NCBI GenBank assembly: GCA_903642325.1
Contig: CAHJWM010000047.1
Coordinates: 1-36,427 of the forward strand
DNA from: Myxococcales bacterium
GTDB taxonomy: Bacteria; Myxococcota_A; Polyangia; Polyangiales; Polyangiaceae
Reading direction: 5' to 3'
Length of the DNA stretch: 36,427 bases
Position numbers and translations under genes: made by a program
In this document: positions 1-36,427 of the stretch, in pieces
Layout of the letters: each line of letters opens with the position of its first letter
Position numbering within the stretch: the first letter of the stretch is position 1
The notes under the pieces: generated by a model
Told to the model about the DNA's origin: nothing
The model's input: only the letters and a program-made list of their open reading frames with translations
The model's database searches: none

Positions 1-1264
1 TCGCGATACCGAGCGCGCCACCTAGCTCCGTGCTGGTCTCGGAAATGGCCGAGGCGGCCCCGGCGCGATCGGCAGGTGCGCTACCGACGATCAAGTCCGT
101 GGACAGGGTGACGACGGGCGAGACCCCGAGGGCCAAGAGCGCGCCGGCGGCGACCACGAACGTCACGGGCGAAGCGAGGCCCACCTGGGTGAGCAGCATC
201 AAGGCCCCCGCCGCCAGCGCGAGGCCCAGCGCCACCACGTGCGCCGCTTGGAGCTGCCGAGTGAGCAGCGGTGCGAGCAATGACCCCGCGATGAAGCCGC
301 CCGCCGAGGGCGTGGTCCATAGCCCAGCTCGAAGCGGTGATAGCCCGAGAACCTGCTGCAGGTACTGGGCGATGAACAGAAAGGCGCCAAATGTGGCAAA
401 CAGGCTGACCAGGTTCGTGATCAGCGAAACGGTGAAGGCGGGAATGCGAAACAGTCGGATGTCTAACATCGGCTGCCGCAGCGTGCGTTGCCGCCCGATG
501 AAAATGCCGAACGCGGTCACCCCGACCACGATCCAAAGCGCAGGCAACACCCCGAAGCCGACGAGCGCCGCACGTTTGACCCCATAGATGAGCGGCAAAA
601 TCGCGAGCGCGGACAACGCCGCGCTAAACCAGTCGACGCGCCCGGGTGCGGCCGCGCGGAATTCCGGAAGTAAGTGCGGGCCGAGCAACAACAACGACAG
701 CATTACAGGAGCGCCGATCAAAAACGCCGAGCCCCACCAGAATCGCTCCAAAAGCAGCCCGCCAACGAGCGGCCCAATGGCGGCACCGACGGAAAAGCTA
801 GTTGCCCAAATGCCAACGGCCAGGGTTCGCTGCCGCGGATGCAAAAACATATTGCGGATCAACGACAAGGTAGATGGCGCCAAAGTCGCACCGGCGACCC
901 CCAGCAAGCCGCGCGTGAAAATCAACATTCGGGCGTTAGTCGAGAAAGCGGCCAGAATAGATGCGGCCTCGAAGGCCGCCGCGCCGATCAAGAGCAGGCG
1001 TCGCCGGCCGATGCGATCGCCCAACATGCCCATGGTGATGAGCGACCCGGCCAACAAAAACCCGTAAATATCGACGATCCACAAGAGCTCTAGGCTCGTG
1101 GGCGCGAGCGCGCGGCTGAGCGCGGGCAAGGCCAGGTTCATCACCGTGAGGTCCATCGAGTACAGCAGGCAAGGAAGGGCAATCACCGCGAGCCCAATCC
1201 ATTCTCGCCGACCCGCCAGTGGCACCTGGCCCACCTTCCCGCCAAATCGTGGATCGTCGCTCAT
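1..1264 (-). CDS. MFS multidrug efflux transporter (DHA2 / SmvA-QacA type), C-terminus outside window
   Basis: The frame is open from an ATG at 1264 down to the left edge with no stop, so the C-terminus is cut off by the window; about 421 residues are visible out of roughly 480-520 usual for the family. After a short hydrophilic N-terminus, TM1 ends in YSMDLTVMNLALPALS, followed by LLWIVDIYGFLLAGSL and the loop motif GDRIGRRRLLLIGAA, which together are the signature of 14-TM drug:proton antiporters of the DHA2 family (SmvA, QacA). Further membrane segments continue to the edge. By family it should export cationic drugs or dyes using the proton gradient in the inner membrane. The substrate cannot be told. 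An earlier ATG at 1284 is out of frame. It is on the same strand as the KGG gene, 146 bases downstream of that gene's stop. Confidence 0.9.
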   Translation of the reverse strand, partial: MSDDPRFGGKVGQVPLAGRREWIGLAVIALPCLLYSMDLTVMNLALPALSRALAPTSLELLWIVDIYGFLLAGSLITMGMLGDRIGRRRLLLIGAAAFEAASILAAFSTNARMLIFTRGLLGVAGATLAPSTLSLIRNMFLHPRQRTLAVGIWATSFSVGAAIGPLVGGLLLERFWWGSAFLIGAPVMLSLLLLGPHLLPEFRAAAPGRVDWFSAALSALAILPLIYGVKRAALVGFGVLPALWIVVGVTAFGIFIGRQRTLRQPMLDIRLFRIPAFTVSLITNLVSLFATFGAFLFIAQYLQQVLGLSPLRAGLWTTPSAGGFIAGSLLAPLLTRQLQAAHVVALGLALAAGALMLLTQVGLASPVTFVVAAGALLALGVSPVVTLSTDLIVGSAPADRAGAASAISETSTELGGALGIA

Positions 1265-1410
1265 GCGCTTCGCTTGTACATCAAGTAGCGCGCGCGAGTG
1301 ACAGGCTTGGGTGGGCCGTCGCGGACCTCCGCCATGGCGGCAAGGCGGCCGCGCGAAGCCCGCCCAGGAGGTAGGCCGCGAGCGCGGCCGCCTCGCTGCG
1401 CAAGGGTGCG
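1265..1410. other. short intergenic spacer
   Basis: This 146-base spacer lies between the KGG gene stop and the MFS start. I see no gene, no clear promoter and no hairpin with a T-run. Its few open frames are shadows of the neighbouring genes. Confidence 0.5.
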
Positions 1411-2232
1411 TCAGTACTCGCGCGACGTGCCGTTTGCCTGGGTGCGCTGATTGACCGAATTGTCGAGCTCATCGCTGCGATCTCGATAACGGTCGTCGTT
1501 TCGTGCGTCGTTGCCGCGGCCGCTGCGATCGTCTCGGTCGCTCCCCTCGAATCGATCGGCACGGGCGCGCCGCGGCTCAAGCTCCTCGTCGTTTTGATCG
1601 CGGCCCTCGGTGGAGCTCTCGCCGCGCGCGAAGCTCCGGCCTTCGTCGGTCGCGTTGACCCGCGACCGGTCATCGCGATCATTGTTCTGATCACGGTCGT
1701 GGCGCTGCTCGCGCTCGTTCTGATCGTTGCGGCTTTGGCTTTGAGCGTGGTCGCGGTTTTGGCTTTGGCCTGAACCCCGTTGGCCCCGCGAGCTGCCCGA
1801 GCGAGCGTCGCCCTCCTGTGAGCTTTGAAAGCGGCCCTGGTTGTCACGCGGCGGCGCGGAACGCGCTTCGCTCTCGTCTTCGTTCTGACCGTGGCGATAC
1901 GCTTGCTCGCTGTGCTGCGCGGCATCACGCCCGTGACCCTCCGCGCTCTCCGCGTGTAGGTTCGCGCGCGACGCATTGCCGACGGCGCGGTGTTGGGCTG
2001 CCTGTTGATGATGATGCGCGGCCGTCTCATGATGAAATGCTGCCCGCTCATGATGCTCGGCGGCGCGGCCGCGACCGCCTCCGCCGTCACGGCCCGCGGC
2101 GCGCGCTGCCTCCGAATCCCATTCGTGAGCGTTCCCTGATTGATGCGCCGCACGGCCTCCGGCGCTTGCGATGCGCCGTTGATCCGACGAGCTCATCGCC
2201 GCAAATCCCCGTCCACTCGATTGCTGTGCCAT
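1411..2232 (-). CDS. KGG-motif (YciG/Con-10-like) stress protein with His-rich helix region and Arg/Asp-rich tail
   Basis: 273 residues. Start chosen at the ATG at 2232 because AAAGGAAAA lies about 10 bases upstream and the conserved part begins right there; the frame extends further upstream but that part looks non-coding. Residues 7-50 match the stress-induced KGG repeat family (YciG, fungal Con-10): GRGFAAM, IASAGGRAAH, then AHEWDSEAARAAGRDGG. Residues 58-115 form an Ala/His-rich, probably helical stretch with repeating HH-x-x-AA units (HHERAAFHHETAAHHH). From about 116 to the end the chain is almost only R, D, N, Q, S, E and G, a mixed-charge low-complexity tail that should be disordered. 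KGG proteins are linked to general stress responses, but their biochemical role is unclear. The His-rich part could bind metal; this is inference. The three-part architecture is unusual. Confidence 0.8.
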   Translation of the reverse strand: MAQQSSGRGFAAMSSSDQRRIASAGGRAAHQSGNAHEWDSEAARAAGRDGGGGRGRAAEHHERAAFHHETAAHHHQQAAQHRAVGNASRANLHAESAEGHGRDAAQHSEQAYRHGQNEDESEARSAPPRDNQGRFQSSQEGDARSGSSRGQRGSGQSQNRDHAQSQSRNDQNEREQRHDRDQNNDRDDRSRVNATDEGRSFARGESSTEGRDQNDEELEPRRARADRFEGSDRDDRSGRGNDARNDDRYRDRSDELDNSVNQRTQANGTSREY

Positions 2233-2259
2233 GTGCTTTTTCCTTTGCTGAGCGCCGCG

Positions 2260-2288
2260 ATTAGCGGCAACGCAAAAGACGTTTGCAA
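2260..2288 (-). promoter_or_regulatory. candidate sigma70-type promoter for the KGG gene
   Basis: Read on the minus strand, TTGCAA (2288-2283) is followed after exactly 17 bases by GCTAAT (2265-2260). Each matches 4 of 6 consensus bases. Initiation about 7 bases further would give a leader of roughly 20-25 bases containing the AAAGGAAAA ribosome site. The match is modest, so this is a candidate only. Confidence 0.35.
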
Positions 2289-2362
2289 GACATGTACCGG
2301 AAACGCGCCCAGGCCTGCTCTTGCGATTCGTGCCCGAGACGCGCGAGGGCTTCGATGGCAGC

Positions 2363-2385
2363 GTGGGGCGCCCTAGGCGCCCCAC
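2363..2385. repeat. perfect 10-bp inverted repeat (hairpin or operator candidate)
   Basis: GTGGGGCGCC, then three bases, then GGCGCCCCAC. In RNA this would be a very stable stem. No T-run follows on either strand, so it is not a standard intrinsic terminator. It lies about 200 bases after the upstream gene's stop and about 130 bases before the KGG start, so it could be a terminator of a high-GC type or a dimeric regulator site. Confidence 0.5.
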
Positions 2386-2587
2386 ACAGCGTCAAACCGC
2401 CTCGCCCCAGCACTCGCCAACCAGCGCGATTACAAGATGCGGGAAGACGCCCGCGCGAGGCGGAGCAACTGATCGGGACCCAGGCGGATGAGTCCGATGT
2501 AACCGGCCGCGTAACGCTTCTTTTCGAGCCCATTCGCCGCCCACTCGAGGTGTGTTTCGCTCACGAGGCTCGTACGAGCCCCCGCCC

Positions 2588-3652
2588 TCATTGAGCGCTT
2601 ACACTCGGCGCGCGGCGCCCTTTCGCGGCAATGATGGCGGCCACCAACTGCGTTCCATTGGCACGTAGGCAAGCGTAACAATCGTCGGTTTTTTTGGCGC
2701 CACAGCCGCGCTTGCCGTTCAGCTTGGTCAGCAGGTGCAACGCGCGGCGATCACCGTCGGTCAGCGCCTTGGGCAGGACCGCTTGGTACTGCTCACAGGT
2801 CTCTGCGACGCGAAGGTCAAGCGCTACGGAAAGCGCGCGCGACACTTTGGGGCGTACGTCCGTGCTGTACAAAAGTGCGCGGGCGAGCTCCGTCGTGTTG
2901 GTGCGCACCGTGGTTCCGGTCCAAACGTCATACAGAAGGTCCCCGCCGGTAGGGGTCTCGAGCGCCGCCAGCGCGGCCAGCGCGTCGGGCGCCGTCGATT
3001 CGTCAGCGGTCAAACGCAGCAGCTCCTTCTGCGTCGCGCTGTCGTTACCCAAGGCGGGGTCACGCTCCAGCTTTGCGCGCAGCGCTCCCGCCGCGTCGCG
3101 CTTTTGCTGGGCGCGGCCCTGCGCCAAGAGCACGAGCTCACTCGCGCTCAACGAGCTCGCCGGGCGACGTTCGAGCTCGTCAAGTGCCGCGGCTTGGGGA
3201 GCAGCGGGCGCCGCGCTGGGTGAAGACGCCGACACCGGCGACGGTGAGAGGGCGGCGCGGCCCGTCACCGGACGACCGCGCGCCGGGTGGCGAAGCAACG
3301 CGATCAGACCCAGGGAGCACAACACGGGGATCACGATCATCCACAGCAGCGGGCGGGCTCGCACGTAAGCAAAGGCGGCATCGAAGCGCGCTCGGCTCGC
3401 CGAGCTCGCGCTCGCGCTCGGCTCGCCGAGCATCGCGGCCGCGGTCCCGCTGGGCACTTCGAAAGAGCCGCCGGCCAGCGCTGATGACGGCAGGAGCGCA
3501 GGCTCTACGTCGGCGATGGAAGTTCCGGAACGGACGAGAACGGGGCTATGCGGCCGGGACGACGAGCTTTCCGTGCGGGGCGGCGCGACGCCAAGCAACG
3601 TTTGGTCGGCGCGGCTTTTTACGTCTTGCCGCGGCTGATCTGGATCGGACAT
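2588..3652 (-). CDS. single-pass membrane protein of unknown function
   Basis: 354 residues starting at ATG 3652. I do not recognise a named family. Residues 1-90 are Ser/Pro/Ala-rich and probably disordered in the cytoplasm, with a short motif ADQTLLGVAPP near residue 15. One transmembrane segment is clear at about 101-120 (LLWMIVIPVLCSLGLIALL), followed by a Pro/Ala/Ser linker and a C-terminal domain from about 155 with helical repeat character. The last 70 residues carry five cysteines (RGCGAKKTDDCYACLRANG), which could pair or bind metal if the domain is outside the cytoplasm. The architecture (cytoplasmic tail, one TM, external domain) fits a sensor or scaffold, but no catalytic motif is visible. 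It is divergent from the glycosyltransferase at 3752, with 99 bases between. Confidence 0.7.
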   Translation of the reverse strand: MSDPDQPRQDVKSRADQTLLGVAPPRTESSSSRPHSPVLVRSGTSIADVEPALLPSSALAGGSFEVPSGTAAAMLGEPSASASSASRARFDAAFAYVRARPLLWMIVIPVLCSLGLIALLRHPARGRPVTGRAALSPSPVSASSPSAAPAAPQAAALDELERRPASSLSASELVLLAQGRAQQKRDAAGALRAKLERDPALGNDSATQKELLRLTADESTAPDALAALAALETPTGGDLLYDVWTGTTVRTNTTELARALLYSTDVRPKVSRALSVALDLRVAETCEQYQAVLPKALTDGDRRALHLLTKLNGKRGCGAKKTDDCYACLRANGTQLVAAIIAAKGRRAPSVSAQ

Positions 3653-3751
3653 GCGCGGAGCAGCTTACCACGCTGCCGCAGGCGGGTAAGCCTCGCTGGC
3701 GAATTCGCAGCTTGGCGGCGGTCCGAGTCTCGCGCTAGTCAAGCGTCATAA

Positions 3752-5347
3752 ATGAGCCCTTCTTCGGCGCCAGGCTCCGATTCAGGCGGCGCGAAAGCGG
3801 CTACACGAAAGCGCTCGATGGGCGTGCTTGCATGCGCCGCGCTGTCATTGGCTCTTCGCATTCCCAGCCTGAGCTGGGGTTTGCCATTTCTGTTCCATCC
3901 GGACGAGCCAACGAATTTTTCTATCGTGCAGCGAATGCTGAAGCAGCACGACCTGAACCCGCACTTTTTCAAGTATCCATCCCTGTTCTTTTATGCGCAT
4001 GCGCTCGTTCAGGCCGCGCACTACGCGGGCTGTCGCTTGCTCGGGATAGTGCACTCGGTCCAAGCTCTTCCGGAGGTCGACGTTCCAATCGATGGCAGTG
4101 GATTCACGGCCTTGCCCTCGGCATTCTTTGCCGGCCGCCTGCTGTCGCTGGTGTGCGGCGTGGCCCTTGTCTGGATTGCTCATGAGCTCGGGCGGGCCCT
4201 GTCCGAAGACGCTCGGGTCGGCGTTCTAGCAGCGCTATTGGTTGCAGTTTCTCCTGGCACATTGCGTGACACCCGCTGGATGTCGCCGGACGCGCCGGTG
4301 ACCTTGGCTGTCACGTCGACGGTCTTGGCGGCGCTGATCGTCTTACGGACAGGCCGGGGCAAAGACTACGCTTATGCGGCGATCCTTTGCGGAGTCACCG
4401 CCTCCCTCAAGTACAACGGGGCCCTGGTCGGGCTCACCATAGGGATTGCGGCGTTCTTGAGGGAAGGCCGCGGCGCCATTCGAAAGCCGTGGCTCTACGC
4501 CGCCCCCGTCATCGCCGCGTGCTGCTTCGTCTTGACGTCACCCTACGCCCTGCTCGACTTTCGAAATTTCCGGCGTGACTTCGCGAGCGAGGCGGCCCAT
4601 TACGCCACCGGGCATGCGGGGGCGGAAGGCGATACACTCGCGTACTATTGCCGCTATCTATTGGAGGGGGAGGGCCTCGGCGCAGTGTTCGCGCTGGGCG
4701 GTGTCGTGCTCGGGGCCGTACGCCGAAATCGTGGGGTGTTGTTACTCAGTAGCTTTTGCGTCGTCTACTTCTGTTTCATCAACTCTTTCGTCACGCGGAA
4801 TGGCCGCACTATCGTACCCTTGATCCCTGTCTCGTTGGTGATAGCAGCCTGGTTTGCCGTCGAGTGTGGGAGGGGGTTGGCGGTGATGATGAAAAAGCAT
4901 CGCCTTGGCCGCGCGCTACGCGGCACGGTGACCATTGCCGCCGTGGCGGCGGTGGTGGGTTATCCGTTGGCACGGTCGATACGAAGCACATTGCCATTGT
5001 TGCGAAAGGATAACCGGCAGCTCGCAGGGGATTGGTTGCAGGCGCACGTACCGCCGCAGGCCCGTATTGCGATTGAACGCTACTCTTGTTACGTCAATCG
5101 AAAGCTTTACGCGCTCAAGGTGACCCGCAACCTATACGAGCTGGATCCGTCGTGGTTGAAGCAGCACGTCGACTACTTGATTTTCGCCGGTGATTCTTTC
5201 AATCGCTACTTGGTCGACCCGGGCCGGTACCGGCGCCAGGCTCAGAAGTACGAGCGCCTGTTCCGAGATTTCGAGCTCGTGCGAACGTTCGATGATTCGC
5301 GTCGTGGCGCCGAAATCCGCATCTATCGCACGGCGCGTGCACCGTGA
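3752..5347 (+). CDS. GT-C type integral membrane glycosyltransferase (PMT/ArnT-like)
   Basis: 531 residues, start ATG 3752. TM1 spans about 25-45, and right after it comes FLFHPDEPTNF with D51-E52, the acidic pair in the first external loop that marks GT-C enzymes of the GT39/GT83 (PMT/ArnT) superfamily. Around ten further hydrophobic segments follow, then from about residue 425 a soluble C-terminal domain. By family it would move a sugar from a polyprenyl-phosphate carrier to an acceptor on the outer face of the inner membrane. Donor and acceptor are unknown. It lies about 10 kb away from the main glycosylation locus and could serve it or act alone. Its stop overlaps a GTG (5344) opening an extended form of the next ORF. 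Confidence 0.85.
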   Translation: MSPSSAPGSDSGGAKAATRKRSMGVLACAALSLALRIPSLSWGLPFLFHPDEPTNFSIVQRMLKQHDLNPHFFKYPSLFFYAHALVQAAHYAGCRLLGIVHSVQALPEVDVPIDGSGFTALPSAFFAGRLLSLVCGVALVWIAHELGRALSEDARVGVLAALLVAVSPGTLRDTRWMSPDAPVTLAVTSTVLAALIVLRTGRGKDYAYAAILCGVTASLKYNGALVGLTIGIAAFLREGRGAIRKPWLYAAPVIAACCFVLTSPYALLDFRNFRRDFASEAAHYATGHAGAEGDTLAYYCRYLLEGEGLGAVFALGGVVLGAVRRNRGVLLLSSFCVVYFCFINSFVTRNGRTIVPLIPVSLVIAAWFAVECGRGLAVMMKKHRLGRALRGTVTIAAVAAVVGYPLARSIRSTLPLLRKDNRQLAGDWLQAHVPPQARIAIERYSCYVNRKLYALKVTRNLYELDPSWLKQHVDYLIFAGDSFNRYLVDPGRYRRQAQKYERLFRDFELVRTFDDSRRGAEIRIYRTARAP

Positions 5348-5385
5348 AGCACGCGCATCCGAATCGATTGATGCCGAAATTGCGT

Positions 5386-5391
5386 TATAGT
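5386..5391 (+). promoter_or_regulatory. possible -10 element for a leaderless transcript
   Basis: TATAGT lies six bases before the ATG at 5398, the distance expected if transcription starts at the start codon itself. No convincing -35 box is seen at 16-18 bases (nearest TTGATG is only 12 away). Weak candidate. Confidence 0.2.
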
Positions 5392-5397
5392 ACGATG

Positions 5398-5643
5398 ATG
5401 CGCGATACGTCGGAGCCGGCACGGGCACGTTACTACGAGCTGCTTCACGCGCAGACGCCACTCGCCCGGATCACGACTGCTGCGAGTCTGAGCTCCGCCG
5501 TTCGACAGTTGGCAGAGGCCGCAATTCGAACCAACGACCCAGAGGCCCCTGCACATGTCGTTCGTGCACGACTAGCCCGCCGACTCTACGGGTGTGAGGT
5601 TGCGAATCGCCTCTTCCCAGGTGTCGAGCTCGATGGCGGCTGA
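5398..5643 (+). CDS. small partner protein of a minimal nucleotidyltransferase
   Basis: 81 residues from the ATG at 5398; an ATG directly before it (5395), one at 5371 and a GTG at 5344 are alternatives. I chose 5398 because the conserved-looking part begins at RDTSEPARARYYELL. The protein is helical and contains YYELLHAQTPLARI, then SSAVRQLAEAAIR and VRARLARRLYGCEVA. Small proteins of this form are frequently found just before nucleotidyltransferases of the type that follows here; that link is from general knowledge, not a search. Its stop overlaps the next gene's start by 11 bases, which suggests coupled translation. Role unknown; an antitoxin-like or chaperone-like partner is possible. Confidence 0.65.
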   Translation: MRDTSEPARARYYELLHAQTPLARITTAASLSSAVRQLAEAAIRTNDPEAPAHVVRARLARRLYGCEVANRLFPGVELDGG

Positions 5644-6208
5644 GGTCGGCGAAAACGCGATCGATATCGCGCTCAAGGTGGCGCGTGCGCTCAGCGCGGT
5701 CGGCGCCGATTACTTCCTCGGCGGCAGCTTGGCAAGCTCGCTTCAGGGAGAGCCGCGAGCCACCAATGACATCGACTTCGTGATCGCCTTGCCTCTCGGA
5801 AAGGTCGGCGAGCTTGCGGTAGCGTTGGGCCCTGACTTCGAAGTCGATATCGATGCATTGCGCGACGCGGTCCTACGCGCCAGCTGCGCAAACGCATTTT
5901 ACTTACCAGTGGTCACCAAGATTGATTTCTTCGGCCGCGGCTACGAGCCATTCGACGAAAGCGAATTTTCAAGGCGTCGAACGACCATCGTATCGGCTCA
6001 CGGAGAGTCGCTCGTAGTCAAGGCCCCGGAGGACACCGTACTCCGGAAGCTTCTCTGGTTCCGTGAAGGCGGCGAGGTCTCGGACAAGCAGTGGCGCGAC
6101 ATCGTGTCGGTCTTGCAGATCAGCGGCGACAACATGGACCCAATTTACCTCGCGACCTGGGCATCGCGACTGCATGTCAGCGAGCTGCTCGAACGCGCTC
6201 GCGGCTAG
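5633..6208 (+). CDS. minimal nucleotidyltransferase-fold protein (AbiEii/MNT-like)
   Basis: 191 residues, start ATG 5633. The nucleotidyltransferase signature is complete: G30-G31-S32 in YFLGGSLASSLQGE, then D46-I-D48 in RATNDIDFVIAL, the metal-binding carboxylates. The C-terminal part has APEDTVLRKLLWFREGG and KQWRDI, typical of the AbiEii/DUF6036-like group. Some relatives are toxins in two-gene modules that modify tRNA or proteins with nucleotides; many others have no known role. The small gene in front overlaps by 11 bases. The pair stops 18 bases before the left tRNA-Leu fragment, so it sits just outside the integrated element as drawn. A longer version from GTG 5594 is possible but would overlap its partner more. 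Confidence 0.75.
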   Translation: MAAEVGENAIDIALKVARALSAVGADYFLGGSLASSLQGEPRATNDIDFVIALPLGKVGELAVALGPDFEVDIDALRDAVLRASCANAFYLPVVTKIDFFGRGYEPFDESEFSRRRTTIVSAHGESLVVKAPEDTVLRKLLWFREGGEVSDKQWRDIVSVLQISGDNMDPIYLATWASRLHVSELLERARG

Positions 6209-6226
6209 CCATTCATCTGTTCTTGA

Positions 6227-6284
6227 GTGCACGAGGAGGGACTTGAACCCCCCACGCCTTGCGGCGCCGGAACCTAAATCCGGT
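6227..6284 (-). repeat. partial tRNA-Leu copy, distal att site
   Basis: 58 bases identical to 8065-8121 except for one added C in the run of Cs that corresponds to the T-arm (six against five). The copy reaches from the first C of the CCA end through the T arm, variable arm and anticodon loop, then stops at the 5' side of the anticodon stem. The D arm and 5' acceptor strand are missing, so it cannot make a tRNA. Confidence 0.85.
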
Positions 6285-6290
6285 TGGCGT

Positions 6291-6366
6291 GTATCGAGAC
6301 GCCGCGAGATGTAGCGAAAAGCGGATTTCTCTAAGGCGTTCGCTACATTTGGCGGCGTTTCGATAC
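6291..6366. repeat. long imperfect inverted repeat, 28-base arms and 20-base loop
   Basis: The left arm (6291-6318, starting GTATCGAGACGCC) pairs with the right arm (6339-6366, ending GGCGTTTCGATAC) at 25 of 28 positions. Two of the three mismatches would be G-U pairs in RNA read from the plus strand, leaving one real mismatch. It starts 7 bases inside the distal att copy. Confidence 0.8.
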
Positions 6367-6374
6367 AGCCAGTG

Positions 6375-6394
6375 GACGATTCAAAGACGATTCA
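6375..6394 (+). repeat. two 9-base direct repeats, 11 bases apart
   Basis: GACGATTCA occurs at 6375-6383 and again at 6386-6394. The 11-base period places both copies on one face of the helix. They are enclosed by CCAGTG and CACTGG (6369-6374, 6393-6398). This layout is like a small protein-binding site, for example for an integrase arm domain or excisionase, but the repeats are short and could be chance. Confidence 0.5.
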
Positions 6395-6651
6395 CTGGGC
6401 TTCGGGCGGCTCGCTGGAGGGCTCAGCCCACGAGGATGCGACGGGATCTGATCACGCGGATTGGGAATCGTCCACCGCCGCCAGGTCGTCGCGAGCCGGC
6501 CCGCTCAGCCTGGCCGCCGAAGCGCTCGTCAGGGTCGTGCAACTTCGCCTCGAAGTCGACCGTTGCCCTCTCGTTCGCGATTCGCGATCGGGTCGCGGTA
6601 AACTGACTCGGTGACTCGATCGGCCTGAGCGAGCTGGGCCTGGTTAAACGG

Positions 6652-7222
6652 CTACTCTAACTTTCCAGTACGGCCGGGCGGCTTCCCGTACAGCTCGCGG
6701 AGCTTGGCGACGGACTGCACGAGGCCGTTGTTGCGTAGTACGTCGAGAACATCAGCCAAACTCATTGTCGGGTTCTTCAGCGACGCAGCCTGCTCCTGAA
6801 CGGCAGTCGCGACCGCCGCTGGCGAGAGGTCGAGTAGATCGAGGACGAAACGTCGGGATGAATGGCCTCGATCTCGTGAGCAGCGAGGATCGCTTCCGGA
6901 AAGTCCCGGAGGTTGAAGGTCACGATCGCTTGCGCACCGGCCCTTACGGCCGCCGCCAGCACGTGTCGTGCGATCAGGGGCTCGTAGCCCTCGACGATGC
7001 AGTCGGCCACGGCCTTAGTCATCAGCTCACGCGTCCTTACGTCCTTACGAGCGCCTGTGGCTTCAACTCGGGTCGCTGCTCTAGAATCGATCGGAAACAC
7101 TCGTCGAGGATTTCTGTCGTCCATCGAGCACGGACGACGCCGGCTTGGGCGACTCGAACGAGCAGGTCTCGTAACGGAGCCGGGTACAGAACGCAGGCAT
7201 CGTAGATGACGACGAACGCCAT
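6652..7222 (-). pseudogene. PIN-domain (VapC-like) toxin, inactivated
   Basis: The N-terminal frame from ATG 7222 reads MAFVVIYDACVLYPAPLRD with the first PIN aspartate (YDAC), then RARWTTEILDE. At 7033-7048 the 8-base unit GTCCTTAC is tandemly duplicated, which shifts the frame and gives a stop after LVRT. Removing one copy restores TRELMTKAVADCIVEGYEPLI. Next, relatives have about nine extra residues with acidic ligands before RHVLAAA; here LI-A-RHVLAAA is joined directly, an in-frame deletion. Frame is lost again near 6850 after EIEAIHPD, and a one-base correction continues FVLDLLDLSPAAV, VQEQAASLKN and LRELYGKPPGRTGK to TAG at 6652. PIN toxins cleave RNA; this copy cannot. The pattern of relatives is from memory. 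Confidence 0.8.
7033..7048 (-). repeat. 8-base tandem duplication that breaks the PIN gene
   Basis: GTCCTTAC at 7033-7040 is repeated at once at 7041-7048. Deleting one copy restores the reading frame across a conserved part of the toxin. Confidence 0.9.
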
Positions 7223-7225
7223 CGG

Positions 7226-7791
7226 TCAATAGCCGAGCCCATGCTTCTGCGCTTCGGCTGCCAGCTCGTCGGCCACCTCTCTGCGGTGAGCGGAATCGCG
7301 TTCCTTGTAGGACGCTCGTGAAGAACGGGGTCTGTGCTCCGGATACCCGGATACGCTGATCCGGCTGCTGTCGCCCTGTCCGGAGAGACGGGTAGCGATG
7401 AAGCCGGATGCTCGGACGGGCCGCACATCTCCGACTCCAACGGCGGTAGCTGGTGCGAATAGGGTTGCGCCCGTAGGTCCGCTCGCTAGGTACCGCTCTG
7501 CCTCACGCGCCAGTGCTGGGTTCGGGTGTTCGGGCACGAGGTAGGCCTGAGTGGCTACACGCAGGGTGTGCACGAAACCCCGGAAACGGTCGCTCTCCGC
7601 GCGCTCATCGGTTGTAATAAGTCCGAGGCTTCGGACGTCCAGCGCAATTGAGAAAGTGTCGATCGCAGTAAACAGGGCGTCCCAACCGAACCGTGCAGCA
7701 ACCCGGACTGAAGAAATTGCTCCAGTGTTTCAGGCGCTGCGACGGGATCTTCGCCCGCGAGCGGCTCTTCACCCTCGTCGCTCGATAACAC
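7226..7791 (-). pseudogene. scrambled gene: unknown helical protein joined to a relic antitoxin tail
   Basis: A frame from GTG 7791 reads LSSDEGEEPLAG then PETLEQFLQ and apparently continues in another frame as RFGWDALFTAIDTFSIALD, LGLITTDERAESDRF and YLVPEHPNPALAREA. The second frame has no usable start of its own, so a frameshift near 7700 is likely. The first two-thirds match no family I can name. The last 30 residues, SYKERDSAHRREV and DELAAEAQKHGLGY, look like the C-terminus of the HTH/excisionase-type antitoxin that normally precedes PIN toxins like the one that follows 3 bases later. I read it as two genes fused by deletion. Confidence 0.45.
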
Positions 7792-8026
7792 GCCGGATGG
7801 AGACGACGTTGGTCGGCACGCTTGGCTCGGCGCTCCTGGTAGACACGCTTCCAGCTCGCCCGACGAGCCGCACAAGCTCATCGAGGGCTCTGACGACGAC
7901 TTCTGCTCCCTCATGATCGCCCTCCAACATCAGGTCGCGAAGGGAATCAGTGAGCGCCGTGATCAGCTTCGTCCGCGCCGAATCGTCCACTGAAACGTCC
8001 ACCAGAGAGGAGTGCGTTTCGTCCAC
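7769..8026 (-). CDS. small protein of unknown function inside the tRNA-Leu element
   Basis: 85 residues from GTG 8026. The frame runs further back through the tRNA 3' end, but that part (GVQVPPRAP) is only the translation of tRNA-Leu sequence, so the start must be later; GTG 8026 gives VDETHSSLVDVSVDDSAR. The middle is helical and acidic (DLMLEGDHEGAEVVVRALDELVRLVG), written here as two linked helices around residues 15-50. No motif identifies it. It is the first gene inside the element next to the tRNA, the place an integrase or excisionase often occupies, but the length is too short for an integrase. Confidence 0.45.
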   Translation of the reverse strand: MDETHSSLVDVSVDDSARTKLITALTDSLRDLMLEGDHEGAEVVVRALDELVRLVGRAGSVSTRSAEPSVPTNVVSIRRVIERRG

Positions 8027-8042
8027 GACTTCCGGCGGCCAT

Positions 8043-8062
8043 TTTCGCTTTCGCTTTCGCTC
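8043..8062. repeat. short 6-base tandem repeat beside the tRNA
   Basis: TTTCGC is repeated about three times directly after the CCA end of tRNA-Leu (read on the minus strand as GCGAAA units). It lies between the tRNA and the first gene of the element. Confidence 0.6.
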
Positions 8063-8147
8063 TGGTGCACGAGGAGGGACTTGAACCCCCACGCCTTGCG
8101 GCGCCGGAACCTAAATCCGGTGCGTCTGCCAATTCCGCCACTCGTGC
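8063..8147 (-). tRNA. tRNA-Leu, anticodon UAG
   Basis: Read on the minus strand, the acceptor strand GCACGAG (8147-8141) pairs with CTCGTGC (8073-8067), discriminator A, and the CCA end is encoded (8065-8063). The anticodon stem CCGGA/TCCGG encloses the loop TTTAGGT, giving anticodon TAG, which reads the codon CUA. A long variable arm (GCGCC-GCAA-GGCGT type) and the T loop TTCAAGT confirm a class II leucine tRNA. It is the intact target of the neighbouring integrated element and appears fully functional. Confidence 0.97.
8065..8121 (-). repeat. tRNA-proximal att copy (within tRNA-Leu)
   Basis: This 57-base part of the tRNA gene, from the anticodon stem to the CCA end, is the partner of 6227-6284. 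The left limit of identity at the anticodon stem-loop is a common crossover place for tyrosine integrases. Confidence 0.85.
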
Positions 8148-8333
8148 TGCTCAGGTGGCGGAGGGATAGCGCGAGCGTGCGGATACGTCTAGCAAAAGGG
8201 CCGTCCGACGGGCGGAGCCGTCGGCATTTGTCGGATGATCGCGGCGAGCAGAGCGTGGCCAGCCCGCGCCCAGGGCCGGATGCGCCGACGACGCGCGTCG
8301 CGCGGCGTCGCGCGGGGGTGTACATTGGCATGC
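8148..8333. other. divergent spacer between tRNA-Leu and the histone-fold gene
   Basis: 186 bases that must hold the tRNA promoter (minus) and the promoter of the histone-fold gene (plus). I see no box pair good enough to mark and no other gene. Confidence 0.4.
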
Positions 8334-8849
8334 GTGAGCGAGGCCGAGTTTTTTCGACAATGCACGACGTGCAAGAAGCCGATCGCTCATGGCGCGAGCT
8401 ACTTCAAATGCAGTGTGTCGACGTGTAATCGCCCCAAGCTCGCCCAATTCTTTTGTTCCCTGGCCTGTTGGGATGCGCATCTACCAGAGGCACGCCACCG
8501 CGATGCCTGGGCGGAGCCGGTGAAGGCGCCGACGCGTGAGGCGGTGGAGCGCGAGCAACGGGCCGAGCAAGAACGCGGGGCAGAAGCCAGCGCGAGGAAA
8601 AGCAGCATGAGCGAAGAAGCAGAAAAGCGGCGCCGAGTGGTGGGCGCGCCCACCGCCGACAATTTGCCGCAGGACGTATTGATCGTCGTATCTAAACTGA
8701 AGGCCTACGTGAAAGCGCGCTCCGGTATGAATACCTCGGACGGCGTGATCGACGTCTTGTCGGAAAAGGTCCGCAAGCTGTGCGACGCGGCCGTCGAGGT
8801 CGCGCAGGCCGACGAGCGCAAAACGATCATGGACCGTGATTTCAAGTAG
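8334..8849 (+). CDS. zinc-finger protein with C-terminal histone fold
   Basis: 171 residues from GTG 8334. TTG 8325, three codons earlier with GGGGGTG 4 bases ahead of it, is a real alternative; the ATG at 8330 is out of frame. Residues 10-55 carry eight regular ligands: C10-x2-C13, C26-x4-C31, C41-x3-C45, H49 and H55, a two-zinc ZZ/MYND-like finger (QCTTCKKPIAHG, CSVSTCNR, FFCSLACWDAH). A charged linker (about 60-107) leads to residues 108-171, DVLIVVSKLKAYVKARSG, then a long helix, then ERKTIMDRDF. That helix-loop-helix layout with a final RKT-I-x-x-RD is the histone-fold pattern. Prokaryotic histone-fold proteins with an N-terminal zinc finger have been described as a class in bacteria; I assign it there by eye. 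Likely role is DNA or protein binding in the nucleoid. Confidence 0.7.
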   Translation: MSEAEFFRQCTTCKKPIAHGASYFKCSVSTCNRPKLAQFFCSLACWDAHLPEARHRDAWAEPVKAPTREAVEREQRAEQERGAEASARKSSMSEEAEKRRRVVGAPTADNLPQDVLIVVSKLKAYVKARSGMNTSDGVIDVLSEKVRKLCDAAVEVAQADERKTIMDRDFK

Positions 8850-8964
8850 CGGCGCGGGCGTTTTCGTTGCTGGACGAGAGCTTCACCAAGCTCGTTGCGA
8901 GTGAGGGCAGCCCGGCTGGGCGCGTGGTCGGAAGTGCCACGTCCGATACGTCGCTCCGGAATCG

Positions 8965-9321
8965 TTACTTGACGTCGAGTAGCTCGACTTCGAATAGCAG
9001 CGTCGCATGCGGCGGGATCACGCCACCTGCACCGCTCGCGCCGTAGCCGAGCTCGGGCGGGATGAGCAAGGTGCGCTTGCTGCCGATTTTCATGCTGGCC
9101 ACGCCTTCATCCCAACCTTTGATGACGCGGCCCGCGCCGATCGGGAAAGTAAACGGCCGACCACGGTCGACCGAGCTATCGAATTTTTCAGCCTTTTTGC
9201 CGTCTATCCACAGCCAACCCGTGTAATGCATGACGCAGGTTTGGCCCTTCGCGGGAGAGGCGCCGGTGCCAAGGTGGGTGTCTTCGTAAGCGAGGCCGCT
9301 TGCCGTCGTGGTCATTGCCAT
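8965..9321 (-). CDS. FKBP-type peptidyl-prolyl cis-trans isomerase
   Basis: 118 residues from ATG 9321 (another ATG at 9315 also fits; the frame could start as far up as 9393 but FKBPs of this type begin with the TTTASGLAYED segment). Family marks in order: VMHYTGWLWIDGKKAEKFDS, RGRPFTFPIGAGRVIKGWDE, GVASMKIGSKRTLLIPPE, LGYGASGAGGVIPPHATLLF, the complete FKBP active-site set of aromatic residues and the central Trp. No signal peptide is present from this start, so it should act in the cytoplasm, speeding proline isomerisation in folding proteins. It faces the histone-fold gene tail to tail, 115 bases apart. Confidence 0.92.
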   Translation of the reverse strand: MAMTTTASGLAYEDTHLGTGASPAKGQTCVMHYTGWLWIDGKKAEKFDSSVDRGRPFTFPIGAGRVIKGWDEGVASMKIGSKRTLLIPPELGYGASGAGGVIPPHATLLFEVELLDVK

Positions 9322-9464
9322 CCAGCGAGTAAAGCCCATTTCGCCGTTGCTCGAAAGTTGGCTGTGCAGCGCGCGAGCCGCTGTGATCGTCAAGCGAGAT
9401 GCGTGGCGTTATGGGACAAGCGGGCTGAAGGATTGACCGAGCTCGCTCGGGAACCTACCCTTCG

Positions 9465-10475
9465 ATGGTGCAGACACTCTTGCCACTGGGTTGCGTGCTG
9501 GCTGGCTTCCTGACCCTGAGCGCGTGCAGTAGCTCGAGCGACGAAGACGCGGCGGCAGGCGTCGGTGCCGCCGGTGCCGCCGGTGCCGAGGGCGGCAGCG
9601 CCGGGGAAGCCGGCGCGGGAGGCAGCGGCGAGAGCGGGCGCGGCGGCGAAGCGAACCTCGCGGAAGTTGCACAGTGGCCCATGCCCAATGCGCCGCATGC
9701 GGGCCTACCCAACACCGAAAAATACGACACCTCCACCCCCGGTGTGGTGCACGATCTCGTTACTGGGCTTGATTGGCTTCAAAATCCGGGCAGCACCCTG
9801 TACTCGCGCGCTGACGCCGTCAGCTACTGCGACGCGCTGTCTCTGGCCGGTAAGGACGACTGGCGTGTGCCCACGTTCATCGAGCTCGTTTCGTTGTTCG
9901 ACGCCGTGCCCAATGATGCCGACCCGCCGCTCTATCTAGCGTCCGTGTTCGAAGCGCGTGACCGCTACTGGTGCAGCACGCCGCCCGTGACCACGAGCAC
10001 GGAACTCGGGCGCATGCTCGCCTTCACGGCAGACACCTGTGGCGCGAAGTCATGCAGCATCGGCGTGTCGGGCGAAAAAGGCGATGCCATCGCGGGCGCC
10101 TTCTGCGTCAGAGGTAGCGCCGCCGCCGCCACCTCGGAGCGCTTCGACATCGAGAGCGATCGGGTCAGCGACACGCTCACCGGCCTCGCCTGGATCACCC
10201 TCCCCTCTGCGATTCAGACGGGGACCCACGCTGAAGCGGTCAGTCGGTGTTCGGCGCTCGGCGATGGCGCACGCCTGCCGAGCGTCAACGAATTGCTCAC
10301 GATTTTCGTACCGCTCCTGGATATGGGCGCTTTTCCGGACTGGCCCAACAGCTTGTTCGGCTGGTCGTCCTCAGCCGCCCCGGCAAAGCCCGGCTCATTT
10401 TGGGCCGCCGCCAGTGGCGGCGCGACCGAGGCCGCCGCCGCCAGCGCCATCAATCGCATCGAGTGCGTGCGCTGA
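9465..10475 (+). CDS. lipoprotein with two DUF1566 (Lcl C-terminal) domains
   Basis: 336 residues, ATG 9465. Signal peptide with lipobox LTLSAC, so Cys21 should be lipidated. Next comes a Gly/Ala/Ser/Glu linker (about 25-65) built from short repeats, common in myxobacterial lipoproteins. Two DUF1566 units follow: residues about 95-215 (VHDLVTGLDWLQNP, CDALSLAGKDDWRVPTFIEL, CSTPP) and about 225-336 (VSDTLTGLAWIT, CSALGDGARLPSVNELL, GWSSSA). Paired cysteines recur in each unit and suggest disulfides in an exported protein. DUF1566 is widespread on surfaces and is related to collagen-like and fimbrial partner domains; no precise function is known. Tail to tail with the pseudouridine synthase gene. 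Confidence 0.85.
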   Translation: MVQTLLPLGCVLAGFLTLSACSSSSDEDAAAGVGAAGAAGAEGGSAGEAGAGGSGESGRGGEANLAEVAQWPMPNAPHAGLPNTEKYDTSTPGVVHDLVTGLDWLQNPGSTLYSRADAVSYCDALSLAGKDDWRVPTFIELVSLFDAVPNDADPPLYLASVFEARDRYWCSTPPVTTSTELGRMLAFTADTCGAKSCSIGVSGEKGDAIAGAFCVRGSAAAATSERFDIESDRVSDTLTGLAWITLPSAIQTGTHAEAVSRCSALGDGARLPSVNELLTIFVPLLDMGAFPDWPNSLFGWSSSAAPAKPGSFWAAASGGATEAAAASAINRIECVR

Positions 10476-10511
10476 GCACGATTTCTAAAGCGGCCCCGCC
10501 CCCACCGAACG

Positions 10512-11432
10512 TCAACGGCTCCGTAAGCGCGACAGCACTTCTAGAAAATCGCTCGGCAACGGCTGCTCGAAGTCGAGCTCCTGGCTCGTGGTCGGGTGCC
10601 GAAAACCAAGTTGCCATGCGTGCAGCATCAAACGCGGAGCCGCTATCGTCGGGTGAGGGTTTTTTTTCGCATAGACGCGCTCACCCACCAATGGATGCCC
10701 AGCCTCCGATAAATGTATGCGGATCTGGTGGGTCCGTCCCGTCTCCAAGCGGCACTCGATGAGCGTCGCTCCATTCAAGGCCTCACGAAAAAACACGTGG
10801 GTGGTCGATTCGCGACCGAGCGCAGGATTGCTCGTCGAGCCGCGCCGACCGTCCCCGCGGTCCTGGATCAGGCGCGAAGATATCGTGCGGTCACGGACAC
10901 TGCCGTGCACGATGGCCCGATAGCGGCGGCGCACCGAGTGCGCGCGGAACTGATTTTTTAGGTCGAGCTTCGCGGCGAGGGAGCGTGCAAACAGCACCAA
11001 ACCCGATGTCTCCTTATCGATCCGATGCACGATGCCGAGCGGTGCCTCCTTCCGGCCGAGCTCCGCGCGCACCAGCTCTTCGAGCGTGCCCGTCTCGTTC
11101 TCGTCATAAGGCACGGTGCTGATGCCCGCAGGCTTTTGCACGACGAGCACGTGAGCGTCCACGTGTACGATGGCGCCCGTGGGCAAGCGAGGCCCTTCCT
11201 GCTTTCGTGCCGCCGCCATGCGCAAATCGATCCGTGCGCCGCCCGGCACGCGCAACGCCGTCTCGCGCGCCACACTTCCGTTTACCGACACCTTGCCCGT
11301 CTCGATCAGCCGGCGTACCTCCGCCCAGCTCGCACCCTCGTGCTGCTCGCGCAGCAAGCGATCGAGCGGTAGCGCGCCGCGACCCAGGGCCGCCGCAAAA
11401 GAAAGATCCTTGAAGACGAAGCGCGGCTCCAT
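10512..11432 (-). CDS. RluA-family pseudouridine synthase
   Basis: 306 residues from ATG 11432, chosen because GGGGTGG lies about 5 bases upstream; GTG 11480 would overlap the preceding gene. An S4-like RNA-binding domain comes first (LPLDRLLREQ, RRLIETGKVSVNG). The catalytic segment APLGIVHRIDKETSGLVLFA holds the essential aspartate of the HRLD-type motif, followed by RRRYRAIVHG, GRTHQIRIHL and GHPLVGERVY, all family hallmarks. It converts chosen uridines in rRNA or tRNA to pseudouridine; which positions cannot be read here, since RluA, RluC and RluD share this core. It follows the secreted hydrolase-like gene on the same strand. Confidence 0.9.
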   Translation of the reverse strand: MEPRFVFKDLSFAAALGRGALPLDRLLREQHEGASWAEVRRLIETGKVSVNGSVARETALRVPGGARIDLRMAAARKQEGPRLPTGAIVHVDAHVLVVQKPAGISTVPYDENETGTLEELVRAELGRKEAPLGIVHRIDKETSGLVLFARSLAAKLDLKNQFRAHSVRRRYRAIVHGSVRDRTISSRLIQDRGDGRRGSTSNPALGRESTTHVFFREALNGATLIECRLETGRTHQIRIHLSEAGHPLVGERVYAKKNPHPTIAAPRLMLHAWQLGFRHPTTSQELDFEQPLPSDFLEVLSRLRSR

Positions 11433-11463
11433 CAACGCCACCCCGAGCGGCCGAGGGTCGCGC

Positions 11464-12480
11464 TCAATCGCCGCGCCCACGAGGGGAGCTCCAACGCGGC
11501 CTCACGTGCACTTTGAGCACGTCTCGGTACTCGCCGATCTGCGCGCAGTGATCCATCTTGTCGTTGCCGGAGAAGCCGCGCACGTAGAAATTGCCCTTGG
11601 AATAGCGAGAAATCATGTCCATACCGAGCGGGCCTACGCCGTGCGCCTCATGCGAAACGCCGCCGCACTCGTGCACCAAATAATCTGCCGTCTCGGTCGT
11701 CGAAGCGTAGCCGGGCGGGATGATCGACGAGTGACTCACGAACATCAGCGTCTCGCCGGCCGCCGCGCGCTTGGCGAACTCCGTAAACATCGAGATCTGC
11801 GCGCCGTTGATGGCGGGGCCCACGTACCCGCAGTGCAAGCCGTCGAGCAGAATCACCGTGTCGACGTGACGCTTGGCATAGTCCCGGGCCAAAATCCATT
11901 GCACCGCGCCGTAGCCCGCGCTCCATGCGCTCAAGCCAATATGCCGCGCATGCGCCGCCTTCCGGCCGGCTTTCTTGGCAACCGCTCGCTCGACGCTCTC
12001 GATCAAACGCGGGAACACGTCGGGGGCTTGGAATGCATCCTCGTACGCGCCGGAGCCGATACCCAGATCGATGCCGACCAACACCGCCCCGTCCATCACC
12101 GTCACCCACTCCTTGCGCACGGCCTCGTGACCATGAAAATGGATCATGACGTCGAAATCACCCCTGGAAGTGATACCGCCGTGCTTGGGCATGATGAATT
12201 GGCCCATCCCAATGCCGCCCTGCCACTTGTCGTACACGCCGAAGCCCGGATCCGGCGTGTCGCACGGGTTGACGCCGCGCGCCGCCACTGTCTTCTGGAT
12301 CTGAGTGTCGGCGCTGGGTTTCTTCGCCACGTACGAAGCGGTGCGGGTGGGGCGGGGTGGGGGCGCTCGCGGCGCGGGCTCGGCCAAGACAGAGGGCGCG
12401 ACAGCGAGTCCAATGAGTGTACCGCGGAGCCCTCGCAGCAACGCACGCACACGGGGTGGACTGGAAATCGTAGGTCGCAC
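11464..12480 (-). CDS. secreted alpha/beta-hydrolase-like protein
   Basis: About 338 residues. The long frame opens with TTG 12489, but GAGGGCAGG sits about 10 bases before GTG 12480, which I prefer. A signal peptide is clear (LIGLAVAPSVLAEPA), followed by a Pro/Arg-rich stretch. The body shows alpha/beta-hydrolase features: FDVMIHFHGHEAVRKEW (oxyanion region), and HIGLSAWSAGYGAVQWIL, a serine in a nucleophile elbow (WSAGYG). Later come DTVILLDGLHCGY, MFVSHSSIIPPGY and GNDKMDHCAQ, where an aspartate and a histidine could complete the triad. The likely site is the periplasm or outside. Substrate unknown; esterase or depolymerase activity is possible. Relatives that I recall are unnamed hypothetical proteins of myxobacteria. 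Confidence 0.6.
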   Translation of the reverse strand: MRPTISSPPRVRALLRGLRGTLIGLAVAPSVLAEPAPRAPPPRPTRTASYVAKKPSADTQIQKTVAARGVNPCDTPDPGFGVYDKWQGGIGMGQFIMPKHGGITSRGDFDVMIHFHGHEAVRKEWVTVMDGAVLVGIDLGIGSGAYEDAFQAPDVFPRLIESVERAVAKKAGRKAAHARHIGLSAWSAGYGAVQWILARDYAKRHVDTVILLDGLHCGYVGPAINGAQISMFTEFAKRAAAGETLMFVSHSSIIPPGYASTTETADYLVHECGGVSHEAHGVGPLGMDMISRYSKGNFYVRGFSGNDKMDHCAQIGEYRDVLKVHVRPRWSSPRGRGD

Positions 12481-12849
12481 GCGACCCAAACCTGCCCTCT
12501 AAGCTAGAAAAATTCAACTTCGCCCCGCGTTCCGCCGATGCTGTTTCGCGTAGCCCCGCCTCCCCGCCGGGTGTGCCTTAAACAGAGGCTCTTTTGGCGC
12601 GGCAAAGATGCGCTAGGCAACCCCGAGCCGAGCTCGAAGGGCGCTCGCTCTCGTTGCAAACCGCTCGGGGTGCGTAGACGGCGCTCACGAGCGACCGGCT
12701 GAATGCAGCTTGTGGGCGCAGAAGTAGGTGTCGTTCCCACGTGCTTCTTACTTCATTGCAGCGCGGGCTCGGCGGCGGGGGCCCGCCGCCGAGCGGCATC
12801 TTCTTTGGGGCCAGCGCCCGCGCGCTCGACGGGACCAGGCGATGAGAGT
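12481..12849. other. 369-base intergenic region after the aguBA operon
   Basis: The region separates the end of aguA from the start of the secreted hydrolase gene, both on the minus strand. It holds a GC-rich perfect hairpin (12767-12794). The rest shows no protein-like open frame; the small open frames are low-complexity shadows. Confidence 0.5.
12767..12794 (-). terminator. GC-rich hairpin, candidate terminator of aguBA
   Basis: Thirteen-base perfect arms GCTCGGCGGCGGG and CCCGCCGCCGAGC with two bases between them, starting 56 bases after the aguA stop. No T-run follows on the minus strand, so it may act with Rho or simply stabilise the mRNA end. Confidence 0.4.
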
Positions 12850-13986
12850 CTAGCGGATTTCTTGCTGCGTGCTGCAGTGAACGGTCCCGAGACCCAGCAC
12901 GAAGTCGGTCGAGTGAATGCCCACCACGCGCCGGCCCGGAAAGAGCTCGCTCAAGATGCCAAGGGCGTTGCGGTCCATGACGTCGTTGAAGGTCGGCACG
13001 AGCACGGCGGCGTTGCCGATGTAGAAATTTGCGTAGCTCGCTGGCAAACGTTGGCCATCGAACACGAGCGGCGTGGGCATGGGCAAGCGGATGACCTCCA
13101 GCTTGCGACCGCGAGCATCGCGCGCGCCTCTCAGCCGTTGAGCGGCGTCGCGCAAGACACCATAGTTCGGATCGGCGCGGTTCTTTTCTTCGGCGAGCAC
13201 GACCACGCCGGGCGCTACGAAGCGCGCAAAGTCGTCGATGTGGCCAGCGGTATCGTCGCCGGAGATGCCGCGCTCGAGCCACAACACGCGCTCGGCTCCC
13301 AAGTGGTCGAGGAGCACGTCTTCCATGCCGGCTTTGCCGAGCGCGCGGTTCCGCGCTTGCCTGCCGTCCAGCAAGCACTCTTCGGTGCACAGTAAAGAGC
13401 CTTCGCCGTCCACGTCGATGGCGCCGCCCTCCAGCACGACGCGCGCGCGCTTCCGGCCCATTCGAGCTTCCGGGAGCGCCAGCGGCGAGCCCAAGTGCAG
13501 GGCCACCGCGAGCCCGGCCTGCTCGTCCTGAGCGTGGTTCGGATAGCGCGCCCAGCCGTTGAACTTCCACTTCACGAGCGCGCGCTCGCGCTTCGCCCCG
13601 CGCCCTTTGACCACCCCCAGCGGTAGGAAGTCGCGCGTCCACGAGCGGTCCGTGGTGAGATGCAAGAAGTCCACCTGTTTCAGATCGACGCCGGACCGCG
13701 CGAGCACGCTCTTGGCGCTCTTCTCTTGCCCCTTCCCCGACGCAATCACGCGGATGCGTTCGCCTTGCTGCAGATTCTTCGCGATCTCGGCGAAGACCCA
13801 GGAGATCGCCTCGAACTTGCCCGGCCAATCGCTGGGCTCGTGCGGCCACGCGAGCCAGGTGGCCGCGTGGGGCTCCCACTCGGCCGGCATGCGAAAGCCG
13901 AGCGTGTGCGGCGTCGCCAGCGTAGGCGACGCCGCCAGCGTGCGCTCGGCCGGTGCTGCGCGCGCGAGCCGTGCGCGTGCTGTCAT
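12850..13986 (-). CDS. aguA: agmatine deiminase (PAD-family)
   Basis: 378 residues from ATG 13986, which overlaps the aguB stop as ATGA; the internal ATG 13890 is an alternative. It hydrolyses agmatine to N-carbamoylputrescine and ammonia. Family features: MPAEWEPHAATWLAWPHEPS; substrate-binding region DRSWTRDFLPLG with D119; VVLEGGAIDVDGEGSLL with E186; GDDTAGHIDDFARF with H249; and C371 in GLGTVHCSTQQ near the end, the catalytic cysteine. The RDFLPLG segment differs from the RD-x-GP form of classical AguA, so a different arginine-like substrate is not excluded, but the neighbour aguB supports the agmatine route. Confidence 0.85.
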   Translation of the reverse strand: MTARARLARAAPAERTLAASPTLATPHTLGFRMPAEWEPHAATWLAWPHEPSDWPGKFEAISWVFAEIAKNLQQGERIRVIASGKGQEKSAKSVLARSGVDLKQVDFLHLTTDRSWTRDFLPLGVVKGRGAKRERALVKWKFNGWARYPNHAQDEQAGLAVALHLGSPLALPEARMGRKRARVVLEGGAIDVDGEGSLLCTEECLLDGRQARNRALGKAGMEDVLLDHLGAERVLWLERGISGDDTAGHIDDFARFVAPGVVVLAEEKNRADPNYGVLRDAAQRLRGARDARGRKLEVIRLPMPTPLVFDGQRLPASYANFYIGNAAVLVPTFNDVMDRNALGILSELFPGRRVVGIHSTDFVLGLGTVHCSTQQEIR

Positions 13987-14876
13987 CGCCGGCCGCTCGG
14001 ATCCAAAAAGCGCTGCGTCAGGTCCCCATAGGCGTCGATGCGCCGATCACGGAAAAATGGCCAATTGCGCCGCACCCACTCTTGGCGAGATAAATCGCAG
14101 TCGACGACGAGGGTTTCTTCTTCCTGCCCAGCTTGTGCCAGCACCACGCCGAAGGGATCGGCCACGAAGGAATGCCCCCAAAATTCAATGCCGCCGTCAG
14201 CGGGGCCTTCATGACCCACGCGGTTGACCGCGATCACGAACACGCCATTGGCGATGGCGTGGCTCCGCTGCATGGTCTGCCAAGCCGAGACCTGCGCCGC
14301 GCCGTACTGCTCTTTTTCAGCCGGATGCCAACCGATGGCGGTCGGATACGTGAGCACTTCGGCGCCGCGCATGGCGGTCAAACGAGCCGCCTCTGGATAC
14401 CATTGGTCCCAGCAGATCAGCGTGCCCACGTTGGCCGTGGGCGTCTGAAACGTGGTGAAGCCCAGATCACCCGGGGTAAAATAATACTTCTCCATGAACA
14501 GCGGATCATCGGGGATGTGCATCTTGCGGTACAGGCCGAGGCGCTCGCCCGTCGGCCCGAGCATCACGACGCTGTTGTGATAGACGCCGGGCGCGCGCTT
14601 CTCGAAAACGGGCGTGACGACGCTGACCCTGCACTCCTTGGCCACGCGCGAGATGGTGGTGATGGTCGGTCCGTCCAGCGGTTCGGCGAGATCGAAGAAC
14701 GCCGCGTCCTCCGTCTGGCAAAAGTACTGAGTCGCGAACAACTCCTGGAGGCAAATCAGAGTCGCACCGCGGCCGGCGGCGTCGCGGATCGCCAGCGCCG
14801 TTTTCTCGAGGTTCGCGCTTTTGTCCAGCGCGACGCGGGTTTGAATCAGGCCAACTTTCAGGCTGTGCTGGGTCAT
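13983..14876 (-). CDS. aguB: N-carbamoylputrescine amidohydrolase
   Basis: 297 residues, ATG 14876. A member of the carbon-nitrogen hydrolase (nitrilase) superfamily with the complete catalytic triad E45 (CLQELFATQYFC), K118 (GLYRKMHIPDDP) and C155 (GTLICWDQWYPEAA). The FMEKYYFTPGDLGF and EQYGAAQVSAWQTMQRSHAI segments are typical of AguB. It releases putrescine from N-carbamoylputrescine with CO2 and ammonia, the step after AguA. Gene order aguB-aguA with a 4-base ATGA overlap indicates one operon and coupled translation. No arginine decarboxylase is in the window, so agmatine must come from elsewhere. Confidence 0.92.
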   Translation of the reverse strand: MTQHSLKVGLIQTRVALDKSANLEKTALAIRDAAGRGATLICLQELFATQYFCQTEDAAFFDLAEPLDGPTITTISRVAKECRVSVVTPVFEKRAPGVYHNSVVMLGPTGERLGLYRKMHIPDDPLFMEKYYFTPGDLGFTTFQTPTANVGTLICWDQWYPEAARLTAMRGAEVLTYPTAIGWHPAEKEQYGAAQVSAWQTMQRSHAIANGVFVIAVNRVGHEGPADGGIEFWGHSFVADPFGVVLAQAGQEEETLVVDCDLSRQEWVRRNWPFFRDRRIDAYGDLTQRFLDPSGRR

Positions 14877-15048
14877 CGCGGTCCTTTAACCAGTGCTCCT
14901 AGCACCGCTGGACGCGGCTCCAAAGCCTCCGTTTGGAGATGCGGGCCCCCGAGACCGGATGCTTATGCCAGCCTCCAAAGTACGCGAATCGAGCCGCAGC
15001 CGCGACCCCAATCAATGGTACACGGCAGCCGTGGCGCGTGACGGAGAG

Positions 15049-15804
15049 ATGGCAGAGGGCCCCGAGGTAGAGCTCGGCGCGGACTGGTTGATCATCACGC
15101 CCACGTACAACGAGCATTCCAACTTAGAGGCGTTCGTCGAAGCCACGCTCGGCAACGCGCCGCGGGCGCATATCTTGATCGTCGACGACAACTCGCCGGA
15201 CGGCACAGGGGCGCTGGCCGACGAGCTAGCGGCGCGTGACGGCCGCGTGCGGGTGATGCACCGTCCGAGCAAACTGGGCTTGGGCACGGCGTACAACGCG
15301 GGGTTTCAACACGGCCTGCGCGGCAGTTACCGCTTTTTCTTCGAAATGGATGCGGACCTATCGCACGACCCGAAGTTCCTGCCCGACTTTTCTCGTGAGC
15401 TCGAAGCGGGGGCGGATCTGGTGATTGGATCGCGCAATGTGCCTGGCGGCGACATCGTGGGCTGGGGAGCGTGGCGGCACATCTTGTCCAAGGGCGGTTC
15501 GCTGTATTCGCGCTTGATCTTGGGCATCACCACTCGCGATCTGACCAGCGGGTATAAGGCGTTCACCCGCGAAGCGCTGCAAAGCATCTTCGCTCAACGC
15601 GTCGCCTCGAACGGCTACTCCTTTCAAATCGAGATGACGTACCGCGCCCTCCAATTGGGTTTCGATGTTCGCGAGGTGCCCATCGTATTCGTCGACCGGC
15701 AAGTGGGCGCGTCCAAAATGGATCGAACAATAGTGCTGGAAGCGGTGACCCAGGTTTGGAAGCTGCGCGTGCAAAGCTTGCTCCGCCGCCGGCAGGCCCG
15801 ATGA
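15049..15804 (+). CDS. GT2 polyprenyl-phosphate mannosyl/glycosyl synthase (DPM1-like)
   Basis: 251 residues from ATG 15049; the frame is open back to 14893 with further ATGs (14959), but the GT2 fold begins at DWLIITPTYNEHSNLEAF, so a short N-terminus is more likely. Nucleotide-binding VDDNSPDGTG, then the metal-binding EMDADLSHDP, IGSRNVPGGDIVGWG and TSGYKAFTREAL match polyprenol monophosphomannose synthases. No transmembrane segments are seen in the C-terminus, so it should be a peripheral inner-face enzyme making polyprenyl-P-sugar (mannose by family) from a nucleotide sugar. The gene overlaps the next one by ATGA, which ties it to the GT-C protein that may use its product. Divergent from aguB. 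Confidence 0.85.
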   Translation: MAEGPEVELGADWLIITPTYNEHSNLEAFVEATLGNAPRAHILIVDDNSPDGTGALADELAARDGRVRVMHRPSKLGLGTAYNAGFQHGLRGSYRFFFEMDADLSHDPKFLPDFSRELEAGADLVIGSRNVPGGDIVGWGAWRHILSKGGSLYSRLILGITTRDLTSGYKAFTREALQSIFAQRVASNGYSFQIEMTYRALQLGFDVREVPIVFVDRQVGASKMDRTIVLEAVTQVWKLRVQSLLRRRQAR

Positions 15805-17258
15805 CCCGCTTGGGGTCCCTGCGCGGGCGTCTCGCCCCCGTCACGCGTTTCTTTGGCCGGGAATCGGTTTGGGTCGTCATTTTGGCCGCGCTGTCCATCG
15901 CCGTGCACGCCAAGTATCGACTGAGCGGCTTCGGCGAGCAGGACGCCGCGCGCCTCGCGCGCGACGCCATCAGCTGGCACCTCCGGGGCCAGATCTGGTC
16001 CAATGAAACGTCTTATCGAATGCACACGAGCCCCGGCTACATTCACGTGCTGAAGGCCGCGCTCGACTTTGGGTTGCCGATTCGAAGGCTACCCAGGTTC
16101 GTGAATTGGTTCAGCGTGGTCTTCGGCACCGCCTGCGCGGCAGCGTTGTACGTTCTATTTCGCCAGTTCAGCTCGGTGCGCCACTCGGCCATGGCGATCT
16201 TCCTGTACTCCATTACACCTGGCTTTTGGATGGGCAACGTGTACGGGATGCCGACCATCCCGGCGCTGTGCCTATTCACGGTGTCACTGATCCTCTTCTT
16301 GCGCGCCGGTAGGCTCCGGAGCTCGAGGAGCCCGTGGCTGCCGATTCTCAGCGCAGGCTCGTTCCTGTGCTTGTTGGGCTCGTTGTCGTTCAAGGCGGAT
16401 CTGGTGCTCTGCACCGGCGCGTTCCTGGCGGCAGCATTCAGCACCTCGGGGCGGCGTTGGCAGATGCTGCTCTTGGCGTCCGGAGTGGTGCTCGGCGCGC
16501 TCGTGACTTCGCTTCGCTATGTCGACAAGGTTCTATTGGCCGCGCCCGACGTCGACCGGAGCACACGAGTGTTCTTGAATGAATGGAACAAGCGGTTTCC
16601 GTTCAAGGTGAGCGCGCTTTTGGATTCGAACAATAATCAAACCATCGTACATTGCGTGGGCGGCTTCTTGTTCACCGTGCTGATCGTCGCGATTCTGGCG
16701 GCTTTGCTCGCGAGCGGCCGGCAATCCCTCCTGGCCCTCGCGGCTCTGGCTTGGGGTCTGCCTCCGATCTTATTTTGGGGCCTGCAATATGGCAATCACT
16801 GTCGGCACAACGTGTTCGGGATTGCGCCGCTATTGCTGGTGGTCGGTCAGTTCGTATTTCGAGCCGCGGGTGAAAGCCTGTGGCGGGCTACGGTCTTTGC
16901 CCTGTGCCTCGTGGGTATCTCTTATTTTTCAGACACGAAGGGGCACGGCGCGGCCGCGCCTGCGTCGAACCTGATAGAGAGCACGGCCCGGCTCGAGGAA
17001 ACCACCGTTGGCTATCACCTGAGCAGTCGCCGCGTGGCGTCATCGGGTGCGCCGAAGCGCGCGATCGTGGGCAGCGACATTTTGTCGCCTTACTTAGACT
17101 TCGAAGTCTTCGCCGCGGCCAAGCAGCCCGTGATGGTCGACAGTTGGGAGCTGCACGACGGCAAGCAGGTCACGATTTTTGCCCATTCCGCGCGCCGTCA
17201 AGTGCGCGAGATAGTCCGCGACCTGGAACGCCGGGGCTTCGAGATCTTGACGAATTAG
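15801..17258 (+). CDS. GT-C-like multi-spanning membrane glycosyltransferase
   Basis: 485 residues from ATG 15801, which overlaps the stop of the GT2 gene (ATGA); an earlier start at 15756 would overlap it by 49 bases. TM1 (about 22-38) is followed by GFGEQDAARLARDA with E46 and D48, and TSPGYIHVLK, the first-loop acidic motif of GT-C enzymes. About nine further TM segments are visible up to about residue 395, then a soluble tail that includes GSDILSPYLDFEVFAA. No named family is recognised. By context it would use the lipid-linked sugar from the preceding gene on the periplasmic side. Confidence 0.7.
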   Translation: MTRLGSLRGRLAPVTRFFGRESVWVVILAALSIAVHAKYRLSGFGEQDAARLARDAISWHLRGQIWSNETSYRMHTSPGYIHVLKAALDFGLPIRRLPRFVNWFSVVFGTACAAALYVLFRQFSSVRHSAMAIFLYSITPGFWMGNVYGMPTIPALCLFTVSLILFLRAGRLRSSRSPWLPILSAGSFLCLLGSLSFKADLVLCTGAFLAAAFSTSGRRWQMLLLASGVVLGALVTSLRYVDKVLLAAPDVDRSTRVFLNEWNKRFPFKVSALLDSNNNQTIVHCVGGFLFTVLIVAILAALLASGRQSLLALAALAWGLPPILFWGLQYGNHCRHNVFGIAPLLLVVGQFVFRAAGESLWRATVFALCLVGISYFSDTKGHGAAAPASNLIESTARLEETTVGYHLSSRRVASSGAPKRAIVGSDILSPYLDFEVFAAAKQPVMVDSWELHDGKQVTIFAHSARRQVREIVRDLERRGFEILTN

Positions 17259-17312
17259 TGCTCATACCGGGCGCGGCTGGCATTCTGCGAGGACCACGAA
17301 GAAGAAGCGTGC

Positions 17313-18911
17313 TCACGGCGGCTGCAGCTCGACCCGAAACAAGCCGCGGCGGCGGTCTACGGTGTGCAGCAGTAAGTGCCTCCGCGCTAACGCTGCGCTA
17401 AATTGCGCACGCAACGCCGGGCGCCAGTGCTGTTCGAACACGAACACCGTGAGCCCGGTGCCGAAGGCTCGACTGACCGACTGAGCGCTCGACTCGGCAT
17501 TGACCGTGATGGTGCCGAGGCGCCACCGCGACCACAAAAGCTTGTCGAAGCGCGCGCTGTACACCATTGCCTTATCGGGTATTTCCTGAGACAGGGCGGC
17601 GAGCGTCGCGCTGCCCGTGCGCACCGAATCGGCTACTCTGGCAAACGAGCTGGGCTCGCGTATGCCGATCTCGTAGGCGGCATCGGCCGACACGAGACAA
17701 CAGACGACCACGCCGGGCCAGAGTACGAACCAGCGCCGGGAGCGGCCCAAAAAAAGCAGCGGCGGAAGTGCGGCGAACAGATACACCGGGCTCAGGTAAC
17801 GCGGCACGCTGTGCTCGGCCAAGGCATCCGAGGTCTGCCCTCCGAACACGTCGTTGTGCAGATGGGTGTACACGAAGAACGCCGCCAACAGCAGCGCGGC
17901 CAGAATCAGCGCGCGTGATACACGTGAGGCGGATGCCAGCCGCGCAACGATCGAGATCTGAGCCACGGACAGCACCGCGATCGGCCCCATCTTGAACCAA
18001 TATTTGAAAAACGCCGTCCGCGCGACGGACGGGATGGGCCAGCCCATCGGCATGAGGAGCACGCGCAGTAGCCCGAGGCCCGGCACGCCCGACGCACCGC
18101 GGCTCGGCCCTTCATCGCGCTCCAATACAATCTGATACGCAGCTCGAAACGCGTGTCCGGTGAGCACCCAGTTCAATAATAAGTTCAGGCCGAGCGCCCC
18201 AGCGCCGACGCCTACGAAGACGACCGAAATCTTCTTCCAATCCTCGGGCTTGGCTGCCAGCGTCAGCAAAAGCCCATCGCTCAACAGCAAGGCGGCGCAA
18301 TCGGGTCGCACCGCCGCCGCGGCCGCCACGCACAACGCCGCCGCTATGAGCCAACGCCTACCCCCCGAGTTTCGCCAAAGGGCCCAATAAGGAACGGCCC
18401 AGCACAAGCAGATCAGCACCGCAGACAGGTTCGCCCACGGCCGCATCAGCCAGTACAAGGCAGGAAACGCCAGTAACGGCGCGAAGAGGCCCAGCCAGGC
18501 CCGCCGCGCCGGCACGAGCCGCGCGCAGCCAACCGCAAACGCCGAAGCGGCCGCCGCCGGCAGCGCCATGACGCACAGCGAACCGAACACGCCGAGTCGC
18601 AATAGCGGCGCATACGCATACAGCATCACGGGCGCGTAAGTAGGTACCGCGTTGTCACCCAAGGTGACCCAACTCCGTGGGTGCGCCAGGTCCTCTGGAT
18701 CCGGAAAAGGCAGCTTGAGCAGTGGACTGCCATGCTCGCCGATGAGCGACGCGCTGAGCCTCACCACCGCTTCATCGGGCGATGGGAACACCAACGGGTT
18801 CAGACCCCAAACCCAAAGCAGGGCCGTAAAAACTAGGCCAAACCACAGCCCGCCAATCAGGCAAGTCGCGGTACGGGGAGAACGCCACGCGCTCATCACG
18901 CGCTGCCGCAT
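17313..18911 (-). CDS. GT-C-like multi-spanning membrane glycosyltransferase
   Basis: 532 residues from ATG 18911 (MRQRVMSAW); ATG 18896 also fits. The open frame continues to 19121 but that would overlap the divergent gene at 19071. TM1 is followed by LVFPSPDEAVVRLSASLI with D46-E47, the GT-C acidic pair. Membrane segments run to about residue 430, including LLMPMGWPIPSV and THLHNDVFGG with a conserved-looking external loop, and then a soluble C-terminal domain (FVFEQHWRPALRAQF). Acceptor and donor unknown. It faces the previous gene tail to tail and the next head to head, so it forms its own transcription unit. Confidence 0.75.
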   Translation of the reverse strand: MRQRVMSAWRSPRTATCLIGGLWFGLVFTALLWVWGLNPLVFPSPDEAVVRLSASLIGEHGSPLLKLPFPDPEDLAHPRSWVTLGDNAVPTYAPVMLYAYAPLLRLGVFGSLCVMALPAAAASAFAVGCARLVPARRAWLGLFAPLLAFPALYWLMRPWANLSAVLICLCWAVPYWALWRNSGGRRWLIAAALCVAAAAAVRPDCAALLLSDGLLLTLAAKPEDWKKISVVFVGVGAGALGLNLLLNWVLTGHAFRAAYQIVLERDEGPSRGASGVPGLGLLRVLLMPMGWPIPSVARTAFFKYWFKMGPIAVLSVAQISIVARLASASRVSRALILAALLLAAFFVYTHLHNDVFGGQTSDALAEHSVPRYLSPVYLFAALPPLLFLGRSRRWFVLWPGVVVCCLVSADAAYEIGIREPSSFARVADSVRTGSATLAALSQEIPDKAMVYSARFDKLLWSRWRLGTITVNAESSAQSVSRAFGTGLTVFVFEQHWRPALRAQFSAALARRHLLLHTVDRRRGLFRVELQPP

Positions 18912-19070
18912 GCCGCGACCCGGGTGCCGCGCAGCGACCGTACGAGACACATCACGATCGAGCACTGAAGCCTTCAAAGCCGCGGCGAGGCTGTCATGGG
19001 CGGACGACACCGTCAACCGCCCCCGGGCCCCGTTGCGATGCAGAGAATGGCGCGCTAAAAGGCGCGCACG

Positions 19071-20726
19071 ATGCAGGACACGGAGCGCGGCGATGCGGCG
19101 ACGACCGGCGCGCTTCCACACGTCGAGCTCCAGCAGCGCGGCTTTGGCGCGCGCTTACACCGGCTGGCGAGCTCGAGCCAGGACGCGGTCGCAGCGCTGT
19201 CACTGGCCGTGCTCTGCTTGGCTCACCGCATCGAGACGCTCGAGCCCGTCAACACGGGCGGGGATGCGGCCCGAAAGTGGGAATTCGTTCGGCAATGGTT
19301 CTTCCCGCACGATTTCGCGCACGCGGAGTGGAACCATCACATGACTCGCTTCGGTGTGCTGGTGCCCGCCTATGTGTCGCAACGCATCTTCGGGCATGGG
19401 CTGCGTGCCTACTACGCCGCCCCGCTGTGCGCGTGCATGGTGCAGGTCATCTGCGTGTACGCCTGCGGCAAGCGGCTAATGGGTCGGCTCACGGGGGGGT
19501 TGGCCGCGCTGCTCTTGATCTACACGAGCCTGATGGCCACCGCGGGCTCGCAATTACTACCCGATCTGTTCACTGGTACGTACGGCATCGCCATGGTTTA
19601 CCTGTTCCTGCGGTACACCGACGCCGAGGGTAAGGCGCGTTGGGCGTGGCTCGTGGCCAGCGCGCTCACCGCCTTCGTTGGGTACCTCGCCAAAGAGACC
19701 ATGGTGTTTTTCTATCCCGGTATGGCCATCGCGATCTGGCTGGCCGCGCGCGAGGGAAATCGGAGCTCGTTCCGCCCCTTGATCGCATCATTGGCGCTTT
19801 TTTTCGGCGTATTGCTGATTGGCCTGTTACTCGAGACGCTCGCCTACCGGATCTTCACTGACTACCACAGCCGCGCCGCAATCGTGGTGGCAAGCCATAT
19901 TGGCAATGGCGACGAAGGCGGCCGCGCCGATACTACGTTCTGGAAGTTGTTCGATCGCTACCTGCACATCGACAAGGGTTGGGTACTCGCGTTCTACGTT
20001 TTTTTGCCTTGCTGGCTTGGCGTGCTCGGCTTTGCCAAGAATTACCGCGTGCGCGCGATGCTCGCGGTCGTCGCGAGCTTCTTCTTTTTTCTGACATTTC
20101 TCGTGCGCGGCATCCATCCGTTGCTGCTGTGGCAGCGATACATGAGTCGCTACCTGGATCCGGCCGCTCCCTTCGTGAAGCTCGTCACGGCGCTCTTCGT
20201 CGCCCTCGTGGCAGAGCAACTTTGGGCCGAGCGCGGCAGCGGGGTGGTATGGCAGAAGCTCGCGCTCGTTCCCCGTTATGGCGGGTTACTGGTCATTGGG
20301 CTGTGCACCGTGCTCACGGCGTGGTCGTATTCGGAATTGCGTGAGAGCGGCTCGCAAACGTTCAAGACCGGAAGCGAGCTTTCGGAGCTTGCAAATGACG
20401 CGTACGCGCGCAACCTACCGATTGTGATTCGACGGCCACGTAACGGCGGCCAAGTCTACGCGCGCGACGTGCTGGCGCTCTACGCCATTTACATCGATCC
20501 CAAACCGCTCTTGCGGGGCGGCCGGCTTCCTTCGTTCGACGAAGCCAAACGCGTGTCGGGCTCTCTCACCTATCTGGTGCAGAACCCGCGCTCGTACGAC
20601 ATAGCCAAGGTCGACCGGATGATGGAAGCCGGCTGCGCGCTCGAAGTGAGGGAGATTTCGGCCTTCATGACCGCCGCGCCCTGGGAGACCTTACCGGCAT
20701 CGTGCGATGCCTTGAGCCAGAACTGA
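19071..20726 (+). CDS. GT-C-like multi-spanning membrane protein
   Basis: 551 residues, ATG 19071. After about 37 hydrophilic residues comes TM1 (DAVAALSLAVLCLAHRI), then EPVNTGGDAARKWEFVRQWF with D65 in the first external loop, and HHMTRFGVLVPAYV. About ten TMs follow, with FVGYLAKETMVFFYPG (KET, often near the carrier-lipid site in such proteins) and FLVRGIHPLLLWQRYMSRY. The last 120 residues are soluble (LPIVIRRPRNGGQV). No exact family. It is read together with the GT2 gene starting at 20855, so it may be the user of that enzyme's product. Confidence 0.7.
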   Translation: MQDTERGDAATTGALPHVELQQRGFGARLHRLASSSQDAVAALSLAVLCLAHRIETLEPVNTGGDAARKWEFVRQWFFPHDFAHAEWNHHMTRFGVLVPAYVSQRIFGHGLRAYYAAPLCACMVQVICVYACGKRLMGRLTGGLAALLLIYTSLMATAGSQLLPDLFTGTYGIAMVYLFLRYTDAEGKARWAWLVASALTAFVGYLAKETMVFFYPGMAIAIWLAAREGNRSSFRPLIASLALFFGVLLIGLLLETLAYRIFTDYHSRAAIVVASHIGNGDEGGRADTTFWKLFDRYLHIDKGWVLAFYVFLPCWLGVLGFAKNYRVRAMLAVVASFFFFLTFLVRGIHPLLLWQRYMSRYLDPAAPFVKLVTALFVALVAEQLWAERGSGVVWQKLALVPRYGGLLVIGLCTVLTAWSYSELRESGSQTFKTGSELSELANDAYARNLPIVIRRPRNGGQVYARDVLALYAIYIDPKPLLRGGRLPSFDEAKRVSGSLTYLVQNPRSYDIAKVDRMMEAGCALEVREISAFMTAAPWETLPASCDALSQN

Positions 20727-20854
20727 GCTTGAAGGGGCCTTCTGGCAAGCCTCGATTCACCTGGGCCGTCGCCGCCCCGCACGTTTCTCGCGGGCTAGCG
20801 CTCGGCTCCCGACGGGGCCAGTATGCGCCGATTCGCCGCGCCTCCGGTCAAGCT

Positions 20855-21850
20855 ATGAAGCTCATCATTCAGATCCCCTGTCTCAACGAAGCGGAAACGC
20901 TGTCTATCGCCTTGAATGATCTACCGAAGAGCATCCCTGGCATCGATGTCATCGAGGTACTCGTCATCGATGACGGCAGCCGTGACCGGACCATCGAAGT
21001 CGCACGGCAACATGGCGTAGAGCACGTGGTCGGCTTCCGTCAAAATCAGGGCTTGGCGCGCGCATTCATGCTCGGCCTCGAATCGTGCTTGGAGCGCGGG
21101 GCCGACATCATCGTCAACACCGACGCCGACAATCAGTATTGCGGGGCGGACATCGAAAAGCTCGTCGCGCCGATCCTCGCCGGCGATGCGGACTTCGTGA
21201 TCGGCGCGCGCCCGATCGAGAATATCGAGCACTTTTCGCCGATCAAGAAGCTACTTCAGCGCCTGGGCAGCAGCATCGTACGTCGCGTGAGTGGCACGGA
21301 CGTGGCCGACGCGCCGAGCGGGTTCCGGGCCATCTCGCGCGACGTGGCGCTGATGTTGAACGTCTTCAACGGCTACACCTACACGCTGGAGACCATCATT
21401 CAGGCGGGTCAAAAGAACATGACGGTCGTGTCCGTGCCGATCCGCGTCAACGGCGACCTGCGGCCGTCCCGCCTCGTCCGCAGCATTCCGAACTACATCA
21501 AGCGCTCGATGGTGACGATGTTTCGCATCTTCATCGTCTACCAGCCGCTACGTTTTTTCCTATCGGTGAGCGTATTCCCGCTGACCGTTGGCAGCGTCAT
21601 AGGTTTGCGATTTTTATATTATGTGCTGCAAGGTGTCGGCACTGGGCACGTGCAATCGCTGATTTTGGCGGCCGTGCTGCTGATCGTCGGATTTCTCACG
21701 TTTCTGCTCGCTATCTTGGGCGACTTGCTCAGCGTCAACCGGCGGTTGCTGGAGGAGCTCCAGCAGCGTGAACGGCGACGTGCGATCGCCGAGCGGAGCC
21801 CCGAGCACGTGGGCCGCGTACCCGACCGCGACACCGTTAGTCTTGGCTGA
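20855..21850 (+). CDS. GT2 glycosyltransferase with C-terminal membrane segments
   Basis: 331 residues from ATG 20855; the longer frame from 20702 overlaps the previous stop and lacks a fold. GT2 marks: MKLIIQIPCLNEAETLSIAL, VIDDGSRDRT, the NTDADNQYCG metal site, DAPSGFRAISRDV, and VNGDLRPSRLV. Two TM segments lie near the C-terminus (RFFLSVSVFPLTVG and LILAAVLLIVGFLTF), as in GtrB/ArnC-type enzymes that make polyprenyl-phosphate sugars. The sugar cannot be told. Its last 14 bases overlap the end of the opposite-strand GT2 gene. Confidence 0.85.
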   Translation: MKLIIQIPCLNEAETLSIALNDLPKSIPGIDVIEVLVIDDGSRDRTIEVARQHGVEHVVGFRQNQGLARAFMLGLESCLERGADIIVNTDADNQYCGADIEKLVAPILAGDADFVIGARPIENIEHFSPIKKLLQRLGSSIVRRVSGTDVADAPSGFRAISRDVALMLNVFNGYTYTLETIIQAGQKNMTVVSVPIRVNGDLRPSRLVRSIPNYIKRSMVTMFRIFIVYQPLRFFLSVSVFPLTVGSVIGLRFLYYVLQGVGTGHVQSLILAAVLLIVGFLTFLLAILGDLLSVNRRLLEELQQRERRRAIAERSPEHVGRVPDRDTVSLG

Positions 21851-22793
21851 CCCCCGCGCGTTCGCCGATCAAAAAGCGTGGTCGGTTCTTGAGCAGCTCG
21901 AAGATTTTGCCCAAGTAGGTGCCTATCACGCCCAGTAGCACGAATAAGATGCCGAACATCAACGACAAGAAAGCCATCACGGAAGGCCAACCGGCGATCG
22001 TTCTTCCCTGTTCGTACCGATACAAGATGTAAACGAACTCCAGCACGGCCAAGCCGCTGGTCATGAAGCCGATCCAAATCCCGAGCCGAAGCGGCGCGAG
22101 CGAAAAGCTCAAAATAGCGCCGGAGGCAAAGCGCAACATTTTCGGCAGGCTGTACTTCGTACGGCCGCTGAAGCGCTTGGCCGCGCGGTAGGGCAACGTG
22201 GCCGAGCGGAAACCGAGCCAGCTAACCGAGCCGCGAATGAACAGGTCGACGTCGTTCATCGAGCGCAGCGCGTCCACCGCGCTCCGATCCAGCAAACGAA
22301 AGTCCGAATTGCCGGGCGCCATGGCGACGCCGGTCAATCGCGAAAACAGTCCATAAAACCAGCGCGAGGTAGCGCGTTTGAAGAACGTGGTGTCTTCCGC
22401 GTCCGCGCGCTGGGTGTTCACGACCTTGTAGCCCTCGCGCCAACGCGCGAAGAGCTCCGGAATTAGCTCGGGCGGATGCTGCAAATCACCATCCATACTC
22501 ACGATCGCTTGCCCGCGCGCCTCCGTCAAACCCGCCATGAGCGCGCCTTGATGGCCGAAGTTACGCGCCAGACGCGCGCCGCGTACGAACGGATGAAGCC
22601 GCGATTGCTCGCTGATTTGCGACCAAGTGCCATCCGAGCTGCCGTCGTCGACAAGAATGATCTCGAAGGGCGTGCCGATCGGCGAGACGTAGGTTTCGAC
22701 CGCCGCGACGAAGGCCGCGACGTTGCCCTCCTCGTTGTACATTGGCGCGACAATCGACAGGCTCGGCCTTGGTTTATGGTCAATCTCGCTCAT
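21837..22793 (-). CDS. GT2 polyprenyl-phosphate glycosyltransferase (GtrB/ArnC-like)
   Basis: 318 residues, ATG 22793. LSIVAPMYNEEGNVAAF opens the fold; LVDDGSSDGTW, NFGHQGALMAGL and the metal site SMDGDLQHPPELIPE follow, then NSDFRLLDRSAV and FSGRTKYSLPKML. Two C-terminal TM helices (LAPLRLGIWIGFMTSG, MAFLSLMFGILFVLLGVIG) are the mark of GtrB-type enzymes, which transfer glucose or another sugar to bactoprenyl phosphate. Close to the O-antigen modification and polymyxin-resistance groups by sequence pattern. It runs against the neighbours on the plus strand on both sides. Confidence 0.88.
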   Translation of the reverse strand: MSEIDHKPRPSLSIVAPMYNEEGNVAAFVAAVETYVSPIGTPFEIILVDDGSSDGTWSQISEQSRLHPFVRGARLARNFGHQGALMAGLTEARGQAIVSMDGDLQHPPELIPELFARWREGYKVVNTQRADAEDTTFFKRATSRWFYGLFSRLTGVAMAPGNSDFRLLDRSAVDALRSMNDVDLFIRGSVSWLGFRSATLPYRAAKRFSGRTKYSLPKMLRFASGAILSFSLAPLRLGIWIGFMTSGLAVLEFVYILYRYEQGRTIAGWPSVMAFLSLMFGILFVLLGVIGTYLGKIFELLKNRPRFLIGERAGVSQD

Positions 22794-22939
22794 TTTCGCC
22801 CAGATCTAGCCGTCGATACCATGGGCTCGGCAAGCGCGCGACCGCGCGGCTCGCCATCTGCTCGCGGCCACGCGAACCGGTGCTGGGCCCGCGCGCAAAA
22901 ACCAGCTATCGGAGCCACGTGCCGCGTGAACATCGCACC

Positions 22940-24673
22940 ATGATTCTTTCCGAGAACGGGCTGCCACGAGCCATCGAATACGGTGTGGTCGTGCTCGCCG
23001 CGCTGGCATTCGCCACGAGCTACGGCTTCAATTACGGCTTCGACAACCAGGTCGTGTATTTCCTGAAGTCGCTGACGCTGACCGATAAGAGCTTGCTGCG
23101 CGCGGACTGGTTCACGAATCACACTACGCAGTACCACCGCGTCTTCATCTACTTCGGCGCCGGGCTCTTGGAGCTGAACAAGCGCGGCTGGGCCGTAGCC
23201 GTCGCGCAGTTCGTGGCGGTGTTCGTGGGCGGCCTGTGTATGTATCGGCTCGTGAAGCGAATCGCCGGGGCCGGCCTGGGCGTGGCTGCGTTCTTGCTCT
23301 TGCTGTCCATGCTGTTCATAACGCGCACGTCCAGCGTCGCCGCGAGCTACTTGTTCGACACCATCATGCAGCCTTCCACGCTGGGTGCGCTCGGCTCGCT
23401 CGCGGGCACGCTCTTTTTCGTGGAAGAGCGTTGGCTGTGGTCAGGCCTATGCTTGGCGGCAGGCGGCGCGTTTCATGCCAATTACTTGGTCCTCAGCTAT
23501 CCGATCTTCGGCATCGCGCACTTGGCGCTCGGCTCGAAAGGCTCGAGGAAACGGCTGCTGGAGCAATTCGCGCCGCTCGTGGTCGTGACGATTGCGCTGT
23601 TTCCGTTGCTCTTGGCGGCGTCGCACACCAAGGCCTCGCCTGAGGCGCAGGAAATCCTGTTTCGGATCCGGTCGCCACACCACTACAACCCTGGCCACTA
23701 CGAGCGCAACTTCATGCCCGTAGCGGCTTGGCAGCTGCTCGGGGTCGGTAGCGGCTGGCTGATTCATCGCACCCCGAATGGCCGCCGGCTGGGCGCCGTG
23801 TTCGCTGGCCTCCTGATCACGATCTGGACCGGGACGTTACTGAGCACGTTCGTCGAGATCCCGAAAGTGACGCAAATCTTCGTTTGGCGATTCGCGCCGA
23901 ACGCAGATCTGATGGGTCAGATCCTCGTCGCATGCGCGCTCGCGCAGGTTTTGACCCGGCCCGGGATAGTGCGTAAATTTCCGCCGGTTGCGATCGGCCT
24001 CGCCTGCGCAGGACTCGGCGTTTTCGGCTTGTACTTCCGCAACAAGGAAGGGGCGCCGCTGCCGCGGCTACTGCTCGGTTTCTTCGCACTCGCCGTGCTC
24101 GCGCGTGTCGTCGACCTGGGCTTGAATTGGCTGACGGACCTGCGGCCGGAGCAGCGATCTCGGGTGGTCGTGGTCAAACGCTGGCTGGGCCGAACGCCAC
24201 TATTGGTCGGCGCGCTTGCGCTGTACGTCCTTGCGCCGGACCGCATCTCGCAAGGCATTCATCGGTCCAACCTACTGAAGGGAGAAGGCGGCGCTCAGTC
24301 GGATCTGTATCGCTGGCTCCGTGAACGATCACCCAAAGACGCGGTGTACCTGACCCCGCCGGATCTAGAAGCCACGCGCTTCTTGGGTCAGCGCGCGATC
24401 GTGGTCGATTGGAAGGCAGTGCCGTTGATCCCCACCGAGCTCTTGGGCTGGTACGAACGCCTGTGCGACGTAACCGGCCGGCAAGTGAGCGGTGCCGGTG
24501 ACATGAGCGGCTACAATTCGATCGACCCCGAGCGGCTAGCCTCCGTAGTGGCCAAGTATCGGCCCGACTATCTAGTGCTGCGCCGCGGAGGCGAGCGGCG
24601 TTTTCCGGATCTGCTCGTCGCCTTTCAAAATAGCGGTTATTCGGTGCTCAAGATCGCTAGCAGTGGGCCTTGA
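22940..24673 (+). CDS. multi-spanning membrane protein, GT-C-like
   Basis: 577 residues from ATG 22940; earlier starts back to 22742 would overlap the opposite gene. TM1 is followed by GFNYGFDNQVVYFLKSLTL with D35 in the first external loop, then LLRADWFTNHTTQYHRVFIYF, a segment that I recall in a family of large membrane proteins without assigned function (DUF6798-like). Some ten TM segments extend to about residue 440. The tail is soluble, with DAVYLTPPDLEATRFLG and KYRPDYLVLRRGGERRF. Function is inferred only from topology and neighbours: probably a sugar transferase or related step. Followed 49 bases later by a GT2 gene on the same strand. Confidence 0.65.
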   Translation: MILSENGLPRAIEYGVVVLAALAFATSYGFNYGFDNQVVYFLKSLTLTDKSLLRADWFTNHTTQYHRVFIYFGAGLLELNKRGWAVAVAQFVAVFVGGLCMYRLVKRIAGAGLGVAAFLLLLSMLFITRTSSVAASYLFDTIMQPSTLGALGSLAGTLFFVEERWLWSGLCLAAGGAFHANYLVLSYPIFGIAHLALGSKGSRKRLLEQFAPLVVVTIALFPLLLAASHTKASPEAQEILFRIRSPHHYNPGHYERNFMPVAAWQLLGVGSGWLIHRTPNGRRLGAVFAGLLITIWTGTLLSTFVEIPKVTQIFVWRFAPNADLMGQILVACALAQVLTRPGIVRKFPPVAIGLACAGLGVFGLYFRNKEGAPLPRLLLGFFALAVLARVVDLGLNWLTDLRPEQRSRVVVVKRWLGRTPLLVGALALYVLAPDRISQGIHRSNLLKGEGGAQSDLYRWLRERSPKDAVYLTPPDLEATRFLGQRAIVVDWKAVPLIPTELLGWYERLCDVTGRQVSGAGDMSGYNSIDPERLASVVAKYRPDYLVLRRGGERRFPDLLVAFQNSGYSVLKIASSGP

Positions 24674-24722
24674 GCCCTTGCAGGCTTTAGGAGCCTGAGG
24701 CACGTTCCTCGCGCATTCGCTG

Positions 24723-25718
24723 ATGCTAACGCCGCACGCCCCCAAACTTTCGTTCGTGATCCCGTTCATGAACGAGGAAGCGACGCTCGAGGAGCTGTAT
24801 CGGCGCATCGCCGAAGCCGTCACGCCCACCTTGTCGGCCGATGAGAGCTTCGAAGTGATCTTCGTCGACGACGGCAGCACGGACGATTCGGTGGCCGTAG
24901 CCGAACGCTTGGTGCGGGCCCACGCCCAGGTCAGCTTGCTTGAGTTGCAAGGTAACTTTGGCAAGAGCGCGGCCCTGGCCGCCGGCTTCAGCAAGGCAAG
25001 CGGCCGCATCGTGTTCACGCTCGACGCAGACCTGCAAGACGACCCCAAGGAAATCCCGCGCTTCCTCAGCAAGCTTTCCGAAGGCTTCGACCTAGTCAGC
25101 GGCTATAAACAGAAGCGCAACGACCCGGTAAGCAAGGTATTGCCCTCGCGGGTTTTCAATTGGCTCGTGCGGACGGCCACCGGTGTGAAGCTGCACGACG
25201 TGAATTGCGGCTTCAAGGCCTACCGGGACGTGGTGCTGAAAAATGTGCGCCTATACGGGGAGCTGCATCGCTTCGTGCCCGTGCTCGCGCATTGGAAGCG
25301 ATTTCGCATCGGTGAAATCCCGGTCGAGCACCATGCGCGTAAATTCGGCTACTCCAAGTTCGGCGGCGGCCGCTTTTTCCGCGGCTTGATGGATCTGCTC
25401 ACGGTCGTGTTTCTGCTGCGCTATGGCCGGCGCCCCGCGCACTTCTTTGGCGCGGTCGGCACGCTGACGCTGGCACTGGGCGTGGCGCTGTTCGGCTATT
25501 TGACGGTCATCTGGTTTGAAGGCCAGTCGATTGGTCGTCGCCCGCTCCTGATCTTGGCCGTCCTGCTGATCGTGGTTGGGGTGCAGATCTTGGCGACAGG
25601 CTTGATCGCCGAGCTGATCGTGCATCTGGCGCGGACCGAGCTGCCTTACGTGCTCAAGCGTGAAGCGGTCCACGAAGTGATGCCGCTCCAAGAGCGGGCG
25701 CCCGCATTTTACCGTTGA
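24723..25718 (+). CDS. GT2 polyprenyl-phosphate glycosyltransferase (GtrB/ArnC-like)
   Basis: 331 residues, ATG 24723. FVIPFMNEEATLEELY, VDDGSTDDSVAV, ELQGNFGKSAALAAG and the metal site TLDADLQDDPKEIP place it in GT2; VNCGFKAYRDVV and EHHARKFGYSKFGGGRF follow. Two C-terminal TM helices (TLTLALGVALFGYLTVI, LLILAVLLIVVGVQILA) fit membrane-bound enzymes that load a sugar onto a polyprenyl phosphate. It lies in the same direction as the GT-C-like gene at 22940, and a donor-maker/donor-user pairing is plausible. It meets the DUF6311 gene tail to tail, 25 bases apart. Confidence 0.88.
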   Translation: MLTPHAPKLSFVIPFMNEEATLEELYRRIAEAVTPTLSADESFEVIFVDDGSTDDSVAVAERLVRAHAQVSLLELQGNFGKSAALAAGFSKASGRIVFTLDADLQDDPKEIPRFLSKLSEGFDLVSGYKQKRNDPVSKVLPSRVFNWLVRTATGVKLHDVNCGFKAYRDVVLKNVRLYGELHRFVPVLAHWKRFRIGEIPVEHHARKFGYSKFGGGRFFRGLMDLLTVVFLLRYGRRPAHFFGAVGTLTLALGVALFGYLTVIWFEGQSIGRRPLLILAVLLIVVGVQILATGLIAELIVHLARTELPYVLKREAVHEVMPLQERAPAFYR

Positions 25719-25743
25719 GCCGTTCGCTCGAGCTTGCCAGCCC

Positions 25744-27432
25744 TCAAGGGCAATTCAAAGAACAGTTCTCCTCGGTCGTTTGCCGTGTGCGGCACGCCGG
25801 CCGGCACTGCCAATCGGGCGCCAACACCAAGAACCCGTCGATGTCTTGGAGCAGGCCGGAGGGTTGCACGGTGCGGCGGGCCGCGGCCTCGTACGACCGC
25901 TCTAAAATGTACAGCGTGCGCGGCGTGTAGCTGCCCTTTTGCACGGCCAGCTGCGCTTCCTGTTTCGCTCGCTTGAGCTTATTTTTGTCGACGCGCGCCA
26001 GATACACCGAATCCGTCGACATGCCGTGCATAGCCGCGAAGTACCCAAACACCGCGTGATGACGCGCGATGTTACGCGTGGGCACCAGACGGATCTCGTC
26101 GTAGTTGGCCGGTACCTGCGACCAGAACGCGGACTCGAGCGGTGAGCGCCACGTCGACCCAGCGACCATCAACCGCTGCCGAATAGGCCACCAGCCCGCG
26201 CTGCTGTCGGCCGCTTGCACCAACACGGCGGCGAACACCAGCGCCGCCGCAACGCGTGGGCGATAGCGCTGGCAAAGCGCGCGCAGCACTACCCAGAGCA
26301 GCAGATAGAACACCGGCCAGAACACTCGGCCCGAGCTACGGAGGGTGTTCGCGCGTGCGACCCATGCCGGCGACAGCGGAACCACGTACGACCGATCCGC
26401 CAGCCCAACGCGGTTCGAAATCGCGAATAACGTGAATCCCGCGGAGAGCAGAAGGAGCGGCCAATACTGTTTACGACGACGCACCCCTGGCCAGGCCTCT
26501 TTGAGGGCGGGGAGCGCCGCCAGCGCAAGAAGCAGCCCGCCCAAGCCAAAAAAATTGAACCCCTCGTAATCTCCCGCGGCTTCCGGCAGGTCATGAAGTA
26601 AGTACGACCAGCCACTGGCATCGACCAACGACGTTAGGTTCATGCGGTACAGGCCGAAGCCCGATTTCAGCACGCCCTCTCCGACCATGAACAGGCCCGC
26701 TTGCCAGAGCGCAAGCAACACGACGGCGGGCACCACGAAGAGCTGCACGAAATCGGCCCGTGTACGCCCGTCATGGAAAACTCGGCGCAACCAATCGCTG
26801 AGCCACAAGCCGAGCACCATGGCCGTCAAGTAGGAGTGAACGAGGCTAACCGTGAACGCCAAGAGGGGCCAGGCCGCGCCCCGCGCCCGGTTGCGCGGCC
26901 CGAGGCACAAGTACAGGGCGGCCAGTAAGAGCCACTGACCCAGCAATTGATAGTGACCATTCAGACGCCACAGGAACGGCGGCGCGAACAGGAACAGCGC
27001 CGCTCCACAACCGCGAAGAAAGCGCTCACGCGTCAATAGGCCGACCAATAACCAGGCGAACCAAGCGTGCAGCACGAAACAACACAGGATCCAGATGCCG
27101 AAATACTGAAAAGGGTCTGGTAGCCAGCGCGTGACGACTTTCAGTGGAAATGCGAACAGCGGCAGGTTGTCTGCGTACGCAATCGAGCTGCCGATCTCGG
27201 CGCCATACTTTGGGTTCGAGCCCAATGGGAAACCCCACTGGCTATTGCGGAAGAAGTGCCAGCTCAGAAAATACTGAACGGCGTCGCCCTCGCTGAGCCA
27301 CGCAATATTACGCGGCCTCAAGATCCGCCCGCCGGTCACGCCGAAGAAGGTCAGCACCCCCAGCACGACGGGGATGGCCGCCTCCTTGGCCTGACTAGAG
27401 ACTCGCGCGCGCAGGTTCGAGAGGCGGCTCAC
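25744..27432 (-). CDS. DUF6311 membrane protein (GT-C superfamily)
   Basis: 562 residues, ATG 27432, overlapping the stop of the upstream propeller gene by ATGA. TM1 is followed by RNIAWLSEGDAVQYFLSWHF with E48 and D50, then SQWGFPLGSNPKYGAEIGSS and PDPFQYFGIWILCCF, which I recognise as the DUF6311 pattern, a group of GT-C-like enzymes often near glycan loci. The membrane part runs to about residue 420 and a soluble domain ends the protein. The last residues (RPACRTRQTTEENCSLNCP) hold three cysteines. Translation after the propeller gene suggests the two products work on the same substrate. Confidence 0.8.
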   Translation of the reverse strand: MSRLSNLRARVSSQAKEAAIPVVLGVLTFFGVTGGRILRPRNIAWLSEGDAVQYFLSWHFFRNSQWGFPLGSNPKYGAEIGSSIAYADNLPLFAFPLKVVTRWLPDPFQYFGIWILCCFVLHAWFAWLLVGLLTRERFLRGCGAALFLFAPPFLWRLNGHYQLLGQWLLLAALYLCLGPRNRARGAAWPLLAFTVSLVHSYLTAMVLGLWLSDWLRRVFHDGRTRADFVQLFVVPAVVLLALWQAGLFMVGEGVLKSGFGLYRMNLTSLVDASGWSYLLHDLPEAAGDYEGFNFFGLGGLLLALAALPALKEAWPGVRRRKQYWPLLLLSAGFTLFAISNRVGLADRSYVVPLSPAWVARANTLRSSGRVFWPVFYLLLWVVLRALCQRYRPRVAAALVFAAVLVQAADSSAGWWPIRQRLMVAGSTWRSPLESAFWSQVPANYDEIRLVPTRNIARHHAVFGYFAAMHGMSTDSVYLARVDKNKLKRAKQEAQLAVQKGSYTPRTLYILERSYEAAARRTVQPSGLLQDIDGFLVLAPDWQCRPACRTRQTTEENCSLNCP

Positions 27433-30032
27433 TTCGATTTGAGGCCATATACCACGACGCTGCCCGAGTACTGCTCGTTCAAGCTACCGAGATTTTCGTC
27501 GGCCGGCCCGAAGGCAGCCTGATACACGCGCCCATTGGCGACCGTCGGGGGAACGTACTTGGCAAACTTATCCACCGAGCTCGCGCTCGCGCGACTCTCG
27601 TCCTGATACAGTGTCTCGAGAGTCTCGGCGTTGAAGGCATAGAGATGAGCCGGCACGATGGCCTGCGCCGAGTCAGCGGTCGGAACATTGGCCCAGACGA
27701 TGCCCGTCTTTGGGTTGTCGCCGTTGGACGAGACGGACAGAAAGCCGCCGGGCATACCGCAGGGAGCTCGCGCTTCGGACTGAGCGACGACGGAAAATGC
27801 GCCGCTCGTTGGGTCGAGCTCGAGCTTTTTCAAGTAGTCGGCCTCGCCCATCAAGTACAGATTCGCGGCGCCGGTTGCCGATTTCCAATAAATGACGCTG
27901 CTGTGTAAGTTGGCAATCCCGCCATTTTCGACCACACAGTCGTCACTGGGAATCGCCGTGAGATCTTCGAACGCGACGTCGTTGGTCGCTCCATGGCCCC
28001 CGAGCGCGCCCTGCCTCATCACGTACACGCGGCCGTCCTTGCCGCCACTAACGACGAAGTCGGTGTCCGGCACCAGCATCGCTCCGCTCGAGGAAAAGTC
28101 CAGGTCGTGCTGATCCAGCCCGTCCGCATTGGCGGGACGGAACGAGCTCAACACCGACAATGTAGACGAGAGCTCGATGGCCGCGTTCGCATACGGATAA
28201 TGCTTCGCGGCCGGGCCGTTGCCCGTGACCACGTACACGTTCCCTGCGGCGTCCGCCGCGGGGCCCTGCCCCGATTGCCAGATGCCCGCCATCCCTCCGT
28301 CCTTGCTGGCGACGCCCTCCGGGGCGTCCACCCAAACGTCGCGCTGAGAGAGCGTCGCTGCGTCGTAGGAAATAACCCAGCCGTAATAGGGTCGACGGTC
28401 CTGATATGAACCGAACGCCAAGTAGACTTTGCCCTGCGATAGCAAGAGCGATGGCCGCTGCATCTGGCGGTTAGCCAAAAACGGGACCGCGTAGCCCTGA
28501 AATTCGTAGTTCGGGTCGACCGTGATGGGGCTGCCTTGACGCTCTTCTAGGGTGCGACTGTCGAGAGCGTGGAGCTGCACGAGGTAACGATGTTTGGGCT
28601 CCTGCACGGGAGCACATTGAGCAATGATCTCGGCTGGGAGCTCTTCGTCGGCGGTCAGGGCGACCACGTACAAGGTACTCGCTTCCGGATCGAGCACCGG
28701 GGTGCTGGTGATTCCGATTTGCGGCAGGCTATTGAAGACGCACTGTTGGCCGACCGCCGTGCTCCCCCCACCGGTGGTAAAATCGGCGAACGGCACGGGC
28801 ACGGGATGGCCGAGCGAGGTGTGCGCCAGGGGCTCGCCCGTATCGGCATCGAACAAATACACACTGTCGTTGCCAGTGGTGACATACAAGGCGTTGCGAA
28901 TGCCCTGACCCTGGTCGCTCAAATCGACGGTCGATAGATAGAGCGGCTGCGACCAGACATTGCCATCAACGGGGATCGTGAACAGCTTTCCGAAGCGATT
29001 GCTTGCGACAGTTTCGACGTTGAGCTCGAGCTCGTGCGTGTTGCCGCCAGTTCGAGCGTTGTCATTGTGTTGAGTCAACACCGAAGGGCCCGGAACGAGC
29101 GCGTGGCCAATCGAGCCGGTGGAATCGAGATAAAAGACGTCCAGTCGACCGGGACCCCACGAAACGCTGGCGACGCTACTCGCCTCCGGAATTCGGAATT
29201 TTTCGAGCTGCCAGCCCGCGTCGTAAAAGTGACGAACGAGCGTGGATGTGCCGGACAAGTAGAGCACGTCGAGCAGCCCCGTGGCGCGCGATGCGGCCGT
29301 CGGCGGCGTTTGGAGCGCCTCACCATTCAGTAGTTGCGTGGCGCCATCGTTCGTCCATTGGCTGAGCCGATTCGATTCGGAATGCGACCAAAACACATCC
29401 AGTCGTTGATCTGCCGAGGCGACCACGCTCGGCGCAGAGCCCACGTTTTTGGCGCTGTCCTCGCTGACCCAATCGTCACTCCACACGTCGCTCTTGGAAA
29501 GGTGGAGTAATGTTGCGCCCGGGCCGCGCGTGAAAACGTCCACTCCGGCATCGCTGCTCGCGGCCGCCGGCGTCAGTTGTTCGATCTCGGACTTACCAAG
29601 CAGCTCGCTCTGCCAGCGTGCGTCGGCGTCCAGGTAGGTGTGACCGAGTCGCTTCGATGCCGCGTCCCTATAAAATAGCTCGATTGGCTGCGTAGAGCTG
29701 GCGCTGGCCGACACGCCCGTGTCCGAGCTTCGCGCCGCCGCCACGATTTCCCAAGGCTGCCACGCGCCGTCGTCGAATGTGGAATGCCAAATCGCGCCAT
29801 TGCTCGCGACCGCGAACACATCTAGCTCCCCGACCGCCCCCGCGCAGGCGGCAATTCCATCCACGAAGCGGACGCTCGCCGGCGGATCAGGAAGGCGCTC
29901 GCCGGCCAGCAGCGGCCAGGTTGGGTCAACCTCGTCTTGCGGCGTGTCAGCGCTCGGATGGGCGGAAGAACAGCCGCAAAAGAGCGCATTCACGACGAAC
30001 AAAAATAGAATCGCACCACGAGACCACACCAC
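27429..30032 (-). CDS. exported double beta-propeller protein (lectin-like plus PQQ-type), probable lipoprotein
   Basis: 867 residues from GTG 30032 (the next codon is also GTG). A short signal sequence ends in NALFCGC, a near-lipobox with Cys21 (Phe at -3 is unusual). Residues 55-315 contain six repeats with the core L/V-DVF or IELF at about 70, 117, 164, 211, 254 and 297, spacing 43-47, each followed by an H and a W (IWHSTFDDGAWQPWE). This is like PLL-type fucose-binding lectin propellers. From 318, QHNDNARTGGN starts a PQQ-like propeller with VDGNVWSQPLYLS, LYVTTGNDSVYLFDADTG, GQGPAADAAGNVYVVTGNG and VSGGKDGRVYVM. No redox cofactor residues are evident. It may bind sugars at the surface. 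Function is inferred. Confidence 0.75.
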   Translation of the reverse strand: MVWSRGAILFLFVVNALFCGCSSAHPSADTPQDEVDPTWPLLAGERLPDPPASVRFVDGIAACAGAVGELDVFAVASNGAIWHSTFDDGAWQPWEIVAAARSSDTGVSASASSTQPIELFYRDAASKRLGHTYLDADARWQSELLGKSEIEQLTPAAASSDAGVDVFTRGPGATLLHLSKSDVWSDDWVSEDSAKNVGSAPSVVASADQRLDVFWSHSESNRLSQWTNDGATQLLNGEALQTPPTAASRATGLLDVLYLSGTSTLVRHFYDAGWQLEKFRIPEASSVASVSWGPGRLDVFYLDSTGSIGHALVPGPSVLTQHNDNARTGGNTHELELNVETVASNRFGKLFTIPVDGNVWSQPLYLSTVDLSDQGQGIRNALYVTTGNDSVYLFDADTGEPLAHTSLGHPVPVPFADFTTGGGSTAVGQQCVFNSLPQIGITSTPVLDPEASTLYVVALTADEELPAEIIAQCAPVQEPKHRYLVQLHALDSRTLEERQGSPITVDPNYEFQGYAVPFLANRQMQRPSLLLSQGKVYLAFGSYQDRRPYYGWVISYDAATLSQRDVWVDAPEGVASKDGGMAGIWQSGQGPAADAAGNVYVVTGNGPAAKHYPYANAAIELSSTLSVLSSFRPANADGLDQHDLDFSSSGAMLVPDTDFVVSGGKDGRVYVMRQGALGGHGATNDVAFEDLTAIPSDDCVVENGGIANLHSSVIYWKSATGAANLYLMGEADYLKKLELDPTSGAFSVVAQSEARAPCGMPGGFLSVSSNGDNPKTGIVWANVPTADSAQAIVPAHLYAFNAETLETLYQDESRASASSVDKFAKYVPPTVANGRVYQAAFGPADENLGSLNEQYSGSVVVYGLKSK

Positions 30033-30171
30033 GCACTCAAGCTACGACCGTCGAAGGGCTCGAACAAGCATTCGATCGCAACGAAAAAAGTTGAAACAAT
30101 CGCCGGTCGCGTCGGGTTGCGCTCGACACATTGCCGTAATCCGGCGGCAATCGAGCAACCGCCTCGCTTGG
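30033..30171. other. intergenic region between the flippase-like and propeller genes
   Basis: 139 bases on the minus-strand run. It may hold a promoter for the propeller/DUF6311 pair (there is a T-rich stretch around 30085-30100 on the minus strand) but I cannot mark a convincing box pair. No gene seen. Confidence 0.35.
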
Positions 30172-31140
30172 TTAGCGCCGCGCCCAGCGTTTCAAGCCCA
30201 GCCACATGCCCACGTCCGCGCACAGTGATGCCGCACGCGAAGCCACGGCAAGCGCGAGCGCGGGCGCCGCGCCCAGCGCGGGGGCGAGGCTGACCGCTAA
30301 AATCGCCTCCCGGACGCCCACCCCCGCGGGCGCGGCGAGGGCCACGAAGCCGCCCACCGTGGCCAGCGCGAACAACCCCGACGTGGACAACGCGACGGCA
30401 GAGTCCGCACCGAACGCGCGCGTCAGCAAGTAGCCGTGAAGCGCCCAGCTCGCCCAGTACGCGGCATGCGCGAGCAACAATGCGAACGGCACGAGGGGGC
30501 CCACGCCCGAAACCTTGAGTACACGCAGCACGATCTTCGGCAAGCGCGCGCGGTTCAAGCATGTCAAGGCAACCACGATCGAGGTAAACGCAATCACGAT
30601 GGGCACCGCCCAGGCGCCGAGCAAGGCGGTGAGGCCGCTCTGCGCCGGCAGCCACAGCAATGACGCGAACCCGACCACGCCGCCGGTCGCCGTCCACGAC
30701 AACATCTCGAGCCCGATGGACGAACCCACCGAGACGGCCGATAGGCCAAGGCGCGCCGCGCCTGCCATGCGCACGAACGGCAAACCGACCATACCGGGCG
30801 TGTAACGAGCGAGCTGCGAATCCATGTACAGCGAGAGCGCAGGGCCATGCGGCACCCGGCGGTCCGCCATCCGCTCGATCAATTCGATCCAACCGCGGCC
30901 CTGGATCAGGCAGCCGAGGGCAAGCGGCGCGACCGAGCCGAGCGCCCAAGACAAGTCGAACGAAACTTTGGTCTTGTTCCAGCGCTGCGCCAGATCCCAT
31001 GCCGAATAAGCCACGAAGCAAAATGCGATCAGCATGAACAGGGGCCCAAGCCGCTGCTTGAGCCCGGGCCCAGGCGGCGTTGGACGCCCGAGCTCATCGG
31101 GCCGAAGCGACGCGCGGGGGGGCTCGCGCTCGCCGCTCAA
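30172..31140 (-). CDS. LPG_synthase_TM/AglD-like membrane protein (possible lipid flippase)
   Basis: 322 residues, ATG 31140, overlapping the stop of the DUF2079 gene (ATGA). About eight TM segments. Family marks of the MprF N-terminal/UPF0104 domain: QLARYTPGMVGLPFVRMAG (the Y-x-PG-x-G region), then VGGFVALAAPAGVGVREAIL near the end. The C-terminal lysine-transfer domain of MprF is absent, so it is a stand-alone membrane domain as in archaeal AglD and other glycolipid handling proteins. In this locus it may flip or bind a lipid-linked sugar. Same transcription unit as the DUF2079 gene. Confidence 0.82.
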   Translation of the reverse strand: MSGEREPPRASLRPDELGRPTPPGPGLKQRLGPLFMLIAFCFVAYSAWDLAQRWNKTKVSFDLSWALGSVAPLALGCLIQGRGWIELIERMADRRVPHGPALSLYMDSQLARYTPGMVGLPFVRMAGAARLGLSAVSVGSSIGLEMLSWTATGGVVGFASLLWLPAQSGLTALLGAWAVPIVIAFTSIVVALTCLNRARLPKIVLRVLKVSGVGPLVPFALLLAHAAYWASWALHGYLLTRAFGADSAVALSTSGLFALATVGGFVALAAPAGVGVREAILAVSLAPALGAAPALALAVASRAASLCADVGMWLGLKRWARR

Positions 31141-33236
31141 AGCAGCCAGTCGATGACGAGCTGCTTGTTCATCGATGTGTCAGCACCGCGCTTGAGCAAC
31201 GCAAACTCGCCGTTGCGCTTGATCACGCCGTACTCTCCGCTTTCCACCGCCGCTTTCAGCGTGGGCCGGGTGTGCGACAGCTTCAGCTCTTTGCTCGAGG
31301 CCAGAACGTAGTCGGCATGGTTCGGGCCATGACGCATAGTGAACATTTGTACGCGCGACGACACGTGCGGGCCCGCCGTCTCGGTGGCAGCGACCGAGGC
31401 GTCTTTGGGGATCAGGTCCGCCAAGGATCGCAATCGCTCGTAACGATTCGCCTCCTGCTCGTCCCAGTTGAAGTCGATGAAGGTGTAACCACCCTTCAGC
31501 GAGTTCGGGCGAGCGGCGAACGCACCATAATTGTAAGTGAGGACGAGCGAAGCACCGAGCATCGTCGCCGCCGCGGCTCGCATCCGCGCCGGCCCCGAGT
31601 CGAGGCCCCGGCCGATCGCTTCCAGGGCAACGGGCACGGCCAGGAACAAATACGGAGCCCAGTGCATCACGTAGTGAAAAGAGAACAACGTGGGCGGGTC
31701 GTAGTTCGTGACCAGCAAGGTCAACATGATGCCCGGCAGAAAGGCGGCCCAAAGGTACCAGCGGCGCGCAGGCAGGAATGCCACCGGAACTAGCAAATGG
31801 AGCAGGTAAACCAGCTTTTTTTCGACCACGAGCTTGTTCAGCACGAACAGCGGATTCGTGATCAGCGTTCGAATCACGCTTTTGTAACCCTTGGCGCCGT
31901 CCGCCCACAGGTCTTTATACATATTGGGGTACCACCACTCGCCCGCGTCATCCATGACGTGAAAGCGCAGGTACACGAAGTAAGCGAGCGCGCAGGATGC
32001 GATCACGAGACCCTGACGTGAGCGGTAACCGCTGAGCAAGAGGAAGCCGCCGATGACGGCCACGCCGATCGGAATGTCCTCGCGCAGTAAGAGCGCTGCC
32101 GCCGTTGCTAAGCCGCACACCAACCAGCGCCGCGTCTCCGCCGCCCACACCAAAAGAAACAGGAAGAAGGTCGCAATGGGCACATTCTGGAACTCCGAAA
32201 AGTTCGCGCTGTGCATCGGGTAATAGCAAAGGAAGGCGACGGCGACGGTCGCGGCCATCCACTCCGAAACGTGACGACGAGCAAAGCCGTACAGCGGCAG
32301 TGCCGAGGCGCCGAGCAAGCACGACTGCAGCACCAAGAGCGTCTCCGGGTGGGGCCAGAGCGCGTAGATCGGCAAAAACAAATACGTGCCGAATTTGGCG
32401 TGGTTCGCCAAATACATCCCCGGATCAGAGGGAAACACGACCGTGCTTTGCAAAAACCTGCCGTGGAGGCCGCCGAAGATGAGGTTATTGTTGATCGATA
32501 AATCGAAGTTGTGAGTGTGCAGCTTGTAGTGCCAGCGCACGAAGAAAAAGCTCATGAAGAGCGCGTATCCGAGGGCGGAAACGAGCACGAGCGTGCGCGG
32601 CCCCAAGCGGCGCAGCTTTTCCGGGAACTGTTCGGAAAGGCTATCCCACCACTCCTGCACCGAGGCGGGCACGGAGCAGAGCGCGCGCGTCAGCAGCGTC
32701 TCGACCACGAGCGAGCCAAAGAGCACGACGATCAACAACGCTTGGTGTCGATTTTGCCAGGGCCGATATCGAAACGCGATCGGCAAGATGGGCAGGGCAA
32801 TCAGCGGGCACAGAAACCAAACCCACTGCTCGGCGATCAGCCACGAGCGCCGCTTGTTCCACAAGCGCAGGAGCGAGACCGAGCCCGCCGCCGCGCCAGC
32901 CGCCGCACCCGCCACGAAGCCCGCCACCAAGGTCGTGCGTTCGGCCGCGGACTGCAGCAGATTGCTTTCCAAGAAGTCCGCGATCCAGCGGGTTCGGAAC
33001 GCAAACTGGGCCCAAACCGCCGCCGCGCAGCCGAGCAGTGCGGACAGCAATACGACTCGGCTACCTATGCCGAAGCGATCCTCGTCTGGCTGCGCTTGGT
33101 GCTCCGCCGCAGACTCGGCAGGTGGCTCGCTCTCGCGCGCGGGATCCTCCGAATCGGGCTCCGAATCGTCGAGGCTCTCTTCATCGATGGCCTCGTCCGG
33201 CTGCGGTTCTTCGTTTTCCGGCTCAGACCCGGTCAT
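31137..33236 (-). CDS. DUF2079 membrane protein with extra N-terminal region
   Basis: 699 residues, ATG 33236. The first 55 residues are very acidic (EPENEEPQPDEAIDEESLDD). Then come about four TM segments (residues 60-190) not usual for the family, and from about 215 the DUF2079 domain: a TM (LVLVSALGYALFMSFFFVRW), then THNFDLSINNNLIFGGLHG with D245, FPSDPGMYLANHAKFGTYLF, and PHPETLLVLQSCLLGASALPL. DUF2079 proteins are predicted GT-C-like enzymes of unknown substrate. The C-terminus is soluble. It starts a run of genes on the minus strand (this gene, the flippase-like gene, then after 139 bases the propeller gene and DUF6311) and diverges from the TPR gene. Confidence 0.82.
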   Translation of the reverse strand: MTGSEPENEEPQPDEAIDEESLDDSEPDSEDPARESEPPAESAAEHQAQPDEDRFGIGSRVVLLSALLGCAAAVWAQFAFRTRWIADFLESNLLQSAAERTTLVAGFVAGAAAGAAAGSVSLLRLWNKRRSWLIAEQWVWFLCPLIALPILPIAFRYRPWQNRHQALLIVVLFGSLVVETLLTRALCSVPASVQEWWDSLSEQFPEKLRRLGPRTLVLVSALGYALFMSFFFVRWHYKLHTHNFDLSINNNLIFGGLHGRFLQSTVVFPSDPGMYLANHAKFGTYLFLPIYALWPHPETLLVLQSCLLGASALPLYGFARRHVSEWMAATVAVAFLCYYPMHSANFSEFQNVPIATFFLFLLVWAAETRRWLVCGLATAAALLLREDIPIGVAVIGGFLLLSGYRSRQGLVIASCALAYFVYLRFHVMDDAGEWWYPNMYKDLWADGAKGYKSVIRTLITNPLFVLNKLVVEKKLVYLLHLLVPVAFLPARRWYLWAAFLPGIMLTLLVTNYDPPTLFSFHYVMHWAPYLFLAVPVALEAIGRGLDSGPARMRAAAATMLGASLVLTYNYGAFAARPNSLKGGYTFIDFNWDEQEANRYERLRSLADLIPKDASVAATETAGPHVSSRVQMFTMRHGPNHADYVLASSKELKLSHTRPTLKAAVESGEYGVIKRNGEFALLKRGADTSMNKQLVIDWLL

Positions 33237-33307
33237 TGCGCGCTGGTGTGTACCACAGGCTCCCGGTCGGGTGGCGCCTTCCGCGAGCGGCGCGTACTCT
33301 ATTGCGA

Positions 33308-36300
33308 GTGAGCCGACGCTTCGCTGTCCGGGTCTGGCCGGTTGCCTTGCTGCTTTTCGCGGGCCACGCCGCGCACGCCGAGTTCAACCCGCAGGGGCGC
33401 ACGAAAAGGCAAAAACCGGCCGCTCACCCCACGCCTCGCCCCCCGCGCGCGAACGCCGGCCCCGGCCCAGCGGCGGCCCCTGGCACCCCGACTTCGCAAA
33501 ATGCGAGCGACGCGGGCAAGGCACCTCCGGAGAGCAAAGGCCCAAACCGTGAAGCGTTGATCGAACGCTACATGGGTATCGTGCTCTCGCAGCCGGGTGC
33601 AGATTTTCCGCTCCAGCGCTTGCTCGAGCTGTACCGCGAGCGCGACGGAAAGCTCGATGCCCTGTTGATTGATTTGGGTAAGCGGGCCGAGGCCGGCGGC
33701 AGCACGCGCTACGCCGCGTTGCTAGCCAAGGCCGGTCTCGAAAAGCTCGAAGGCCGGCCAGAGCGAGCGCGAGCCGCTTACGAGCTGGCCATCGGCGAAG
33801 ACCCCAAAAATCCGATCGCGGTCGTCGCTCTCGCGCGCATGTTGAACGAGCGCGGAGAAAAGGCCGAGGCGCGCGCGCGTTTCGAGCAAGCGTTGCCGGC
33901 GCTGAAGGACGACGCCGATCGCGAACAGGTGCTTCGCACGCTGCTCGGCTTGTGCCTCGATCTGAAAGACTACGAGGCGGCCAAACACTTTCACGAGGAG
34001 CTCGTGCGGCGTGCCGGTGGCTCGTTCTTCGTGCGCGCAGAGCTCGGCCGAGAGTTGCTCGCGCGGGGCGCCTACGAACGCGCGGCCGCGGAATACAAAA
34101 CCGTGGTGCGCTCCGCCAACGGCGACAACCGTGTGCTTGCCCCCGCCCTGCGCGACTACGGAAAAGCACTGGAAAAGCTGGGCAAATCCGAGGAGGCGCT
34201 GACCCAATATCGGCACGCGCTGGAGATCGCCGGCGAGTCGGGGGTAAGGCGCGAGATTGAAGCCGCGGTCATCGATTCGTACCGGCAAAAGGACCGCCTG
34301 CCCGAGCTGATCGGCGAGCTGGAGAAGCGCGCGAGCTCGCGCGCCGATGACCTGCGAGCGCTCGGCGCACTGTACGAGGAAACCGGGCAAGTCGAAAAGG
34401 CGCTCGCGGCGTACCGGCGCGCGCTAGCGGCCGACAGCAAGGATTTGGCGACGCACCTGAAGGTCGTCCACCTGCTCGAGGTGCGCGGCGATCTCGAGCA
34501 AGCCATCACTGAATACGACGCCCTAATCCGCGCCGCGCCGCGCAATCCGGATTTCGTCTTCCAGCTCGCGGAAGCCTTGATTTCGCGCGGTGAACGCAAA
34601 AAAGCCTTGGCGCGCCTTCAAGAGCTCGAAGCGCGCTCGGGCAGCGACGAAGAAACGCTCGCGGCCCTGGTCGACTTCTACGAGCGAGTGGACGAGAAGG
34701 ATCGCGCCCTGGCCTTGCTCCAGCGGTTGGCCGGCAGCGCGGCGGTGGACCCCGAGCACTTGGTGGAGCTCGGCAGCCGCTACTGGCAAGAGGGAGACAA
34801 GAAAAAGGCGCTCGCCACCTGGCTGCGCATCAAGACCGTGGTGCCCGATCGCAGCCGCGCCCTGCAGATGCTGGGCGACGTGTACCTCGAGCACGACATG
34901 CCCAAGGAGGCACTGGCGGCATTGGCGGAGGCGGCCAAGCTTTCGCCGAACCAGCCGCGCTTTCGCAAAGCGTACGCGCTCGCTTTGGAGCGAACCAGCG
35001 CCAGCGCCAGCTCGCGCGAGGCCAAGAGCGCGGCCTTCGAGGAGGCGCGCAAAATTTGGGAAGAGCTCGTCCGCGAAGCCGGCAGCGACGCCCAACTTGC
35101 GCGCGAAGCGCGCCAGCACATCGTCACGCTGTTCAGCTTGGACGGGCAGCTCGCCCAGCGCGTTCCCGGTCTCGAACGCCGTTTGGCGCAAAATCCGCCC
35201 GATCTGGAGGCCGGTCGTTTGCTCGCGGAAGCTCACCTGCGCTCGCGCCGGTACGCGGACGCCGAGCGCGTGCTGGCCCGCGTGATCGACCATGCGCCCG
35301 GCGACATCGAGAGCATGAGCTCCTTGGAGCGCGTGCTGGTGCTGGAGCACAAGCTGCGCGAAGCCATCGCGGTGCTGGAAAAGCTCGCGGAGAGCGATCC
35401 AAGACGCGCGCGCGACTACTATCAGCGGATGGCAAGCTACGCGGCCGAGCTGTATCGAGACGACGACGCCGTACGCTACGCCGCGCGTGCGGTGGAGCTC
35501 AGCCCAGACGACGCCGAGGGCCACAAGAAGCTCGGCGAGATGTATCGCAAGCGCCAAGACATCGCCCGCTCGGTGGCCGAGTTTCGGCAGGCGATCAGCA
35601 AGAACGAGCGCCTGTTTCCCGTCTATCTGGAGCTCGCAGAGCTGCTTCTAGGCCAAGGCGACGCGAACGGCGCCGACATGCTGCTTCGTCGCGTGATCCG
35701 CGCCTCACCGGACGAAGAGCTGGTGAGCCAAGCCGCGCGGCTCAGTATGCAAGTAAACCTTGGTCGCGGCACGCTGGATTCCTTGGAACGCGACTTGTTA
35801 CCGCTCGCCCTGAGCAGCCCAGAACGGCCGATTTATCGGCAGTTATTGCTGGAAGTATACGGCGCGCTGGCCTACCCGCTGCTCGAGCAAGAGCGCAGTC
35901 AACAGCCAAAAGAAGCGGACGCGGCGCGTTTGGCGCTCGACCGGCTCGGGGAGCGCGCGGTCAAGCCGCTGCTCGATGCGCTTGGCGACGCGCGGCAAGC
36001 CGAGCAGGAGGTCGCGGTCACGTTGCTCGCGCACGTGCAGAACAAGGGCGCCGGGCCGACGCTTTTTTCGTACGCCACCGGCTCGGCCGATGCTGATTTG
36101 CGCACACGCGCGATGCTGGCGGTCGGGATGTTACGCGACCCGGCGCTGCTACCGCGCTTCGAAAGTTTGTTGGTGTCGTCAGGCCGCGTCACGGCGGGCG
36201 AAGCCGACCCCGTGCTGCTGGCCGCGGTCTGGAGCGTCGCGCGCATGCGGTCCGGGCGTGCCGAGCGCCTCTTGAGCGCCCTCGCCGGCAGCGACGCGGC

Positions 36301-36427
36301 AGACGTGAGCGCCCTCGGCGTCATCGGTTTAGCTCTGCTTGGGTCGCATAGCGGTATGGCACAAGCGGCGAAGCTTCTGAATCAGCCGGAGATAGGGCCT
36401 CTGCCGCGCGCCGCCGCGGCCTTCGCC
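33308..36427 (+). CDS. large secreted TPR/HEAT-repeat protein, C-terminus outside window
   Basis: 1040 residues visible from GTG 33308 (TTG 33302 is in frame and possible); no stop before the right edge. Signal peptide AVRVWPVALLLFAGHAAHA, then a Pro/Ala/Lys-rich linker. From about residue 80 to 830 the chain is a long series of TPR-like helical pairs, for example ERARAAYELAIGEDPKNPIA, EALTQYRHALEIAGESG, KALAAYRRALAADSKDLATH and AVRYAARAVELSPDDAEGHK. After about 880 the pattern changes to HEAT-like repeats (LGERAVKPLLDALGDARQAE, DLRTRAMLAVGMLRDPALL). Such periplasmic scaffolds organise protein complexes; no enzymatic motif is present. It diverges from the DUF2079 gene with 71 bases between. 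Confidence 0.85.
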   Translation, partial: MSRRFAVRVWPVALLLFAGHAAHAEFNPQGRTKRQKPAAHPTPRPPRANAGPGPAAAPGTPTSQNASDAGKAPPESKGPNREALIERYMGIVLSQPGADFPLQRLLELYRERDGKLDALLIDLGKRAEAGGSTRYAALLAKAGLEKLEGRPERARAAYELAIGEDPKNPIAVVALARMLNERGEKAEARARFEQALPALKDDADREQVLRTLLGLCLDLKDYEAAKHFHEELVRRAGGSFFVRAELGRELLARGAYERAAAEYKTVVRSANGDNRVLAPALRDYGKALEKLGKSEEALTQYRHALEIAGESGVRREIEAAVIDSYRQKDRLPELIGELEKRASSRADDLRALGALYEETGQVEKALAAYRRALAADSKDLATHLKVVHLLEVRGDLEQAITEYDALIRAAPRNPDFVFQLAEALISRGERKKALARLQELEARSGSDEETLAALVDFYERVDEKDRALALLQRLAGSAAVDPEHLVELGSRYWQEGDKKKALATWLRIKTVVPDRSRALQMLGDVYLEHDMPKEALAALAEAAKLSPNQPRFRKAYALALERTSASASSREAKSAAFEEARKIWEELVREAGSDAQLAREARQHIVTLFSLDGQLAQRVPGLERRLAQNPPDLEAGRLLAEAHLRSRRYADAERVLARVIDHAPGDIESMSSLERVLVLEHKLREAIAVLEKLAESDPRRARDYYQRMASYAAELYRDDDAVRYAARAVELSPDDAEGHKKLGEMYRKRQDIARSVAEFRQAISKNERLFPVYLELAELLLGQGDANGADMLLRRVIRASPDEELVSQAARLSMQVNLGRGTLDSLERDLLPLALSSPERPIYRQLLLEVYGALAYPLLEQERSQQPKEADAARLALDRLGERAVKPLLDALGDARQAEQEVAVTLLAHVQNKGAGPTLFSYATGSADADLRTRAMLAVGMLRDPALLPRFESLLVSSGRVTAGEADPVLLAAVWSVARMRSGRAERLLSALAGSDAADVSALGVIGLALLGSHSGMAQAAKLLNQPEIGPLPRAAAAFA

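What the first reader, a model, noticed from the sequence alone, without database searches (positions are those of the whole stretch)
8334..8849. Bacterial histone-fold protein with an N-terminal two-zinc finger
Seen: eight regularly spaced Cys/His ligands (C10 to H55), a charged linker, then a 64-residue end with DVLIVVSKLKAYVKARSG, a long helix and ERKTIMDRDF. Known: RKT near the end of the second helix and an RD start to the third are histone-fold hallmarks, and bacterial histone-like proteins with a zinc finger have been proposed as a class. Inferred: it binds DNA or nucleoid partners. The third helix looks very short.
Basis: partly seen in the sequence, partly recalled or inferred. Interest (0 to 1): 0.75.

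Follow-up and report, generated by a model that had tools for sequence, protein, structure and literature searches.

The report
Zinc-finger bacterial histone (ZZ histone)
This gene encodes a small bacterial protein that joins a two-zinc finger to a DNA-binding histone domain; it belongs to the already published but experimentally almost untouched "ZZ histone" class, and its relatives show that the zinc finger also exists without the histone, and with two histones in a row.

Summary
Window 8334-8849 (+) encodes a 171-residue protein with eight regularly spaced zinc ligands (C10, C13, C26, C31, C41, C45, H49, H55), a mixed-charge linker and a C-terminal histone fold. The histone half matches the crystallised Bdellovibrio histone HBb (E 6e-11). 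It keeps 9 of HBb's 10 important DNA-contact residues and the RD clamp. All eight ligands are invariant in 20 relatives. The zinc-finger model most resembles ZZ domains. The short third helix defines the alpha3-histone family. The protein lacks the residues that make face-to-face histones tetramers, so a DNA-bending dimer is most likely. It is the only histone-fold gene detected in this genome, which makes "reads another histone's tail" unlikely here. It is therefore a new member of a known kind. Three by-products were not found in the papers I read: (1) ZZ proteins with two histone folds in tandem; (2) histone-less ZZ proteins in several lineages, one type ending in a conserved VILRR tail; (3) a conserved RR[IV]V motif in the otherwise unalignable linker (54 of 86 proteins, about 7 expected), present here at residues 99-103.

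The parts
8334..8849 (+). ZZ histone gene, 171 aa, GTG start, TAG stop
   Evidence: translation; only copy in the genome; start position supported by relatives
8361..8498 (+). ZZ-like cross-brace zinc finger, residues 10-55; by homology to the published class, site 1 = C10, C13, C41, C45 and site 2 = C26, C31, H49, H55
   Evidence: eight ligands invariant in 20 homologues; model matches ZZ domains of p62, CBP/p300 and HERC2; published ligand positions agree at seven of eight sites
8532..8666 (+). variable mixed-charge linker, residues 67-111
   Evidence: mean majority-residue share 0.37 against 0.74 and 0.75 in the two domains; net charge 0
8628..8642 (+). conserved linker motif RRRVV, residues 99-103
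   Evidence: RR-hydrophobic motif in 54 of 86 linkers, shuffled mean 7.3, maximum 15
8667..8846 (+). alpha3-type histone fold, residues 112-171, with RKT and RD clamp
   Evidence: phmmer to HBb 8cmp 6e-11; PF00808 21.9 bits, cut-off 21.4; 9 of 10 HBb DNA-contact residues identical

Best explanation
A ZZ histone. The C-terminal alpha3-type histone fold forms a homodimer of the HBb kind, binds the DNA backbone without sequence preference through helix 1, loop 1 and the RKT/RD region, and bends DNA. Each subunit carries, on a flexible linker, an N-terminal two-zinc ZZ-like finger. The finger is a protein-binding module that brings a conserved partner, not yet identified, to the bent DNA. It is a low-copy DNA-bound adaptor or regulator rather than the bulk packager, which in this cell would be the four HU/IHF-family proteins. 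Shown: the domains, ligand invariance, DNA-contact residue conservation, absence of a second detected histone, presence of HU-family genes. Inferred: zinc binding, dimerisation, DNA bending, the partner-binding role of the ZZ half, and low abundance (reported only for the Bdellovibrio relative).
For: Histone half: HBb crystal chains are the best hits (6e-11; 2e-17 with the profile). N22, R57, S9, T53, S24, K10, K12, K52 and K16 of HBb are identical here; only T8 is V. The RD clamp R162/D169 is invariant. Face-to-face tetramer residues R49 and N53 of HLp are V156 and D160 here, each kept in only 1 of 20 aligned proteins, which favours a dimer. ZZ half: ligands invariant; ZZ domains of p62, CBP/p300 and HERC2 dominate the structural matches, p62 at Z 4.8, 50 residues, 3.2 A, 32% identity. 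The ZZ half is as conserved as the histone half and persists without a histone in several clades, so it has a function of its own. Four HU/IHF-family genes in the same genome. Bdellovibrio's ZZ histone is low in transcript and protein (PMC11390915).
Against: The histone half of the AlphaFold model is of only moderate to low confidence (block means about 60-75, falling below 50 in the last 5 residues; eight-row alignment), and no dimer could be modelled. Dimerisation and DNA binding of any ZZ histone are untested as far as I found. The ZZ half does not reach the Pfam ZZ model and shows weak sequence resemblance to other treble-clef fingers (MYND, FCS, C1). Gene neighbourhood is not conserved, so no partner is suggested by context.
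Confidence: 0.72

Rival explanations
1. The ZZ finger reads the N-terminal tail of another histone, as eukaryotic ZZ domains read histone H3, and places the protein on histone-coated DNA.
For: Structural similarity to histone-tail-reading ZZ domains. Many Bdellovibrionota genomes give a separate histone-only match as well.
Against: No second histone was detected in this 99% complete genome. Published: the H3-pocket residues are not conserved in bacterial ZZ domains and only half of ZZ-histone proteomes hold a second histone (PMC11390915). ZZ-only proteins occur in genomes with no histone match to the family profile.
Confidence: 0.06
2. The zinc finger is a second nucleic-acid-binding element, so the protein clamps DNA or RNA by both ends.
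For: The ZZ half is slightly basic (9 K/R, 6 D/E) with conserved R54, R56 and an RRxV motif in the linker.
Against: The fold class matched (ZZ) is known mainly for protein binding (general knowledge). Conserved non-ligand positions include many that are not basic (V28, F40, A48, P51, W59, A60).
Confidence: 0.12
3. A histone-fold protein without a DNA role (as suggested for some DUF1931-type histones), using the histone fold only for dimerisation.
For: Low expression of the Bdellovibrio relative (PMC11390915). Bd3044, a less abundant second histone-fold protein, does not replace HBb (PMC10627809).
Against: DNA-contact residues are kept: 9 of 10 identical, most near-invariant across relatives.
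Confidence: 0.1

Closest known systems
ZZ histones (Schwab et al. 2024, PMC11390915; example D0LYE7 of Haliangium ochraceum; Bdellovibrio Bd3044 is by inference its ZZ histone)
   Same: Architecture, alpha3 histone fold, and ligand positions C10, C13, C26, C31, C41, H49, H55 of the published profile.
   Different: The paper prints the eighth ligand as C43; here and in all relatives aligned it is C45. No functional difference detected.
HBb (Bd0055), bacterial dimer histone, PDB 8cmp, 8fvx, 9ezz
   Same: Histone fold, RD clamp, 9 of 10 DNA-contact residues, short alpha3.
   Different: HBb has no zinc finger and is abundant and essential; T8 is V here.
HLp, face-to-face histone of Leptospira perolatii, PDB 9qt0
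   Same: Histone fold and RD clamp (E 2.6e-8).
   Different: Tetramer residues R49 and N53 are absent here.
Eukaryotic ZZ domains (p62/SQSTM1, CBP/p300, HERC2)
   Same: Cross-brace two-zinc fold in the model (Z 3.9-4.8).
   Different: Ligand spacings C-x4-C and C-x3-C; Pfam ZZ model not among the hits; H3 pocket reported not conserved.

Membership tests
ZZ histones (alpha3 family) | N-terminal zinc finger with a C4 and a C2H2 site at the published positions | tested here: met
   Seven of eight positions agree with the published profile and the eighth (printed C43) is C45 here; all eight invariant in 20 homologues. Zinc itself not tested.
ZZ histones (alpha3 family) | C-terminal bacterial-dimer-like histone fold with truncated alpha3 | tested here: met
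   HBb is the best hit; protein ends one residue after RDF.
Histone fold (PF00808) | Match above curated cut-off | tested here: met
   21.9 bits against 21.4; genome-level 23 bits.
Bacterial dimer histones (HBb) | DNA-contact residues and RKT with RD clamp | tested here: met
   9 of 10 contacts identical, R162 and D169 invariant. It is not filed as a bacterial dimer because of the added zinc finger.
Bacterial dimer histones (HBb) | Forms a dimer that bends DNA | not testable with these tools
   No multimer prediction or experiment available.
Face-to-face histones | R48/R49 and N52/N53 tetramer residues | tested here: not met
   V156 and D160; the FtF residue in 1 of 20 proteins at each site.
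DUF1931 (PF09123) | Profile match | tested here: not met
   No match in the whole genome at E <= 1.
Eukaryotic-type ZZ domain | ZZ fold | tested here: inconclusive
   ZZ domains dominate the structural matches but at Z below 5; the Pfam ZZ model did not appear among hits.

The most novel reading that the evidence does not exclude
The ZZ finger, not the histone, is the core of an undescribed bacterial partner-binding system: the same finger is deployed alone, with a VILRR tail, fused to one histone fold, or fused to a tandem histone doublet, and the linker motif RR[IV]V is a second docking site. The histone then serves as one of several ways to deliver the ZZ partner to DNA.
Probability: 0.3. 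Interest if true: 0.7.

Novelty: new member of a known kind. Interest (0 to 1): 0.42.

Why it matters
Bacterial histones are a recent field, and ZZ histones are among its least-tested classes. This member is useful because it is the only histone detected in its genome, which separates the ZZ half from tail-reading of another histone. The family around it offers natural single-domain versions (ZZ only) and natural candidates for fused dimers (ZZ plus two histone folds), which would make the roles of the two halves directly testable.

Tried and rejected
Conserved operon: 21 loci compared; the only shared clusters were reverse-strand shadow frames and common families (ABC transporter, kinase), so no partner gene was found. 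Phage or plasmid origin: no match. Pfam ZZ or another named finger: only sub-threshold hits to several treble-clef families. Foldseek on the window model gave nothing below E 0.2, and the histone half was not ranked there. A natural tandem relative (L003) was folded to look for an intramolecular handshake dimer; confidence was too low (mean pLDDT 60, second copy mostly below 50) to judge. Its first histone copy does match HBb best (Z 6.0, 2.8 A over 63 residues). In-frame ATG at 8235 as the true start: rejected on the start positions of relatives.

Full report
Check of the observation. The frame 8334-8849 on the + strand gives 171 residues with the eight ligands, the linker and the C-terminal block exactly as written. 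It is a conserved gene: 23 of 59 relatives and 154 of 379 genomes drawn from the phylum hold a match. In an alignment of 20 the eight ligands C10, C13, C26, C31, C41, C45, H49 and H55 never vary, nor do K121, R147, R162, T164, R168 and D169. The two domains are equally conserved (mean majority share 0.74 and 0.75) and the linker is not (0.37). Relatives start 6-20 residues before the first Cys, which supports the GTG at 8334 rather than the ATG at 8235.

What it is. The C-terminal half is a histone fold: Pfam PF00808 above cut-off, phmmer to HBb 8cmp 6e-11 and to HLp 9qt0 2.6e-8, and 2e-17 to HBb with the family profile, with archaeal HTkC, HmvA and HMfB following. Mapped onto HBb by that alignment, nine of the ten residues named as important DNA contacts (N22, R57, S9, T53, S24, K10, K12, K52, K16) are identical and T8 is Val. 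The RD clamp R51/D58 and its helper D49 are kept (PMC11317129). The face-to-face tetramer residues R49 and N53 of HLp are V156 and D160 (PMC12701072). This points to an HBb-like dimer, not a tetramer.

The N-terminal half. The AlphaFold model is confident for most of residues 1-90 and moderate to low for the histone half. Among chains re-aligned to it, ZZ domains dominate: p62 Z 4.8, CBP 4.5, p300 4.2, HERC2 3.9 over about 50 residues. These Z values are low in absolute terms, and by sequence the finger shows only weak resemblance to several treble-clef families. I therefore call it ZZ-like, following the published name.

Comparison with the known. Schwab et al. 2024 (PMC11390915) define ZZ histones as an N-terminal ZZ-type finger plus a bacterial-dimer-like histone fold within the alpha3 family. 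Their profile ligands are C10, C13, C41, C43 and C26, C31, H49, H55. The present protein agrees at seven positions; the eighth is C45 here and in all relatives aligned, so the printed C43 may be a slip (not checked against D0LYE7). Hocher et al. 2023 (PMC10627809) list Bd3044 as a longer, less abundant second histone of Bdellovibrio; that it is the same protein as the ZZ histone of Schwab et al. is my inference.

How it probably works. The genome is 99% complete and holds no other histone-fold gene that PF00808, DUF1931 or the family profile can find, but four HU/IHF-family genes. So the ZZ half is unlikely to depend on a second histone here. The most likely role is a low-copy DNA-bound adaptor: the histone dimer bends DNA and two ZZ fingers on flexible linkers recruit a protein. 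Neighbouring genes give no hint: 21 loci share no operon. Zinc binding, dimerisation, bending and the partner are inferred, not shown.

By-products of the comparison. Across the loci fetched, 93 distinct proteins have ZZ plus one histone fold, 34 have ZZ without a histone, and 2 have ZZ plus two histone folds in tandem (L003 and L025). The fetched set was partly chosen for odd architectures, so these are not frequencies. The histone-less group has short forms (mostly 66-77 aa, Myxococcota and Bdellovibrionota) and, in Bdellovibrionota, forms of 105-130 aa that end in a VILRR-like tail (13 of 15, shuffled mean 0.2). A ZZ tree, weakly supported because the domain is short, places the histone-less forms in several separate groups among ZZ histones (15 changes, 31 or more in shuffles). 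A few ZZ-only calls near contig ends (L088, possibly L102) may be truncated. The linkers of ZZ histones carry an RR-hydrophobic-V motif in 54 of 86 (shuffled mean 7.3, maximum 15); here it is RRRVV at residues 99-103. The pattern was written after looking at the linkers and shuffling ignores relatedness, so the excess is suggestive, not a formal test. I did not find tandem ZZ histones in the main text of the 2024 survey or a 2026 review of double histone folds, but supplements were not readable.

In Bdellovibrionota (the phylum of L006) 226 of 241 genomes matched the family profile, by a ZZ half, a histone half or both.

Verdict. The observation and its interpretation both hold. It is a new member of a known but little-tested class, with some apparently unreported architecture variants in its family.

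Noticed in passing
L003:4998-5708 and L025:1492-2247: ZZ finger followed by two histone folds in one chain, a natural candidate for a fused histone dimer; not found in the papers read.
   Followed up: partly
L005, L007, L008, L028, L031, L096-L100, L158-L163: Stand-alone ZZ proteins of 66-75 aa without a histone, some in genomes where no histone was detected by the family profile.
   Followed up: partly
L006 and L144-L157: Bdellovibrionota ZZ proteins of about 105-130 aa with a conserved basic C-terminal tail (VILRR) instead of the histone fold; several of these genomes hold a separate histone match.
   Followed up: partly
window 8628-8642: RR[IV]V motif recurrent in the linkers of ZZ histones though the linkers do not otherwise align; function unknown.
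   Followed up: partly
window 8063-8147 (-) and 8965-9393 (-): tRNA-Leu gene upstream and an FKBP-type prolyl isomerase gene downstream, on the opposite strand; the neighbourhood is not conserved in relatives.
   Followed up: yes
window 3752-5347, 9465-10475, 10512-11480: PMT-type mannosyltransferase, Lcl C-terminal domain protein and RNA pseudouridine synthase.
   Followed up: no
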